Source: Armatimonadota bacterium (lineage in GTDB: Bacteria > Armatimonadota > Fimbriimonadia > Fimbriimonadales > Fimbriimonadaceae). Taken from it: a stretch of DNA of 64,000 nt. Under the pieces are notes generated by a model. It searched no databases, was not told where the DNA came from, and saw nothing but the letters and a program-made list of their open reading frames with translations. Both the position numbers and the translations under genes were made by a program. Positions 1 through 64,000 of this stretch are shown here, piece by piece. How positions within the stretch are numbered: the stretch's first letter is position 1; each line of letters starts with the position of its first letter. The DNA lies in NCBI GenBank assembly GCA_016789105.1, contig JAEURN010000007.1, forward strand, positions 124,001 to 188,000, read 5' to 3'.

Positions 1-10
1 TAACAAAAAA

Positions 11-87
11 TGGTCGGGATGAGAGGATTCGAACCTCCGACCTCCTCGTCCCGAACGAGGCGCTCTACCAAGCTGAGCCACATCCCG
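11..87 (-). tRNA. tRNA-Pro (anticodon CGG)
   Basis: On the minus strand the sequence folds as a complete cloverleaf. The 7-bp acceptor CGGGATG/CATCCCG is followed by discriminator A and an encoded CCA. The D-arm contains AGCTTGGTAGAGC. A CCTCG/CGAGG anticodon stem encloses the loop TTCGGGA, giving anticodon CGG, and the T-arm contains GGTTCGAATCC. CGG reads the proline codon CCG. It lies just downstream of the potassium channel gene on the same strand. Confidence 0.96.
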
Positions 88-131
88 ACTCGCCGCAGAT
101 GATACCTCGGCAGACCGGGGACCCAATCCGG

Positions 132-851
132 TCAGCCCCTCGGGCCTCCGGATCCGGGCTGCCCGGCCGACATGGCGGGAATGCTTGAAATGATCCGGCC
201 CAAGATGACCAAAGAGAATACGAAGCTGACCAAGGACTGCACCATTGCTACCGACTTGGCCAGGGTGTCTTGCGGCGTGAGGTCGCCATAGCCCACTGTG
301 AGCGCGCTCTTGACCGAAAAGTAGAACGGATCGATCCATTCTTGAGGATCACCGGAGCCATGGATGTTCAAATGCGAATAGATGTAACCAAAGGCAAAAA
401 TGTTTGCGCAAAATGACGCCATGTTGATCATCAGGGCGCGGCTCAGGTCGGCCACCTGGGCAACGCGCCGCCCGCTATGAGGCAACACGTATGCGAACGA
501 GACGAAGAACGTGTTGACGATCACGAACCCGTTGAAGGCCATCAAAGCCCCGGTCAAGAACGGGGAGGGATAGGCGCCATCGGCCCAGTGGCTCAACCAA
601 GGAATCGCGCAAAACGCCACTACAACCGATTCGATCCGGAGCTGCCGCCGGGTGTAGTGCCGGTATCGGCACTCTTCGGGAGAGAGGTTCCGTTTTGCCG
701 CGAGTTCGGCGATCTCTTCTGGGGTCGCATCCTTTCCCCTCACCAATAGGTTGACAGGATACGCGGCGACCTCAGAAAGGGCGATTAGTCCGCTAAGGAG
801 ACACCCCGGGTGGGGTTCAAGGGGAGTCGGATCCGTTGGTTGCTGGCCCAT
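132..851 (-). CDS. Ion_trans_2-type potassium channel protein
   Basis: A 239-residue inner-membrane protein. The K+ selectivity filter TVGYGD lies at about residues 185-190, preceded by a pore-helix-like segment and followed by a final hydrophobic helix (about 198-222). Hydrophobic stretches at about 75-90, 98-122 and 140-160 suggest four membrane helices, more than the two of a minimal KcsA-like channel. No cytosolic RCK domain follows. I chose the ATG at 851 because it has a purine-rich GGGAGG upstream and because sequence further upstream belongs to the overlapping gene in another frame. It overlaps the 119-aa membrane protein gene by 35 bases and is the last gene of a leftward operon. Channel activity is inferred from the filter; the gating signal is unknown. 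Confidence 0.85.
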   Translation of the reverse strand: MGQQPTDPTPLEPHPGCLLSGLIALSEVAAYPVNLLVRGKDATPEEIAELAAKRNLSPEECRYRHYTRRQLRIESVVVAFCAIPWLSHWADGAYPSPFLTGALMAFNGFVIVNTFFVSFAYVLPHSGRRVAQVADLSRALMINMASFCANIFAFGYIYSHLNIHGSGDPQEWIDPFYFSVKSALTVGYGDLTPQDTLAKSVAMVQSLVSFVFSLVILGRIISSIPAMSAGQPGSGGPRG

Positions 852-1176
852 CTCCGGCCCTCCCGGGCTTTGCTTTTTTGGTCCGTTCAGAATTCGACGC
901 GTAAAGTTTGACGCCCCGGTTGGCGACCATCGAACCGAACCCGGCCATGGCCACGAGCACGATGATCTTGACAAAGACTGCAACCAACGATTCCGTGGCG
1001 TTGCCGATGTCGACCGGCTTGCCCGGGACGGCATCCATCCGGATGCTGGGCGGCACTTGGAAGATTTGGAACGCCAGATAAAAGGCGAACAAGATCATCG
1101 CAATGCCCACCAAGAAGGAAACAAGCCCGACCGGGGCCGAGCCACGCAATCGCACCATTCCTCCTTTGGACGCCAT
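817..1176 (-). CDS. Small two-helix membrane protein, unknown function
   Basis: A 119-residue protein with two hydrophobic segments, about residues 12-38 and 62-85, and a basic, Gly/Pro-rich C-terminal tail. I recognise no family. It starts 7 bases after the MFS transporter gene and its 3' end overlaps the channel gene start by 35 bases, so the three genes are very probably one transcript. It could be an accessory subunit of either neighbour, but that is only inference from position. The shared overlap makes it unlikely to be a spurious reading frame. Confidence 0.65.
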   Translation of the reverse strand: MASKGGMVRLRGSAPVGLVSFLVGIAMILFAFYLAFQIFQVPPSIRMDAVPGKPVDIGNATESLVAVFVKIIVLVAMAGFGSMVANRGVKLYASNSERTKKAKPGRAGDGPATNGSDSP

Positions 1177-1183
1177 GGATGGG

Positions 1184-2395
1184 CTAGGATACCGCTTCGC
1201 CGGGCGTTTGGAACTTGAATGTCAGAAAGCCCAAAGTCGGGATGAGCATGATTGCCGCAGCAAGCAGGTACGGGGCAGCGGGCGACTTGGCATAGGCGAC
1301 ATTCGCCGAAAACGGCCCGATGATGCGGGCCAGCGATCCCAACGATTGGTTCACACCAAAGATGCCGCCACGCATCGCTTCTGGGGCGGCCTTGCTAACC
1401 AGACTCGAAAGAGAGGGTTGGGCCAATCCGCTGCCGGTTCCCAACAATATGGCGCCCACGATTACGGGGATCCAAGGCATAACAAACGGCATGGAAGCCA
1501 AAATGGGGGCCTGCAAGATGTATCCGAATCGCAGGAGATTTCGTTCGCCGACTACCGGCTCGACGACTCGGATCAGACCACCTTGGACGACGGCTGCCAC
1601 GATCCCGACCGTCACCAAGACCATCGATGTCTGCATCCGGTCGAACAGGTAAACGTCGTGGGCCAGCCGGTAATACGTCGTCTCCAAATGCGTAAACGCG
1701 AAGGAGGCGACGAAGAAGAGCCCGAGCAGCAGCCCCAAAGTGGGTTCCCGGAAAGCCTGGGCCATGGCTTTGAACCGGTTCTCAGCTGGCAGGGCCGACC
1801 CTTTGGCTCGGGACTCTGGCAAGAGGAAGTACACGAACGCCAGGTTTGTCAGGGCAAAAAACGCCGAGACCAACCCCAGGTAGACGGGTTGACCTCCGTT
1901 GAACTGGATCAACCATGAACCCAAGGGCGGGCCAAAAATGAACCCCAATCCAAAGGCCGCGCCGAGCAAACCCATCGACGAGGCCCGGTCTTTCTCATCG
2001 GTGACATCGGCGACATAGGCATAAGCCACTCCCAAATTGCCACCGGCCATTCCATGGATGACCCGGGCAAGCCACAGCACAACCAGCGACGCCCCGCTGA
2101 AAGCGTAAAGGAGTGGGCCGATGACGGCAAGCGTGCACGTGGCCAACAAAACGGGCCTCCGTCCGCGTTCATCGCTCAATCGGCCCAAATAGGGGGCTAC
2201 CAAGAATTGGGCCAGGCTGAACAGCGCGATGGAAAACCCGATGACCAAGCCGAGGACGGCTCCGTTTCCTTGAGGGAGCCAGGAAGCCTGTTTGACCAGG
2301 GTCTCCGCCCGGAGTTGGATATCAGGGATGACCGTGCCAAAGCTCAGCATGTCCAAGAATATGGTGAGGAAGATCGCGACAATCGGTTTTTTCAT
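1184..2395 (-). CDS. MFS transporter, TetA-like drug:H+ antiporter family
   Basis: A 403-residue polytopic protein with the 12-helix pattern of the major facilitator superfamily. The loop after helix 2 carries GRLSDERGRRPVLL, the classic MFS motif A with Asp and paired Arg residues. A motif C-like region GFIFGPPLG lies near helix 5. The start FLTIFLDMLSFGTVIPD resembles the tetracycline/multidrug (DHA1) group. It is the first gene of the leftward operon with the small membrane protein and the potassium channel. Export of a drug-like or metabolic compound is the family expectation; the substrate cannot be read from the sequence. Confidence 0.85.
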   Translation of the reverse strand: MKKPIVAIFLTIFLDMLSFGTVIPDIQLRAETLVKQASWLPQGNGAVLGLVIGFSIALFSLAQFLVAPYLGRLSDERGRRPVLLATCTLAVIGPLLYAFSGASLVVLWLARVIHGMAGGNLGVAYAYVADVTDEKDRASSMGLLGAAFGLGFIFGPPLGSWLIQFNGGQPVYLGLVSAFFALTNLAFVYFLLPESRAKGSALPAENRFKAMAQAFREPTLGLLLGLFFVASFAFTHLETTYYRLAHDVYLFDRMQTSMVLVTVGIVAAVVQGGLIRVVEPVVGERNLLRFGYILQAPILASMPFVMPWIPVIVGAILLGTGSGLAQPSLSSLVSKAAPEAMRGGIFGVNQSLGSLARIIGPFSANVAYAKSPAAPYLLAAAIMLIPTLGFLTFKFQTPGEAVS

Positions 2396-2453
2396 GAACG
2401 GCCCGTATCGGAATTATGCTTTCCAACGAAATTCTGGACATGACCGTTGCTCA

Positions 2454-2465
2454 GAATACGTATTC
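2454..2465. promoter_or_regulatory. Candidate operator, palindrome GAATACGTATTC
   Basis: A perfect 12-bp palindrome with a central CG in the divergent intergenic region between the MFS operon and the sugar ABC operon. Central-CG palindromes of this kind are typical of LacI-family sites. A TTGACA hexamer follows at 2486-2491. No LacI-type gene is adjacent, so the assignment is tentative. Confidence 0.35.
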
Positions 2466-2536
2466 ACGCGTTAATTGGTGTATCTTTGACAAACAGCCCC
2501 GTTCATTGCGGGCTCGGCAGGCGCTTAAGGTTGGAT

Positions 2537-4969
2537 TTGATTCGCAATTGGAAGAAATGGGGGAAAAAGGCGGCCTGTGCCGCCTTGATCTGTCTTGCCG
2601 GCCCGGCAATGGCGGCAAAAACCCAAATCACGGTCTGGGGAATGGCCATCACCCCCGATGAAAAAGGCAACGACCTGATCGTCCGCCAATTCGAAAGGGA
2701 CAACCCAGACATCCAGGTCAACCTTTTGGGGATGGGCGCGGGGGCCATGAACCCGCAAAAGCTCATGACCGCCATTGTGGGCGGGGCACCCCCCGATGTG
2801 ATTTTGCAGGACCGGTTCACAATCAGCGATTGGGCGAGTCGGGGTGCATTCCGCCCCCTTGACGACTTGATCGCCCGCGACCGCGGCAACGACCCTTATT
2901 GCCCAACCCCCGAGCAATACTATCCCGCCGCTTGGAACGAATCGGTCTACGAAGGCAAGGTTTACGGCATCCCTTATGCCGCCGACAACCGCATCCTTTA
3001 TTGGAACACGCGGGTTTTTGCCGAAAAAGCCGACGACCTGCGAAAAGCTGGGCTCGACCCAAACCGCCCGCCGCGTACCTGGAGCGAAACCCTTGCCTAC
3101 AGCAAAGTCCTCACGGAATTCAATCCAGATGGGTCGCTGAAACGGGCGGGATTCATCCCCAACGAAGGGAATTCCTGGCTCTACCTTTTCGCCTTCCAGA
3201 ACAATGCCGAATTCATGAGCCCCGATGGGCGACGATGCACCCTCAACACCCCGGCCGCGGTGGAGGCGCTCCAGTTCATGAAGGACGGGTATGCGATTTT
3301 GGGAGGGTACGAAAACGCTCTCAAATTTAAGTCTGGGTTCCGAGGTGGCGAAAACGATCCGTTCGCAATCGGCCAAGTGGCGATGATCGTCAACGGCGAC
3401 TGGATGATCGCCAACTATGCTCGGTATTCCCCCAAAGCCCGGTTCCAAACGGCCCCAGCCCCCGTGCCAGACGACCGGTTTGCCAAACGGGGGCGGTTTG
3501 CCAACGAGAAAGATACATTTATCACGTGGTCTGGGGGGTTTGCCTATGCCATGCCCAAGGGGGTGCGGAACGTTGAGGCGGCATGGAAGTTCATCAAATA
3601 CATCCAATCGTTCGACGGTCGGATGCTCTATGCCAAAGGCCAATCCGACCTCGAAAGGGCCCGGGGGCGGCGGTTCATCCCCCGGATCCAAGCTCAGGTC
3701 AAGGCGACGGAAGCCCAGGCGGCACTCTACGCCTCCGGCAACAGCGATTACGATCGGGCCCTGCGGATGCACGCCAAAATGATGCTATTCGCCCGTTTGC
3801 GCCCGGCCACATTTGTCGGCCAAAAGCTTTGGGATGAGCACGTCCGGGCGATTGAACAGGCTTGCCGGGGGGCCGAGACACCGGAACAAGCATTGCAAAA
3901 CGGGCAAGACCGGGTGCAACAAACTCTGGATGAATTTTTCTCCAAGGACAACTATCCAAAAGTCGACATCGAGGCCTGGGTGGGCGGGTCGTTTGCCGCC
4001 GCAGTAGCGGGGCTGGCGGTTTGGGTGGCCTTGATGATCCGGCGGGGCCGGGACAGGGTTTCCGCTCAGGAGACTTGGGCCGGCTACCTGTTCATCAGCC
4101 CGTGGATCTTTGGGTTCCTCGTCTTCACGCTCGGGCCGATGGTGGCCGCCATCGTCTTTTCAACGATGCAATACGACGTGCTGAACCCCGCCCATTTTGT
4201 CGGCGGCAAGAATTTCACGGACGTTTTCCAATCCGATTGGCAGCTCCTCAAAACCTCCTTCACGAACGTCGGGTACTTGGCGGTGATCGGCATCCCGCTT
4301 GGGCTTTCGACCGGTTTGACAATCGCGCTTTTGCTGAACACCGGGGTCAAAGGGATTCGGTTCTACCGGACTGCTTACTATGTGCCCTCGATCGTCCCAT
4401 CGGTCGCTTCCACTTTCTTGTGGGTCTGGATCATGACCGCCGATGACAAGCGGGGATTGCTCAACAATTTGTGGAGCCACACCATTACGCAATGGTTTGG
4501 CGTGGCTTCACCCGGATGGCTTGGCGTCGAACCGTGGGCCAAACCGGGCCTGATCTTGATGGGGCTCTGGGGGGCCGGAGGTGGGATGATCTTGTGGTTG
4601 GCCGGGCTCAAAGGAGTCCCGCAAACGCTTTACGAGGCGGCCGAAATCGATGGGGCCAGCGGGTGGCAGCAATTCTGGAAGGTCACCTTGCCGCAATTGA
4701 CCCCGCTCATCTTCTTCAATTCCGTCATGTCCTTCATTGGTGTGCTGCAGACCTTTGACGGGGTTTATCTCATCACACGCGGTGAAAACATGGGCCCGAA
4801 CGATGCCTTGGCCACGCCGGTTTACATGCTGTTCAAAAACGGGTTCGCCTATTTCCGGATGGGATATGCCAGCGCCTTGGCCTGGTTGATCTTCGCAATC
4901 GTGGTCGCCGTCACGTTGGCGCAATTCAAGTTGGCCCCCAAATGGGTTCACACGGAGAGTAACAAATGA
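2537..4969 (+). CDS. Sugar ABC importer: solute-binding protein fused to MalF-type permease
   Basis: One continuous frame joins two proteins that are normally separate. After a basic N-terminus and signal-like segment (KKAACAALICLAGPAMA) comes a family 1 extracellular binding domain to about residue 475, with typical GGAPPDV, GIPYAADNRILYWN and VNGDWMIANY motifs. A membrane helix at about 480-503 follows. Residues about 515-808 form a MalF-type permease with the EAA loop near residue 700 (EAAEIDGASGWQQF), which docks to the ATPase. The start is uncertain: TTG at 2537 follows TAAGG by six bases and gives a compact signal peptide; the frame is open further upstream. The last bases overlap the MalG-type permease gene (ATGA). 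No ATPase gene is nearby. Fusion would tether the binding protein to its channel. Confidence 0.88.
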   Translation: MIRNWKKWGKKAACAALICLAGPAMAAKTQITVWGMAITPDEKGNDLIVRQFERDNPDIQVNLLGMGAGAMNPQKLMTAIVGGAPPDVILQDRFTISDWASRGAFRPLDDLIARDRGNDPYCPTPEQYYPAAWNESVYEGKVYGIPYAADNRILYWNTRVFAEKADDLRKAGLDPNRPPRTWSETLAYSKVLTEFNPDGSLKRAGFIPNEGNSWLYLFAFQNNAEFMSPDGRRCTLNTPAAVEALQFMKDGYAILGGYENALKFKSGFRGGENDPFAIGQVAMIVNGDWMIANYARYSPKARFQTAPAPVPDDRFAKRGRFANEKDTFITWSGGFAYAMPKGVRNVEAAWKFIKYIQSFDGRMLYAKGQSDLERARGRRFIPRIQAQVKATEAQAALYASGNSDYDRALRMHAKMMLFARLRPATFVGQKLWDEHVRAIEQACRGAETPEQALQNGQDRVQQTLDEFFSKDNYPKVDIEAWVGGSFAAAVAGLAVWVALMIRRGRDRVSAQETWAGYLFISPWIFGFLVFTLGPMVAAIVFSTMQYDVLNPAHFVGGKNFTDVFQSDWQLLKTSFTNVGYLAVIGIPLGLSTGLTIALLLNTGVKGIRFYRTAYYVPSIVPSVASTFLWVWIMTADDKRGLLNNLWSHTITQWFGVASPGWLGVEPWAKPGLILMGLWGAGGGMILWLAGLKGVPQTLYEAAEIDGASGWQQFWKVTLPQLTPLIFFNSVMSFIGVLQTFDGVYLITRGENMGPNDALATPVYMLFKNGFAYFRMGYASALAWLIFAIVVAVTLAQFKLAPKWVHTESNK

Positions 4970-6702
4970 CGGCTGAGTTGCTGTTTGCCCTGCTCACCTT
5001 GGCCCTATGGACAGGGGTGTTCTTATTCTGCCGGGGGATTTTTGCCGCGGTTCGCATGGCTTTGGCCGGCCCGGGGCACGACCGGGCGGGAGCCATCAGG
5101 ACGATCATGCTCTCGGCCGGGATCGGCGGACTGCTGCTTCTGGTGGGAGGCCTTGCGCCAAAAGAACTGGGGCGAGCGGCGCCCGGGCCCTATGTTCCGG
5201 TCATCTGGCTTTATTCCCCCATTCCTGGGTGGGTGGCGGTGTTGGGAGCCGGCATGGTTGCTGCGAGCCTGATCAAGGCCTCGGCAGCCCTCACGGCCGC
5301 CGAGAAGCAAGCGGCCATCAAGGCGTCGGCAGGGTGGTTGGCCACTTCGGTTTTCGGGATTTGGTGGCTGCACGCAATGGATGGGCGGTTCTCTCTATTG
5401 AGGGGGGGCATACCCCTGCATTGGCCGCTGGTAGCCGGCCTCTTCGCCCTTTTGGTGGCGGCGATGGCGGCCATGGTGTGGGCCGAACGCACGCTGAGTG
5501 CCCGAGGGATTGCCAAGAAGTTTGTGGTGCAGGCAACCCTGATGGCAGGGGCGGCCGTCTTCAGCCTTCCGTTCATCTGGCTGCTGACCACTTCGTTCAA
5601 AGAAGAGCGCGACCTCGCCAATACCGACGGGATCGTCTGGGTGCCCCAAGTGCAAGACACCCATCCGTTCCACGACCCTGAAATGCCCCTGTTCAAAACA
5701 ACCTACAACGGAAGGGATGTGCAGGTCAAAAAGGACTCCGAACAGGCAGGCGGCAAGTGGCTGGTGGAGGTCGAACGCCCCTATGGGATTAGGGGGAGGA
5801 GGTTTGAAACGTCCAGGTCACAGCTCAAAGAGATCCCGCGGGATCAACCGGTGTGGTCGCTAAAAAGCGAGGGCGGCCTGGCGACCGCCTTCACCGTGAG
5901 AGACCAAGAAGACGGCTCCCGGCTGGTCGAGTTCCTGACCCCTCCGGAAAAGAAAGGCCAACGCCTGACCGCATCCCCCGAAGAACTGGAGCCGGTGCGT
6001 CACCCCGGACTCAAAATTCAAAACTATTCCGATGCCCTGGAATGGATGCCCCTAGAAACTAATTTCGGCCTCGCCTACCTGACCAACACGCTCTGGCTGG
6101 CCGGGATGAGTGTTTTGGGCACGGTGCTTTCCTGCTCCATCGTGGCTTATGGGTTTGCGCGGCTCCGGTTCCCGGGGCGGGACCAGCTGTTCTTTTTGAT
6201 GCTGATGACCATGATGTTGCCCGGCGCGGTGACGATGCTGCCCCAGTTCCTGATCTTCACCCGACTGGGATGGATGGATTCGCTGTTGCCGCTTTGGGTG
6301 CCGACCTTTTTTGCCGGGGCATTCAACGTGTTCCTACTCAAACAGTTTTTTGGCACCATCCCCATGGAGCTTGAAGAAGCGGCCAGGATCGACGGATGCG
6401 GCTATTGGCGCACCTATTGGCAGATCATGTTGCCTTTGGTCAAGCCAGCTTTGGCAGTCATCGCGATTTGGACGTTCATGGGGGCGTGGAACAACTTTAT
6501 GGGCCCCCTGATTTATGTCAACTCGCCCGCCAAAATGCCGATCAGCTATGCGATGGGGCTCTTTGCCAGCGACCGGGGAACCGACCAGGCGCTGATGATG
6601 GCCTTCGCCACCATGTCTACCGTGCCGGTGATCTTGCTCTTCTTCTTCGCCCAAAAGTACTTTATCGAAGGCGTCCAGCTCAGCGGGATGGGGGGCCGGT
6701 GA
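4966..6702 (+). CDS. Enlarged MalG-type sugar ABC permease
   Basis: A 578-residue protein, about twice the usual MalG length. Residues 1 to about 180 hold several extra hydrophobic helices. The MalG-like first helix and the LLTTSFKEERDL motif lie near 185-220. A hydrophilic insert of about 140 residues (roughly 222-360), rich in charged residues and beta-like, follows before the core helices resume at NFGLAYLTNTLW. The cytosolic EAA loop (EEAARIDGCGYWRTYWQIMLP) sits near 468-488. Its start overlaps the upstream fusion gene by four bases, so the two proteins are the two halves of one importer. The insert lies on the outer face if the usual topology holds, where it could contact the tethered binding domain (inference). 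Confidence 0.88.
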   Translation: MTAELLFALLTLALWTGVFLFCRGIFAAVRMALAGPGHDRAGAIRTIMLSAGIGGLLLLVGGLAPKELGRAAPGPYVPVIWLYSPIPGWVAVLGAGMVAASLIKASAALTAAEKQAAIKASAGWLATSVFGIWWLHAMDGRFSLLRGGIPLHWPLVAGLFALLVAAMAAMVWAERTLSARGIAKKFVVQATLMAGAAVFSLPFIWLLTTSFKEERDLANTDGIVWVPQVQDTHPFHDPEMPLFKTTYNGRDVQVKKDSEQAGGKWLVEVERPYGIRGRRFETSRSQLKEIPRDQPVWSLKSEGGLATAFTVRDQEDGSRLVEFLTPPEKKGQRLTASPEELEPVRHPGLKIQNYSDALEWMPLETNFGLAYLTNTLWLAGMSVLGTVLSCSIVAYGFARLRFPGRDQLFFLMLMTMMLPGAVTMLPQFLIFTRLGWMDSLLPLWVPTFFAGAFNVFLLKQFFGTIPMELEEAARIDGCGYWRTYWQIMLPLVKPALAVIAIWTFMGAWNNFMGPLIYVNSPAKMPISYAMGLFASDRGTDQALMMAFATMSTVPVILLFFFAQKYFIEGVQLSGMGGR

Positions 6703-6755
6703 TTTATTGAATCCTTAACTTGGATTTTTCCGAGTCTTATGTTAGAGTGGAAGTC

Positions 6756-8356
6756 ATGGCTGTTACTTCTCGGTTGGCACCGGCGTTGCCGTTGGCATTA
6801 GTGGTGTGTGCGGTTGTCGCGGTTTTGGTTCCGGGCACGGGTGTTTCGGCAAAGAGTGCCATGAGCCCGGTCGCCTCCCCCCCCCCCCGACACCTGGTTA
6901 CGTGGTGACTTGGACAACGAGTAGCGGCACCGACCACACGACGGGGCCAGCCGGATCAGCAAGCAGGAACTGGAGCTCGTTAACTCCTCCTACCGGAGGA
7001 ACTTACTCATCTGGGGCATTTTCAGGGGGATCTTGGCGGTCGATATCGACGGGCACTTGTGACACCGGAGGCACGATGAAAGCCACATTTACTTGGGACG
7101 ACGCCGGTACTGGTCAGACGCCCCCGCCCATAGTCGTTGTAACCGAAGTCGTTACGGTGGTTGCAGAAGGAGACACTTTTTCTGCCAGCTCCAGTTTTTC
7201 CACAACGAGCATTCCAACGACGAATGGAATTGTGTTGTATGGCGACGATGTAACCGTCATCCAGAATCCTGGTTCATCATTTACAAAGCAGATATCGGCA
7301 AGCGCCGCCGCAACGCTAAACGTCAATTCGCAATCGGGGCTCGCCGCCGCTTCTGTCAGTGGTGCCTTCACCGTGGCCGCCTATCCGGTCAGCATCTCGT
7401 TGCAAGGTGTCCGCGATAAATATACGGACCCAAAGTGCTTGATCGGTCAGAAAGTGGAGGCGAAATTAACGACGAGTTTGCCCTTGGATGGGGGCGAAAC
7501 GTACACCTGGACAGCGTCGGGTGATAGAAAATTCAATTCGTATGTAATGGGCCAGTCCGCTGCAACGTTGAATACGACGATCAATGTGAATAATGTCAAC
7601 CTGCAACTTGCCTATGCGAAGCCACAATCCAGCACTCTGGCATGCACGTTCTCACCAGATCTTTGGGGATTGGGGGATATGGACTTAAATGTGAGCATCA
7701 CAATTGCGCCTCCGGAAAGCCCTTCTATGACTTTTTCGCAAGGGTCGATGGGAGTATGGTTGTACGGTTCGCAGCCAATTTTCGGTACTACCGGCCTGAC
7801 GGTGACGATCCCGAACAACAGTTGGTACCAACCGAATTTTGCTGGTCAGACCGGTCAATTTGGCGTAAAGTGGACAACTGAGATGTATACGCCGACGGTT
7901 TTCCAGACGGGTAATGGCGATACTGTTTTTTATGTGAATACGTTGACTGGAGTTGACCGCTGGTATACGGATGCAAATAATAACCGGCTTCCAATGAATG
8001 TTCCCTACGCAAACTTTTCGGGCGGCAGAAAGTTGGATGGCGGTTTGCCATACATTGTAGCTAGCATAGGATACTTTCCTGCGCTTTCTGGACTTAAATT
8101 GGAGATCGATCAACCGTACATGAATTGCTCGCCGTCGGATAAGAAGATGGAGATGAACGACCACCATGAAGTATTCCTGATGTACAAACCACCTTGGAAC
8201 GGTTTTGAAAGCTACGAAGTCCCGGTAGTTTCGACAACGTGGAACCCCCACGGTTCAGCAACCAAAGTCTCTGGCACCTGGCAGCTCGATTCCGGTAGTG
8301 CAATAACCGTCGGAACCGCCGTGAGCTACCCCGACTTCCCGATTTACCCACAATAG
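6756..8356 (+). CDS. Exported protein of unknown function, split by a poly-C frameshift
   Basis: The ATG at 6756 opens a classic signal peptide (APALPLALVVCAVVAVLVPG, Ala-rich cleavage region). That frame runs into twelve Cs at 6877-6888 and ends soon after with HLVTW-stop. The body, about 490 residues, is in another frame from the same tract: PPPPTPGYVVTWTTSSGT onward, rich in Thr, Ser and Asn and beta-like, with no cysteine-rich or enzymatic motif I recognise. Adding one C, or removing two, joins both into a 533-residue secreted protein. Either the tract is variable in length or the assembled length is wrong. The gene is more AT-rich than its neighbours and lies 10 bases before the next one, likely co-transcribed. 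Confidence 0.7.
6877..6888. repeat. Homopolymer tract of 12 C
   Basis: Twelve consecutive C residues within the 5' coding part of the exported-protein gene. Such tracts are prone to slipped-strand length change during replication and also to sequencing error. At length 12 the gene is out of frame; lengths 10 or 13 restore it. Confidence 0.97.
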
Positions 8357-8366
8357 AAGGCAACCC

Positions 8367-9206
8367 ATGACTATCACCTCAATCATCCTCGCGATCACGT
8401 TTCAACCGGCTCTCCAAGAGCGCGGGGGAGGGAGTAACCCCATCCTTATGAGAGGCGGTGAACTCATTCAACACATCTCGCAGTTGGATCCGGAAAGCCA
8501 GCAAAGGTACCGCAGCGACCTGGCCAGTGCGCAGGCCCTAATCAAACTTGGTAATGGAGTAGACGCGGAGCATCTGATGTGGAATTGGAGATCCTTCTGG
8601 CCAAAAGAGCCAGATATCTTGGAAACCATATTCCAGATCGAGCTACTGAAGAGGCCGTACCACGATCTATCGATTTGGGCAAACGCTTATCAGAATATTT
8701 ACGTAGAGGCTCATCAGAACAAGCAATTCGATTCGATTCACATTAAATTGAAGATGCAGTACGCGTTTGCTGGCTCTTCTACAGGAAGTGTTCAACTGGA
8801 CTATTTCGGATTTAACGGGTATGAGCATTACTTCGATCTGCCCGAGTCGAAAAGCTGGAATCTATCAAGAAAATACATCGCTGCCGACCCAGAAGATGCC
8901 ACGGAGTCTCCTGATAGGGAAACCCTAAGACGGAACGGCACCGTCGTTATGTGCGGCATGTATAGTTCGAACCCTTACATCGTGATTGCGCTGATTGAAA
9001 AGCAAATGGCCGTGGAAGGGATTGAAAGGGGCCAAGTCATTGCTTTGTTTGGAAAGGATCAGGCTCTCACATTGCTTGCAGGGCGTGCCTACGAAGCCAT
9101 CCACGATACGGCTTCTGCCCTTCGCAACTACCATATTGCCGCCAAAGGAACTGATCCGGACTTTGCCAAAGAGGCCGCCGATGCGATCATCCGGTTGCAG
9201 AGATGA
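8367..9206 (+). CDS. Exported or periplasmic protein of unknown function
   Basis: A 279-residue protein with a short hydrophobic N-terminus (MTITSIILAITFQPA) that may be a signal peptide. The middle has helical, tetratricopeptide-like spacing (DAEHLMWNWRSFWPKEPDILETIFQIELL), and the C-terminus AGRAYEAIHDTASALRNYHIAAKG reads like a TPR unit. I recognise no enzyme family. It follows the frameshifted exported-protein gene after 10 bases and overlaps a 33-codon frame at its 3' end by ATGA, so the three look like one transcript. Its codon use is more AT-rich than the flanking housekeeping genes. Confidence 0.7.
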   Translation: MTITSIILAITFQPALQERGGGSNPILMRGGELIQHISQLDPESQQRYRSDLASAQALIKLGNGVDAEHLMWNWRSFWPKEPDILETIFQIELLKRPYHDLSIWANAYQNIYVEAHQNKQFDSIHIKLKMQYAFAGSSTGSVQLDYFGFNGYEHYFDLPESKSWNLSRKYIAADPEDATESPDRETLRRNGTVVMCGMYSSNPYIVIALIEKQMAVEGIERGQVIALFGKDQALTLLAGRAYEAIHDTASALRNYHIAAKGTDPDFAKEAADAIIRLQR

Positions 9207-9304
9207 GCGACAGGCGATACATACGCAAAGAATTAGAACGGCTTGTCCCGCAACTGGAGTGGCAAATCAGCAAATATGGCGACAATCCCCCTCCGGGCGG
9301 CTAG
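9203..9304 (+). CDS. Possible 33-residue small protein
   Basis: ATG at 9203 overlaps the stop of the preceding gene (ATGA). The product is 33 residues, starting MSDRRYIRKELERLVPQLEW, highly charged and helical, ending in a Pro/Gly tail. It stops one base before the end of the convergent ndk gene. Translational coupling and charge pattern support a real microprotein, but the length is too short to be sure. Confidence 0.4.
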   Translation: MSDRRYIRKELERLVPQLEWQISKYGDNPPPGG

Positions 9305-9305
9305 T

Positions 9306-9719
9306 TCAGCCGACCAAACCTTCCGGGAACCAGAGGCTGAGCTCGCGGGCGGCGGCCTCAGGATCGCTGGATGAGTGGACCAAATTATCTTCAATCGTCA
9401 GGGCCATGTCGCCGCGAACCGTGCCGGGTTCGGCTTCCACTGGGGTGGTGGCACCCATCATCATGCGAATGGCTTTGGTGGCATTGGGGCCGGCCACGGC
9501 CAGCGCCACGACCGGGCCGCTGCACAGGTAGTTGACGACGTCGTTGAAAAACGGACGCTCTTTGTGCTCAGCGTAATGCTCTTCCACGGTGGCGCGGGGG
9601 GCGTTCATCAGCTTGAGCCCGGTGATTTTGAGCCCGCGCAACTCGATGCGGCGGATGATCTCGCCATTCAGGTTGCGGGCCACTCCGCCCGGCTTGATCA
9701 GCACCAAAGTCGTTTCCAT
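9306..9719 (-). CDS. ndk: Nucleoside diphosphate kinase
   Basis: A 137-residue protein, the usual length for bacterial Ndk, which transfers the gamma phosphate of ATP to other nucleoside diphosphates in the cytosol through a phosphohistidine. The N-terminus TLVLIKPGGVARN is the family ATP-binding start. The active-site His is H115 in DNLVHSSSDPEAA; the family usually has HGSD here, so Ser replaces Gly. ATG at 9719 (METTL) gives the standard N-terminus; an ATG two codons earlier is possible. A TAACCT hexamer lies 9 bases upstream. Confidence 0.96.
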   Translation of the reverse strand: METTLVLIKPGGVARNLNGEIIRRIELRGLKITGLKLMNAPRATVEEHYAEHKERPFFNDVVNYLCSGPVVALAVAGPNATKAIRMMMGATTPVEAEPGTVRGDMALTIEDNLVHSSSDPEAAARELSLWFPEGLVG

Positions 9720-9814
9720 AATCATTCCAGGTTACCGGCCCGGCCCTTCTTCACCGGGCCCAAAATCCTCCCCGGCGCAACCTAATCGGCGACCGGGAGT
9801 AAAGTCTCTCTACT

Positions 9815-10735
9815 TTGGCCGTCGTCACCCTGCAAAACCTGACTGTGGCGTATGGCCGTTTTGTGGCCTTGCGCGACTTTTCGGTTCAGGTTCCCGAAGG
9901 GTGCGTCGGTTTGCTCGGCCCCAACGGCGCGGGAAAAACCACCATGCTCAAAACCATGCTCGGCTTCATCAAGCCGGCAGGTGGTGGGGGCGACGTGCTG
10001 GGTAACGTCATCGGCCGGGACGGCAATGCCATCCGCCAGGTCGTCGGCTACATGCCCGAACAGGATTGCCACATCCCGGGCATGAACGCCGTGCAATTCG
10101 TCGCCTATGCGGGCGAGCTGGCCGGAATGGCACGCAACCACGCCCTGCAACGCGCACACGAAGTCATCGAATACACCGGGCTGGGTGAAGCCCGGTACCG
10201 GGCGGTTGAAACCTACTCCACCGGCATGAAGCAGCGGATCAAGCTGGCCCAAGCGCTGGTGCATGGCCCCAAACTTTTGCTGCTAGATGAACCCACAAAC
10301 GGGCTGGATCCCCGCGGACGCCACGAAATGCTCGACTTGGTCAAAGACATCAGCCACAACAAGGGGGTCAACGTTTTGGTTTGCTCCCACCTGTTGCCCG
10401 ATATCGAACGCACGTGCGACAGCGTTGTTGTGATCGCCCAGGGCCAAATGCGGCTTCAGGGCGAAGTCCAACAGCTGCGAGGGCTGGCCAGCCGGGCTAT
10501 CGACGTTGAATTGCGCGAGTCCAGCGGCGCGTTCCTCCAGGCCATGGGCAAGCGGGGGTTCAGCCTTGTTTCCGCCAAAGGGAACTGGTACCGCATGGAA
10601 TCGGGGGAACCGACCGGCGACCTTGCCGCCCCCGTTTTTGCCGCAGCAAACGAGGCTGGAGTCCAAGTGCGCGGCCTTAAACCGGGCATGCGCAGCCTAG
10701 AAGAAGCCTTCATGGAGGCCATCGATGCGCGCTAG
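9815..10735 (+). CDS. ABC-2 exporter ATP-binding protein (first of two)
   Basis: A 306-residue nucleotide-binding subunit. Walker A is GPNGAGKTT near residues 35-43, the signature is STGMKQR, and Walker B is LLLLDEPTNGLDP. A C-terminal extension of about 90 residues after the ATPase domain is typical of exporters of the CcmA/NatA type. The start is TTG at 9815; a TAAAGT hexamer lies 9 bases before it and no strong Shine-Dalgarno sequence is visible. It overlaps the next gene, a permease, by 11 bases, and begins a four-gene run of ATPase-permease-ATPase-permease. The exported substrate is unknown. Confidence 0.9.
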   Translation: MAVVTLQNLTVAYGRFVALRDFSVQVPEGCVGLLGPNGAGKTTMLKTMLGFIKPAGGGGDVLGNVIGRDGNAIRQVVGYMPEQDCHIPGMNAVQFVAYAGELAGMARNHALQRAHEVIEYTGLGEARYRAVETYSTGMKQRIKLAQALVHGPKLLLLDEPTNGLDPRGRHEMLDLVKDISHNKGVNVLVCSHLLPDIERTCDSVVVIAQGQMRLQGEVQQLRGLASRAIDVELRESSGAFLQAMGKRGFSLVSAKGNWYRMESGEPTGDLAAPVFAAANEAGVQVRGLKPGMRSLEEAFMEAIDAR

Positions 10736-11681
10736 CAGCCCCATTGCCGACCTCGGCTACCGGAACGTTGCCGAGTTTTCCGGCCGGCACGCCCCCGCCT
10801 GGTGGGTCATCGCCCGGACCCACATCCAACGGATGCTCAAAGTCAAATCGTATTGGGTTCTGTTGGTACTCAGTGGGGGCCACTACCTCATCACGGCCGC
10901 CGTCACGTATTTCATCGACAGCTTTGCTTCCAACATGGGTGGGGCGGAATTTGCCGAGGGGTTTTTCAAGCGGATCGTCTGGAAGGACCAGTTCCTGAAC
11001 GGATTCCAATTTGGCCATTTCCTGTTGATGGCAATCCTGTTGCTGGTCGGGGCGGGGTGCATTGCCAACGATAACCGCAGCAACGCCCTGCTGGTCTACT
11101 TCAGCAAACCGTGTAGCAAGCGGGATTATCTTGTGGGTAAGTTTTTAGCAGTTTTCTTGCTTTTTGCTTTGGCAATGGCGATCCCGGCGGTGTTCTTTGT
11201 TTTTTATGGGGCCATGAATTACCGCGAACACGGATTCCTATCCAACGACCCTTGGATGATTCCCCGGGTGGTTTTGGGGATCGCCTTGGTCGCTGCCTAC
11301 CAATCTTCGTTGATGCTCGGGGTGAGTTCGTTGTTCAACCAGGGCCGGCTCGCCGGGGCTACCTACGCCGGGGTTTATGTGCTGACCGGGGTTTTTGCCG
11401 GGATGGCGAAGCTGGTCGGGGAAGCGCGTGACGTTTCCGGCCCCATTCAAAAGGTCTTGGACAAAATCCATTACCTGTCGCCCTACGGCGGATGCGAAGG
11501 GATACTGAAATCGGTGCTGGGAACAGATGGGAGCTTTTTTGCCCGCGGGGGCGGTCGCTCTCAGGACTTGGTGGTTCCGCGCCCCGATCTGTGGCTTGTC
11601 TTTTTGGTCGCCGTGGTTCCGGCGGTGCTGGCCTGGTGGATCGCAATCGCCCGCGTGAGGGCAGTCGAGGTGGTGAAATGA
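10725..11681 (+). CDS. ABC-2 type permease (first of two)
   Basis: A 318-residue membrane protein with a long hydrophilic loop after the first helix, then five or six helices, the layout of ABC-2 permeases. The segment ANDNRSNALLVYFSKPCSKRDYLVGK is the characteristic cytosolic elbow region ('SKP...R.Y...K'). Overlaps of 11 bases with the ATPase before it and 4 bases (ATGA) with the ATPase after it show tight coupling. It probably forms a complex with the ATPases on either side. Substrate not readable from the sequence. Confidence 0.86.
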   Translation: MRASSPIADLGYRNVAEFSGRHAPAWWVIARTHIQRMLKVKSYWVLLVLSGGHYLITAAVTYFIDSFASNMGGAEFAEGFFKRIVWKDQFLNGFQFGHFLLMAILLLVGAGCIANDNRSNALLVYFSKPCSKRDYLVGKFLAVFLLFALAMAIPAVFFVFYGAMNYREHGFLSNDPWMIPRVVLGIALVAAYQSSLMLGVSSLFNQGRLAGATYAGVYVLTGVFAGMAKLVGEARDVSGPIQKVLDKIHYLSPYGGCEGILKSVLGTDGSFFARGGGRSQDLVVPRPDLWLVFLVAVVPAVLAWWIAIARVRAVEVVK

Positions 11682-12595
11682 TCGAGTTGATCCACGCTAG
11701 CCGCTGGTACGGCGATGTGATCGGACTTAACGACGTCACCTGCACGATCGGTTCAGGTGTGACGGCCCTCCTTGGACAAAACGGGGCGGGAAAATCCACC
11801 CTGCTCAAAATGGTCACGGGACAAATCCGACCGACGACCGGTGAAATCAGGGTTTTTGGCCAGGATCCCTTTGCCAACCCCGCTGTCTTTGAAAAGCTGG
11901 GGCTTTGTCCAGATATAGACAGTTTTCCTGAACATTTGAGCGGAAGGGAATTCGTCTACCGGATGGGTCGGATGATGGGGTACGACCATGAAACCGGAAC
12001 CCGAAGGACTCGCGACGTTTTGGAAATGGTCGGCATGGCCGACCGCGCCGACAAAGCCGTCAAGGGGTATTCCAAAGGGATGCGCCAGCGGATCAAACTG
12101 GCTCAGGCGATTTTCCATGACCCGGATCTGCTCTTGCTCGATGAGCCGCTAAACGGTTTGGATCCCGTCGGGCGGAGAGAGTTCATGGATGTGCTCGACG
12201 GGCTTGCCCAAAGGGGGAAGGCCATCGTGGTCAGCAGCCACATCTTGTTTGAAGTCGAACAAATGACCCGATCGATCCTCCTTTTGCACCGAGGGCGGCT
12301 CCTTGCTTCAGGCGACGTCAGCGAGATCCGCGACCTCATCGACCGGTATCCGCACCGGATCAGGATCCGGGCCGAACGGCCGCGCGAGCTCGCCTCGCGG
12401 TTTGCCGCCTTGCCCTATGTCGTCAGCTTGGCGGTAGACGATAGCTTGGGTGAGGTCGAAGTGCAGACTCGGCAAGCGGGGGATTTCTATTCCGTGGTGG
12501 GCGGGCTCGCCGCCGAAGGATTCGCCATTTCCGAAATGGAGAGTCCGGACAACAACCTTGAATCGGTCTACGAGTACCTGGTGGGGGCGGGCTAA
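11678..12595 (+). CDS. ABC-2 exporter ATP-binding protein (second of two)
   Basis: A 305-residue ATPase subunit. Walker A is GQNGAGKST near residue 35, the signature is SKGMRQR, and Walker B is LLLLDEPLNGLDP. A C-terminal extension carries RIRIRAERPRELASRF. The ATG at 11678 overlaps the permease stop (ATGA), which fixes the start; the frame remains open further upstream but inside the permease gene. It resembles the first ATPase of the operon, so the pair probably arose by duplication. It is followed with a one-base overlap by the second permease. Confidence 0.92.
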   Translation: MIELIHASRWYGDVIGLNDVTCTIGSGVTALLGQNGAGKSTLLKMVTGQIRPTTGEIRVFGQDPFANPAVFEKLGLCPDIDSFPEHLSGREFVYRMGRMMGYDHETGTRRTRDVLEMVGMADRADKAVKGYSKGMRQRIKLAQAIFHDPDLLLLDEPLNGLDPVGRREFMDVLDGLAQRGKAIVVSSHILFEVEQMTRSILLLHRGRLLASGDVSEIRDLIDRYPHRIRIRAERPRELASRFAALPYVVSLAVDDSLGEVEVQTRQAGDFYSVVGGLAAEGFAISEMESPDNNLESVYEYLVGAG

Positions 12596-13362
12596 TGGGT
12601 TTGGCATTTGCCGGCGCCTTGCGGGATTTCATCCGCCCTGGCCGGATTGTGACTTGGGCTTTGATCGCCTTGGCCGTCGGGGTCGTGGCCCGGGTTTGGG
12701 CGAACTTCCAACCGGGTGACGATGTGGCTGTGTATGGCCAGGTCATCGAGGTTCTGGTCTACCGGGTGCTGGCCTTGGCAAGTGCCATTTTTGGCATGCA
12801 GGTGTTGGCCGCCGAAATCGAGCAGAAAACGATCGTCTACCTCCTGACCCGCTCCATCGACCGGCCCTCTCTGTTGGCCGGCCGGAGCCTTGCCAGCTTT
12901 GTGGCGGTGGCGGCGGCATCGTCCGCCTCTTGGTTCGGTGCCGGCATGGGTGTCCTCGGCCCGCGCGCCTTTCAAACCGGGGCGTTTTGGTGGGATCTCG
13001 TCGTGATCTTGGCCGGCGTCCTTGCCTATGGAAGTTTGTTTATCCTTGTCAGCCTTATCTTGAACAAAGCAATGATCTATTGCTTGCTGTTTGCATTCGG
13101 CTGGGAGACGTTCGTCCCCAATATGCCCGGCGACCTTTACTATCTTTCCATCTATCCCTACCTGAAGGCGGCGGCCGGGCACCCTTCTGTGCAGAAGACC
13201 AAGAAGGACTTTATGGATGTCGTTTCCGGAGCTGTGACCTCGCAAGCCGTCCAGCCTTGGGTTGCTTGGTTGGTGCTTGGTTTGTTGGTGGCGGGCTGCA
13301 CGGTCTTTGGCCTGGCTTGGTTCCAGCGGGGCGAATACACCCCCCGCGAAGACGTCGAGTGA
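12595..13362 (+). CDS. ABC-2 type permease (second of two)
   Basis: A 255-residue membrane protein with about six hydrophobic helices. The motif AAEIEQKTIVYLLTRSIDRPSLLAGR matches the ABC-2 permease elbow seen in the first permease. Its ATG shares a base with the previous stop (TAATG). It completes the ATPase-permease-ATPase-permease operon and ends where the convergent Y-family polymerase gene ends, with no bases between. The complex could be one heterotetrameric exporter or two separate ones. Confidence 0.86.
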   Translation: MGLAFAGALRDFIRPGRIVTWALIALAVGVVARVWANFQPGDDVAVYGQVIEVLVYRVLALASAIFGMQVLAAEIEQKTIVYLLTRSIDRPSLLAGRSLASFVAVAAASSASWFGAGMGVLGPRAFQTGAFWWDLVVILAGVLAYGSLFILVSLILNKAMIYCLLFAFGWETFVPNMPGDLYYLSIYPYLKAAAGHPSVQKTKKDFMDVVSGAVTSQAVQPWVAWLVLGLLVAGCTVFGLAWFQRGEYTPREDVE

Positions 13363-14655
13363 TTAGTCCGGTTCGGCCAACATTTCTGGGTGCCCGCGGA
13401 ATGTGTCCGGCCACGCATGGTCGTCTTTCCCTTCGCTGAACAGCCATGTTTTGTTGAAAGCGATCTTCTCGCTGGCTGTGTCTTTGCTGCGGTGGATCGA
13501 GGCCAGATAGACGGAGTTCTTCCCGAATTTCGAATTGACTTGGTCCACCGTGTGCCCCAGCTGAGCAAAGTCCTTGGCCGGTTCAAACAGCGAAGGGGTG
13601 GCGTCTGGCCCCTTTTGCAGACCGGTGAAGGTGATCCCCGCCTGTGTGGGTTGGGAGAAATCCCGAGTCGACCAGAGCCGCTCGATGACCGGTGCCAGCG
13701 ATATCGCGTCTTGCGTCGGGGGGATTCGGGATTCGGCAGACCAAGACCGGATCCGCCCAGCTACCGAAAGCGTCACATGCTTGGCCCAAAGCCCTTCGGC
13801 CCTTAACCGGGCGCAGGCCTTGTGCGCCAGTCGCAACAAAATGGCCCGCGTGTCACGGTCATTGCGCATGCTGGGCGGCAGAACGTGCGAATGCCCCAAC
13901 GATTTTCCGGTTCCAAACTGGAAATCAAGGTCGTACCCCCGGAGCAGATAGAACCAACGCTCACCCATGATGCTGCCAAAGGCCCGGTTCAACCCGGCGG
14001 GATCCAGGGCAATCAGGTCGTCTGACGTGAAAACTCCGGCCGCATTCAACCGGGCCTTCATCCGCCGGTTGATCCCGGTGAACGTGGTGAGTTCCAAGCC
14101 CTTCAGCCGGTCGGGCAGTTCCTCTGGCAAAATCGTGACGAGCCCGTCAGGTTTTTGGAACTCGGTGGCCAATTTGGCCAGCCAGGCGTTGGGCGCAATC
14201 CCGATGCTGCTGGTCAATTGGGGAGAAACGTGGGTGGCGATCGCCGCCTTGATCCGGAGGGCGATTTCCCGGGCGCGGGCGGGATCCCTCTCTTCGCCCA
14301 AAAGCCGGATCCGGAATTCGTCGATGCTGCAAACCTTGTCGATCGGCAAAACAGACTCAGTGGCTTGGATCACGGCCCTGTGGTAAGAAACATAAACGTT
14401 GGGTCGGCCCGCAACCAAAATGATCCCTGGACAGAGCCGCTTGGCATCGCCAACGCGAGTGCCGGTTTTGACCCCAAATTTTTTCGCCTCGTAACTGGCG
14501 GCGATGATTGTCCCGCTGTCCCCTTCCACCGGGCATACCGCGACCGGCTTTCCGGCCAAGTCGGGATTCTCGGCTTGTTCCACGCTGGCAAAGTAGGAAT
14601 TCAAATCCAAAAAGAGCCAGCGCAGGCATCCTTCATAGGAAAGGGGTAGACTCAT
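13363..14655 (-). CDS. Y-family DNA polymerase (Pol IV/UmuC type)
   Basis: A 430-residue translesion polymerase. The catalytic carboxylates are D17 in LDLNSYFASVEQ and D112-E113 in CSIDEFRI. The palm/fingers motif GTIIAASYEAKKFGVKTG and the helix-hairpin-helix region FTGINRRMKARLNAAGVFTSDDL follow, then a little-finger domain. It copies past damaged bases with low fidelity. It lacks an obvious beta-clamp motif at the very C-terminus, though I cannot exclude a degenerate one. The start ATG at 14655 (MSLPL) is preceded by TATAAT on the same strand, which rules out the open frame further upstream. The type (DinB, UmuC) is not certain, so no symbol is given. Confidence 0.92.
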   Translation of the reverse strand: MSLPLSYEGCLRWLFLDLNSYFASVEQAENPDLAGKPVAVCPVEGDSGTIIAASYEAKKFGVKTGTRVGDAKRLCPGIILVAGRPNVYVSYHRAVIQATESVLPIDKVCSIDEFRIRLLGEERDPARAREIALRIKAAIATHVSPQLTSSIGIAPNAWLAKLATEFQKPDGLVTILPEELPDRLKGLELTTFTGINRRMKARLNAAGVFTSDDLIALDPAGLNRAFGSIMGERWFYLLRGYDLDFQFGTGKSLGHSHVLPPSMRNDRDTRAILLRLAHKACARLRAEGLWAKHVTLSVAGRIRSWSAESRIPPTQDAISLAPVIERLWSTRDFSQPTQAGITFTGLQKGPDATPSLFEPAKDFAQLGHTVDQVNSKFGKNSVYLASIHRSKDTASEKIAFNKTWLFSEGKDDHAWPDTFRGHPEMLAEPD

Positions 14656-14667
14656 GTCTGCAATAGG

Positions 14668-14673
14668 ATTATA
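14668..14673 (-). promoter_or_regulatory. -10 element of the Y-family polymerase gene
   Basis: TATAAT on the minus strand, 12 bases before the polymerase start codon. No good -35 is visible at 17 bases. No LexA-like palindrome is seen beside it. Confidence 0.55.
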
Positions 14674-14745
14674 CGCCTTGCGACAGATTCCCAAAACATG
14701 GGCCTGGGGGAATTTCTCGGCGCAAAACACGTAAAGTGGAAAGAT

Positions 14746-16146
14746 ATGGAGTCCCCGGACGCGCCGGCAGAGCCCGGTTTGCCGCCCCCCAAGCTCACCC
14801 GGAACTGGTGGACCTGGCTTGTTTTTGGGGCCCTGGCCGGATTGGTTGTCGCCTCCAATCTTGGCGCGATATTCGACCCGAAGGCCCGGGCCGAGGCCGA
14901 TCCCGCAGCGGCGGAAATCCAGGCTGCGCCGACGGCGTTAAAACAGTTCGCCGCCATGGAGGATCTGAAGCGGTTGGCCAAACAGACCGGTTCAAGATCC
15001 CCTGACGCGGGCTTGGATGGCTCGGAATCCAGCCTCGATGGCACTATCCGCAGCCTCAAAGCCAAGTCGTCGGTTTCAGATGGGGCAGCGGAGTGGCTCT
15101 TGGCCTTGCAGGCCGTCAACGGCGAGACCTTGGATCGGTCGGCCATCGACAAATTATTGAAGAGTGAGGATCCGGGGAGCCAGAGAATTGGCCAATCCTT
15201 CGCGGGGGAACTCTCCGACCCCTCGCAGATTCACGGCGATGATCCGCCCCAAAACGTCGCCCGGTGGATCGCCTCGCATCCTGGCGAGGACAAGGTTCCG
15301 GTCGAGGCCACAGGAGTCAAGGTTAATGCGATAGTCTTCGCGGCGATTTTTGGATATTTGGCGGCAATCTTCTTGGGAGGGGTCGCCTCAATCGTTGCCT
15401 ACATCGTCCTCAAGAAGGGAGGCAGTTTGCCGGCACGGGGGTACCAGACTGGCCTCAGCCTGGCAGGAACCGATGCCCGAGGCGGTCGGATGGCGATTTA
15501 CTTTGGTGTCTTCCTGACCATTTCGGCCATTCCCAGCGTGCTTGCCGCGGCCGTCCCAAGTCTCAAAGGAGCGCTGATCCCCATGCTCGCCGGGGTGTAC
15601 GTGGTCATGATCCTCCTTACGCCCGTCTTCTGCACGATCCCCCTTTTCGGTGATCGGATCGCGTTCCGTGGCATCATCGGCGACCGATCCGACCTTCTCA
15701 AAAAGTTGGGATGGGGGTTGTGCGGCTACATGGCCAATTTCCCGCTGTTCCTGTTGGCCCTTTTGGTGACGGCCCCACTCCAGAATGTCTTGCCGCCACC
15801 AAGCCACGAGATCATCGAAATGGTGAAAGGGAGCAATCCGATCAACCAGTTGTTGCTCTATTTTGTGGCGGCGGCGGCCGCACCGTTGATCGAGGAACCA
15901 ATGTTCCGGGGAGTTCTGTTCCCGGCATTGCAGCGGCTGTTTGCCAGCCCGACGATGGCGATCATCCTGACCGGTTGCGTCTTTGGGGTCATCCACCCGC
16001 AAGGGCCGGCCCTGTGGCTGCCCTTGGCGTTGATCGGCATGACGGCTGCGGTTTTGACCAGGCAGACCGGTTCGCTCATCCCGGCAATCCTGATGCACTT
16101 CCTGCACAACACGACCATCTACATCTTTTCCCTGATCTTGGCGTGA
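14746..16146 (+). CDS. CPBP-family intramembrane metalloprotease
   Basis: A 466-residue membrane protein. The C-terminal third holds the CPBP (CAAX protease and bacteriocin-processing, Abi) motifs: EEPMFRG starting near residue 383, a His in FGVIHPQGP, and HFLHNTT near the end; these Glu and His residues bind the catalytic metal. Before them is one N-terminal helix, a hydrophilic region of about 150 residues predicted outside the membrane, and further helices. I prefer ATG 14746 because TAAAGT at 14732-14737 lies 8 bases upstream, like other leaderless starts in this window; an ATG at 14698 is possible. Substrate unknown. The cysteine desulfurase gene begins on its stop codon. Confidence 0.88.
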   Translation: MESPDAPAEPGLPPPKLTRNWWTWLVFGALAGLVVASNLGAIFDPKARAEADPAAAEIQAAPTALKQFAAMEDLKRLAKQTGSRSPDAGLDGSESSLDGTIRSLKAKSSVSDGAAEWLLALQAVNGETLDRSAIDKLLKSEDPGSQRIGQSFAGELSDPSQIHGDDPPQNVARWIASHPGEDKVPVEATGVKVNAIVFAAIFGYLAAIFLGGVASIVAYIVLKKGGSLPARGYQTGLSLAGTDARGGRMAIYFGVFLTISAIPSVLAAAVPSLKGALIPMLAGVYVVMILLTPVFCTIPLFGDRIAFRGIIGDRSDLLKKLGWGLCGYMANFPLFLLALLVTAPLQNVLPPPSHEIIEMVKGSNPINQLLLYFVAAAAAPLIEEPMFRGVLFPALQRLFASPTMAIILTGCVFGVIHPQGPALWLPLALIGMTAAVLTRQTGSLIPAILMHFLHNTTIYIFSLILA

Positions 16147-17297
16147 TGAACCGAATCTATCTCGACCACGCCGCCACAACGCCGGTTTTGCCCCAGGCAC
16201 AGCTGGCCATGGAGCCCTGGCTTGGGGCCGGGTACGGCAATCCGAGTTCGCTGCACGCAGAAGGACGGGCCGCCAAAGCGGCGATCGACGAATCGCGCGA
16301 GATCTTCAGCCAGCTGCTCGGTTGCCTCTTCGGCGAAGTCGTGTTCACCTCCTCCGGCACGGAATCCGCCAACTTGGCGGTCATCGGCGGGGCTTTGAGC
16401 GCGCGGGAGCAGACCGGGAGTTGGGAAGTGATCCTCGGTGCGGCTGAACACCACTGCGTGCTCCATACCCGGGGGTTTTTGGAACTGTTGGGGTTCAAAG
16501 TCCTCATCGCCCCTGTCGACCGCCAAGCAAGGGTCGATGTTGGGTGGCTGCAAGACCACGTTCGCGGTCAAACCGCCTTAGTTAGCGTGATGCACGCAAA
16601 CAACGAGCTCGGCACCCTCAACGACGTGGCGGAAATCGGGCAATTCTGTCGCAAGCACGCCGCGTTTTTCCACGTCGATGCCGTCCAGACATTTCCCGGA
16701 ACTTGGCGGGTTGATGACTTTGAAGCCGATTTGGCCACCCTTTCGGCACACAAGTTCTATGGCCCCAAGGCGGTTGGCATCCTTTACGCCCGGTCGGGCG
16801 TCAAGCCGAAGGCCCTCATGGTCGGCGGGGGGCAGGAAAGGGAAGTCCGGGCAGGTACCGAAAACGTTGCGGGAATCGTGGGGGCGGGCGTCGCCGCCCG
16901 GGAGATTGCGCGAGATTTGGGTTGGAAAGAAAAGGTGGCTGAAGCCCGCGACTTGTTCGAAGCGTCGCTCGATCCGCGATTCGTCTGGTCGGTCACCGAT
17001 GCTCCGCGCTTGGCCGGGCATAGCCACATTCGGTTCCCGGGAGTGGATGCGGAAACGGCCCTGATCCGCTTGGATAGGGAAGGGGTTTCGGCCAGCAGTG
17101 GCGCCGCCTGCAGCAGCGGGAGCCTGGAGCCATCTCACGTATTGGCCGCTTGCGGCTATCCAGAATCCGAAGCCAAAGAAGGGCTCCGGTTCACTTTCGG
17201 ACGCCAGAACTCCAAAGAGGAGGCGATGGCCGCCGCCCAAACCGTCAACCGAGTCTGTGCCGAAATCTGGGAACGCCGCAACCCGGGACGCGCCTAA
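16146..17297 (+). CDS. Cysteine desulfurase (NifS/IscS family)
   Basis: A 383-residue PLP enzyme that takes sulfur from cysteine as an enzyme persulfide, leaving alanine. The N-terminus IYLDHAATTPVLP is the family start. The PLP lysine is about K203 in SAHKFYGPKAVG, and the catalytic Cys is about C322 in SSGAACSSGS, on the long IscS-type loop. The start ATG at 16146 overlaps the protease stop (TGATG). No iscU, sufBCD or tRNA thiolase gene is adjacent, so whether it serves Fe-S clusters or tRNA thiolation cannot be told here. It differs from the VC1184-type enzyme near 39.3 kb, which lacks this Cys loop. Confidence 0.94.
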   Translation: MNRIYLDHAATTPVLPQAQLAMEPWLGAGYGNPSSLHAEGRAAKAAIDESREIFSQLLGCLFGEVVFTSSGTESANLAVIGGALSAREQTGSWEVILGAAEHHCVLHTRGFLELLGFKVLIAPVDRQARVDVGWLQDHVRGQTALVSVMHANNELGTLNDVAEIGQFCRKHAAFFHVDAVQTFPGTWRVDDFEADLATLSAHKFYGPKAVGILYARSGVKPKALMVGGGQEREVRAGTENVAGIVGAGVAAREIARDLGWKEKVAEARDLFEASLDPRFVWSVTDAPRLAGHSHIRFPGVDAETALIRLDREGVSASSGAACSSGSLEPSHVLAACGYPESEAKEGLRFTFGRQNSKEEAMAAAQTVNRVCAEIWERRNPGRA

Positions 17298-17351
17298 GCG
17301 TCCAATGGGTTGGCGGCCCGGATGTCTCTCCAGGCCGCGAGGGCTAAACGC

Positions 17352-18893
17352 ATGACCTTAGCAACATTCGCCGTTTCGGCTGCACTCGGATTCTCTGCCC
17401 CCGAAGAACTGGCCAAGACCAAGATCGTCGATGCCACCATTTTCAAGAACGGGATGGCGGTTGCCGTCCACCAAGCCACGATCCCCTCTGGAGGAACCCT
17501 GTTGATCAAGGAGCCGCCGATGGCAGCAACGGGAACCCTGTGGATCTATGCCGAAGGGACGCAATCCATTTCCAGCGTCGTGATGACCACATCCACCAGT
17601 GAAAACGAGACCACCGTTTCGCCCGGTTCGGTCGGCGAAGCCCTTTCCTACAACATTGGCAAGACCATGGATATCCGGTGGTACGACAATGAAAAGTGGC
17701 GCGACCTCCGCGGCAAGGTTCTGGCCGTCAACAACCAATTGGCGGTTATCGAGGACGAGGGATCCAAGACCCACCTGTTCGTGCAACTCTCAACAATCGG
17801 GAGCTTTAAGGGTGGGGACGACCTGGTATGGACCAAAGTGGTCAAATCCAGTGTGGCGACGCCGGTGCTCCGCATCACCGGCCGGGCTGGGACGACGGTC
17901 AATATCATGGGGCTTCAATCTGGGCTGACCTGGGTGCCCGCCTACCAGATCGACTTAAGCGATCCGAAGAAGCTCCGGATGACGTGTAAGGCAACCGTGG
18001 TCAACGACCTTGGCGACCTAGATGGCATCCCGGCCCGGTTGGTCACGGGTTTCCCGAACTTCACGACGGTCGGTGGGTTCGACCCGCTCACCTTTACGGC
18101 GGCCCTCATGCGGTCGGGGACGGGCGGAGGAGGAGGCGGTTTTGGTGGGGCGGCGGCCCCTTCCCAGAATGCCGCGTCCTTCCGGCGCGAGGCGTCTGAC
18201 GGATACCAGGCGTTTGAACCTCAGACGGGAGAAGGGTTCAGCGGTGAGGATCTGTTCTTCACGCCCCTGAACTCTTTGAGGTTGAAGGGTGGGGAGAGGG
18301 GCTACTACGTCCTTTTCCAAACAGAGAGCCCCTACCGGCACCTTTACACCCTTGACCTGCCTTCCAGCACGGCCCAAGAAGGGATGCGCGAATACCGCAG
18401 CGACGAGCTGACGGTTTGGCACGAGATCGAATTTGAAAACACGATGAAGCAGCCCTGGACCACCGGAAGTGGATTGGTGATGCAAGCCGGTCAGATGCTC
18501 GGTATGGACGAAGTTAAGTACACAACCCCAGGAACCAAAGCCTACGTGAAAATCGCCAAGGGCCTGGATGTGGCCGCGGAAACCCGCGAAGAAGAGGTTG
18601 ACCGCGAACGCGGGGTCCTCAAAGATCGCTATGGAAACATCTCCCACGACCGAGTCACCGTCAAGGGCGTTTTGGAGATCACCAATTACAAAGGGATCGA
18701 CGTCGAGATGAAAATCTCCAAGCAGATCGAGGGCGAAGTCTTGAAAGCAGAAGGCTCCGCAAACCTCTTCAAATCTGCGGCCCGGCTGAACCAGGTGAAC
18801 CCGACAACGCTGATCGAATGGCGTCCGACCGTGAAGAAAGGGGCAAAGATGACCTTCGAATACACCTACCAGGTCTACATCCCGGCACGCTGA
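17352..18893 (+). CDS. DUF4139-like exported protein
   Basis: About 513 residues. A short hydrophobic N-terminus (TLATFAVSAALGFSAP) suggests export. The region GLTWVPAYQIDLSD around residue 195, followed by TCKATVVNDLGD, matches the start of DUF4139 beta-rich domains. The C-terminus TLIEWRPTVKKGAKMTFEYTYQVYI is the usual end of that family. A Gly-rich linker (GTGGGGGGFGG) followed by a low-complexity stretch lies in the middle. Function of the family is unknown. ATG at 17352 has GAGGG about nine bases upstream; ATG 17322 is an alternative. A strong hairpin follows the stop. Confidence 0.72.
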   Translation: MTLATFAVSAALGFSAPEELAKTKIVDATIFKNGMAVAVHQATIPSGGTLLIKEPPMAATGTLWIYAEGTQSISSVVMTTSTSENETTVSPGSVGEALSYNIGKTMDIRWYDNEKWRDLRGKVLAVNNQLAVIEDEGSKTHLFVQLSTIGSFKGGDDLVWTKVVKSSVATPVLRITGRAGTTVNIMGLQSGLTWVPAYQIDLSDPKKLRMTCKATVVNDLGDLDGIPARLVTGFPNFTTVGGFDPLTFTAALMRSGTGGGGGGFGGAAAPSQNAASFRREASDGYQAFEPQTGEGFSGEDLFFTPLNSLRLKGGERGYYVLFQTESPYRHLYTLDLPSSTAQEGMREYRSDELTVWHEIEFENTMKQPWTTGSGLVMQAGQMLGMDEVKYTTPGTKAYVKIAKGLDVAAETREEEVDRERGVLKDRYGNISHDRVTVKGVLEITNYKGIDVEMKISKQIEGEVLKAEGSANLFKSAARLNQVNPTTLIEWRPTVKKGAKMTFEYTYQVYIPAR

Positions 18894-18902
18894 CCCAAAA
18901 AA

Positions 18903-18931
18903 AGCCCCCCAGGCGATTGGCCTGGGGGGCT
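18903..18931. terminator. Terminator hairpin between convergent genes
   Basis: A perfect 12-bp stem AGCCCCCCAGGC / GCCTGGGGGGCT with a 5-base loop. On the minus strand it is followed by seven Ts, so it is a classic intrinsic terminator for the leftward rpmG-rpmF unit. On the plus strand, where it follows the DUF4139 gene, the T-run is weak (GGGCTTT). Confidence 0.85.
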
Positions 18932-18957
18932 GGGCTTTCCGGATCCGTCTTTCGAGA

Positions 18958-19140
18958 TCAGTCTTTGAAGCCGGGGAGCCGTCGGCCTTTGTAGTAGCCG
19001 TCGGGACTGGCGCAGTGGCGGACGTGCAACGGCTCGCCGTTCACGTTTTTGGTTTCGCTGAGTTCAGGCAGCGAGGTCTTCCAGTGGGTGCGGCGCTTGG
19101 CCCCGCGGGCGTGGCTGTGTTTGCGTTTCGGGTTGGCCAT
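18958..19140 (-). CDS. rpmF: 50S ribosomal protein L32 (bL32), zinc-free form
   Basis: A 60-residue basic protein beginning MANPKRKHSHARGAKRR, the standard L32 start. The C-terminal half (HVRHCASPDGYYKGR) keeps the fold-defining YYKGR but only one Cys, so it lacks the four-Cys zinc ribbon of C+ forms. It lies 12 bases downstream of rpmG on the same strand, and the pair ends at a strong terminator. Confidence 0.96.
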   Translation of the reverse strand: MANPKRKHSHARGAKRRTHWKTSLPELSETKNVNGEPLHVRHCASPDGYYKGRRLPGFKD

Positions 19141-19152
19141 CTTTGAAAATCC

Positions 19153-19323
19153 TTATTTCTTCTCTTTGTGGAGGGTGACTTTGCGCAGGTTGGAGTTGAA
19201 CTTCATGAGCTCCAACTTGTCCGGGGTGTTCTGCTTGTTTTTTGTGGTGACCACGTAGTGCTTGTTGTCTTCCGTGCAGACCAGCCGGATGATTTCGCGC
19301 TTCTCGCCTTTCTTTTTCGCCAT
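19153..19323 (-). CDS. rpmG: 50S ribosomal protein L33 (bL33), zinc-free form
   Basis: A 56-residue protein starting MAKKKGEKREIIRLVC, with the family segments YVVTTKNKQNTPDKLELMKFN and RKVTLHKEKK. Only one Cys remains where C+ L33 has two CxxC pairs, so it should not need zinc. The start at 19323 gives the canonical length; an upstream ATG would add nine unlikely residues. It forms an operon with rpmF. Confidence 0.96.
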   Translation of the reverse strand: MAKKKGEKREIIRLVCTEDNKHYVVTTKNKQNTPDKLELMKFNSNLRKVTLHKEKK

Positions 19324-19369
19324 GGGGGAAAGCCTCCGGTCGGGGCGCAATGCCGCGACGCGAACGCCT

Positions 19370-19399
19370 ATTATGGGCGGTCCCTTTGCGGAGGTTCAA
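19370..19399 (-). promoter_or_regulatory. Promoter of rpmG-rpmF
   Basis: On the minus strand TTGAAC (19394-19399) and CATAAT (19370-19375) are separated by 18 bases, about 47 bases before the rpmG start codon. The match to sigma-70 elements is fair. Confidence 0.45.
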
Positions 19400-19449
19400 G
19401 GACCCGGGGCGGCAAACCGGACTTTCAGCCGGGGAAGCCACCCGGCTTG

Positions 19450-19455
19450 TATACT
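19450..19455 (+). promoter_or_regulatory. -10 element of tRNA-Leu
   Basis: TATACT lies 13 bases before the mature 5' end of tRNA-Leu. The -35 region is poorly conserved. Confidence 0.45.
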
Positions 19456-19468
19456 CGGCGGGTTCCCT

Positions 19469-19554
19469 GCCCGGGTGGCGGAATGGTAGACGCAGCGGAC
19501 TTAAAATCCGTTGGCTTTGCGGCCGTGAGGGTTCGAGTCCCTCCCCGGGCACCA
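19469..19554 (+). tRNA. tRNA-Leu (anticodon TAA)
   Basis: An 86-nt class II tRNA with acceptor GCCCGGG/CCCGGGC, discriminator A and encoded CCA. The anticodon loop CTTAAAA is closed by GCGGA/TCCGT, giving anticodon TAA for the codon UUA. A long variable arm (TTGGCTTTGCGGCCG) and T-arm GGTTCGAGTCC are present, as expected for leucine. Confidence 0.97.
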
Positions 19555-19567
19555 CAGGCATCGCTCC

Positions 19568-19951
19568 ATGACCACCCTCGACGACATCCGTGCGATCTGC
19601 GCCAAATTGCCGGGAGCGGTTGAAGGCGAGGGGGAGCAATTCAGTTTCGGCGTCATGGTCAAAGGGAAGCACAAGGGATTCTGCTGGAGTTGGCGGGAGC
19701 GCGTCGACCCCAAAAAGCCGCGTGTGATCAATGAGGCGGTTCTTGCCGTCCGGGTTCCCAGCCTGAGCGCCAAGGATGTGATTTTGGCTTCTGGGGTCGC
19801 CGGGGTGTTCACCGAACCCCACTACGAAAACTATCCGGCGATCCTGATCCGCCTCGATGAGATGGCGCGGGAGGATTTGGAGGGGTACCTTGAAGAGGCG
19901 TGGCGGTGTACCGCCCCGAAGTCCCTGACGGGCGGATACGCCGAACCGTGA
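19568..19951 (+). CDS. MmcQ/YjbR-family protein
   Basis: A 127-residue protein of the MmcQ/YjbR fold. It opens with TLDDIRAICAKLPGAVEGEG, the usual family start, and has VKGKHKGFCWSWRE, an ILASGVAGVFTEPHYENYPAILIRLDE strand-helix block, and a C-terminal helix LEEAWRCTAPKSL. The family is annotated as DNA-binding on structural grounds, with no well-established role. It starts 14 bases after tRNA-Leu and may be co-transcribed with it. Confidence 0.85.
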   Translation: MTTLDDIRAICAKLPGAVEGEGEQFSFGVMVKGKHKGFCWSWRERVDPKKPRVINEAVLAVRVPSLSAKDVILASGVAGVFTEPHYENYPAILIRLDEMAREDLEGYLEEAWRCTAPKSLTGGYAEP

Positions 19952-20016
19952 ATTGGAACATGTGGCTGGAGACTATGGCGAGAAACTCTTCCTGGTGCAA
20001 ATCTGTTCGACCTCAT

Positions 20017-20490
20017 ATGACCCGAACCCTGGTGCCTGCCTTGGCTCTGTTCCTGTTAGTGGGGTGCGCTCCGCCAACCCCGAAGGAAGCACCAAAGGCT
20101 GCGGAGGCACCGCCGAAATCTGACCCTTTGGACAAACTGGAATTGAGCAGTCAGATGGTTGAGGCCGTTAAAACAGCCCGCCAAGGGCTCCCCGAGTTTT
20201 GGAAAGCCTGGCAAAACAATGGCTACGGCAAGGGCGACTATCTTGTCAGCGCCATCTTTACCAACGACGACGGCAAGAGAGCGGAATTCCTTTGGATGAG
20301 CGTGGAAGCGAGGGGCGAAGGCGAAGTCACCGGCATCCTCACCAGCGTGCCGACCGTGCGCACGGATATCAAACCGGGCGATCGGGTCACGGTTCGGGAA
20401 GCCTGGGTTGTGGATTGGATGTTCGTCCCCGATGATGGCGACCACAAGGGCGGATACACGACCTCCGCCTTGGGGACTTCCAAGAAATGA
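20017..20490 (+). CDS. DUF2314-type lipoprotein
   Basis: A 157-residue protein with a lipoprotein signal, lipobox LLVGC with Cys at residue 17, followed by a Pro/Ala/Lys-rich linker. The C-terminal domain carries ARQGLPEFWKAWQ, the block EFLWMSVEARGEGEVTGIL, and VREAWVVDWMFVPDDG near the end, the DUF2314 pattern (as in E. coli YegJ); function unknown. ATG 20017 places the lipobox correctly, while the open frame upstream does not. It overlaps the next gene by ATGA. Confidence 0.75.
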   Translation: MTRTLVPALALFLLVGCAPPTPKEAPKAAEAPPKSDPLDKLELSSQMVEAVKTARQGLPEFWKAWQNNGYGKGDYLVSAIFTNDDGKRAEFLWMSVEARGEGEVTGILTSVPTVRTDIKPGDRVTVREAWVVDWMFVPDDGDHKGGYTTSALGTSKK

Positions 20491-20963
20491 CACCGGTTCT
20501 TTGCTTGGCAGTTGGCTTGCTCGGCCAATACCGTGCCGAGGGGTTTACGGCTCAATTCCCGGGGACGGTCGCCGTGACGAAGAGCACGGTCTCCACTGGA
20601 TCCGGCCAGCTCACGGGAACCGTGTACCGATCTGGGGAAGGCCAATCGGTCTACCAGGTTATGGTGACCCCGCTATCGACTGGGGTCACAACCGGGCGTG
20701 GAGCCTTGGAACTGCTGGATTCCGCCCGCAAAGGGGCGGAATCTGCCTCCCAAACTCCGGCGGAATCGGTGCAGAATCTGTTGGTGGACGGCTTTCCGGC
20801 CGTTCGTTTTGCCTTATCGGCGGCTAACTCGCCAAAAGTACTCCACTGCATCGTCTTTGCCAACGGTCGGCTTTACCAGGTCACCGCAACGGTCGGCAAT
20901 TCCGACATCTCCAAAGGTGTGGCGTTTTTGGGATCGTTTTCGCTCAGTGCCGGCGCTTTTTGA
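20487..20963 (+). CDS. Small exported protein, unknown function
   Basis: A 158-residue protein with a short hydrophobic start (TPVLCLAVGLLGQYRAEG) that probably directs export. The body is beta-rich (FTAQFPGTVAVTKSTVSTGSGQ; GRLYQVTATVGNS), resembling small surface or periplasmic domains, with no recognised family. It is translationally coupled to the DUF2314 lipoprotein gene (ATGA). Its 3' end overlaps the convergent PEP-CTERM gene by 20 bases. Confidence 0.65.
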   Translation: MTPVLCLAVGLLGQYRAEGFTAQFPGTVAVTKSTVSTGSGQLTGTVYRSGEGQSVYQVMVTPLSTGVTTGRGALELLDSARKGAESASQTPAESVQNLLVDGFPAVRFALSAANSPKVLHCIVFANGRLYQVTATVGNSDISKGVAFLGSFSLSAGAF

Positions 20964-21549
20964 CCGTTGCTGCAGCAAGGGCCAGGATGGCCAAACTTGC
21001 CGGCTCCGGAACGGCGTCCCGTTCCATGCTCCAAGAATGGAGATTCACAGTGTTGTTGGTCCCCAGATTCTGCCAACCGCCAAACAAAAACGCCTCGACC
21101 AAAATGTTGTTGATCGTCACCGAGTCACCGACGATTTGGTAGCCGCGCGGGCCGAATCCGTCAACCACCCCGCTGTTAATGCCGGTCACCGTGCCGGTTA
21201 GGGTCCAAGTGGGATAGGTGGCGCGGACTTGGACCGGCGAACCGTTGACGTCGATTGTGAAAGGCGGGGTCGTTTTGCCGCTGTTCACATCGGTGACCGT
21301 CGTTCCGGATACAGTGAAATCGCCTTGGCCGGAAATTGGGCCAATGGCATAGGGGAACGCAAAATGAGTGGAATCGGATTGAGAAACCGAGACGATGTTT
21401 GTGGCCCCATCGTTGATCGTGCCGCTGGCCAGGGCGGTGTTATAGGTGAGAGTCGCACTGTATGTGAACGACCAATCGCCCGCAAACGAAATGGCGTGTG
21501 CCGAAGAAGCCAAAACTGCAAGGGCGGGCAAAAGCAGGATTTTTCTCAT
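20944..21549 (-). CDS. PEP-CTERM exported protein
   Basis: A 201-residue secreted protein. It has an N-terminal signal peptide (KILLLPALAVLASSAHA), a Thr/Ser/Asn-rich beta-like body, and the C-terminal tripartite sorting signal VPEPASLAILALAAATVKKRRH, that is, a PEP motif, a hydrophobic helix and a basic tail. Exosortase-type enzymes recognise and remove this tail during export. The passenger has no known domain. No exosortase gene is in the window. Confidence 0.88.
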   Translation of the reverse strand: MRKILLLPALAVLASSAHAISFAGDWSFTYSATLTYNTALASGTINDGATNIVSVSQSDSTHFAFPYAIGPISGQGDFTVSGTTVTDVNSGKTTPPFTIDVNGSPVQVRATYPTWTLTGTVTGINSGVVDGFGPRGYQIVGDSVTINNILVEAFLFGGWQNLGTNNTVNLHSWSMERDAVPEPASLAILALAAATVKKRRH

Positions 21550-21598
21550 TTTTTCCTCTCAGATCAATACCTGACCCCACCAGGATAAACAGCAATCG

Positions 21599-22540
21599 TT
21601 AAGATTTGGGTTTTTCTGCCAACCCTTCCACATATTTGAGGCAGCAGGCCCGCACCCGGCCGCGGATCCGGTTGATGTACTTGGCCCGCTCGGTCACAGA
21701 AACCGCCCCTCGGGCATCCAGCAGGTTGAAGATATGGCTGCACTTGAGGGCCAAATCCAGCGCCGGATAAACAAGCGCCTCCCGGATCGGGGAGTTGGAA
21801 CCAGATGACCCTGCACCCACGACCAGGATCTTGCGGCCCTCGTCATAGTGGACCGGCGTTTCAACCACCCGTTTGGATTCGGCCTCGTAAAGGTCAAATA
21901 GGTTGAACAGCAAGGCCGTGTCGGCAACCTCAAAGTTGTAGAGGTTGTTCTGCATTTCCGATTCGAATTCGGCTTCGCGGTAGCTCATTTGGTCTGACCA
22001 CATGAGCCCATCCCAGAACGAATTTTGCCCGTTCAGCATCAGGCAGAGCCGCTCGGGCCCGTAGGTGATTTCGGCGCAGACGGGATCGCACTCGATACCG
22101 CCCATCTGCTGGAAAAACGTGAACTGGCTAACTTCAGTCCCGTTCAGCCAGACTTCCCAGCCGACGCCAGCTGCCCCCGCCGCTTGGGATTCCCAATCGT
22201 CTTCAACGAATCGGATGTCGTTGCTTTTGGCGTCGAACCCCAAGGCGTTGAGGGAGCCGATGTAAAGGTCGACGATATCGACCGGACTCGGCTTCATGAT
22301 CACCTGATACTGAAAATACCGCTGCGACCTCTGGGGATTGAGCGTGTATCGGCCGTCGGCCGGTCTGCGGCTGGCTTGGACGTAGGCGACGTTCCAAGGA
22401 TCTGGCCCCAGGCTCCGCAGAGTGGTGGCGGGGTGCATCGTGCCTGCCCCAACCTCAGAATCGTAGCTTTCCAAAATCGCGCAGCCCTGGCCCGACCAAT
22501 AGTCGTCGAGGGTGCGGATGAGCTTTTGGAAAGTGATCAT
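21599..22540 (-). CDS. glyQ: Glycyl-tRNA synthetase alpha subunit
   Basis: A 313-residue catalytic subunit of the tetrameric bacterial glycyl-tRNA synthetase. It begins TFQKLIRTLDDYWSGQGC and contains the glycine-site blocks EVGAGTMHPATTLRSLGP and WEVWLNGTEVSQFTFFQQ. Length and motifs are standard. The beta subunit gene, often adjacent, is not seen here: the downstream gene is the PEP-CTERM protein and upstream is a divergent FMN enzyme. No T-box leader is apparent. Confidence 0.97.
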   Translation of the reverse strand: MITFQKLIRTLDDYWSGQGCAILESYDSEVGAGTMHPATTLRSLGPDPWNVAYVQASRRPADGRYTLNPQRSQRYFQYQVIMKPSPVDIVDLYIGSLNALGFDAKSNDIRFVEDDWESQAAGAAGVGWEVWLNGTEVSQFTFFQQMGGIECDPVCAEITYGPERLCLMLNGQNSFWDGLMWSDQMSYREAEFESEMQNNLYNFEVADTALLFNLFDLYEAESKRVVETPVHYDEGRKILVVGAGSSGSNSPIREALVYPALDLALKCSHIFNLLDARGAVSVTERAKYINRIRGRVRACCLKYVEGLAEKPKS

Positions 22541-22602
22541 GTCGGCTGTGCGGATGGTACCCAGCGGGTTCGAGGCTCGATCGGGGCCGGTCGTTGTGTA
22601 AC

Positions 22603-24198
22603 ATGGTTGCGATGGTTCGCTACACCGCCTTCGCCCTGGTTGGAATCGGCTTTGCCGGATCTTTGGCCTTGGCCCTAGCTTTGGGTCCGGGGTGGTGGGT
22701 GGCAGTGGCGGTTTTTGGCCTGCTCATCCTTGTCGGGATCTTGGACATCACCCAAAAAGACAAGAACATCCTCCGCAATTACCCGGTCATCGGGCATGGC
22801 CGTTATTTGCTGCTTAAGGTGAGGCCAGAGCTTCATCAATACTTTGTCGAAGATGACGTGACGGGCAAGCCGTTCAGTTGGGAAGAGCGCAAGCTCATTT
22901 ACGAGCGGGCTGCAGGTCAAGAAGGGCTAGATGCCTTTGGAACCGAACTTGACGTCAATGCCCCCGGTTACCTGTGGTTCGAACACTCCATTGCCGCTCG
23001 CCACTTGGAGGACAGTGACTTGAGGGTGACCGTTGGGGGGCCGGAGTGCCAACAGCCGTACTCGTGCTCGTTGTACAACATTTCCGCCATGAGCTATGGC
23101 GCCCTCTCGCCCAACGCGATTTTGGCGATGAACCGGGGAGCAAAGGCCGGCAAGTTCTACCACTGCACGGGCGAAGGGGGACTGAGCCGCTACCACTTGG
23201 CCGAAGGGGGCGACGTGGTTTGGCAAATCGGAACCGGATACTTTGGTTGCCGGAATAGCGACGGGACGTTCAGTGCAGAAAAGTACGCCGAAAATGCGAG
23301 GAAGCCTTCGGTGAAAATGGTTGAGATCAAAATCAGTCAAGGGGCCAAGCCGGGCCATGGCGGGGTGCTGCCCGGCGCTAAAGTCAACCAGGCGATCGCC
23401 GAAGCCAGGGGGGTCCGGGTCGGCGAAGACTGCATCTCCCCGCCGTCACACTCGGCATTTGGGAGCCCAAGGGGGCTCTGTCAGTTCATCGGGCAACTCC
23501 GTGAGTTGAGCGGCGGCAAGCCGGTCGGGTTCAAGCTTTGCATTGGCAACCGCAGTGAGTTCATGGCGATTTGCAAGGCAATGCTGGAAACCGGAACCTG
23601 CCCGGACTTCATCACGGTGGACGGGGGGGAAGGCGGAACCGGTGCCGCACCAGCCGAATTCAGCGACCGGATGGGGATGCCGCTGGCAGACGCCTTGCCC
23701 TTTGTGGATCAAACGCTCCGGGGTTGTGGTTTGCGGGAAAAGGTTAAGGTTGCCGCATCCGGCAAAGTGATCACGGCGACGGCCCTGTTAGAGAACCTGG
23801 CCAAAGGTGCCGACTGGTGCAACTCTGCCCGGGGCTTCATGATGGCCGTGGGATGCATTCAGGCGCAGGTGTGCCATACCAACGAATGCCCAGTGGGGGT
23901 TGCCACGCAGGATGCGGGTCGGCAGAGGGGCGTTGACCCGGTGGACAAGGGGGAAAAAGTGGCGAAGTTCCACGGCAGAACCATGCGCGTCCTCGCCGAC
24001 CTGGTGGGGGCGATGGGGTACAGCCATCCACAAGATGTCCCAGCAGACCGGGTTTGGCGGCGGAACCAGTGGGGAGAAGCCCGCCAACTGAGTTTGGAAT
24101 ATCCCCAAATCGAATCTGGCGGGCTACTGCGGGCCGGTTACCAGCATCCGGATTTCACCCCGTATTGGGATGCGGCCCACCCGGATGCTTGGAACTGA
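22603..24198 (+). CDS. Membrane-anchored FMN glutamate-synthase-like protein
   Basis: About 531 residues. Two hydrophobic helices at the N-terminus (about 5-45) are followed by a glutamate synthase central/FMN domain: SYGALSPNAILAMNRGA, the GQGAKPGHGG-like SQGAKPGHGGVLPG, DFITVDGGEGGTGAAP, and the Fe-S cysteines of CIQAQVCHTNECPVG. It lacks the amidotransferase domain of GltB, so glutamine is probably not its ammonia source. The related archaeal-type and stand-alone GltB2 proteins have no well-settled substrate. ATG 22603 or 22612 are both possible. Divergent from glyQ. Confidence 0.85.
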   Translation: MVAMVRYTAFALVGIGFAGSLALALALGPGWWVAVAVFGLLILVGILDITQKDKNILRNYPVIGHGRYLLLKVRPELHQYFVEDDVTGKPFSWEERKLIYERAAGQEGLDAFGTELDVNAPGYLWFEHSIAARHLEDSDLRVTVGGPECQQPYSCSLYNISAMSYGALSPNAILAMNRGAKAGKFYHCTGEGGLSRYHLAEGGDVVWQIGTGYFGCRNSDGTFSAEKYAENARKPSVKMVEIKISQGAKPGHGGVLPGAKVNQAIAEARGVRVGEDCISPPSHSAFGSPRGLCQFIGQLRELSGGKPVGFKLCIGNRSEFMAICKAMLETGTCPDFITVDGGEGGTGAAPAEFSDRMGMPLADALPFVDQTLRGCGLREKVKVAASGKVITATALLENLAKGADWCNSARGFMMAVGCIQAQVCHTNECPVGVATQDAGRQRGVDPVDKGEKVAKFHGRTMRVLADLVGAMGYSHPQDVPADRVWRRNQWGEARQLSLEYPQIESGGLLRAGYQHPDFTPYWDAAHPDAWN

Positions 24199-24663
24199 TT
24201 ACATCCAGTGGACTTCTTCGTCCCCTTTGATCAGCTGCATTTGATTCAGCTGTCCAAGGTGGTACATGGAATGGGCGATGGAATGCAGGATGAGTTTGCC
24301 CTTGGTAGTGGGCATCCCCCACGGTGCACTGAGTTCGGTGTTCAGGTCGTCATCGCTCGTCGCCATGATCGCTTCGCTTAGGTCTTGAACCCCTTTGTTG
24401 AAAGCCTCGCGGCTTGCTTGCACCGAGTTGTAGTTGCCGAGCGTTGCGAATGTGGCCCCCATATCGAGTTCCGCAGACGGGTTGCGTAATTTTTCTGCCG
24501 AGGCAGAATTGAGGAGCCCGGCTTCCGCGATGTAGCTGCTGGCGGGGCGGGCCTTGCCACCGGGACATTCGCAAAAAAGCTCGTCGCTGGACGCGTCGAA
24601 GTCTTTGTTGGCAAGGTGTTGGACTTCCATCAGGAAGTTGTTGAGCATTTCATTGGTCTTCAT
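24199..24663 (-). CDS. DinB-fold four-helix protein
   Basis: A 154-residue helical protein. The C-terminal HSIAHSMYHLGQLNQMQ matches the third motif of DinB/YfiT-like metal-binding proteins (His residues facing the bundle). The N-terminal helix NEMLNNFLMEVQHLA fits. Members are often thiol-dependent transferases or damage-induced proteins of unclear role. It is not related to DNA polymerase IV despite the name. It converges on the FMN enzyme gene with no bases between. Confidence 0.65.
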   Translation of the reverse strand: MKTNEMLNNFLMEVQHLANKDFDASSDELFCECPGGKARPASSYIAEAGLLNSASAEKLRNPSAELDMGATFATLGNYNSVQASREAFNKGVQDLSEAIMATSDDDLNTELSAPWGMPTTKGKLILHSIAHSMYHLGQLNQMQLIKGDEEVHWM

Positions 24664-24737
24664 TGATCTCTCCTAGTTTTTTCGGGTGCCCGGCTGTTGT
24701 ACGGTGACCCCTCGGAAACAAGTCCGGATCACGACGC

Positions 24738-24766
24738 ACGGTTCCCTGTCGGACGTCGGGAACCGT
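24738..24766. terminator. Hairpin downstream of pepF
   Basis: A perfect 9-bp inverted repeat, ACGGTTCCC and GGGAACCGT, with an 11-base loop. It lies 11 bases past the pepF stop on the minus strand. No T-run follows, so factor-independent termination is doubtful. Confidence 0.45.
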
Positions 24767-24776
24767 TAAGGTTCGG

Positions 24777-26585
24777 TTAGGCTTTTTCGGCCTCCCACAG
24801 TTGTTCGAATTCGCTGACCAATCGGTCGATGACGGCAAAACCGCCCTGCCAAAATTGTTCGGATCGGAGATCCACCCCCAGGTGGCCCATCAGCTCGTGG
24901 GGGGTTTCGCTTCCGCCCCGTTCCAAAACGTCCACATACCGGTCGGCGAACGCGGGCCCGCCCAGCTTTGCCTGCTCATAAAGGGCGAGCGTAAGCAGTT
25001 CACCGAACGAATAGGCGTAGACGTAGAACGGCACGGCAAAAAAGTGGCCGACATAAAGCCACCACCGCTTGTGTTGGTCGCCCAACGACACGGCGTCGCC
25101 AAACATGGATTGGATCTCTTCTTGCCAATAGCCTTGGAACTCTTCCGAACTCAACTCGCCGTGTTCGCGACGGTGGTTGTGGCACTTTTGCTCAAAGCGG
25201 AACATGGCGGATTGCCGGTGGACGGAGGCGAAAATGCCTTCGATCTTATCTGCATAAAGAGCCAGCGAATCTCTGGGCGAAGCGGACTTTACCAAATCTT
25301 CGAACACCAGGATTTCGGCAAAGATAGAAGCCAATTCGGCGAGGGGCAAAGTGCCGTGGAAATTGTAAAGGCTTTGCTTGCGGCTCAGGCTGCTGTGAAC
25401 GCCATGCCCGAGTTCGTGGGCCAGGGTGCCGACGTCGGTGAGTTTGCCCAGATACGTCATGAGGATGACGGGGTGGGTGTCTGGCGTGTTGTAGCTACAG
25501 AATGCGCCGCCGGTTTTTCCGGGACGGGGTTCTGCATCTATCCAAGACCGGTCGAAGAATTCCTTGGCCCGACTGTGGATTTCCGGATGGAATTCGGCGA
25601 ATGATTTCAAGACGATCTCTTCGGCTTTGCCCCAAGAAACTTCGGCCCCTGATTCGAAGAGCGGGGCATACCGGTCGATGTGGGTCAGTTCGGGCAACCC
25701 GAGGATCTCTCGCTTGACCCGGTAGTACCGCTCGACGACATCGGCCCGCTCTTTGCAGAGTTTCATCACCAGGTCAACCGTCTCCTTATCCAACTCATTG
25801 GCCAGGTGCCGGCTTTTTTCCGCGTATTCAAACCCTCGTAGTCGGTCATCGAGCTTTTTGTCGGCCAGGATCGTGTTGTAGGTGTAAACGATCACCCGTT
25901 CTAGTTCGGCAAGCCCCTGGCTTAGCGCGTCGGCAGCCGCCTGCCGGATCGCCCGGTTTGGATCACGGAGCTTGTCAATCACTTCTTCTTGGCTGATATC
26001 CAATTGATCCCCAGATTCGGGATCCGTGTAGTGGAACACATGGTTGGAAGTCACCTCGTCGTGCAACCTCTGCCACGCCCGGAGCCCGGTATTGGCCGTC
26101 TCTTCCAAGAGGACTTCTTTCGATTCATCCAGCGTGTATGGTGTGTAGGCACGGACGCGCTGAATGTGGTGCCGGTAATTGGCAAGGTCTGGGCTTTGCA
26201 AAAGCCGCTCCATCCGATCTTCGGGGATCTGTTGGAGTTCGATATCGAAAAAGAGGAGTTTGACGCCGAGCTCAGAAGACTTTTCGGTTTGCGCTTGCAA
26301 GAATGCCCCGATTTTTGGATCCGACGTGTCTCCGGCAAAACGGAGGTGCGCGTAGGTCAACGGCTTGCTGGAGTCATTAGCAATGGATTCCGCCTCCCGG
26401 ATGGCCGCGGCCAGGCCCACCGCGTCCAAGTTTGCGACCTGGCCCCGATAGTTGGAGGCAAAAGCGTCGGCCCTTGCATGGCTTGCCTCCCAGGTTTGGG
26501 CGATCTTGGGGTCGTCGATGCCCGTAAACAGGGCCGAGAGATCCCAGGCGACCCCGGCAGCGGTTGGTGTTGCGGCAGTGCTCAT
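24777..26585 (-). CDS. pepF: Oligoendopeptidase F (M3 family)
   Basis: A 602-residue zinc metallopeptidase. The zinc motif HELGH is at about 390-394 (HELGHGVHSSLSRKQ), with the downstream Glu in ELASIFAEILVFED. The N-terminal half is helical (WDLSALFTGIDDPKI), the usual length for PepF. It degrades oligopeptides in the cytosol; no signal peptide is seen. ATG 26585 (MSTAATP) is chosen over one ten codons upstream. It lies 26 bases after recN on the same strand. Confidence 0.94.
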   Translation of the reverse strand: MSTAATPTAAGVAWDLSALFTGIDDPKIAQTWEASHARADAFASNYRGQVANLDAVGLAAAIREAESIANDSSKPLTYAHLRFAGDTSDPKIGAFLQAQTEKSSELGVKLLFFDIELQQIPEDRMERLLQSPDLANYRHHIQRVRAYTPYTLDESKEVLLEETANTGLRAWQRLHDEVTSNHVFHYTDPESGDQLDISQEEVIDKLRDPNRAIRQAAADALSQGLAELERVIVYTYNTILADKKLDDRLRGFEYAEKSRHLANELDKETVDLVMKLCKERADVVERYYRVKREILGLPELTHIDRYAPLFESGAEVSWGKAEEIVLKSFAEFHPEIHSRAKEFFDRSWIDAEPRPGKTGGAFCSYNTPDTHPVILMTYLGKLTDVGTLAHELGHGVHSSLSRKQSLYNFHGTLPLAELASIFAEILVFEDLVKSASPRDSLALYADKIEGIFASVHRQSAMFRFEQKCHNHRREHGELSSEEFQGYWQEEIQSMFGDAVSLGDQHKRWWLYVGHFFAVPFYVYAYSFGELLTLALYEQAKLGGPAFADRYVDVLERGGSETPHELMGHLGVDLRSEQFWQGGFAVIDRLVSEFEQLWEAEKA

Positions 26586-26611
26586 GCGTTTCCTTATACC
26601 AATCTTTCGGC

Positions 26612-28309
26612 TCATCCCGTCAGCACCAGGTTCTGGCTCGGAGGTCGGGCCGCCTCGATTAGCTCACGGGCGTTGGCCAGGGATCGCTCGCCCACCTTTT
26701 CACCCGCTAAAAGCCGGGCAATGGCGGCAGGCTTGGCATCATCGCCGAGGACTGCCAGGGAGGATTGGGTCCCGAGCTTCCCGCTGGTCTTTACGATTTC
26801 AACCAGCGAATCGGCGGCCGCGGCAACCTGTGGGAGGTGGGTGACCACGACAACTTGGTTGCTTTGGGCCAATTCCCTGAGCTTCCGGGCCATGGCAGCC
26901 GCAGCACGGCCCGAAAGGCCGGCATCGATTTCGTCGAATACCAAGGTTTGGCCACCAGCTGCACCGCTTCCCGCTGCCTTGACGGCAAGCATGACCCGGC
27001 TCAGTTCCCCGCCAGACGCAACCTTGTTCAAGGGAAGCTTCGGCTCACCCGGGTTAGCAGAGAACTGGAATTCCGCCATATCCTGGCCGCTGGCCGTGAT
27101 TTCGCAACGGTCAAGGCTGACCGCGAACTCGGCCGAAGGCATTGCCAACTCACGGATGTGCCCTTGTACTCGGATCGAAAACGCCGACGCATGTTGCTTC
27201 CGGACCAATGTCAGGGAATCGGCAAGCGACTGCAGGTCATCCTCCTCCCGAGAGAGTTCTGCCTGGAGGGATTCTAGATCGGTGGAATCTTCGAGGAGGG
27301 CGCGTAATTCGGCTTGAACTTGGTCAAAATAGGCGACCACGTCCTCGTCAGTTTCCCCGTACTTGCGGCGAAGACGGTTGAGGTTGTCGAGCCGGGAGGC
27401 GGCCGATTCCACGGCCTCCGGGTCACACTCCAGTGAGTCGATATACCGCCGGATCATTCCGGTGGCTTCCAAAACGGCGGCACTTGCCGTTTCTACCAAC
27501 TCCAATATCGGCATCAAACCGGGGTCGAACTCCGAAGAAGCCGAGATGTCGCGCACGGCCCCGGATAGCCGCTCGGCCGCCGAGCCCTCACACCCGTCCA
27601 GCGACTCGAGAAGAACCGAAAAGGTATCGCCGAGCCTTTGCGCATGTTGCAACTTGGAGAGCATCGCCTTGAGTTCCCCCGTCTCACCGTGCCGGATCCC
27701 CGCTTCGGCAATCTCGGCCACTTGGAACTGGAGCAAGTCGATCCGTTGGGCGCGCTCGCGGTCTGTCCTCACCAGCTTTTGGAGCCGGTTGCGGATGTCC
27801 TCGACCACCCTCAACTGGATTTCAAACCGGGCGCGCAGATCGGTTGCTGGCCCGCCGATCCATTCGTCCAGCAAAGCCAGCTGGGAGGCCGGATCGCTCA
27901 GGACACGGGTCTCGCCTTGGATGTGCAGGCCGGCTAGGGTCGGCCCGAGCGTGCGGAGCATGCCGACCGTTACCGGCCGGCCATTCACCCGGACATTCGA
28001 ACGCCCCCCGCACAACACCTCTCGGCGGACAACGACCTCCCCATCCTCGACCGGGATGCCGAGTTGCGCACAAACGTCCAAGGCGGCGGCATTGCCTGAT
28101 ATGTCAACGGCAAGGTTCACGGCTGCCATGGATTCCCCTTGACGAACCAAGCAGGAATCGGCTCGTCCGCCCAAGGCCAATTCCAAACTGTCGATCAAAA
28201 GCGATTTCCCGGCCCCGGTCTCGCCGGCGATCGCCGTAAACCCGGGGCCAAGGGTGAGCTCGGAAAACGAGATCAGGGCAAGGTTTTCGACGGTGAGGGA
28301 TCGGATCAT
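26612..28309 (-). CDS. recN: DNA repair protein RecN
   Basis: A 565-residue SMC-like ATPase of double-strand break repair. It has Walker A GETGAGKS at 29-36 and long coiled-coil arms in the middle. The C-terminal head carries ASGGELSRVMLAVK and Walker B TLVFDEIDAGLSG. The N-terminal MIRSLTVENLALI is typical. The promoter carries TTGACA and TACTAT, with a perfect 9-bp-arm palindrome over the -10, suggesting tight repression, as expected for an SOS-type gene. pepF follows after 26 bases. Confidence 0.96.
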   Translation of the reverse strand: MIRSLTVENLALISFSELTLGPGFTAIAGETGAGKSLLIDSLELALGGRADSCLVRQGESMAAVNLAVDISGNAAALDVCAQLGIPVEDGEVVVRREVLCGGRSNVRVNGRPVTVGMLRTLGPTLAGLHIQGETRVLSDPASQLALLDEWIGGPATDLRARFEIQLRVVEDIRNRLQKLVRTDRERAQRIDLLQFQVAEIAEAGIRHGETGELKAMLSKLQHAQRLGDTFSVLLESLDGCEGSAAERLSGAVRDISASSEFDPGLMPILELVETASAAVLEATGMIRRYIDSLECDPEAVESAASRLDNLNRLRRKYGETDEDVVAYFDQVQAELRALLEDSTDLESLQAELSREEDDLQSLADSLTLVRKQHASAFSIRVQGHIRELAMPSAEFAVSLDRCEITASGQDMAEFQFSANPGEPKLPLNKVASGGELSRVMLAVKAAGSGAAGGQTLVFDEIDAGLSGRAAAAMARKLRELAQSNQVVVVTHLPQVAAAADSLVEIVKTSGKLGTQSSLAVLGDDAKPAAIARLLAGEKVGERSLANARELIEAARPPSQNLVLTG

Positions 28310-28331
28310 GAGATACTTGACTGCTCCAAAT

Positions 28332-28350
28332 GTCTACTATAATAGTAGAC
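28332..28350. promoter_or_regulatory. Operator-like palindrome in the recN promoter
   Basis: GTCTACTAT-A-ATAGTAGAC: two perfect 9-bp arms around one base, 19 bp in all. It covers the recN -10. On the plus strand it also contains TATAAT (28338-28343) pointing towards hslU. The arms resemble no common E. coli or Gram-positive LexA box, but a repressor site is the simplest reading. Confidence 0.7.
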
Positions 28351-28371
28351 TGAATTTTTGAACAATGTCAA
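28342..28371 (-). promoter_or_regulatory. recN promoter
   Basis: On the minus strand TTGACA (28366-28371) and TACTAT (28342-28347) are 18 bases apart, about 35 bases before the recN start codon. The -10 lies inside the palindrome. Confidence 0.65.
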
Positions 28372-28435
28372 GCCCCACGCCAAAATCCCACCGGGCCGCA
28401 ACCTGTCTGGCAGGCCAAGGTACAACCGGGGAGGC

Positions 28436-29821
28436 ATGGCCCTCCCGATCGAAGAACTCACCCCCAGGCAGATCGTCAAAAAGCTGGACGAATACATCGT
28501 TGGGCAAGACGAGGCAAAGCGGGCCGTCGCCGTCGCCTTGCGCAACCGGTTCCGGCGCCAGCAGTTACCCGAGGATCAGCGCGCCGACATCATGCCCAAA
28601 AACATCCTGATGATCGGGCCCACCGGGGTTGGGAAAACAGAAATCGCCCGGCGGCTCGCCCAGTTGGCCCGGGCCCCGTTTGTCAAAGTCGAAGCGACGA
28701 AGTTCACCGAAGTCGGCTATGTCGGACGGGATGTTGAATCCATGGTGCGCGACCTGGCCGCCAATGCCGTCCGTTTGGTGGAATCAGAAATGGTGCAGGC
28801 CGTCCAGGCACCAGCGCGGGAAGCCGCTCTTGACCAAATGGTCAACCTCTTGGACGACCGCCCAGTGCCGTTCCAGACCGGGGTTTGGTTCTCGCACGAA
28901 CAACCGGAGCCTATTGAGGATGCCGAACCGCCCGAAGAAAGGGAAGCCCGGCTCGCCAAGCTCCGGCAGGACATCATCGACGGGGTTTATGACGACCGAG
29001 TCGTCGAAGTGGAATTCGAAGAAGCCCAAGGGAGCCAATTCCTGCAGGTCTTCACCCCTCAGGGCATGGAAGAGATGGGGATCGATATGAACCAGCTCAT
29101 GGGTCGGGGAGGGCCTAAAACCGCCTATCGAAAAGCCAAGGTGAAGGATGCCCTGGAAGTGCTGACCCAAAACGAAGCCAAACGGCGGATCGATACCGGT
29201 TCGATTGCCATGGAAGCCGTCGAAAGGGCCGAACAGACCGGCATTATCTTCATCGACGAAATTGACAAGGTCGCCATGCCGACAGGCGGCCAAGGCCCCG
29301 ATGTGAGCCGCGAAGGTGTCCAGCGCGACCTGCTCCCCATCGTCGAAGGATCGGTGGTCGCCACAAAGTTCGGGCCGGTCAAGACCGACCACATCCTGTT
29401 CATTGCCGCCGGGGCATTCCACGTCAGCAAACCCGGCGACCTGATCCCCGAACTCCAGGGCCGGTTGCCGATCCGGGTTCGGTTGGAAGCACTGGAGGAA
29501 AAGGATTTCGTGCGCATTTTGCGCGAACCCAAAAACGCCCTCACCAAGCAGTACACCCAGCTGCTGGGGGTGGACGGGGTCAAAGTCGAGTTCACCGACG
29601 ATGCCCTTACTGAACTCGCCCATTTCGCGACCGAGGTCAACGCCAAAGCCGGCAACATCGGTGCCCGACGGTTGCACACCTTGTTGGAACGGTTGCTGGA
29701 GGATTACCTTTATGATGCTCCGGATGTGGCCCCGCCCGTCCTGCGGGTGGATGCGGCGTTTGTCAAAGAACAGCTTTCGCCGGTTGTCCAAGATTTGGCC
29801 CGGACGCAAGAGTTGATCTGA
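28436..29821 (+). CDS. hslU: ATP-dependent protease ATPase subunit HslU
   Basis: A 461-residue AAA+ unfoldase. It starts LPIEELTPRQIVKKLDEYIVG, has Walker A GPTGVGKT at 61-68 and Walker B IIFIDEIDKV, and includes the I-domain (residues about 110-245) specific to HslU. The C-terminus ends LARTQELI, close to the usual tail that inserts into HslV. HslU unfolds substrates for the HslV peptidase. hslV, usually just upstream, is not adjacent; recN lies there divergently. ATG 28436 has GGGGAGG just upstream. Confidence 0.96.
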   Translation: MALPIEELTPRQIVKKLDEYIVGQDEAKRAVAVALRNRFRRQQLPEDQRADIMPKNILMIGPTGVGKTEIARRLAQLARAPFVKVEATKFTEVGYVGRDVESMVRDLAANAVRLVESEMVQAVQAPAREAALDQMVNLLDDRPVPFQTGVWFSHEQPEPIEDAEPPEEREARLAKLRQDIIDGVYDDRVVEVEFEEAQGSQFLQVFTPQGMEEMGIDMNQLMGRGGPKTAYRKAKVKDALEVLTQNEAKRRIDTGSIAMEAVERAEQTGIIFIDEIDKVAMPTGGQGPDVSREGVQRDLLPIVEGSVVATKFGPVKTDHILFIAAGAFHVSKPGDLIPELQGRLPIRVRLEALEEKDFVRILREPKNALTKQYTQLLGVDGVKVEFTDDALTELAHFATEVNAKAGNIGARRLHTLLERLLEDYLYDAPDVAPPVLRVDAAFVKEQLSPVVQDLARTQELI

Positions 29822-29871
29822 CCTGAAGAGTTTTTTTTGGCGGCCCGGTTGGATCCTAGTATCCTTGACAG

Positions 29872-30732
29872 ATGGGCCGCCATCGTGACGCCTTTACATT
29901 GATCGAACTGCTCGTGGTGATCGCGGTCATCGCGATTTTGGCGGCAATCCTATTCCCGGTGTTCGCCCAGGCCAAGACCTCGGCCAAGGCAACGGCAACC
30001 CTCAGCAACGCCAAGCAACTGGGGACGGCCATGGCGCTCTACAGCACCGATTACGACGATTTGGCGGTGTTGGTTGGGCGGGAAGAACCGACAGCCCCGG
30101 TCAACTACGGGACAGTCCCGACCATCACCTGGGCGGGCCTGATTTTGCCTTATGTGAAATCGGCGGTGATGTTCCAGGATCCTATGGTGCGGGCCGAATC
30201 GCCGATCTCCGGTGTGAGTGCCGAGCAAACATGGCTGTACCACACCCAGTTTGGCTATGCATTCACCATCCATTCGCCCTGGCAGGGGAGCTTGGGCACG
30301 GCGGCGGCCAACCCGATTTCGCAAACCCAATTGGCCTCACCATCGGAAACGATCCTGTTGGCGGCAAAAAAGGGCCGGTCTGGCAATCCGGATTATTTGT
30401 ATCTCAACACGCCGATTTGGGGGGCGAACCTCATCAACCCGCCCTATTGCCAAAGCGTCCTGACCGGGACGAACCCCAGTTCCTATTGCGCGCCCAATGC
30501 CCGTTGGGGAACCGGCTCGCCGACCTATGCGGGGCAACCTTTTGAGGAAGGCGGGATGACTGGCGGCATCGCCGTCCGCAAAGCGGGAAAATCGTGCGCT
30601 GTTTGGGCGGATAGCCATGCCGCGTGGAAGTCTCCCGACCAACTGGCCGCCGGGACAAATTGGCGGAGGGACATCCCCTTCAGCCAAATCGTGATCACCG
30701 ATATCACCAAATACCAGTGGGATATGGATTAA
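29872..30732 (+). CDS. Type II pseudopilin-like protein (prepilin cleavage motif)
   Basis: A 286-residue protein. A short leader precedes the prepilin motif [20 protein letters not shown], whose Glu at +5 is kept, followed by the [10 protein letters not shown] and TDYDD signature common in Armatimonadota and Planctomycetota proteins. A prepilin peptidase should cleave before Phe. The C-terminal globular part includes AVWADSHAAWKS, like the H-x9-DG region of these families. Probably a surface or secretion-associated pseudopilin; role unknown. TAGTAT lies 9 bases before the start. Confidence 0.85.
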   Translation: MGRHRDAFTLIELLVVIAVIAILAAILFPVFAQAKTSAKATATLSNAKQLGTAMALYSTDYDDLAVLVGREEPTAPVNYGTVPTITWAGLILPYVKSAVMFQDPMVRAESPISGVSAEQTWLYHTQFGYAFTIHSPWQGSLGTAAANPISQTQLASPSETILLAAKKGRSGNPDYLYLNTPIWGANLINPPYCQSVLTGTNPSSYCAPNARWGTGSPTYAGQPFEEGGMTGGIAVRKAGKSCAVWADSHAAWKSPDQLAAGTNWRRDIPFSQIVITDITKYQWDMD

Positions 30733-30739
30733 TTCCGGC

Positions 30740-31312
30740 TCACCGGCCAGGAATGCGCCACGAGTTGGAGCTGATCTCAAGTTCCAAATCGGATCGGGTG
30801 ACTTTCTTTGCGCTCGAGTCGGCTGCCGCACAGACCGCCGACGGGTCGATCTGGTCGGAAAACTTGTAAAGCATCAACGTTCCTTGGGGATCGGCAATGT
30901 CATAGGCGACAGTCCCGGCAAGATTCGGGTTGCTTTGGGTGGGTGTGTCGAATGTGTAGTAGAGATCCCGATTTTTCAAGTACGGCTCAAGGCTGGTGTA
31001 AAGCGCGTCGTCTTGACCCATCTCCATCGGGAACTTGTCGTCATAGTCAGCTTGGTAAATGACCACAGCCGTGGCACACTGCTTCATGTTGGACAGCGCA
31101 TAAGTCTGACGGGCCGCGATCTTGGATTGGGCGAGGACAGGGAAGAGAATGGCGGCCAGGATGGGGACGACCACACAAAGCCCCACAACCGCCAAGATGC
31201 CGACAACGACCCACACCGAATTGGATGACTTCTTGGGTTGTGGTTGATAGGGATATTGCGGGCCCGGTGGCGGCGGTCCATCGAACCGGGGCGGGGGAGG
31301 GATATGGCTCAT
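30740..31312 (-). CDS. Pilin-like membrane protein lacking the prepilin leader
   Basis: A 190-residue protein. An N-terminal Pro-rich region (SHIPPPPRFDGPPPPGPQY) comes before one membrane helix, [30 protein letters not shown], whose end copies the [10 protein letters not shown] signature of the neighbouring pseudopilin, followed by NMKQCATAVVIYQADYDDKFP. The FTLIELL cleavage motif is missing, so it is probably anchored by an uncleaved helix. It converges on the true pseudopilin gene with 7 bases between. ATG 31312 (MSHIPPP) is chosen. Confidence 0.72.
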   Translation of the reverse strand: MSHIPPPPRFDGPPPPGPQYPYQPQPKKSSNSVWVVVGILAVVGLCVVVPILAAILFPVLAQSKIAARQTYALSNMKQCATAVVIYQADYDDKFPMEMGQDDALYTSLEPYLKNRDLYYTFDTPTQSNPNLAGTVAYDIADPQGTLMLYKFSDQIDPSAVCAAADSSAKKVTRSDLELEISSNSWRIPGR

Positions 31313-31528
31313 AGCAGTAACTTCTGGATGATATCTTCTTTGCCGGCAAGAATTCTTCAAATCCGAAACTGAGTTAAAGAGAATCAAACGTATGCCTAGT
31401 ATTTCTTACAGGTTACATCTGCCTTGAACAAACGTTAACGTGCCATTAGCACCCCCTTAACACCAAAGTCGAAACATCTCCTCTGGATAGCGGGATTCCG
31501 CTGATTTTCAATCCAAGAGGAAAAACCA

Positions 31529-32353
31529 ATGAAAAAAATCATGACTGGAGGGTTGTTCGTGCTCGCTGCAGTTTCGCAAGCCGGAACGATGACCTGGAAC
31601 TTCGACGATAACCTGGCTTCGATGGAAGACGGTTCTTTGCTGGGTCAAAATGGATCCGCCGCATCTGGAGCCTATGAGTTTGTTGATGACATGATCAACG
31701 GACAAACGGCACGTGTTCTAAAACTGACACGCAACCAAGTTGACAACGCCGCCAATCCTTGGCTCAACATGTCCAATCCGTTCGCTCCTAACGGTGGTGG
31801 AACGATGCTCAACCAGTATTCGATTGTGATGGATGTGAAGGTGAGCTCTGACGGTGACCGATACAATTCGTTCATGCAAACCGACCTCACCAACACGAGC
31901 GACGGCGATGCGTTTTGGGATAGTTCCACCTCCGTTGACCGTGGCGGCATTGGAATTTCGGGCGACTATAGCGACGCTGGAAATCCACTTCGCTTTTCAG
32001 GCGATGTTTGGCACCGCGTAGTTCTTACCATGGATCTGACTCAGCCGGCCGGCAATAGCTCGGGTTGGCAAGCCTTTGTTGATGGTGCTTTGCAAAATGT
32101 TGTCCAGTCTCCCAGCGGATATGGCGTTGACGGGCGATATGCAATCGGCTCGGCCCTTTTGCTTTTTGCCGATGACGACAACGAGATGAAGAATATGAAC
32201 TTCATTAACAACCTCCAGTTTGTCGACCGCGCGCTTTCTGCCAATGAAGTCGCCGATCTTGGTGGTCCAACTGCTGGCGCGGTTCCCGAGCCGGCCTCCA
32301 TGGGCCTGCTCGCGCTGGGGGCTGCCGCTTTGCTTCGCCGCCGCAAGGCCTGA
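31529..32353 (+). CDS. PEP-CTERM LamG-like exported protein
   Basis: A 274-residue protein with a signal peptide (KKIMTGGLFVLAAVSQAG), then a body with LamG/concanavalin-like features (MTWNFDDNLASMEDGS, YSIVMDVKVSS, WHRVVLTMD, FVDRALSANEVADLGG), and a PEP-CTERM tail VPEPASMGLLALGAAALLRRRKA. LamG-like domains usually bind sugars or proteins at the surface. A good Shine-Dalgarno sequence (AAGAGG) precedes the start. A GC-rich hairpin follows the stop. Confidence 0.88.
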   Translation: MKKIMTGGLFVLAAVSQAGTMTWNFDDNLASMEDGSLLGQNGSAASGAYEFVDDMINGQTARVLKLTRNQVDNAANPWLNMSNPFAPNGGGTMLNQYSIVMDVKVSSDGDRYNSFMQTDLTNTSDGDAFWDSSTSVDRGGIGISGDYSDAGNPLRFSGDVWHRVVLTMDLTQPAGNSSGWQAFVDGALQNVVQSPSGYGVDGRYAIGSALLLFADDDNEMKNMNFINNLQFVDRALSANEVADLGGPTAGAVPEPASMGLLALGAAALLRRRKA

Positions 32354-32362
32354 ACTATTCCC

Positions 32363-32387
32363 GGCCCCCGTCACCGTGACGGGGGCC
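32363..32387. terminator. GC-rich hairpin after the PEP-CTERM gene
   Basis: GGCCCCCGTCAC-C-GTGACGGGGGCC, perfect 12-bp arms around one base. It starts 9 bases after the stop. Only a short T-run follows (GCCTTACG). Confidence 0.7.
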
Positions 32388-32437
32388 GCCTTACGTCCAA
32401 GGACAGCCTGAGCGGGATAGGTACTCTCCTGGCCGGT

Positions 32438-34258
32438 ATGTCCTTCCCGCAACGCACCCTCTTTTCCGGCGAACTTCGCGCCGGTCACGTCGGCCAAACC
32501 GTCACCGTCAACGGCTGGGCCAACAAGGTGCGGGATTTGGGAGGGTTGCTCTTTGTCGATATCCGCGACCGCAGCGGCATCGTGCAAGTCATTTTCCCGG
32601 AAAACACCAAAGCCGAAATCCGGAGTGAAACAGTGCTGGCGGTCACCGGCACGGTGCGAATGCGCGACGAGCAGAACCGCAACCCCAACCAACCGACCGG
32701 CGATATCGAAATCGCCGTCGAATCCTTCGAAATCCTCAATGACGCGGCGACCTTGCCGTTCCCCATCAGCGATGAAAAGCAAATGGAAAAGGTGAACGAA
32801 GAGCTGAGGGTCAAGTATCGCTACCTCGACTTGCGGCGGCCGGCCATGCACCGGAAACTCAAGATCCGCGCCGCGGTTGTCCGCCGGATCCGGGAACACT
32901 TGGACAACAACGGGTTCATCGAAGTCGAAACACCGATCATCACCAAATCCACTCCCGAAGGCGCGCGCGATTACTTGGTGCCCTACCGGCTCCAACCGGG
33001 GGAGTTTTATGCCTTGCCCCAATCGCCGCAACAATACAAGCAGCTGCTGATGGTCGGCGGGGTTGAGCGGTATTACCAAGTCGCCAAATGTTTCCGAGAC
33101 GAGTCGCAGCGGGCAGACCGGCAACCGGAATTCACCCAAATTGATATCGAGATGAGCTTCATCAAGCAAGAAGACATCTTGAACCTCGCCGAAGAGATGG
33201 TCAAATCCACCGTGAATGGGGCCATAGAAGAGTTTGGGCTTGATTTCGACCAAGTGGTGGATTTTCCGTATATCTCCCATGCCGAGGCAATGCGCCTCTA
33301 TGGATCCGATAAGCCGGACCTGCGCTTTGGGCTCCCGATTTTTGATGCCGGCGAAATCGTTGCCGGCTCCGGTTTTGGGGTCTTTGCCAGCACCGTGTCT
33401 GGCGGGGGATTCGTGCGGGGGCTCCGAGTGCCGGGTGGGGCGTCGCTCAGCCGCAAGCAAATCGGCGAATATGAGGAGTTGGTGAAACAGTTCGGAGCCA
33501 AGGGCCTTGCCAACTTCGCCGTCATCGATCCTGCCGACGACGCAGAAGGCTCGATCTTGCTGGACAACGGAATCCGGGTGAAAGGGGGGATTTCCAAATT
33601 CCTGTCGGCCACTGAAGCCGAAGAACTGATCGCCTTGGGCGAGGCAAAAATCGGAGACTTGCTCGTTTTCGTCGCCGACAGTTGGCCGGTTTCCTGCGAG
33701 GCGCTGGGCCGTCTGCGGTTGAAAATCGGCACGGACTGCGGCCTGCGAGACCCCCGAAAGCTCGCCTTTGCCTTTGTAGTCGATTTCCCCTTGGTGGAGT
33801 GGAATGCGGACGAACAACGGTGGGATCCTAGCCACCACCCGTTCACCAGCCCAAAAGCCGAAGACTTCGACATCATCTCCCAGGATCCGGGCCAGGTTCG
33901 GGCGGACTGCTACGATGTGGTGTGCAACGGCTACGAAGCGGGTAGCGGTTCCATCCGGATTCACTCGCCCGAGATTCAGGCGCAAATTTTCAGCCTGATC
34001 GGGGTCACCGAAGAGCAACAGCAGTCGCGGTTCGGGCACATCTTGGAAGCATTCAAACTCGGGGCCCCGCCGCACGGCGGGATCGCAATGGGCATCGACC
34101 GTCTGGTCATGTTCCTGCTACGCGAAGACAACATCCGCGAAGTCATCGCCTTCCCCAAAATGGGGAACGGCTACGACCCCATGATGGATGCCCCTTCGGA
34201 GGTAGACGCCGCCCAATGGGCAGAGTTGGGATTGCAACCCTTGCCCAAGAAGAGCTGA
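32438..34258 (+). CDS. aspS: Aspartyl-tRNA synthetase
   Basis: A 606-residue class IIb synthetase. An OB-fold anticodon-binding N-terminus (VTVNGWANKVRDLGGLLFVDIRDR) precedes the catalytic core, with motif 2 FRDESQRADRQPEFTQID and motif 3 GIAMGIDRLVMFLL. The insertion between motifs 2 and 3 is of the bacterial GAD type. It charges tRNA-Asp (discriminating or not cannot be told). Length and motifs are normal. Confidence 0.97.
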   Translation: MSFPQRTLFSGELRAGHVGQTVTVNGWANKVRDLGGLLFVDIRDRSGIVQVIFPENTKAEIRSETVLAVTGTVRMRDEQNRNPNQPTGDIEIAVESFEILNDAATLPFPISDEKQMEKVNEELRVKYRYLDLRRPAMHRKLKIRAAVVRRIREHLDNNGFIEVETPIITKSTPEGARDYLVPYRLQPGEFYALPQSPQQYKQLLMVGGVERYYQVAKCFRDESQRADRQPEFTQIDIEMSFIKQEDILNLAEEMVKSTVNGAIEEFGLDFDQVVDFPYISHAEAMRLYGSDKPDLRFGLPIFDAGEIVAGSGFGVFASTVSGGGFVRGLRVPGGASLSRKQIGEYEELVKQFGAKGLANFAVIDPADDAEGSILLDNGIRVKGGISKFLSATEAEELIALGEAKIGDLLVFVADSWPVSCEALGRLRLKIGTDCGLRDPRKLAFAFVVDFPLVEWNADEQRWDPSHHPFTSPKAEDFDIISQDPGQVRADCYDVVCNGYEAGSGSIRIHSPEIQAQIFSLIGVTEEQQQSRFGHILEAFKLGAPPHGGIAMGIDRLVMFLLREDNIREVIAFPKMGNGYDPMMDAPSEVDAAQWAELGLQPLPKKS

Positions 34259-34287
34259 GGCAACACAAGGCGGGGAGTCGGCCGCCC

Positions 34288-36183
34288 TCAAGATTTTTCG
34301 AAGAAGACGTCACCCATGGAATCGGTGCCGCCATCTGGCCGCACGGTTGCGCGGAGCTCGACCTTGGTGCCCGCCGGGACTCCTTTAAACGTGTACCGGT
34401 TGTCTTTGTGCGAACCGCCGGTCGTCCCCGGGTGGATGTCCTCCGCGACTTTCACCCCGTCGACCCATAGCGAGGCGCGCTCGATATCCAAACGGTGCGC
34501 CCCGCCCGTATACAGGAACGTCACGCGGTAATCACCTTGCCCCAGAAAACCCGGGGTCAGATCCCAAGACAATTCCTTCCAATCCCCCACAAGGTCGGAT
34601 GGTTGCCAAGAGGCGATCGGCGAATCGCCTGGTTGCGGGGCGCGGTAGGTAACCCCCATGGCCTTCAACCGTTCCAAATGGGTGGTGACTCGGGTCAGAA
34701 ATTCGGGAAACCGTCGGGATTCTTGGGGAGACCAGCCGATTTCGGCGACGGCGCAAACCCGAGGGAACGCCATATACTCCCGCTGTTTGTACGTCTTCAT
34801 ATATTCGGTCCAAATGTTCCCTTGGACACCAAGAATGTGCCGTTCGTTGCCCGGGGCCAATCCTTCGACCAGCGGATTGAAGGCATAGGTCTGCCGGAGT
34901 GGCACAAACCCGCCGATGGCGTCGGGCTCGGTGCTCGGCGGGCCTTGGTAATAGTCCAGGTACATGTGGCTTGTCGGGGTCATCACGACATCGTGGCCCT
35001 CGTTGGCGGCCTGTAGCCCGCCGCTGGTGCCCCGCCAGCTCATCACGGCAGCACGGGGCGGCAACCCGCCTTCCAAGATCTCATCCCAGCCGATCAACCG
35101 GCGCCCGATCAGGTGGAGGTAGTCCTCCATTTGCCGCATGAACCACGATTGGAGTTCGTGCTCGTCTTTGAGCCCGCGCTCTTTGATCCTTTGCTGTTCG
35201 GCAGGGTCGTTCTGCCATTGGGTTTTTGGGCATTCATCCCCGCCGACATGGATGAATTCACTCGGGAAGATGGATGCGATTTCTGATAGCACGGTTTGGC
35301 AAAAATGGATGGTCCGCGGCGAAGTGTTGAGCACCCGGGGAGAAACCCCCCAAGTTTGCATGACTTCGGCTGGCTGTCCGTCGCCGAGTTCCGGGTAGGC
35401 GGCAATGGCGGCCACCATATGCCCCGGCATATCGATTTCGGGGACGATCGTGATGTGCCGCTCGGCCGCATAGGCGACGACTTCACGCATTTCGGTTTGG
35501 GTGTAAAAGCCGGTGTGCGGAATGCCGTCGTAATCTTTGGTGTTGTGCCCCACCACGGTTTGCCGCCGCACGGATCCGACCTCGGTCAGGCGTGGATAGG
35601 CATTGATTTGGATCCTCCACCCTTGGTCGTCGGTGAGGTGCAGGTGCAAGATGTTGACCTTGTGCAGCGCCAGCGCATCGATGAATTTGAGGAGGTCGGG
35701 CTTTTCAGTGAAATGTCGGGCCACATCCAACATCACGCCCCGCCACTTGAAACGAGGGGAATCCGCGATGTGGACGCACGGAACTGTCCATGTTTCGGCT
35801 TGGGGGGTGCCGGCGAACACCTCGGCAGGGAGCAGCTGGCGCAAGGTTTGGATCCCATAAAATAGCCCGGCCTCTGCGGGGGCTTGGATCCTGATCTGGT
35901 CGGGCGTTACATCCAATGTGTACGATTCGGGGTCGCCGCTACCCGCCAAATCCAACGAGATCGACCCTGATCCTGCCGGGCCGGTCTCCAACACATAGCC
36001 GGTCGCCGGCCGCAAGGCTTTGCGCAACGCTTTGGCCGCCTCAGGGGAACTGCCCTTGGCAACAACGGTCTTGGAATCGATGCGGAAACTTCCTCCCGTC
36101 AATTCCACTCGGGCCGGCATGGGGACGAGGGGAATGGCAACGGATTGGAGGCAAGTGGCGGCGGCAAACACGGCGGCAAACAT
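34288..36183 (-). CDS. Beta-N-acetylhexosaminidase (GH20)
   Basis: A 631-residue exported enzyme with a short signal peptide (FAAVFAAATCLQSVA). A GH20b domain (about 15-140) precedes the catalytic barrel, with KWRGVMLDVARHF, HLHLTDDQGWR and the catalytic pair D316-E317 in HVGGDECPK, where Asp orients the substrate acetamide and Glu is the acid. A C-terminal beta domain of about 130 residues resembles a carbohydrate-binding or chitobiase C-terminal module. It releases terminal GlcNAc/GalNAc. It is divergent, with 79 bases between, from an NgcEFG-like importer that probably takes up its products. Confidence 0.95.
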   Translation of the reverse strand: MFAAVFAAATCLQSVAIPLVPMPARVELTGGSFRIDSKTVVAKGSSPEAAKALRKALRPATGYVLETGPAGSGSISLDLAGSGDPESYTLDVTPDQIRIQAPAEAGLFYGIQTLRQLLPAEVFAGTPQAETWTVPCVHIADSPRFKWRGVMLDVARHFTEKPDLLKFIDALALHKVNILHLHLTDDQGWRIQINAYPRLTEVGSVRRQTVVGHNTKDYDGIPHTGFYTQTEMREVVAYAAERHITIVPEIDMPGHMVAAIAAYPELGDGQPAEVMQTWGVSPRVLNTSPRTIHFCQTVLSEIASIFPSEFIHVGGDECPKTQWQNDPAEQQRIKERGLKDEHELQSWFMRQMEDYLHLIGRRLIGWDEILEGGLPPRAAVMSWRGTSGGLQAANEGHDVVMTPTSHMYLDYYQGPPSTEPDAIGGFVPLRQTYAFNPLVEGLAPGNERHILGVQGNIWTEYMKTYKQREYMAFPRVCAVAEIGWSPQESRRFPEFLTRVTTHLERLKAMGVTYRAPQPGDSPIASWQPSDLVGDWKELSWDLTPGFLGQGDYRVTFLYTGGAHRLDIERASLWVDGVKVAEDIHPGTTGGSHKDNRYTFKGVPAGTKVELRATVRPDGGTDSMGDVFFEKS

Positions 36184-36247
36184 CGGTCAATGCCGATGAT
36201 GCCCGATTTTGTTAGTGGAGGATTGCTGGTTTCCCGCCGTATGCAGG

Positions 36248-36253
36248 TATGTT
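36248..36253 (+). promoter_or_regulatory. -10 element of the NgcEFG-like operon
   Basis: TATGTT lies 9 bases before the binding-protein start, with TTGCTG (36224-36229) 18 bases upstream. TGAGG lies close to the start codon. Confidence 0.5.
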
Positions 36254-36262
36254 ACTGAGGTC

Positions 36263-37579
36263 ATGAAGTGGAACTTCCCGGCCATCTTGGGGGCGGCCGG
36301 CCTCGCAGCGGCCTTGCTTTCCGGCGGATGCACAAAGCCGTCCACGGCTCCGACCACCACGGAAGTCATGGTGTTCGAAGGCGGCTACGGCAAAGACTTT
36401 TACGAAAAGGCGGCCGAAGAGTTCAAGGCCAACACCGGCAAAGACGTCAAGATCATCGGCGACCCGAGGATTGACCTGCAGATCACGCCCAGGATGCAAA
36501 AGGGCGACCCGCCCGACCTCACCTATCCCGGCTGGCGGGTGAAATCGTGGCAAGCGGTGGAGGAAGGGGAAGTCGAAGACCTGACCTCAGCCTTGGATGG
36601 CCCGGGCTATGGCGGGCAGGGCAAATGGCGGGACGCCTTTGACCCGGCCTTTTTGAAGCTTGGGCAAAAAGACGGCAAACAGATGCTGATGCCGTACTTC
36701 TTCTCTGTTTGGGGATGGTGGTACGACCCCGAGCTCTTTGCCAAAAATGGTTGGGAGCCCCCCAAAACATACAACGACCTGTTGGCCCTTTGCGCCAAAA
36801 TCAAGGCGGCCGGGATCGCGCCCATCACCTACCAAGGCAAGTACCCGGACTACATGACGTCGGGCATGCTCCTACCTTGGATCCTTTCCACCGGGGGCAC
36901 GGATGCGATGCTCAAGTGCCAAAACTTGGAACCGGGGGCCTGGAAAGACCCGGCCGTTGTCAAGGCGGCAACGATGATTAAGGAACTCCAAGACATGGAG
37001 TACTTCCAGAAGGGCGCGACCGCTCTTTCCCACACCGAGGCCCAAGGCGAATTCATCAATGGCCGGGCCGCGATGATTCCCTGCGGAACTTGGCTTTACT
37101 CCGAAATGGAGAAGGAAATGCCCGCCGGCCGTAAGATGCGGATGTTCCTTCCCCCGGTCGCGGGAGATGGCAAAGGCGACACGACGGCCCTCATGGTAAA
37201 GATCGAGCCCTGGTGGGTGCCGAGCAAGGGCAAGAACAAAGCCACCGCCATCGACTTCTTCAAATACCTGACCTCGCCGGACAAGGCCAAACAGTTCGTG
37301 ACTGAAAAAGGCACGTTCATGGCCGTGAAAGGGTCGCTGCCCGACACGTTGCCCGAGCATCTGCAGGATGCCGCGGGGTTTTACAAATCTAGCACGCTGC
37401 TGTACTCAAGCCAATGGCGGGAGTGGTACCCCGACTTCTACGAAATCGTCGGCAACATCATGACTGAGTTGCTCAATGGGAAAATCACACCCGAGCAGTT
37501 TGCCGACAAGGTCGAGGCCGAAGCAGAAAAGGTGCGCGCAGACAAGCGGCAGACCAAATACACCTACAAGTTGGACTGA
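36263..37579 (+). CDS. NgcE-like sugar-binding lipoprotein of an ABC importer
   Basis: A 438-residue lipoprotein, lipobox LSGGC with Cys at residue 23. The start EVMVFEGGYGKDFYEKAAEEF, followed by MQKGDPPDLTYPGW, fits the N-acetylglucosamine/chitobiose binding protein NgcE, though other family 1 binders are possible. GRAAMIPCGTWL is the usual ligand-loop region. It lies beside a GH20 hexosaminidase and before two permeases. No ATPase gene is present in the operon; a shared MsmX-type ATPase encoded elsewhere is expected. Confidence 0.88.
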   Translation: MKWNFPAILGAAGLAAALLSGGCTKPSTAPTTTEVMVFEGGYGKDFYEKAAEEFKANTGKDVKIIGDPRIDLQITPRMQKGDPPDLTYPGWRVKSWQAVEEGEVEDLTSALDGPGYGGQGKWRDAFDPAFLKLGQKDGKQMLMPYFFSVWGWWYDPELFAKNGWEPPKTYNDLLALCAKIKAAGIAPITYQGKYPDYMTSGMLLPWILSTGGTDAMLKCQNLEPGAWKDPAVVKAATMIKELQDMEYFQKGATALSHTEAQGEFINGRAAMIPCGTWLYSEMEKEMPAGRKMRMFLPPVAGDGKGDTTALMVKIEPWWVPSKGKNKATAIDFFKYLTSPDKAKQFVTEKGTFMAVKGSLPDTLPEHLQDAAGFYKSSTLLYSSQWREWYPDFYEIVGNIMTELLNGKITPEQFADKVEAEAEKVRADKRQTKYTYKLD

Positions 37580-37586
37580 GAGGGAG

Positions 37587-38468
37587 ATGGCGGGCCGCGA
37601 TCTGCGTCGGTCGGGGTTTTTGGCGGCCTGCCTCATCCCCGGCCTGATCCTGTACTGCGGATTGGTGCTGGTGCCGTTCGCCCGGACGATCCAACTCAGC
37701 TTCTACCATTTCTCAGGGGTAGGGTCGAACCGGGAATGGGTCGGGTTGGAGAACTTCCAAGACCTTTGGAGTTCGGAGCAGTTTTGGTGGGCACTAAGGA
37801 ATGGATTGACGATCCTGATTGTTGTCGCCCCGGTCTTGCTCGGCTTCAGCATGGTCATGGCCCACGCGGCTCAGGGCACCGGCCGGCTGGCCAAACTTGT
37901 CCGGGCCGTGTACCTGTTCCCAAACTTGATTTCGTTGGTTGCGGCCGGTTTGATCTGGCGTGCCGTCTATAACCCTTCGGTCGGACTCCTGAAAGGGATC
38001 GGCATCAGCGGCCCGGCCAACGGGTGGCTCGGAGATGTCGAAACCGCATTTTGGGCTTTTGCCATCGCGTTCATCTGGGTAGGCGCGGGGTTCTATACGA
38101 CCCTGTTTGTCGCCGGGCTCGCCGGAATCCCGGCCGAAGTGCATGAAGCATGCGAGCTCGAAGGGGCATCCGGTTGGCGGAAGTACATGGCCATCACCCG
38201 TCCGCTGCTTTGGCCAGTGCGGCGCGTTGCAGCCGTGCACACTACCATTGCGGCACTCGGTGTTTTTGCGCTGGTCAACATCATGACGGAAGGTGCGCCC
38301 AGCTATCGGACAGAAACTTTGCTCAACGCCCTCTACCGGTCCATGACGACCGAGGCTGATATGGGCCGGGCTTCCGCGATCGGGGTGGTCATGATGCTGC
38401 TGACCGCCGCGACAAGTGTCGCCCTCTGGATGCTCTACCGCCGGAACCCGACGGAGGCAAACCGGTGA
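37587..38468 (+). CDS. Sugar ABC importer permease, MalF/NgcF type
   Basis: A 293-residue permease with six helices. The EAA loop is EVHEACELEGASGWRKYMAITRPLLWP, in which Ala-Cys replaces the usual Ala-Ala. The N-terminus LIPGLILYCGLVLVPFARTIQLSFYHF is typical of the CUT1 class. A strong GAGGGAG ribosome-binding site precedes ATG 37587, seven bases after the binding-protein gene. It overlaps the next permease by GTGA. Confidence 0.92.
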   Translation: MAGRDLRRSGFLAACLIPGLILYCGLVLVPFARTIQLSFYHFSGVGSNREWVGLENFQDLWSSEQFWWALRNGLTILIVVAPVLLGFSMVMAHAAQGTGRLAKLVRAVYLFPNLISLVAAGLIWRAVYNPSVGLLKGIGISGPANGWLGDVETAFWAFAIAFIWVGAGFYTTLFVAGLAGIPAEVHEACELEGASGWRKYMAITRPLLWPVRRVAAVHTTIAALGVFALVNIMTEGAPSYRTETLLNALYRSMTTEADMGRASAIGVVMMLLTAATSVALWMLYRRNPTEANR

Positions 38469-39271
38469 AAGCCATTCGGGGGATCCTCCTTTGCCTGTTT
38501 GTGGCGGTGGTCGTCTTGCCGGTGGCGTGGGTTTTCCTCAGCGCGGTTAAATCCAACACCGATATTTCAGCGTCGCCGTTTTCGGTCACGGTGCCTCCGG
38601 CATTCGACAACTTCGGCAAGGCGTGGAACAGCCAGCATTTGGGGCCGGCATTCCTTTTGAGCCTGACCGTCACGCTGGCAACCTTGGCCGTCTTAATCCC
38701 TCTTGGCGCCATGATGGCCTACGCGTTAGCCCGATACCGGTTCAAAGGGAGCAGTTTCATCCTGGGTGGCATCACGCTCGGAATGTTGTTCCCGAACCTG
38801 CTGGCCGCCGTTCCGCTTTTCTTGCAATTGGCCGATGCCAATCTCGATGACACGGTTTTTGGTTTGGTGGCCGCCTATGTGGCCTTTTCGATCAGCTTCA
38901 CCGTATTTGTTCTGCACGGATTTTTTGCCGCCCTCCCCAATGAGCTGGCGGAAGCAGCGACCATCGACGGGGCCGGGCATTGGAGCCTGTTCCTTCGGGT
39001 CATGGTTCCCCTCGCCAAGCCGGGGATATGGGTCGCGGTCATTTTCAACGCGATCGGGCTTTGGAACGAATACAGCCTGGCCAAAGTCTTGATGCTCCAA
39101 CAAAAAACCTTGCCCGTCGGGCTCAGCGACCTCATCGCCCAGCAGCAATACGCCGGCGACTGGGGGGCCATCTTTGCGGGGTCGGTTTTGGTGATGTTGC
39201 CAATCCTCACCCTTTACATGCTGCTCAAGGACAAGGTCCAGCAGGCCATGCTCGCTGGGGCGATCAAGTAG
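38465..39271 (+). CDS. Sugar ABC importer permease, MalG/NgcG type
   Basis: A 268-residue permease with six helices and the EAA loop ELAEAATIDGAGHWSLFLRVMVPLAKPG. It starts with GTG at 38465, overlapping the previous stop. It forms the channel with the MalF/NgcF-type partner. In contrast to the MalG-type protein at 4966, it has the normal length and no large insert. Confidence 0.92.
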   Translation: MKAIRGILLCLFVAVVVLPVAWVFLSAVKSNTDISASPFSVTVPPAFDNFGKAWNSQHLGPAFLLSLTVTLATLAVLIPLGAMMAYALARYRFKGSSFILGGITLGMLFPNLLAAVPLFLQLADANLDDTVFGLVAAYVAFSISFTVFVLHGFFAALPNELAEAATIDGAGHWSLFLRVMVPLAKPGIWVAVIFNAIGLWNEYSLAKVLMLQQKTLPVGLSDLIAQQQYAGDWGAIFAGSVLVMLPILTLYMLLKDKVQQAMLAGAIK

Positions 39272-39274
39272 CGG

Positions 39275-39280
39275 TAACCT
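39275..39280 (+). promoter_or_regulatory. -10 element for leaderless start of the PLP enzyme gene
   Basis: TAACCT ends 7 bases before the GTG start at 39288. No Shine-Dalgarno sequence is visible. The -35 is weak. Confidence 0.4.
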
Positions 39281-39287
39281 GCTTTGC

Positions 39288-40532
39288 GTGACCCCGACTC
39301 TCCCTGAAATCCGAAGCCAGTTCCCTAGCCTCGGCACCGGATTCGCATTCCTTGAAAACGCCGGAGGGAGCCAAGTACCCGCCGCCGTCATCGATGCCGT
39401 GAGCCGCTTCTATCGCGAAGACTATGCGCAAAAAGGGGCCACTTATGAGGCGAGCAAGAGATGTACTGCCATCCACGATGCCTGCAAAGTGTTCATGAAC
39501 CGGATTTTTGGTGGAGAAGCGACGGGCGATGTCGCCGTCGGCCAAAGCGCGACGGCGCTTTTTGCAATGCTCGCTAACGCTTACCGGCAAACTTTGGCAC
39601 CAGGGGACGAGATCGTGGTTTCACTCGCCAACCACGAGTCGCACATCGGCTGTTGGGAAAGGCTCTCCGAGTGCGGCGCGGTGGTTAAGTTCTGGGGAGT
39701 GGATCCAGAAACCGGCCTTTCTTCAATCCAAGGGCTGCGGGAAATCGTCACCGAACGGACAAAATTGATTTGCTGCAGCCGCACGTGCAACCTGCTCGGC
39801 GATGTGTTGGATATCCGGGAGGTGGCAAAAATCGCCCGGTCGGTGGGGGCGCATACGGTTGTTGATGTTGTGGCGTCGGCCAGCCACGAAGCCCCAGAGG
39901 TTGAAGCCTGGGATATCGATTTCTGCTGCTTCAGTTGCTACAAAGTCTTTGGCCCGCACATGGCCGCGCTGTGGGGCAGGCACGACCGATGGGCATCGCT
40001 CCCCGCCCCGAACCACCGGCAACTCGCGAGGTCGGGCGCTTTCAATTTCGAACTCGGATGCCTTAGCTACGAGTCGCTGGCGGGATTCTTGGCCCTCGGC
40101 GGATATTTCGGCTTTTTGGCCGGGGTCGCAGTCCCGGATGACGAGAGCCCCAGCCGGGAAACCATCAAAGAAGCCTATCGCGTGATCCAGGGGTTGGAAG
40201 CTGAGATTTCCCGCGAGATGTGGGACTGGCTCGGGTCGCGCAGGGGCATCCGGATCCTCGGAGACCGCGGGGCCCTGGGGCGCCACCCGACGTTCAGTTT
40301 CGTTTGCGACTCCCATTCCAGCTTGGATGTTGAGCGCCAGGTCAACCAAAACGGGATCGGCATCAAATCCGGCCACTTTTATGCCTGGCGGGCATGCGAG
40401 GCAGTGGGGCTTGCCCCCGAGCCGGGGGTCGTGCGGGTCAGTGCGCTCCATTACAACACTCCGGATGAGATCCGCCGGGTGTGCACCGTGCTGGATTCCG
40501 TGCTGGATGGCAAGCCAATCCCAATCCAGTAA
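39288..40532 (+). CDS. Class V PLP enzyme, VC1184-type desulfurase-like
   Basis: A 414-residue PLP enzyme of the cysteine desulfurase-like VC1184 group. FAFLENAGGSQVP at the start, the PLP lysine in SCYKVFGPHMAALWG, and GIKSGHFYAWRACEAVGL with VRVSALHYNTPDEI at the end match that group. The usual catalytic Cys loop of NifS/SufS is absent. Enzymes without it can still release sulfite from cysteine sulfinate. The next gene is a cysteine dioxygenase, which makes that very compound, so a sulfinate lyase role is a reasonable inference. GTG start with TAACCT 7 bases before it. Confidence 0.82.
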   Translation: MTPTLPEIRSQFPSLGTGFAFLENAGGSQVPAAVIDAVSRFYREDYAQKGATYEASKRCTAIHDACKVFMNRIFGGEATGDVAVGQSATALFAMLANAYRQTLAPGDEIVVSLANHESHIGCWERLSECGAVVKFWGVDPETGLSSIQGLREIVTERTKLICCSRTCNLLGDVLDIREVAKIARSVGAHTVVDVVASASHEAPEVEAWDIDFCCFSCYKVFGPHMAALWGRHDRWASLPAPNHRQLARSGAFNFELGCLSYESLAGFLALGGYFGFLAGVAVPDDESPSRETIKEAYRVIQGLEAEISREMWDWLGSRRGIRILGDRGALGRHPTFSFVCDSHSSLDVERQVNQNGIGIKSGHFYAWRACEAVGLAPEPGVVRVSALHYNTPDEIRRVCTVLDSVLDGKPIPIQ

Positions 40533-40535
40533 ACT
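40530..40535 (+). promoter_or_regulatory. -10 element for leaderless start of the dioxygenase gene
   Basis: TAAACT overlaps the stop of the PLP enzyme gene and ends 7 bases before the ATG at 40543, with no Shine-Dalgarno sequence. Read-through from the upstream gene may also occur. Confidence 0.4.
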
Positions 40536-40542
40536 ACCCCTC

Positions 40543-41109
40543 ATGGGTGCCGATCCGAAGTCCAAATTGGCCGCCGTCACGGCCGCGATCGATGCGGCGT
40601 TGGCCCAGCCAGAGCCAGAAAGGATCGAATCGGTCAAAAAGGTCTTGTCCCAGCTCTGCAGTCAAAAGGCGGACATCTTTGAGCCCCATTTTTTGGCGAC
40701 CACCCCAGACCGGTACGCCCGCCGCCTGATGCACAGGGATCCAGCTGGACGCTACACGCTGGTGGTCGCGGTGTGGGCTCCTGGCCAAGCCACGCAATTG
40801 CACGACCATGGCGGGCTCTGGTGCGTTGAAGGTGTTTTTCAGGGCCGCTTGCGGGTCACTTCATTCGACATCTTAGAGGAGCGCGGTGACATCGTGCAGT
40901 TCAAAGCCGAGGATTCGGTGATTGTGACCGAAGGGGAGGTCGGAACCCTCATCCCTCCAAACGAGTATCACATCACCGAAAATGCCCAACGAGACGGAGT
41001 GACCGTGACCCTCCACGTTTACGGCGGTGAATTGACATCGTGCTGCGGATACCATCCCCAAACGGGCGGGTACCGTCGAGAACCGCTAGAACTGCCCTAC
41101 ACGGAATAA
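40543..41109 (+). CDS. Cysteine dioxygenase family protein
   Basis: A 188-residue cupin. The iron ligands fit H87 and H89 (LHDHGG) and H143 (NEYHITE), close to H86, H88 and H140 of mammalian CDO. Y58 and R60 (RYARRL) match the Tyr and the substrate-carboxylate Arg of CDO; 3-mercaptopropionate dioxygenases have Gln at the Arg position. C94 and Y160 (LHVYGG) could form the Cys-Tyr crosslink. It oxidises cysteine to cysteine sulfinate. It follows the VC1184-type PLP enzyme after 10 bases. Confidence 0.88.
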   Translation: MGADPKSKLAAVTAAIDAALAQPEPERIESVKKVLSQLCSQKADIFEPHFLATTPDRYARRLMHRDPAGRYTLVVAVWAPGQATQLHDHGGLWCVEGVFQGRLRVTSFDILEERGDIVQFKAEDSVIVTEGEVGTLIPPNEYHITENAQRDGVTVTLHVYGGELTSCCGYHPQTGGYRREPLELPYTE

Positions 41110-41185
41110 AAACTCTTGCCGTAATTGGGCTATCCTCTAATCCTTTGGCGACCTTAGGCCGTCATTTCGATTGAGCACCCGCTGA

Positions 41186-42481
41186 ATGGAAACCCATAGC
41201 TATCGTAACCGGGCAACGGCCATGAAAGCCGAAGCCGCCCGGGAAATGCTAGAGCTCATCCACGACCTCGGCGAGTGCGTGGACGCGCGCCAGATCTTTG
41301 TTGCAGCCCTGCGGCACTACCGGTTCCTTTTTGGGGAATACAAGGGCATTTGCCTGTTGGTCAGCAGTTCCGATGCCGGCCACTGGCGGAGCCTTTTGCT
41401 GGAAAACCCTTACGGCGAGCATTGGGGAGGCGTCAAATACCAGCAATTGCCGGAGAATACTGACACCGGCCAGATCGTGCAGGAACTCGGCCAGGATGCC
41501 ACCCCCTGGGTGACGGCCGACGGCCCTCACCGGCGGTCGCTTGTGGAATCCATCGAACCGTTTGTGGCCGAGGGGAATGCCCTGGCCGTCAAGCTGGGGA
41601 TGTACTCGGGCCTGGAGGCCGACGCTTATTGGTTTGCGAGCTGGAGGATGCCGGGCGGAGCAAGGGGATGGTCCATCATGGGGTTCGACCAAGAGAATTA
41701 CGCGGGCACAGACCGGTTCGGCCTCTATTGCACTGCCGTAGAAACGACGAGCCGAATGGCTTACTACCCATCGCTGTTGCAATCGGTGGCCCGCGAAGAA
41801 AGGATCAACCAAAGCATCCGGCGGAACATTGTCCACGACTTGAAAACACCGCTCACGGTCATCAAAGGGTACGCCGAAATGCTGAGGGAGCCCGAAGTGG
41901 CCAACGATCCCGCCATGTACCAGGAACTCGTGGGGGGCGTCATCGAATGTTGCGACCGCTTGCTTGCCGATATCAAAGAGATCATTGAGCCGATCGAAGG
42001 GGCTTGGCGGCCAAAGACCGAAGAGTTCGACCTAGCGATCATGGTCCAAAAGGTCGCCATGGCCGAACGCCACACCGAGCGGTCCAAAGACCACCGCATT
42101 GATGTCGAAGGGTGCGACGAACCGGTTTTGGTGCGGGCGGACCGGCGCAAACTGATGCGAGTAGCTGAAAACCTGTTGAGCAACGCGGTCAAATACTCCC
42201 CCGGCAAGGGCAAACGTGTTGTCATCCGGGTCAAACAGGCGGGCGATTTCGTGGGGTTTGAAGTTCAAGACGAGGGAATGGGGCTTAACCCCGAGCAGTT
42301 GCAGAACGTTTTGAACAATTGCGAGCGGGCGGTTGACCCATCTTTTGGGATCGAAGGCAGCGGATTCGGGCTCAACAGCAGCCAATTCGTTCTGCGGGCG
42401 CATGGCGGCGAGCTCCAAGTGGAAAGCCAACCCGGCGTCGGGTCGGTCTTCCGGGCCATCTTGCGCCGCTCCACCATCTAA
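41186..42481 (+). CDS. Orphan soluble sensor histidine kinase
   Basis: A 431-residue protein without membrane helices. Residues about 15-195 look like a GAF-type sensor (FGEYKGICLLVSSSDAG, ARGWSIMGFDQENYAG, GLYCTAVETTSRM). The HisKA H-box is NIVHDLKTPLTVIKGY with H217. The ATPase domain has the N-box RVAENLLSNAVKYSP, DEGMGL and GSGFGLNSS. It should sense a cytosolic signal. No response regulator gene is adjacent, so its partner is unknown. A second in-frame ATG at residue 13 is possible. Confidence 0.9.
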   Translation: METHSYRNRATAMKAEAAREMLELIHDLGECVDARQIFVAALRHYRFLFGEYKGICLLVSSSDAGHWRSLLLENPYGEHWGGVKYQQLPENTDTGQIVQELGQDATPWVTADGPHRRSLVESIEPFVAEGNALAVKLGMYSGLEADAYWFASWRMPGGARGWSIMGFDQENYAGTDRFGLYCTAVETTSRMAYYPSLLQSVAREERINQSIRRNIVHDLKTPLTVIKGYAEMLREPEVANDPAMYQELVGGVIECCDRLLADIKEIIEPIEGAWRPKTEEFDLAIMVQKVAMAERHTERSKDHRIDVEGCDEPVLVRADRRKLMRVAENLLSNAVKYSPGKGKRVVIRVKQAGDFVGFEVQDEGMGLNPEQLQNVLNNCERAVDPSFGIEGSGFGLNSSQFVLRAHGGELQVESQPGVGSVFRAILRRSTI

Positions 42482-42523
42482 CCGCCCCAAAGCAATCCGG
42501 CCCTCTTGAAAGCCTGGAGCGCG

Positions 42524-44232
<1,709 letters not shown>

Positions 44233-44322
44233 ACTGGGCCCATTAGCCGCCGTGGTGCCCAGTCCAGACGGGGGCGTTGCGGTGGCCGGATCATAATGGG
44301 CAAAACCCCATAGAGGAATGTG

Positions 44323-45537
44323 ATGAGCCAAAGGCCCAACAAGAGCAACCCAGAAGATTTCGACGCCTACCGCAGACGGCTCATCTTGAAGTCCCGCCCC
44401 GTCGGCAAAGAAGAACGTGCCGAATGGTTCACCCAGTTCAGCGAACTGGTTGAAAAAGCATTCCCCTCCCAAGAGTGCCGGATCAACCGGCCAGGGGTTG
44501 CGCACCGGATGTTTGCCGCCGAGGTTTCCATCCCCAAAATGAAGCCGCTCACCCTTGTTGGGTTCGCCCAAGAGTTCGAGCAATTGTTCATGGATGCCAT
44601 GCCGGTCACGGCTGAAGGCATCCGCACCAACACTTACCAAGATCGCTTGGATGTGATTTGGGAAGCCGTCATCGACTTGGGTGACGCCTACGTGACAGTC
44701 GCGGTCAAACTCCGGAACTTCGAGTTCAGCAAGTTTGAATTCAACCAGGATGACCGGGGATCGGATCGGCCGTTCAAGAAAAAGTTCGATGGCGACCGAG
44801 GGCCTCGTCCCTATCAGAATCGCGACAACCGGGGTGGTGGCGACCGGCCTTGGCAGAACCGCGACAACCGAAATGACGGCGACCGGCCTTGGCAAAACCG
44901 CGACAGCCGGGAAGGCGGCGACCGGCCTTGGCAGAACCGCGACAACCGAAATGACGGCGACCGGCCTTGGCAAAACCGCGACAACCGGGAAGACGGCGAT
45001 CGGCCTTGGCAAAATCGCGACAACCGGGGTGGCGGCGACCGGCCTTGGCAAAACCGCGACAACCGGGGCGGCGGCGACCGGCCTTGGCAAAACCGCGACA
45101 ACCGGGGCGGCGGCGACCGGCCTTGGCAGAACCGTGACAACCGGGGTGGCGGCGACCGGCCGTGGCAGAACCGCGACAACCGGGGTGGCGGGGATCGGCC
45201 TTGGCAGAACCGTGACAATCGGGGTGGCGGCGACCGGCCGTGGCAGAACCGCGACAACCGGGGCGGCGGCGACCGTCCTTGGCAGAACCGCGACAACCGG
45301 GACAACCGAGGAAGCGGTGAAGAGCCGCGTCAAGACCGCGACAGAGGATCGGATTTCAATGGACCTCGCCCTTACGATAAGTCTGAGGGTTCATCTCGCG
45401 GATCTCAAGGGTCAGGCTCATGGGATAGGGGACGCGGCCCGCAAGGTAGATCCGGGCCACCGAATCGAGGCGGTCGGCCATTTGGGCCAAAACCGAACCG
45501 GGGCGGCCCGCCAAAACGCAAACCGAAAGATGGATAA
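44323..45537 (+). CDS. Tandem-repeat Arg/Gly/Asp-rich protein
   Basis: A 404-residue protein. Residues 1 to about 145 are a compact domain (DFDAYRRRLILKSRPVGKEE; MKPLTLVGFAQEFEQLFMDAM) that I do not recognise. Twelve complete copies of the 13-residue unit RPWQNRDNRGGGD (with variants NDGD, EGGD, EDGD, and RPYQ in the first) and a partial thirteenth follow, then a basic, Gly/Arg/Pro-rich tail. Seven units are identical. Arg/Gly/aromatic repeats of this type suggest a disordered, RNA-binding or condensing region. ATG 44323 has GAGG six bases before it. The last 182 bases are antisense to a CHMI-like gene. Confidence 0.8.
   Translation: MSQRPNKSNPEDFDAYRRRLILKSRPVGKEERAEWFTQFSELVEKAFPSQECRINRPGVAHRMFAAEVSIPKMKPLTLVGFAQEFEQLFMDAMPVTAEGIRTNTYQDRLDVIWEAVIDLGDAYVTVAVKLRNFEFSKFEFNQDDRGSDRPFKKKFDGDRGPRPYQNRDNRGGGDRPWQNRDNRNDGDRPWQNRDSREGGDRPWQNRDNRNDGDRPWQNRDNREDGDRPWQNRDNRGGGDRPWQNRDNRGGGDRPWQNRDNRGGGDRPWQNRDNRGGGDRPWQNRDNRGGGDRPWQNRDNRGGGDRPWQNRDNRGGGDRPWQNRDNRDNRGSGEEPRQDRDRGSDFNGPRPYDKSEGSSRGSQGSGSWDRGRGPQGRSGPPNRGGRPFGPKPNRGGPPKRKPKDG
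44806..45300 (+). repeat. 39-bp tandem repeat array, 12 full units plus partial
   Basis: Twelve complete 39-bp units in frame, each coding for 13 residues close to RPWQNRDNRGGGD, and a partial unit at 45274-45300. The last seven full units encode identical peptides but differ at a few third bases, showing both recent copying and selection on the protein. Confidence 0.95.
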
Positions 45538-45703
45538 ACCCCTTAGGGGCCCCAGTCCCAGGTGAAAAGGCGGCAGCCGGACGGCAATACGCCTTGACCG
45601 CCGCAGGATCGACGGATTCGATTGCGCTAAGTTCCGTCGTGAGCAAGGGCAACAGCGGAGAGGGATCGAAATCGGGCGAGTGGTCGACCTGGATGTGGGG
45701 CAC
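45356..45703 (-). CDS. 5-carboxymethyl-2-hydroxymuconate isomerase-like protein
   Basis: A 115-residue member of the CHMI (HpaF) family of the tautomerase superfamily. It starts with GTG at 45703 (V/M-PHIQVDHSPDF), so Pro is the first residue after Met removal and would be the catalytic base. GFIHLSVCVLAGRPGS and LTLEIREMNPQTYRKG match the family's conserved C-terminal part. No other genes of homoprotocatechuate breakdown are near, so the true substrate may differ. Its last 60 codons are antisense to the repeat-protein tail. Confidence 0.78.
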   Translation of the reverse strand: MPHIQVDHSPDFDPSPLLPLLTTELSAIESVDPAAVKAYCRPAAAFSPGTGAPKGFIHLSVCVLAGRPGSVLAQMADRLDSVARIYLAGRVPYPMSLTLEIREMNPQTYRKGEVH

Positions 45704-45767
45704 AACCGATGATAGCCAATCGACATTGGTGTCCAAATCCCGATTGGCATCCGGTTCCTGTCGCTGG

Positions 45768-45773
45768 TAGCTT
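45768..45773 (+). promoter_or_regulatory. -10 element for leaderless start of ada
   Basis: TAGCTT ends 7 bases before the ada ATG; TTGGCA (45744-45749) lies 18 bases upstream. No Shine-Dalgarno sequence is present, so the transcript probably begins at or near the start codon. Confidence 0.5.
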
Positions 45774-45780
45774 GCAACAC

Positions 45781-46836
45781 ATGGATCGGCCCTTGTTCGA
45801 CCGCGTTTATGCGGCCCTGGAAAAGCGGAGTCCCGAGTTCGACCGAATTTGGTACACGTGCGTCAAAACGACGAAAATCTTTTGCCGGCCGATATGCCCT
45901 GCCCGGACACCGCTCAAGAAGAATGTCGAATTCTTAGGGAGCCCCAAAGAGGCGATGCATGCCGGTTACCGACCCTGCAAAAGGTGCCGCCCGCTCGATT
46001 TGGCCGACCGGCCCCCGGCCTGGCTCGCCGACCTGCGGAACCGGGTCGAAACCGGTGACGGACTCAAATTGAAAGACCAAGACCTCCGGCAGTTGGGCTT
46101 GGATCCGGTGGTTGTGCGGCGGCAGTTCAAAAGACAAATGGGGCTGACATTCCACGAATATCAGCGCGCGTGGCGGATGGGCCGGGCGCTTGCGGGGTTG
46201 AGGAAGGGCGACGACCCCGTGGATGCGGCGATCCGCACCGGTTACGCGAGCGAGAGCGGGTTCCGGGCCGCTTTCGAACAAGTGATCGGGGCAAAGGTTG
46301 CCGTCGGCAAGGATGCCGAACCAGCTTGGGCAAAATGGATCGAAACCCCGATCGGAGGGATGGTCGCGGTAGCGGTCGACCAAGGCCTTGGACTTTTGGA
46401 GTTCGTCGACCGGCCGATGTTGGAAACCCAACTCAAGCGGTACACGGCCCGCACGGGCCGGCGGATCGTGCCCGGCAACCATCCCCTGCTCGACACGATC
46501 AGCCGGGAACTCCGGGATTACTTCGAAGGCAAACTCCAATCGTTTTCATGTCCCATCGAGCTTTCGGGCACGGCATTCCAGGTTGCGGTATGGAAGGAAC
46601 TCCTCACAATCGGCTATGGGGAGTTGAGGAGCTATTCGGATCAAGCCCGACGAATCGGCAACCCGACCGCTGTTCGGGCGGTGGGGCGGGCCAACGGGGA
46701 CAACCGCCTGGCGATCATCGTCCCTTGCCACCGGGTCGTCGGGGCAGGCGGCGACCTCACCGGCTATGGCGGAGGGCTCTGGCGGAAAAAGCGCCTGCTC
46801 GAACTCGAAGGCTCGGCGGAAAGACTCTCCAAGTGA
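45781..46836 (+). CDS. ada: Bifunctional methylated-DNA repair protein and activator Ada
   Basis: A 351-residue protein with the same layout as E. coli Ada. The N-terminal zinc domain has C35, C39, C66 and C69 (KIFCRPICPARTPLKKN; GYRPCKRC), where C35 would accept methyl groups from phosphotriesters. An AraC-type helix-turn-helix follows (RRQFKRQMGLTFHEYQRAWRMG), then a methylguanine transferase domain with the active Cys near residue 316 (PCHRVVGAGGDLTGYGGG). It repairs alkylated DNA and, once methylated, activates its own gene. Confidence 0.95.
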   Translation: MDRPLFDRVYAALEKRSPEFDRIWYTCVKTTKIFCRPICPARTPLKKNVEFLGSPKEAMHAGYRPCKRCRPLDLADRPPAWLADLRNRVETGDGLKLKDQDLRQLGLDPVVVRRQFKRQMGLTFHEYQRAWRMGRALAGLRKGDDPVDAAIRTGYASESGFRAAFEQVIGAKVAVGKDAEPAWAKWIETPIGGMVAVAVDQGLGLLEFVDRPMLETQLKRYTARTGRRIVPGNHPLLDTISRELRDYFEGKLQSFSCPIELSGTAFQVAVWKELLTIGYGELRSYSDQARRIGNPTAVRAVGRANGDNRLAIIVPCHRVVGAGGDLTGYGGGLWRKKRLLELEGSAERLSK

Positions 46837-46867
46837 TCAGGTTCCCGCAGGCCAGGGCAAACGCCGC

Positions 46868-46883
46868 CTGGTAGGCCTACCAG
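46868..46883. repeat. Perfect 16-bp palindrome CTGGTAGGCCTACCAG
   Basis: A loop-free inverted repeat in the 184-base interval between ada and the glycosyltransferase gene. It starts 31 bases after the ada stop. It could form a short hairpin terminator or be a protein site; no T-run follows. I see nothing else in that interval. Confidence 0.5.
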
Positions 46884-47020
46884 AATTCCCGGCTCAACCC
46901 CCGAGTCAATTGCGGGAGTTCGCCCTGATCGCTCCGCATTGGCACGGGCCGCCGGTACAATCCCGGCATCGGTGACTTGGGCGCGTGCCCGGTCCGGATT
47001 TGTTGACCAGGAGTAAGGAA

Positions 47021-47797
47021 ATGATCCCAAAGAGGCTGTTCACGACATCCAAAACCAAGGACCTACGGCCGGATCTGAAGGCCTACATGGAAACGGCCCA
47101 CCGCCTGCACCCCGACTGGGTTTTTGAGATCATCGACAACGAAGAGCAGGACAGGTTCGTCCAACAGAATTTCCCGCAATATTGGGATGCCTATTTGGCC
47201 TTGCCCCACAAGATCATGCAAGTGGACATTTTCCGCTACATGAAGTCGTACGTGGATGGCGGCTGGTACTTGGATACCGACTATGAGCTCTATCGGACTC
47301 TAAACGAGTTCGAGGATTGCGACATGGTTTTGCCGATCAGTCGGGAATCTGGCGACCGCGACAACCCCCGGGATTACGAGATGTACGACATCTGCATCTA
47401 CGCTTCATCAAAAGAAAACCCGTTCTTCCTTTACCTTCTGGATCGGTTTTTCAAGAGCCCGCCTCCGAGCAACATGGAAATTTATGATGTGCTTGTGATC
47501 ACGGGTCCCGTTTTTTTTACCGACGCCGTTCGCGAATACGGAGTCGAACGGGAAGGGTGGGTGAGGCCCTCACGGCAAAAGTTTCACCCGGAGTACAAGC
47601 GGGGCGTCGATTTTGTGAAAGTCGAAGGCCAATATGGGGCCCACCACTGCGCCGAGCAGTGGTTGCCGGCCGACTTCCATTCCCTCAGGAACAAAATCCT
47701 GCGCCGGGTGAAACGCTTGCTGGGCAAGTCGCGCGTCCATAGCGCCCCATCCCAGGCCGTGAAGGCGAACAAAGACGGCGAAGGATATTTGGGCTGA
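47021..47797 (+). CDS. Glycosyltransferase, sugar-binding DXD family (GT32-like)
   Basis: A 258-residue protein. It starts IPKRLFTTSKTKDLRPDLKAYM, like capsular and mannosyl transferases (IPK.I.Q.W), and has the DXD motif DTD at 85-87 (GGWYLDTDYEL), which binds the nucleotide-sugar metal. The HRLHPDWVFEIIDN and DIFRYMKSYVDGG blocks fit the family. The donor and acceptor are unknown. It stands alone rather than in a polysaccharide cluster. AAGGA precedes ATG 47021. Confidence 0.85.
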   Translation: MIPKRLFTTSKTKDLRPDLKAYMETAHRLHPDWVFEIIDNEEQDRFVQQNFPQYWDAYLALPHKIMQVDIFRYMKSYVDGGWYLDTDYELYRTLNEFEDCDMVLPISRESGDRDNPRDYEMYDICIYASSKENPFFLYLLDRFFKSPPPSNMEIYDVLVITGPVFFTDAVREYGVEREGWVRPSRQKFHPEYKRGVDFVKVEGQYGAHHCAEQWLPADFHSLRNKILRRVKRLLGKSRVHSAPSQAVKANKDGEGYLG

Positions 47798-47831
47798 GCA
47801 AGCAACGGTTCGGGTATCCCTTTAGCCAGTA

Positions 47832-48338
47832 ATGGACAGCAGAGAACTCCTAATATCCCGGCTTGCTTACGTGCGGCGGGATCTTGATGAAGCCGTCTCC
47901 CGCTTAACAGACGAGGACATGGGATGGGCACCGGCCGAAGGCATGCGCACGATCGGCGGCCAGCTTCACGAGATCGCCGCGACTGAACTCCAGGACATCG
48001 CCTTGTTCCGGGGGGAGACCACCCGATTCGACGAGATCGCCAAAGGAGCCAAGCGCGGGACGCTTGCCGAGTACAAGGAGCTTCTTGCCGCCACGAGGGG
48101 CGAATTGATTGCCTTGATCGACTCGCTCAGCGAAGCCGACCTTGCCAAGCCTCTCCAGGTCGACCCCCGGTGGTTTGAGAGTTTTGGCAACTCCGAAGTG
48201 CCACTTGCCGAAGCCATCCGGTCGGTGGCGATGCACGAGTGGTACCACACCGCCCAACTGGTTAGCTACCTGTGGGCCAAAGGCGACAACCCCTATGATT
48301 GGGGCAAAGAAGGGGCGGCAAACGCCCAAAGCGGGTGA
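47832..48338 (+). CDS. DinB-fold protein
   Basis: A 168-residue helical protein of the DinB/YfiT-like superfamily. The first helix ELLISRLAYVRRDLDEAVSRL, the metal-site His in GGQLHEIAATELQ, and HEWYHTAQLVSYLW near the end fit the three-His pattern. Function unknown, possibly a thiol-dependent transferase. It does not closely resemble the other DinB-fold protein at 24199-24663. Confidence 0.8.
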   Translation: MDSRELLISRLAYVRRDLDEAVSRLTDEDMGWAPAEGMRTIGGQLHEIAATELQDIALFRGETTRFDEIAKGAKRGTLAEYKELLAATRGELIALIDSLSEADLAKPLQVDPRWFESFGNSEVPLAEAIRSVAMHEWYHTAQLVSYLWAKGDNPYDWGKEGAANAQSG

Positions 48339-48358
48339 GCCAGGCGGCCAAAAAAGCG

Positions 48359-48364
48359 TATAAC
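48359..48364 (+). promoter_or_regulatory. -10 element for leaderless start of the RND adaptor gene
   Basis: TATAAC ends 6 bases before the GTG start at 48371; no Shine-Dalgarno sequence is seen and the -35 is weak. Confidence 0.4.
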
Positions 48365-48370
48365 CACGGT

Positions 48371-50041
48371 GTGAAGCCTTCCGCCAAATTGATCTTTGCC
48401 GCGATCCCTTTGGTCGTCCTGGGCTACTTGGTTTTTGGCCGGCTCCAAGACATCGGAGCGACCAAGGCGAAGCAGGCAAAGGAAGGGGCCGCCCGCCGGG
48501 GCAGCGCGGCGATCGTCGAAATCTCCACCGCCCAGTCGGTGGATATCGTGCAAGGGGTCGAGGCGGTTGGGACGGTGACGCCCGAGCTCACAATCCAGTT
48601 GGCACCCCGGGTCACGGGCAAGATCACCTACTTGGAGATCCGCGAAGGCGAAAGGGTGAAGCCGGGGCAGCTCTTGGCCAAAATCGACCCCCAACAGGCA
48701 GACGCCGGGGTTCTTTCCGCCCGCGCCAGCGTCAACGAATCGCGCAGCCGGCTGGCCCAGGCCGAAGCGGCCATGCAAGCCAATGCGATTCAGATCGAAC
48801 AGGCGATCACTCAGGCCCAGGCGGAAGCCACCTATGCCAAAGCCGCACTCATCCAGGTTCAAAAGAGTTCCGAGGCCAAAGTTGCGGCAGCTAAGGCCCT
48901 AGTCAGGCAATCGGCAAGCGCCGTGGCATCGGCCCAAGCCGATTTGAACAGCCGCAAAGCCCAAGTTGCCAGCGGACAGGCCAACCTGAAAAATGCCCAG
49001 TTGAAGGAGCAGCGGATGAAAACGCTGTACGACAAGGGCTTTGTCTCCAAACAAGATTTGGAAAACGCCGAGACTTCAACCGCTGCCGCCCAAGCCGCCT
49101 TGGATGCCCAACTGAGCGCCGTGGAATCGGCCCAAGCCGACCTTGCAACCGCCAAGGCTCGAAACGATGCCGATGAAGCCAACGCCAAATCGGTTCAAGC
49201 CACAACCCAGGCCGACATCGAAGCGGCCAAGGCCAGGGTTGCCCAATCGGCGGCCGCACTCAAAACCGCCCAGGGGAATCGGAACCAGCTGCCAGCAAAC
49301 CGGGCAAACCTGGATGCCCTTCGTGCCGGAGTCGATTCGGCGGATGCTCAGCTCAAAGGGGCTTCTTCGCAACTTTCCGACACGGAATTGCGGTCGACGA
49401 TCTCTGGGACGGTCACTAAACGGATGGCGGATCCAGGATCCTTGGCCAGTCCGGGCCAACCCGTTTTGACTTTGGAATCGACCGATTCTGTGTTGGTCGA
49501 CGCAAACGTGACGGTGGAGGATTCGGCGAAGATCGTGAAAGGCGACGAGGTTGGCCTCGATTTCGACGGGATGCCTGACCAAACTCTCAGGGGGCGGGTC
49601 GACCAAATCGTCCCCTCGGCAAACCCGTTGGATCGGCAAGTGTTGGTTCGGATCCGGCTCACAAGCCAAAACTCCGGGGTTAAGCCAGGGATGTTTGCTA
49701 AGGTCAAGATCGAAACCAAAAGGGTGGCTGCCCAAGTCGTGGTGCCGTTCGATGCGGTCAAGGACGGAACGGTCACCGTCGTCGGCAAAGACGGCAAAGC
49801 GGAAATCCGGAAAGTCGTGACCGGGGAGCGCGACAAAGACAATATCGAGATCCTGAGTGGGCTCGCAGTGGGCGAAAAAGTCGTCGTGCTTTCTTTCTCG
49901 CCGGTCAAAGACGGAGCTTCTGTCACGCCGACGGCCGAAAGGCGGCTGGACGGGTCGCGCGTTGTCATCGACCCACCCAAAAAGCCGGGTGACGGCAAAG
50001 GCGGCCCCCCTTCCGGCAACAAGCCGCAAGGTGGCCGATGA
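48371..50041 (+). CDS. RND efflux periplasmic adaptor (HlyD/AcrA family)
   Basis: A 556-residue protein with an N-terminal membrane anchor (KLIFAAIPLVVLGYLVFG). The lipoyl half-motifs (VTPELTIQLAPRVTGKITYLEI and LRSTISGTVTKRMADPGSLAS) flank an unusually long Ala/Gln-rich coiled coil of about 230 residues. A beta-barrel domain (VEDSAKIVKGDEVGLDF) and a membrane-proximal domain follow, with a Gly/Pro/Lys-rich tail. Start is GTG at 48371. It overlaps the pump gene (ATGA). No TolC-like gene follows. Confidence 0.92.
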   Translation: MKPSAKLIFAAIPLVVLGYLVFGRLQDIGATKAKQAKEGAARRGSAAIVEISTAQSVDIVQGVEAVGTVTPELTIQLAPRVTGKITYLEIREGERVKPGQLLAKIDPQQADAGVLSARASVNESRSRLAQAEAAMQANAIQIEQAITQAQAEATYAKAALIQVQKSSEAKVAAAKALVRQSASAVASAQADLNSRKAQVASGQANLKNAQLKEQRMKTLYDKGFVSKQDLENAETSTAAAQAALDAQLSAVESAQADLATAKARNDADEANAKSVQATTQADIEAAKARVAQSAAALKTAQGNRNQLPANRANLDALRAGVDSADAQLKGASSQLSDTELRSTISGTVTKRMADPGSLASPGQPVLTLESTDSVLVDANVTVEDSAKIVKGDEVGLDFDGMPDQTLRGRVDQIVPSANPLDRQVLVRIRLTSQNSGVKPGMFAKVKIETKRVAAQVVVPFDAVKDGTVTVVGKDGKAEIRKVVTGERDKDNIEILSGLAVGEKVVVLSFSPVKDGASVTPTAERRLDGSRVVIDPPKKPGDGKGGPPSGNKPQGGR

Positions 50042-53000
50042 GCATCGCCAAGTTTTCGGTCAGCCGCCCGGTCGCGGTGACCATGCGTATTGCCGCCCTG
50101 GTGCTGCTGGGGGCGATCAGCTTTTCACGGCTCCCGATCGACTTGCTCCCGCGGGTTGACCTGCCGATCGTCGCGGTGAGCACCAACTGGAACAACACGC
50201 CACCCCAGGAGATGGAGACCCAAATCACCCGCCCGATCGAACAGGCGGTCTCCACGATCCCCGGGTTGTATTCCGTTAACTCCAGCTCAAACTTGGGTTC
50301 GTCGTTTGTCAGGGTCACGCTCAATTACGGGGTCGACGTGGACAAAGCCGCGGTGGATGTCCTGCAATATGTCCAGCGCGCCTACCGCCAATTCCCCAAC
50401 GACCCCAATATCAGCCCGCCGGTCGTCTTCAAATTCGACCCGAACTCGTTCCCCGTGATGATCTATGGCGTCACCGGGGAGGATGACCCGATCAAGCTCA
50501 AAACCCTCCTTGTCAACGAAATCGCGCCGATGATCGAATCGGCCGGAGGGGTCGCCCAAGTCAACGTGACCGGGGGCCGCGACCGGGCGATTATCGTCAA
50601 TGTCGACCCGGTGAAAATGCAGGCCTACAATGTGTTGCTTTCCGACATTGTTGCGCGCATCAGGGCCGAAAACATCAGCCAACCCGCAGGCATCGCCAAA
50701 GCCGGGGAAAAGGAGTACGTCATCCGTTCGTCGGGGTACTTCAAAGATATCCGCGATGCCGAAAATGTGCCGATCCGTGCCACGGATGGCCGCCAAGTCC
50801 TGCTCAAACAGGTCGCAACGATCCGCGACGAAGCCCAGGATCAACGCGTGTGGACCCGGGTCAACGGCGAAAACGCGGTCGGGATCTCGGTTACCAAACA
50901 ACGGGAGGCCAACACTGTCGAAACGGCGCAAAACATCAAGGATGCCGTCGCCAAAATCCAGAAGGCGTACCCCAACCTAAATTTCCGGATCGGTTACGAC
51001 CAATCGGGGTTCGTCAAGGAATCGGTCGGATTGCTTCAAGAGCATGCGATCATCGGGGGGACGCTTGCCATTCTGGCGATCCTGTTCTTTCTCCGGAACC
51101 TCCGTTCGACTTTTGTGGTCGCCCTGTCGATCCCGATCTCCATCACCAGCACGTTCTCGTTGATGTACTTTGGCGGATTCACACTCAACACGATTTCGTT
51201 GAGCGCGCTGGCCCTTGCCACGGGGTTGATCGTGGATGACGCCATCGTTGTCCTTGAAAACATTTTCCGGCATATCGAGCGGGACAAGCGGTCGCCGGTC
51301 GATGCGGCCGTCACCGGGACAAACGAAATCATGCAGGCCGTCGTGGCCAGCACCACCACGGTGATGATCGTGTTCCTCCCGCTGTTTTTGGTCAAGGGGC
51401 AATCCGGGCAGATCTTCACCCAGCTCGCCTTGGTCGTCATCTTCTCACTCGCCGTCTCACTGCTGGATGCCACCACTGTCGTACCGATGCTGGCCTCGCG
51501 CATTATCAAAACCCGGGAAGTCCATGCCCTTGAACACCCCGAAGAGCAAATCAACCAGGCGGGTTTCGGGGCAAAGGTCTCCGGCTTCATGGGGCAGGTG
51601 TTCCATGCCATTGATTCTTCGTACCGCAATGGTTTGGTGTGGGCGATCAAGCACCGGTGGTCGGTTTTGGGTGCGGTGGCGGCGGTGACGGTGGCCGCCT
51701 ATCCCCTTTGGCAAACCATCGGCACAGAATCACTCCCTCAAACTGATTCGGGCGACCTCAACGTCCGGGTGCGGCTCCCCGTGGGCACCGCCTTGAGCAC
51801 AACCATCGATAAGATGGAGCAAGTCGAAAAGGTTTTGCTGGCAGATCCGGACATCGACACGGTTTTTGTCTCGGTTGGGGCCGGGATCAGCTTTCGGGGG
51901 AGCGTCGGAGGCCAACAGGCCAATTCTGGCGCGGCCAACATCCACCTGAAGGAGCATCGGAAAGCCACGACCGACGAAGTGGCCAAGCGCCTGCAAAAGA
52001 ACCTGGCGTCGATTTCTGGCGTGCGGGTGACGGCCAACCCGTTCGACTTGGTCTCCAACATCATCGGTGGCAACAACCAAGGCATGGAGATCGACGTGTT
52101 CGGCACGGACCTCACCCAGATGTTTGCCGCAGCCAACACCGTCAAGGATGCCCTCCAAGATATCCCGGGTTTGGAGGGGGTGGATGTCAATGTGGAAGAG
52201 GCGACGCCGGAGATCACGTGGCGAGTGGATCGGCAACGGGCTCAATCGTTGGGCGTCAGCTACCAAGACATCGCTTCCACGATCAACGCAAGCACCAACG
52301 GAACACTTTCGACCTACTTCCAACAGGATGGGTTCCAATATCCGATCTACGTCCAGCTTCCGCCTGGCAACCGCGAAACGGTGGAAGACCTGATGCGGAT
52401 TCCGGTCAAAAAGAACCCGGTAACGGGGAACCAGATCCTTTTGGGCCAGGTGGCCACCCCCGAGCTCACGGGCGGCCCAAACGGCATCAATCGCATCAAC
52501 CGACGGCGGTATGTCTCAGTGGGCGGCCGGTACAGCGACCGGGCAGAATCGGAAGTCTTGGCCGATGTCACCGCCCGCATGAAGAGCCTGGAACTCCCGC
52601 AAGGGATCACATGGGCCTATGGGGAACAGCAAACCCGCAAGGCCGATGAATTCAGCGGACTCGGATTGGCCGTCGTCTTGGCGGTCGCCTTGATTTACAT
52701 GCTGTTGGCCAGCCAGTTCGAAAGTTTCATCTATCCCCTGGTGGTTTTGACCACCGTCCCACTTTGTGCAGTTGGCGTCGTCCTCTCGCTCTTTTTAACC
52801 GGCCGGTCATTTGGGTTGACGGCTTACATCGGGATCTTGATGTTGGTCGGGATCGTGGTGAAAAACGGGATTTTGCTGGTCGAATACACCAACCAACTCC
52901 GAGGGAGAGGCCTTTCGCGCGATGAAGCTATCCTCACGGCATCGCCCACACGTCTGCGCCCAATCCTCATGACGAGCATTGCCTCGGTGGCTGGCATGCT

Positions 53001-53244
53001 TCCCATGGCTTTGGCCTCGGGCTCGGCATCTGCCCTGCAGGCCCCATTGGCCACCGTCGTCGTCGGCGGCTTGACGACATCCACCATCCTGACCTTGTTT
53101 GTCGTCCCGGTGGTTTACACATTCTTTGATGACATGGCCCGGCGTTATCGCAAAGACGACCGCGACTTGGCGCACGCCAGCGGCGTCGAGCCGTCGTTGA
53201 GTTCGGTGGGCCAAGCGGAACCCGAAACCGCTTTTCCTGATTAG
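50038..53244 (+). CDS. RND efflux pump (AcrB/HAE1 type)
   Basis: A 1068-residue inner-membrane pump with 12 helices and two large periplasmic loops. The start SIAKFSVSRPVAVTMRIAALVLLG is typical. The proton-relay Asp pair lies in ATGLIVDDAIVVLENIFRH, and the matching segment of the second half is LMLVGIVVKNGILLVEYTNQLRGRG. It exports hydrophobic compounds with the adaptor encoded just before it. The outer-membrane channel must be encoded elsewhere. Substrates cannot be read from the sequence. Confidence 0.95.
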   Translation: MSIAKFSVSRPVAVTMRIAALVLLGAISFSRLPIDLLPRVDLPIVAVSTNWNNTPPQEMETQITRPIEQAVSTIPGLYSVNSSSNLGSSFVRVTLNYGVDVDKAAVDVLQYVQRAYRQFPNDPNISPPVVFKFDPNSFPVMIYGVTGEDDPIKLKTLLVNEIAPMIESAGGVAQVNVTGGRDRAIIVNVDPVKMQAYNVLLSDIVARIRAENISQPAGIAKAGEKEYVIRSSGYFKDIRDAENVPIRATDGRQVLLKQVATIRDEAQDQRVWTRVNGENAVGISVTKQREANTVETAQNIKDAVAKIQKAYPNLNFRIGYDQSGFVKESVGLLQEHAIIGGTLAILAILFFLRNLRSTFVVALSIPISITSTFSLMYFGGFTLNTISLSALALATGLIVDDAIVVLENIFRHIERDKRSPVDAAVTGTNEIMQAVVASTTTVMIVFLPLFLVKGQSGQIFTQLALVVIFSLAVSLLDATTVVPMLASRIIKTREVHALEHPEEQINQAGFGAKVSGFMGQVFHAIDSSYRNGLVWAIKHRWSVLGAVAAVTVAAYPLWQTIGTESLPQTDSGDLNVRVRLPVGTALSTTIDKMEQVEKVLLADPDIDTVFVSVGAGISFRGSVGGQQANSGAANIHLKEHRKATTDEVAKRLQKNLASISGVRVTANPFDLVSNIIGGNNQGMEIDVFGTDLTQMFAAANTVKDALQDIPGLEGVDVNVEEATPEITWRVDRQRAQSLGVSYQDIASTINASTNGTLSTYFQQDGFQYPIYVQLPPGNRETVEDLMRIPVKKNPVTGNQILLGQVATPELTGGPNGINRINRRRYVSVGGRYSDRAESEVLADVTARMKSLELPQGITWAYGEQQTRKADEFSGLGLAVVLAVALIYMLLASQFESFIYPLVVLTTVPLCAVGVVLSLFLTGRSFGLTAYIGILMLVGIVVKNGILLVEYTNQLRGRGLSRDEAILTASPTRLRPILMTSIASVAGMLPMALASGSASALQAPLATVVVGGLTTSTILTLFVVPVVYTFFDDMARRYRKDDRDLAHASGVEPSLSSVGQAEPETAFPD

Positions 53245-53251
53245 AACCGCC

Positions 53252-54067
53252 ATGGATCTTGTTGAACACCATTACAGTCGCAGCAGTGTCTTGGAGTCGA
53301 TCCGCAATGGGCTCGCTGAGCTTGGCAAAAACTTGGATGGGCTGACCACCGCCGATCTTGCCCCGGTTGACGAATTCCACGTCCGAGGGCGGGAGGCGAC
53401 GATCGAGTTAGCGAAGAGGGCCGGCTTTGAGCCAGGGATGAAGCTCCTTGATGCCGGGTGCGGGGTCGGGGGTTCGGCGAGGCACCTTGCCGAAGTGCAC
53501 GGGGCCACCGTGTACGGAATCGACCTAACCCCTGATTTTGTGGAGGCGGCCACGCAACTCTCCCAATGGGTCGGACTTGAAGACAAGACGGTTTTTGCGG
53601 TGGCCAACGCCCTGGATTTGCCTTTTGGCGACAATGAATTTGACGGGGCATGGACCGAGCACGTGCAAATGAACATTGCGGACAAAGCCCAGTTCTATTC
53701 GGAGATTGGCCGCGTGGTCAAGCCGGGAGGCAAGTTCGCATTCCACGACATTTTTGCGGGAGTCGGCGATGTCCAGTTCCCAGTGCCTTGGGCCGATGAT
53801 TCGGGGATCAGTTTCTTGGCTACACCGCAAGAGGCTTTTGACCACGTCCGTGCAGCCGGGTTCGAGATCATTGAAAGCGAGGACGTGACTGCGCTTTCTG
53901 CGGCTTGGTTCAAGGCGGCGATTGAGAAAGCCTTGATCGGCCCCAAAGTGCCGCTGGGCCTGCACCTGTTGATGGGCGCCACGGCAAGGGAGAAACTCGG
54001 GAATGTCGCCCGGAACCTCAGCGAAGGAAGGATCCGGACCGTTCAAGCCATTGCGGTTAAGGTTTAG
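53252..54067 (+). CDS. Class I SAM-dependent methyltransferase
   Basis: A 271-residue enzyme. Motif I is LLDAGCGVGGSARHLAE, motif II contains YGIDLTPDFVEAA, and the post-motif region EFDGAWTEHVQMNIADKAQFYSEIGRVVKPGGKFAFHD resembles sterol, sarcosine and tocopherol methyltransferases of the UbiE/Erg6 type. It acts on a small molecule; substrate unknown. It begins 7 bases after the RND pump gene and may share its transcript. Its 3' end overlaps the convergent gene by 11 bases. Confidence 0.9.
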   Translation: MDLVEHHYSRSSVLESIRNGLAELGKNLDGLTTADLAPVDEFHVRGREATIELAKRAGFEPGMKLLDAGCGVGGSARHLAEVHGATVYGIDLTPDFVEAATQLSQWVGLEDKTVFAVANALDLPFGDNEFDGAWTEHVQMNIADKAQFYSEIGRVVKPGGKFAFHDIFAGVGDVQFPVPWADDSGISFLATPQEAFDHVRAAGFEIIESEDVTALSAAWFKAAIEKALIGPKVPLGLHLLMGATAREKLGNVARNLSEGRIRTVQAIAVKV

Positions 54068-56537
54068 GCTTTGATACTTGCACAAGTCCGCAATCGATGT
54101 ATTGACCCCCCTGGTTCTGGTGGCAATGGATGGCAATGGAATTCTGGCCCGGTTTCAACGATTTGAGGGCGGCTTTCGAGATTGCAAATACTTCATAGCC
54201 CGTCGTCCATCCCTCGCGTTTGAGGGCTAAGACACCGTTCAAATAGACATCGACATCGTCGTCGTGATGGAGCCAAAGGCGGAGATTATCGGGGATTGGG
54301 TCGGGCAGGTCGACCACTCGGCGGATCCAAATGTCGGGAGTGTCCCAAACGGTGGATACCCGCGCCCCAGGTGTTCCGTCCATCCCAAATCCGGATCGAC
54401 CCGATTTCCATTTGCGGTCGTTATAGGCTGGTTTGAACCAATCGGGAGCCGGCAAGTCTGTGGTGTACTGCCAGGTGACGGGCTCCTGGTCAGCGGCCAC
54501 CATGACGGGCACCACCACGGGCGCAGGGGGGATGGGCGCCCAACCCGCTGGGTTCAAAGGGTTTTTGTGGGCCCACTTTTGCCACAGAGCCGGCCGATAG
54601 AGGAACGGGATCATGGCCGCCCCCATCACCGGGCGGGCTTCAAAGAAATTCAGGTGGCCGGTGGCGGTGTCGTACCAGTCGCCCAGGCCGATCCGGTTCG
54701 GAGTTTCGCCGGCATAGCGGTAGACCCCTTGCATGACGGACTCCCAATCCGACGGGTTGCCGGTCAGGGTGGCGATCCAGATGTTCCAATCCAACTTGGC
54801 CCCGGTGCCCCGGCTGTCGATGGGCAGCCCATAGGGGTTCAGTTTTGATCGGTAAAAAGTCATCTCAGCTTCTTTGACCGACTGCGGGAACGTGCCGAAT
54901 CCCAAGATCGTATCCCAGACCAAGTTGTATTTCTGGCTCCAGGTTCCGGGTTTGTCAAACGTGAGCCGGCTGTGCCCGCCGTCTGCGGATTCGCGGATCC
55001 ACCGGGCGGCATAGTTCTCGGCGGTGGTTTTGTAGGCCAAGGCATCTTCGGTTTTGCCCTGCATCCGGCATAGTTCGGCATAGGCGCGGATTCCCAAAAT
55101 CGCTTTGGCCGAGAGATTGACGTTTTGGGCTTGGTGACCAAGGAAGTCATCGGTGCAGAGTTGGTTTTCCGGGTTGAACCCCTTTTCAACCAGGTAGTGG
55201 GCCCACCGGCTGAGTGCAGGCCAGTGCCGACCGGCGTATTCGGCATTCCCCTCCATATGGGCGATGGCTGTAACCAGGATCAGCATGTTGGCCGATTCCT
55301 CGACCGGCATTTGGTTTTCTTCGGATTGTTCGCCCCCGCCATAGACTTGGCCGTTGGCCAGGGGATAGGTGCCCAGATCGTGGGGCGCGAACGGGAACTT
55401 CCACCGGCTTGAGCCGCCATAAGCCAAGATTGGTTCGACCAGCGCTTTGGCCAGGGCAGGACCAAACAAGAGGGCCTGGGGAGACATGGGGTAAATGACA
55501 TCGGCGGTTGCCAGGCAACCATTGCTGGAATTTTCCTTTGGGAACCACAAGGGTTGGCCATTGGGGTCGGCGACCAGCTTGCTCCCGGCGATGCATTGCC
55601 GGTAGGCGAGGCTGGCAAGCAGGGAATAGTCCGGCCCTCCGATGGCCATGAAGTCTGCCGTCAGCTCCTTGTCGAATGCCTCACATGCCCGGCGGATTGC
55701 CGGAAGCGCATCAGCGGCGCCTAAGAGGAGGCTCCGCATATCGGTCCCATTTCGGCGCCAATACCCTTTGAGGTCTTGTCCGAAGTATTGAATAGAACGA
55801 CCGTCGTCGTAGGCCAGGAATGAAACCTGCTCGACGGGTGCCTTGCCGACTTTGCGGGGGCCAAACTCCAACCGGGCAGTGAACGACCCGGCCGGGGCCG
55901 TGGCTTCGGCGGAGGCCCAAACGGATCCGCCTTGCGCGCCCAGATAGCAGTACCCCCAATCGATTTGCGTGCGGTCGCCTTTGGTTGCCAACACCGGCTG
56001 GTTCACCGTCCCAAACGAAATAACGCTCGCCTTGCCCAAGGCTTCGATTTTGCTGGCCACTTGTTGGTCAGTCCGGCTGGCGGCCAGCAAGCCATTCACC
56101 GAAACAGTGAACCCAACCTGATGCGGCTTTCCGTCTGTGGCGGCCGAACGGCAAACGACATAGCTTAGGGGTCGGGACATCATGTCGAGGTCGGTGGCGA
56201 CCGATGCGCTCAAAAATATGAGTTCGACCTTGACGCCCATCCCGCTGAACGTGGCCCCAACTTGGGTCGGTGTGACGCTCGTCCCGGTTTGCGGGAGCGC
56301 CGGGGTTTTGGATCCGGGGTTGCCAAGCAGTCGGAACTCTTGGCCGTCGATGGTCGCTACGACCCTAATTTGGTGGGGGGCATGAGTCCAATGTTCGGTG
56401 TCGGCAGATGTCCAGACTTCGTTCGGCATCCAAATGCTGAAATAGGGGTCGTGGGCGACAAGGGGGATCGACGGGGGGCGGAACGGAAGTTGGTCAGGCA
56501 TGGGTTGGGCAAAGGCGGCCAAAATCGCCAGCAACAT
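54057..56537 (-). CDS. Exported DUF4965/DUF1793 GtaA-like protein
   Basis: An 826-residue exported protein with a short signal peptide (LLAILAAFAQP). RPPSIPLVAHDPYFSIWMPN, then WGYCYLGAQGG and QCIAGSKLVADPNGQPLWFPKENSSNG, match the fungal glutaminase A family (DUF4964, DUF5127, DUF4965, DUF1793). The DUF4965 core has SSRWKFPFAPHDLGTYPLANGQ and the (alpha/alpha) helical part includes DDFLGHQAQNVNLSAKAILGI. The last 130 residues form an extra beta domain of a galactose-binding type (WIRRVVDLPDPIPDNLRLWLHHDD). Enzyme activity is uncertain; the family is classed as glutaminase from fungal members. Confidence 0.82.
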   Translation of the reverse strand: MLLAILAAFAQPMPDQLPFRPPSIPLVAHDPYFSIWMPNEVWTSADTEHWTHAPHQIRVVATIDGQEFRLLGNPGSKTPALPQTGTSVTPTQVGATFSGMGVKVELIFLSASVATDLDMMSRPLSYVVCRSAATDGKPHQVGFTVSVNGLLAASRTDQQVASKIEALGKASVISFGTVNQPVLATKGDRTQIDWGYCYLGAQGGSVWASAEATAPAGSFTARLEFGPRKVGKAPVEQVSFLAYDDGRSIQYFGQDLKGYWRRNGTDMRSLLLGAADALPAIRRACEAFDKELTADFMAIGGPDYSLLASLAYRQCIAGSKLVADPNGQPLWFPKENSSNGCLATADVIYPMSPQALLFGPALAKALVEPILAYGGSSRWKFPFAPHDLGTYPLANGQVYGGGEQSEENQMPVEESANMLILVTAIAHMEGNAEYAGRHWPALSRWAHYLVEKGFNPENQLCTDDFLGHQAQNVNLSAKAILGIRAYAELCRMQGKTEDALAYKTTAENYAARWIRESADGGHSRLTFDKPGTWSQKYNLVWDTILGFGTFPQSVKEAEMTFYRSKLNPYGLPIDSRGTGAKLDWNIWIATLTGNPSDWESVMQGVYRYAGETPNRIGLGDWYDTATGHLNFFEARPVMGAAMIPFLYRPALWQKWAHKNPLNPAGWAPIPPAPVVVPVMVAADQEPVTWQYTTDLPAPDWFKPAYNDRKWKSGRSGFGMDGTPGARVSTVWDTPDIWIRRVVDLPDPIPDNLRLWLHHDDDVDVYLNGVLALKREGWTTGYEVFAISKAALKSLKPGQNSIAIHCHQNQGGQYIDCGLVQVSKPKP

Positions 56538-56644
56538 CCCAAAAGGCTACCAGGTGGATGCCCAGCGCGGACTCGGGGTTCCAACCATATCGACATCAGG
56601 CTTCTCTGCAGTCCTCCACGCTCCGCCGATGTGGGTGTTTGCGC

Positions 56645-56650
56645 TATGAT
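56645..56650 (+). promoter_or_regulatory. -10 element for leaderless start of the WD40 gene
   Basis: TATGAT ends 6 bases before ATG 56657. No Shine-Dalgarno sequence is seen; the -35 is weak. Confidence 0.4.
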
Positions 56651-56656
56651 GGCCCT

Positions 56657-57556
56657 ATGCTGATTAGTTCAATCGCCTTTATGGTCATGGCGGCGCAGGA
56701 CGCCGGCCAGTTCAAAGGCCACACCCGGGAGGTTTCTTGCGTGGCAGTTTCGCCCAACGGGAAAATGATGGCCTCGGGCGGGGTCGACCACACCGTGCGG
56801 CTGTGGGATCCCCAGTCGAAACGGATGTCCATGGAACTCACTGGACACGATGGGGAAGTCCATTGCGTGGCGTTCAGCCCCGATAGCAAGTTGCTTGCTT
56901 CGGGCGAGATGTACAAAAAGCTCAAGATCTGGGATGTGGCCACTGGCAAGGAACTCCACACCTTCGCCGATTCCGAGGGGGCAATCCTCGGCGTGGCATT
57001 CAGCCCCGATGGAAAGCGGGTCTTTGCCGCCTGCAAAGATAATGCGGCACGGGTTTGGACAGTCGGATCCGATGGGCAGGCCGTGATCTTCAAACACAAC
57101 TGGGCGGTCAACGGCATCGCCGCCTCGCCGGACGGAAAAACCATCGCCACAATCGACGACGGCGGTTCGATCAACATTTGGGATGCTTCGACCCTGAAGC
57201 AAGTAGCGACTTGGAACCATGCCTCCAGCGGACGGGCATTGGCATTTTCCGGCGATGGGAAGACCCTGGTTTCAGGCGGTGGCGGCGTTGTCAAAAGCTG
57301 GGATTTTGCCGAAGGCAAAGAGCGCGGTTCTTTTGAATGCGAGGCAAACGCGGTTGCCGTGGCTGCCGACGGCTCTTCCATCCTCGTCGGAACCCAAGAC
57401 AATCTGACCATCCTTTTGAAAGGGGCGGACTTGAGCGTGGTTTGGAAGCAGGAAAAGCACGAGCGACCAGTGACCGGGGCGGCCATTTCTCCAGATGGGT
57501 CGATGGCCTTTACGTCGAGCATGGATTACACGCTCCGGGCCTGGCGGCTCAAATAG
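56657..57556 (+). CDS. Exported WD40-repeat protein
   Basis: A 299-residue protein with a short hydrophobic start (LISSIAFMVMAAQDAG) suggesting export, then about seven WD40 units. Clear ones include GHTREVSCVAVSPNGKMMASGG..VRLWD, GHDGEVHCVAFSPDSKLLASG..LKIWD and AILGVAFSPDGKRVFAA..ARVWT. The fold should be a seven-bladed propeller used for protein contacts. Partner unknown. It is 115 bases before the TPR-redoxin gene; that interval holds a weak inverted repeat (AATAGCC ... GGCTATT). Confidence 0.85.
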   Translation: MLISSIAFMVMAAQDAGQFKGHTREVSCVAVSPNGKMMASGGVDHTVRLWDPQSKRMSMELTGHDGEVHCVAFSPDSKLLASGEMYKKLKIWDVATGKELHTFADSEGAILGVAFSPDGKRVFAACKDNAARVWTVGSDGQAVIFKHNWAVNGIAASPDGKTIATIDDGGSINIWDASTLKQVATWNHASSGRALAFSGDGKTLVSGGGGVVKSWDFAEGKERGSFECEANAVAVAADGSSILVGTQDNLTILLKGADLSVVWKQEKHERPVTGAAISPDGSMAFTSSMDYTLRAWRLK

Positions 57557-57671
57557 CCGGGGCCTGTCCTGAGCACATGAAGGGGCTATTGATTCCCCAC
57601 AATGCCACCACTGGGTTTCCAATCCAGTCTTACCAATTTACTTTGAAGATCAAGAAGTGGCATGATGGCCC

Positions 57672-59879
57672 ATGGTTTTCCGAGCCGTCTGCCTTTTTGG
57701 ACTCCTCGTCTGTTTTGCGGTGGCACCGGCCCAGGATGAGCCAGGCCCGGGCCACTCGCACTTGGGTACGGCTTTTGACTCTGGATTGCGATCCAAACCA
57801 TGGAAATTTGAAGGATTGGGCAATGCACCGTTCCCGATCTCGACCATAAACCCCGAAACCCAGGGCTGGTATGACCAAGGCAACGAGCTGCTGCACAGTT
57901 TTTGGTTTGAAGAAGCTGAGCGTTCTTTCCGTTGGTGTTTGAAACTTGAACCCGAAAACCCCATGGTCTATTTCGGGCTGGCGAGATGTGGGCTGAATTG
58001 GTTTTCGGCCGGCGCCGGGCCCGATCCTTCGTTGCAGCGATTTCGCGACTTTTTGAACGAAGCGGTTAAGCGTAAAGACAAAGCGACTGAGCGCGAACGG
58101 CTTTATATCGAAGCGTGGGATGCGGCTTGGTCCAAAACCGGTGACGAGGCGAACCGCGAGATCATCCGCCGTTTGGAAGAGTTGTGCGTGAAATACCCCG
58201 CGGATATCGAAGCCAAATGCCAACTCGCCTTTTTCAACATCGGGCATGGGAGTGCCCTGGCAAACGAATTCCTCATCCAACAAATCTTGGCGGTCAACCC
58301 CATGCACCCGGGGGCGCACCATGCTCGGATCCACAACTGGGACGATGTTGACGGGGCTCAAGCCGTGGCGAGTTGCGAACTGTATGGCAAGGCGGCCCCC
58401 GGGGTCGGGCACGCCCTGCACATGCCCGGCCACATCTATGCCGGAATCGGGATGTGGCACGAAGCCGCCATTGCCATGGATAGCGCCACAAGGGTCGAGC
58501 TCCGACACATGACCCAACGGCTGGCCTTCCCGTTTGAAAACTGGAATTACCCGCACAATCGGGATTACCTTTCTTACATCCAGGAACAGCTTGGGCGGAT
58601 GGAGGCCAGCCTGCAAGGCAGCCGGGATATCTTCAATGCCCCTAAGGATCCCGCGATTGCGGCGTCGCAATATCCGGCCATGATGCCCTATTCACGGGCC
58701 TTGATCAAATTCGAACAGTGGGAACAGATCCTCGATGAGACATCATGGCCAGCGACGCTCTCTGGCTTCGAAGCGGACTTCAAGTCTTTGGCCCAGGTGT
58801 TTGCCTGGGCTGGCTTGGGGAAAGCTGAAAAAGCCCGGGAGGCGCTTACCAAGCTCGAAGCCTCCCTGGAGACCCAGATTGCGGATGAGATTGCCAAGTC
58901 TCCTGCCGATGCCGCCCGGATCCGCAAAGAATTCGAAGAAAACATGCCGCCCGTGTTCCGGGTTGCAAAGGCCAAGGTGCTCCTGGCCGAAGGGAAGAGG
59001 ACGGAGGCGATCCGCCTGCTTTTGGATATTGCGGAGCAGGAACGGCTTGCGCGCGAGGAAGGCCGGTACTCCAACGATCCGCCTAGCGACCCCTGGCCGG
59101 CGATCCGAGTTGTGGGGGATGCTTACTTGGCTGGCGGCGATTATGGTAGCGCAATCGATGCCTATGAAGGCACTCTCGCCGTTGTCAAAAACGACGCTTG
59201 GGCGCTTGCCGGACTGGCCAAAGCCCACGCCGCCCGCGGGGAAACCGAGAAGGCGACCCGCTACGCCGAACGGTTTTTAGCCGTTTGGAGCGGCGCCGAC
59301 CCCAACCTCAAGCTATTGGGAGAGGTCAAGGCGCTGAACCTGACCACAACGCCCCGGGCCGAGACATTGAAACCCGAGCGCGAATACGTCCCGGCAAACC
59401 TGGATTCCTTTGGGCCGAGCAATTGGGTTCCGTTTGCCGCCCCCGAACTGGATGGTTTGGACATCAACGGCAAGCGCATCACGCTTGCCAGCTTCAGGGG
59501 CAAGAACGTTTTGCTCGTTTTCTATCTCTCCGACCAGTGTGTCCATTGCATGGAGCAGTTGGGGGCGATCAGCAACCGGCACAGCGAGTTCGAGAACCTT
59601 AACACCGTCATCCTCGCCGTCAGCGCCACGACTCCCAAGGCGAACAAAGATTCGTTGAAGCTTGGGGCATTCAATGCGGTTCTGGTTTCAGACGTGGACC
59701 ACCAGAACGCCCGCCGGTTTGCCAGTTACGACGATTTTGAAGAGATGGAATTGCACTCGACGATCTTGATCGACGCCCAGGGCCGCGTCGGGTGGAAGCG
59801 GTCGGGGGGAGAGCCGTTCGGAGACGTGGACTACCTGCTCGCAGAAATCAAACGTTGGAACCCATGGCGAACTGAGTGA
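57672..59879 (+). CDS. TPR and redoxin-domain fusion protein
   Basis: A 735-residue exported protein with a signal peptide (FRAVCLFGLLVCFAVAPAQ). Residues about 40-540 are TPR-like helices (FEEAERSFRWCLKLEPENPMVYFGLARC; DYGSAIDAYEGTLAVVKNDAWALAGLAKAHAARGE), and include a conserved-looking His-rich stretch GHALHMPGHIYAGIGMWHEA. Residues about 575-735 form an AhpC/TSA thioredoxin-like domain with the CxxC active site C623-V-H-C626 (DQCVHCMEQL). Disulfide exchange or peroxide reduction is expected. The combination is unusual. Confidence 0.85.
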   Translation: MVFRAVCLFGLLVCFAVAPAQDEPGPGHSHLGTAFDSGLRSKPWKFEGLGNAPFPISTINPETQGWYDQGNELLHSFWFEEAERSFRWCLKLEPENPMVYFGLARCGLNWFSAGAGPDPSLQRFRDFLNEAVKRKDKATERERLYIEAWDAAWSKTGDEANREIIRRLEELCVKYPADIEAKCQLAFFNIGHGSALANEFLIQQILAVNPMHPGAHHARIHNWDDVDGAQAVASCELYGKAAPGVGHALHMPGHIYAGIGMWHEAAIAMDSATRVELRHMTQRLAFPFENWNYPHNRDYLSYIQEQLGRMEASLQGSRDIFNAPKDPAIAASQYPAMMPYSRALIKFEQWEQILDETSWPATLSGFEADFKSLAQVFAWAGLGKAEKAREALTKLEASLETQIADEIAKSPADAARIRKEFEENMPPVFRVAKAKVLLAEGKRTEAIRLLLDIAEQERLAREEGRYSNDPPSDPWPAIRVVGDAYLAGGDYGSAIDAYEGTLAVVKNDAWALAGLAKAHAARGETEKATRYAERFLAVWSGADPNLKLLGEVKALNLTTTPRAETLKPEREYVPANLDSFGPSNWVPFAAPELDGLDINGKRITLASFRGKNVLLVFYLSDQCVHCMEQLGAISNRHSEFENLNTVILAVSATTPKANKDSLKLGAFNAVLVSDVDHQNARRFASYDDFEEMELHSTILIDAQGRVGWKRSGGEPFGDVDYLLAEIKRWNPWRTE

Positions 59880-60117
59880 CCATGCCCCGGAGCCGATTGC
59901 GGTAGCCGGTCGATCCCTATTTGACACCAGCCGGATCACAACGCAAATCGTTTGCACGGCCTTGGAAAGGTCGCCTTGAGCATTGTTGGGCGGCCGGGAT
60001 TGGTCAATGCGGTCGCCATGCCCGATTGGGCGGGACTTGGCGAAGTCTCGCCTTGCATCGGCAACAACCGTAGCCAAAATCAAGACCCGGAGAATTGGAC
60101 GAGGGCTCGAGGTGCCC
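59880..60117. other. Intergenic region between convergent genes, no feature seen
   Basis: A 238-base gap between the ends of the TPR-redoxin and glycoside hydrolase genes. I see no gene, no strong hairpin and no recognisable RNA. It contains GC-rich sequence with short direct repeats of GGCGGGA type only. Confidence 0.5.
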
Positions 60118-62064
60118 TCATTTCCGAGTCAGAGTGAAAATGGCGTCGTCCCGATTGATCAGGATGGGTTTGGTCGTTGTCTGGTTTTTGATGGTCACCG
60201 TTTGGGTGACCTGAGATTTTTTGTCGAGGTCGTAAATGGTGAGCGTGTAGCTGCCGTCGGCAAGGGGGAGGTTGGCAACCGGAGTGGAGAAGTCCGGGGT
60301 TTGAGCTTGTTTTTCAATGCGCAGGAGAACAGTCGCTTTGTTGCCGGTGGCGATGGCGTTAGCGGCGGTGCCGGCACCGGGGATGGCAATGCTGGCGAGG
60401 CGCACCCAGTCGGGGCCGTCGTTGTCAAGTTCCAGGATGGTTTTTCCGGCGGGGACGGGAATGGTCAAGGCTTTCTTTCCAGCGTCTTCGTTTGGTTCGA
60501 AGGAGACTTTGGCGACCTGTTTTCCGCCGATTCGGGCGATGAGGTTGCCGCCTCCTTGGGAGATTTGGACAAAGCGGATGGTGACGACCCCAGCCTTGGG
60601 GGACGTGAAAGTAAGTTTGATTGGTTGGGGCCGCATCTCAGCGTGGCCAGACCCTTGGAAGAATGAGGACATGCCACCGAGTTCGTTGGCTTCTTCGGGA
60701 AGTGAGTAGGAGAATTTGTGGACAGGTTCCCAATCGCCGCCAGGGGAAACAACAAGGTCGGCGGCCGGGGCGATCAGTTTGGGAGTGAATTTGGCAATTT
60801 GTTGGGTGAGGACACCACTCGCTTTTAGAATTTTTGAGGCGAACGCGTATTCGTCGAGCAGGTTTTGGGGATAGACGTTATCCCAATACCAGTATTGGGC
60901 CGATCCGGAGTGCCCCATGACCAGGGCGGTGAAAATCGAATCGCGGATCGCTGTGCGTTGGATGGCTGGCCCGGCCTGGGCGGCGGCGGGGCCAACTTCG
61001 CCGAAAAAGTACGGCTTGTCAGCCTTTGGCGGAGAGGCGAGAAGGAGGTTTTGGACGCGGTTTGGGTAGCCATGGGGTTGGTAGTAGTCCATGTCCGCAT
61101 AGATGGGGAGGCTCATGCGGGAGGAGGTGGTCACGAGGTGGCGGTACGGGTCAATAGAGCGCAGGTAAGCGGCCATTTCTTGATGCCAGTCCCCGACGAG
61201 TTGCTCCTTTTGGTCGTAGTTGGGATCGACCCATTCAACTTCATTGAACAGCTCCCAGGCCATAACGGAAGGACTGTGCCCGTAGCGGGCGACAGCGTAA
61301 CGGAGCCAGGCCTTTGCGATCTTTTTGGCTTGCGGAGAAGAGAAGAATTCTGTGGGGGTGTCAAGGAACCCGCCGTTGGCTTTGTTCCAGGGATTTTCAC
61401 GCCAGTTGGAGTTGACCCGCGAAGACCAAGGGCCGTGGTGGAAGAGGACGAATTGGTATTTCACATCGCCTTTTTCGGCGGCCTCGGTAACGGCTTGCCA
61501 GCGGTCGAGCGGGGCTTCGTCAAATTGGAGGGGATTGCCTTTGACCCAGAACGGGTTTTTGCCGTCCCAATGGTCGGCCCAGATGCGGGTCCAGTTGACT
61601 CCGTACCTTTTGAGTTCGGGCAGGGCCGCTGGGAGATCGGGGACGTTGTCGGATCGCCATGCGAAATTGAAACCCAGAGGCCAGTAGGATTGGCCATTGT
61701 CAAAGGCAAATCGGTGGTCGGGGGTCGTGCGGACGAAACCCGTGGGGAGGTTCCTTGAAAGGGCCAAGGTTGTTTTTGCCTCGGTCGGCGAACCGTTCTG
61801 GATCACAGTGCCCTGGTAAGTGCCTTTCTCAGTTGCGGCGAGGGTGACATGCCATTTTCCGTGGGAGTAAAAGGCGATTCGGGTGGTTGTTTTGCCGGAG
61901 GGCGACACAAAGATCACTTGAATGTCGTTTTGGGAAGGGTCAAAAGGATTTCCGGCAGTTTTGATGTCGAGGGTTGCCGTCACCGGCCCGAACCAACTGG
62001 TCTTGGTCAAGGTGCCCCTGGCTTGAGGCATCAGGAGGAGGGCTATGATCATCGTGGCGGTCAT
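60118..62064 (-). CDS. DUF5060-type glycoside hydrolase, exported
   Basis: A 648-residue secreted enzyme. A signal peptide (TMIIALLLMPQARG) is followed by a DUF5060-like N-terminal beta domain (FDPSQNDIQVIFVSPSGKTT) and a (beta/alpha)8 barrel. The barrel has the acid Glu near 275 (WELFNEVEW) and a nucleophile Glu near 356 (PYFFGEVG), the clan GH-A pattern. C-terminal beta domains bind carbohydrate. The substrate is unknown. Its promoter region holds the GCGATA operator shared with the divergent GntR/LacI regulator, so it is probably the target of that regulator. Confidence 0.85.
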   Translation of the reverse strand: MTATMIIALLLMPQARGTLTKTSWFGPVTATLDIKTAGNPFDPSQNDIQVIFVSPSGKTTTRIAFYSHGKWHVTLAATEKGTYQGTVIQNGSPTEAKTTLALSRNLPTGFVRTTPDHRFAFDNGQSYWPLGFNFAWRSDNVPDLPAALPELKRYGVNWTRIWADHWDGKNPFWVKGNPLQFDEAPLDRWQAVTEAAEKGDVKYQFVLFHHGPWSSRVNSNWRENPWNKANGGFLDTPTEFFSSPQAKKIAKAWLRYAVARYGHSPSVMAWELFNEVEWVDPNYDQKEQLVGDWHQEMAAYLRSIDPYRHLVTTSSRMSLPIYADMDYYQPHGYPNRVQNLLLASPPKADKPYFFGEVGPAAAQAGPAIQRTAIRDSIFTALVMGHSGSAQYWYWDNVYPQNLLDEYAFASKILKASGVLTQQIAKFTPKLIAPAADLVVSPGGDWEPVHKFSYSLPEEANELGGMSSFFQGSGHAEMRPQPIKLTFTSPKAGVVTIRFVQISQGGGNLIARIGGKQVAKVSFEPNEDAGKKALTIPVPAGKTILELDNDGPDWVRLASIAIPGAGTAANAIATGNKATVLLRIEKQAQTPDFSTPVANLPLADGSYTLTIYDLDKKSQVTQTVTIKNQTTTKPILINRDDAIFTLTRK

Positions 62065-62100
62065 GATGGTTTCCAGACTTCTAAGCAGATTGTAAACTAA

Positions 62101-62119
62101 GCGATACAATACATATCGC
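62101..62119. promoter_or_regulatory. Operator for the divergent regulator/hydrolase promoters
   Basis: A perfect inverted repeat GCGATA-N7-TATCGC. A third half-site GCGATA follows at 62145-62150. Two direct copies of CATTTTRCGA (62119-62128 and 62140-62149) are 21 bp apart, two turns of the helix. It is the expected site of the GntR/LacI regulator. Confidence 0.6.
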
Positions 62120-62136
62120 ATTTTACGAAAATTAAT

Positions 62137-62164
62137 TTGCATTTTGCGATACTTTCTGTATAAT
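62137..62164 (+). promoter_or_regulatory. Promoter of the GntR/LacI regulator gene
   Basis: TTGCAT (62137-62142) and TATAAT (62159-62164) with a 16-base spacer. Seven bases separate TATAAT from the ATG at 62172, so transcription would begin at or next to the start codon. An ATG at 62163 lies inside the -10 and cannot be used from this promoter. Confidence 0.65.
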
Positions 62165-62171
62165 GACTCCA

Positions 62172-63398
62172 ATGCCCAGTGGCGAGCACAAACCTTCGGC
62201 GCGGAGAAATGCGTTCAAGGAAATAGCAAGCGACCTGCAATCGCGAATCAGATCTGGCGAGATCGGATTGGGGCGGATGCTGCCAACGGAAAGGGAACTG
62301 CAGAACCGGTATGGGGTGAGCCGATCGACGGTGCGCCGGGCTTTGTCGAAGGTGATCCACGACGGATGGGCTAAGAATCTGCCGAATCGGGGGGTGGTGG
62401 CCGCATCTGGCTTTACCGAGGCGGCGACCAAGAATATTGCTTTTATCGAGGGGCAGAGTTATGTCCAGCGGGTTCTTTCAGTCCGGATGAGCGAAGCCTT
62501 GCGGGCCCAAGGCTATCACCTTATTCATCTTGATGCGACAGGCCCAGTGGCTCTTGAAGATGCGATCGAATATTGCGTTGAAAACCAGTTTGCTGGCGCG
62601 GTTGTTTGGCCGATGCGAGGATTTGCCGATGACGAAACGATGGTTCGGCTCTCTAATGCGATACCACTTGTATTTCTGGGGCACATCTTGGCAGGGGCCA
62701 AGGCCGACTATGTGACGTTTGACAATTTGAACGCCGGCGAGCTGGCGACTCAGCGATTGATCGATTCAGGGTGCAAGAGGATTGCGGTGACGGGCATGAT
62801 GGATATGTGCGGCCTGAACCACGACCGTTTTTCCGGCTATCTGAAGGCGATGTTTGCCAACCATTTCCAGCCGACGGCAAGGGATTTTTGTTTCAACTAC
62901 ACGAGTGCGATGCCCAAGCCGGACAACACTCATTTGACTTCACGTCTGGTGGCAAATGACCGACCTGATGGGATCGTCGTTTTGCAAGACGAATTCGTTC
63001 CCTCGACCATTGAGACGGCATTGAACGTTGGGTTAAGGGTTCCGGAGGATGTGAAGATTTGCACAATTGGCGACGACGTCGATGTTTCGGTCGACGGAGT
63101 GGGGATGAGCGCGGTGGCGCTCGATTGGGATGAGGTGGGTCAACGAGCGATCGAACTGTTGATGGATCGGATTGCCAATCCCACCCGGGATGTGAAGACG
63201 GCAGTGTCTTCGCATCGTTTGATCGTCCGGGGTTTGTGTGGGGCACACCGTTCGGAATGGACAGAGAATCCGGACGCCCTTTCTGGTTTTCACGGCAATG
63301 TGCCGTTTCCTCGGTCTGAGTACCGATTTTCGTCATCTTGGCCGACGGCTTTGCAAGTTGTGGCCCCCGAACTCAAAGAAGAGGCACCCTCATCATGA
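62172..63398 (+). CDS. GntR/LacI hybrid transcriptional regulator
   Basis: A 408-residue regulator. Residues about 10-75 form a GntR winged helix ([42 protein letters not shown]). Residues about 85-350 form a LacI-type sugar-binding domain ([52 protein letters not shown]). This AraR-like build senses a sugar and leaves the DNA. It is divergent from the glycoside hydrolase and overlaps the next pseudopilin gene (ATGA), so it likely controls both. ATG 62172 is chosen over 62163 because of the promoter. Confidence 0.9.
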
Positions 63399-64000
63399 AA
63401 AAGGCATTTACCTTAATTGAATTGCTCGTGGTTATTGCGATTATCGCGATCCTGGCGGCGATCTTGTTCCCTGTTTTTGCACAGGCCAAACAAGCCGCAA
63501 AGGGGACCCAATCGCTTTCCAACGTGCGGCAAACGGCGACAGCATCGCTGATCTATGCGACGGACTATGACGACTTGTTCGTTTCGCAGTGGGTCGGCCC
63601 CGAGAACAGTTACGGCTGGCAACAGAGCTGGATCATGCTCATGCTGCCGTATATGAAGAACTATCAGATCTTGAAAGATCCGAACGATAGCATTCCAACG
63701 ACCACGGCCTTTGACTCGGGTCCAAAAATCAGCTATGTTGCCAATGGCATTGTGGCCGGATCCTGCGAAGCCCCGACTTGGCAATGGAAATTCCGCGGGG
63801 TCATCAATGTGAACCAATCAAACAATTGGTACGAAAACGGCACCCGTTCGCAAACTGAAATCACTCGGATAGCCCAGACGATCCTTTTTGCAACCCGGAC
63901 GAGAAACCCGAAGAATGCCGACCACTCTCCCGAACTGGGCGCTTTTGAAGGGGCATTCGGAGCTTACAACGTTGTTTTGAACAACGCATCGTCCGTCGAC
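63395..64000 (+). CDS. Type II pseudopilin-like protein (cut by window end)
   Basis: The first 202 residues of a pseudopilin. The start is [20 protein letters not shown] with Glu at +5, then [12 protein letters not shown] and the TDYDDLF motif. It resembles the protein at 29872 and the leaderless pilin-like protein at 30740. Its start overlaps the regulator gene by ATGA, so its expression is tied to the regulator and possibly to sugar supply. The 3' end lies outside the window. Confidence 0.85.

Follow-up and report, generated by a model that had tools for sequence, protein, structure and literature searches.

For the gonococcal gene pilC, translational phase variation by a homopolymeric poly-G tract has been described, and for fetA and porA of Neisseria, transcriptional phase variation by a homopolymer located between the -10 and -35 boxes (PMC5320596). 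Switches of this kind are familiar from some pathogens, and cases of translational phase variation mostly come from host-associated bacteria. A survey of 99 prokaryotic genomes revealed that homopolymeric tracts favour the 5' ends of genes; it found poly-A and poly-T in excess, while tracts of C and G were mostly underrepresented (PMC2831843). The word Armatimonadetes does not occur in the text of this survey, nor was any paper found among the openly licensed papers searched in which phase variation is mentioned together with Armatimonadetes or Armatimonadota. The mechanism discussed here, known as such, thus appears to be unreported for Armatimonadota in the openly licensed literature searched. 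Within the same limits, this agrees with an initial annotation of the locus, which called the mechanism not well known in this group.

The locus belongs to a genome of the family Fimbriimonadaceae (Armatimonadota), labelled G000 in the comparisons, of which a stretch of 64 kb (the window) was analyzed. A tract of twelve Cs (C12) is situated at the 5' end of one of its genes, where the tracts of the survey preferentially lie, too. The gene resembles pilC-type translational phase variation in that the repeat lies in the 5' coding part of a presumably exported protein and that only every third length permits a full product. It differs from these cases by the environmental Armatimonadota lineage to which it belongs, by an unnamed protein family, and by repeats of one, two, seven and eight bases which occur at one place within this family.

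The C12 tract, its reading frames and the surrounding cassette

The C12 tract (6877 to 6888, plus strand) separates two reading frames. Frame A (6756 to 6876, plus strand) contains the start codon and a strongly hydrophobic stretch. The product starting at the ATG at 6756, MAVTSRLAPALPLALVVCAVVAVLVPGTGVSA...PPPRHLVTW, comprises 50 codons and terminates shortly past the tract. The hydrophobic stretch makes MAVTSRLAPALPLALVVCAVVAVLVPGTGVSA a typical signal-peptide sequence, this call being based on hydrophobicity alone and not on a dedicated signal-peptide predictor; export is inferred, and there are no localisation data. Exposure outside the cytoplasm is usual for phase-variable products, albeit not strictly required. 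Frame B (6889 to 8356, plus strand) encodes the body of the secreted protein with 488 codons, the stop codon being located at 8354 to 8356. Across this region, the body frame does not contain any internal stop, while the other two forward frames contain 17 and 29. The tract occupies codons 41 to 44 counted from the ATG, and its unit length is not divisible by three. Within the range of lengths from 8 to 15, the two frames are joined solely at 10 and at 13, with computed products of 532 and 533 residues, respectively, while tracts of 8, 9, 11, 12, 14 and 15 give only 49 to 56 residues. A change in tract length within this range thus switches the computed reading frame from truncated to full-length or back.

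This anatomy and the frame arithmetic are shown by the sequence itself. They agree with the initial annotation, according to which a signal peptide starting at 6756 and a body of about 490 residues meet in different frames exactly at the twelve Cs, one more C or two fewer restoring the frame. That the body has no other credible start holds with a nuance, since a GTG at 6806 lies in the body frame upstream of the tract (516 aa). This start is merely mechanical, as no hydrophobic signal sequence is encoded. Decay of the downstream frame, which had been named as an observation that would refute the idea of switching, was not found.

The C12 tract is the sole C or G run longer than seven in the window; the next C run comprises six bases, and there is no G run above seven. 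On either strand, a C12 is expected 0.10 times and was present in 9 of 100 dinucleotide-preserving shuffles of the window. Its length alone is therefore only mildly unusual, the telling part being its placement at the frame junction. A possible promoter (6715 to 6743, plus strand), proposed merely because of its resemblance to the consensus, consists of TTAACT (6715 to 6720), a 17-base spacer and TATGTT (6738 to 6743), and ends 12 bases before the ATG. Other repeat-bearing secreted genes of Fimbriimonadaceae likewise have their promoters very near the start codon.

The assembly of G000 comprises 2.75 Mb in 11 contigs and is 99.96% complete. Together with a second gene (8367 to 9206, plus strand), which starts 10 bases past the stop of the C12 gene and encodes a protein of 279 aa with a hydrophobic N-terminus and no Pfam match, the C12 gene forms a two-gene cassette (6703 to 9305, plus strand). 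The limits given are those of the flanking genes, the breakpoints not having been mapped. A conserved ABC permease gene (4966 to 6702) borders on one side of the cassette, a conserved minus-strand gene (9306 to 9725) on the other, whose product we take from its sequence to be nucleoside diphosphate kinase-like. In three congeners (loci L172, L173 and L175), the permease gene is directly followed by the nucleoside diphosphate kinase-like gene and an ABC ATPase gene. The cassette is thus missing at the equivalent place, which identifies the gene pair as an accessory insertion. Two other congeners contain different reading frames at this position. Relatives of the second gene were not found beside homologs of the C12 gene. 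The third-position G+C of the body is 0.47, compared to about 0.75 in neighbouring genes, which may point to a foreign origin, but equally to weaker constraint.

Homologs of the protein body and repeats at their 5' ends

By a protein search followed by a profile search, homologs of the body were detected in 21 of 85 Fimbriimonadaceae genomes; a weak match came from one more genome within the order. The named records belong to metagenome-assembled genomes of Fimbriimonadaceae and of unclassified Armatimonadetes, one being labelled Chthonomonadaceae, which is in line with the grouping of G000 with Fimbriimonadaceae. Aligned to the body of the window protein, ten members show identities of 22 to 27%. 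The body, free of stops, is intact, and conserved members of its protein family exist across genera. A scan of genome contigs with the window protein did not find any relative. Searches in Pfam and NCBIfam gave no match for the window protein and none above the curated cut-off for 11 aligned members, and a PDB sequence search yielded no useful name. The fold model of the protein is poor (mean pLDDT 57.5) and good only in part of the N-terminal 275 residues. Structure matches cover mainly one Ig/PKD-like module (residues 167 to 276) with a middling Z of about 8. It is possible that the N-terminal part is made of beta-sandwich modules, one of them Ig/PKD-like, as the model predicts. Due to the poor model beyond residue 275 and the middling Z, no function is claimed.

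Repeats were recorded in a 5' zone of 195 bases if they were runs of at least nine, five dinucleotides, or three copies of 4-, 5-, 7- or 8-mers. By this rule, frame-changing repeats were found in 14 of 31 homologs, while control windows contained them in 3 of 336 cases (p = 2e-14). One of the 14 (G032b) is weak, its GCAG repeat preceding an intact start. An offset frame was present in 11 of 13 repeat-bearing homologs but in only 4 of the remaining 18 (p = 0.001, or p = 0.003 once sister copies are counted as one), the frame states having been assigned by eye from translations. Both the enrichment of repeats and the frame offset of the homologs carrying them are thus shown. Random lengths would put two thirds of the repeat-bearing genes in the OFF state, and the share seen is not significantly different (p = 0.24).

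The kind of repeat varies between homologs. In two genes of G034, a C10 follows the signal peptide and the body lies in another frame; one of them (G034a) additionally has a nonsense codon in its body. In two genes of G035, a G9 behind codon six separates the start from the hydrophobic core and the body, which lie in a different frame. Genes that are likewise out of frame harbour a G12 inside the signal peptide (G075), a C12 about 100 codons into the gene (G018), a C10 after the signal peptide (G029), heptamer repeats (G032, two genes) and six copies of a heptamer (G084). A paralog within G000 itself, on contig C8, carries four copies of an octamer and is out of frame, too. Three copies of a heptamer in G017 and a (CT)12 within the signal peptide in G006 leave the genes in frame. 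The shift required is not uniform, though many homologs need the same one. In two homologs (G002a and G025b) the frame is broken without any repeat, demonstrating that decay does occur in this protein family. The reading as phase variation, already put forward in the initial annotation, is strongly supported by these varied repeats at or near the signal peptide, most of which leave the gene out of frame. The comparison with related genomes proposed there revealed repeats differing by homolog; as there is one genome per species, it could not provide tract lengths between strains.

A separate observation concerns a caspase-domain protein encoded on contig C11 of G000, whose signal-like N-terminus is immediately followed by a C9 (L080, 1500 to 1508), the gene being in frame. 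Inferred from its sequence, this gene has the layout of the C12 gene in the ON state.

G runs in promoter spacers

In the 85 Fimbriimonadaceae genomes, a pattern with a G run between TTGAC and a TA box matched 33 times, compared to three matches of the reversed pattern. The spacers have lengths of 14 to 22 with a mode of 17. Elsewhere in the phylum, the pattern exceeded its control by less. A gene with a hydrophobic N-terminus lies close downstream of all 29 G-run promoters examined; among 47 long ORFs in the window, 15 encode such an N-terminus. The test was based on 28 of 29, and the best reading frame was picked per locus, which flatters the count of 29. Like the homopolymers of fetA and porA, these G runs are situated between the two promoter elements, here in front of secreted genes. 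Unlike them, they belong to two-gene cassettes of secreted and pseudopilin-like proteins, in which the downstream start is usually about 10 to 30 bases past the TA box. Among the pattern matches L139 to L168, start codons usually lie just 10 to 15 bases past the TA of the -10 box. Such short distances might suggest leaderless or nearly leaderless transcripts.

Many of the longer C and G runs of G000 lie upstream of two-gene secreted-protein cassettes or of a gene for a small secreted protein together with a pseudopilin-like gene; two of the pseudopilin-like proteins possess an N-terminal methylation motif. In several of these loci, a G run separates TTGAC from a TA box; G-run promoter cassettes of G000 are located at C2:213177-213201, C4:152955-152978, C4:154587-154618 and C9:30242-30272. 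On contigs C2, C8, C9 and C10 (L044, L067, L075 and L078), runs of 8 to 12 G or C precede genes for small secreted proteins, often rich in cysteine, behind which a pseudopilin-like gene follows. Several C runs are accompanied by a recurring element, GGTCTTTAG or GTCTTTAG (L073 at about 1508 to 1540 and 3705 to 3846, L075 at 1500 to 1517, L078 at 1502 to 1522). Two neighbouring cassettes on contig C4, at about 152,957 and 154,589 (L051, 1502 to 1510; L052, 1502 to 1518), contain promoter spacers with a G9 and a G17. Their promoter and signal-peptide sequences are 88% identical over 121 bases, while the coding sequences behind them are unrelated. Tract length therefore changes while the flanks stay similar, and it is conceivable that promoter and signal peptide constitute a reusable module. 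For differences in tract length between clones or strains, this duplicated promoter is indirect evidence only. Promoter-spacer switching is not relevant to the C12 gene, as its repeat lies within the coding region.

Proposed phase variation and its rivals

We regard it as likely that the C12 gene is a contingency locus at which slipped-strand mispairing switches an accessory cassette for secreted proteins by phase variation, and that it was assembled in the OFF state. The switching itself is inferred, as reads, sister strains and expression data were not available. According to this model, mispairing during replication would add Cs to or remove Cs from the tract between the signal-peptide codons and those for the mature protein. 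Two of every three lengths would lead to a stop after about 50 codons and a dead-end peptide (OFF), while the third would give an exported protein of about 533 residues (ON). A tract length that varies in living populations, expression that depends on it, and a location of the protein on or outside the cell surface are all inferences. The C12 gene forms one accessory cassette with its neighbour at 8367 to 9206. In Fimbriimonadaceae it would be one among a wider group of secreted-protein genes under repeat control, some switched by frame like the C12 gene, others probably by the number of Gs in a run that separates the -35 box from the -10 box. Several observations speak against switching, among them the low third-position G+C of the body and the repeat-free frame breaks in G002a and G025b. 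MutS, whose absence was tested as a possible cause of the many repeats, is present in the genome; slippage at homopolymers should therefore be slowed, and rates are perhaps modest. Furthermore, OFF is the sole state seen for the C12 gene, one genome per species having been compared.

An error in assembly or base calling, the true tract being in frame and the gene always on, was named as the rival by the initial annotation. Homopolymers of 12 are indeed error-prone, and contig C5 ends with a G71 (L082) while contig C6 starts with a C67 (L083), both of which look like sequencing artefacts, so that the assembly was not trouble-free at such runs. In addition, contig C7 starts near another C12 (L084) and shares 22 bases with the end of contig C5, which likely means that the assembly broke off at a run of Cs. 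On the other hand, 43 C or G runs of at least eight were listed in G000, and the roughly 20 located inside long genes, all of eight or nine bases, leave the frame intact. No coding run of at least 10 other than the C12 was seen in this genome, hence accuracy at length 12 remains uncalibrated. The homologs, though, are also offset at repeats of seven and eight bases, which homopolymer miscalling does not produce. Since these units are longer than one base, base-calling error is improbable as a general explanation, and for the C12 gene, too, we consider it unlikely. A uniform under-call of homopolymers, suggested by the same shift needed in several homologs, was rejected, as others need a different shift and some repeats have units of seven or eight bases.

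Alternatively, the C12 gene may be a decaying accessory gene that was silenced by a fixed frameshift, the tract being a scar. The accessory nature of the cassette, the low third-position G+C of the body, the nonsense mutation in G034a and the repeat-free breaks in G002a and G025b are in line with this. By contrast, no stop has accumulated in the 488 codons past the tract, and neither an association between repeat and frame across genera nor varied repeat types at one site would be expected of random decay, which makes this explanation very unlikely. Slippage of RNA polymerase or of the ribosome on the C run would provide a constant little full-length protein without any change of the DNA. Long homopolymers can cause such slippage, and many homologs need the same frame shift. 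Nevertheless, the 7- and 8-base and CT repeats at the same place and the homologs requiring a different shift are left unexplained, so that this possibility also appears very remote.

Phase variation therefore remains the preferred reading, and the comparative evidence for switching in Armatimonadota is unusually good. A bolder interpretation, to which we incline by a narrow margin, is that Fimbriimonadaceae, and perhaps other Armatimonadota, possess genome-wide phase-variable cassettes for secreted and pilus-like proteins which mix frame and promoter-spacer switches. One protein family would have repeatedly gained different repeats at a single signal-peptide site, indicating convergent selection for switching in free-living bacteria. 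In genomes derived from metagenomes, genes of the C12 type are likely to be taken for pseudogenes or for errors of the assembly. If the interpretation is true, the family would offer a comparative test, different repeat types having arisen at the same place in one protein family. Descriptions of repeat-driven phase variation mostly concern host-associated bacteria, and immune evasion is given as its explanation. Should an environmental and largely uncultured lineage prove rich in such switches, this would speak for other pressures, for example phages, predators or crowded biofilms.
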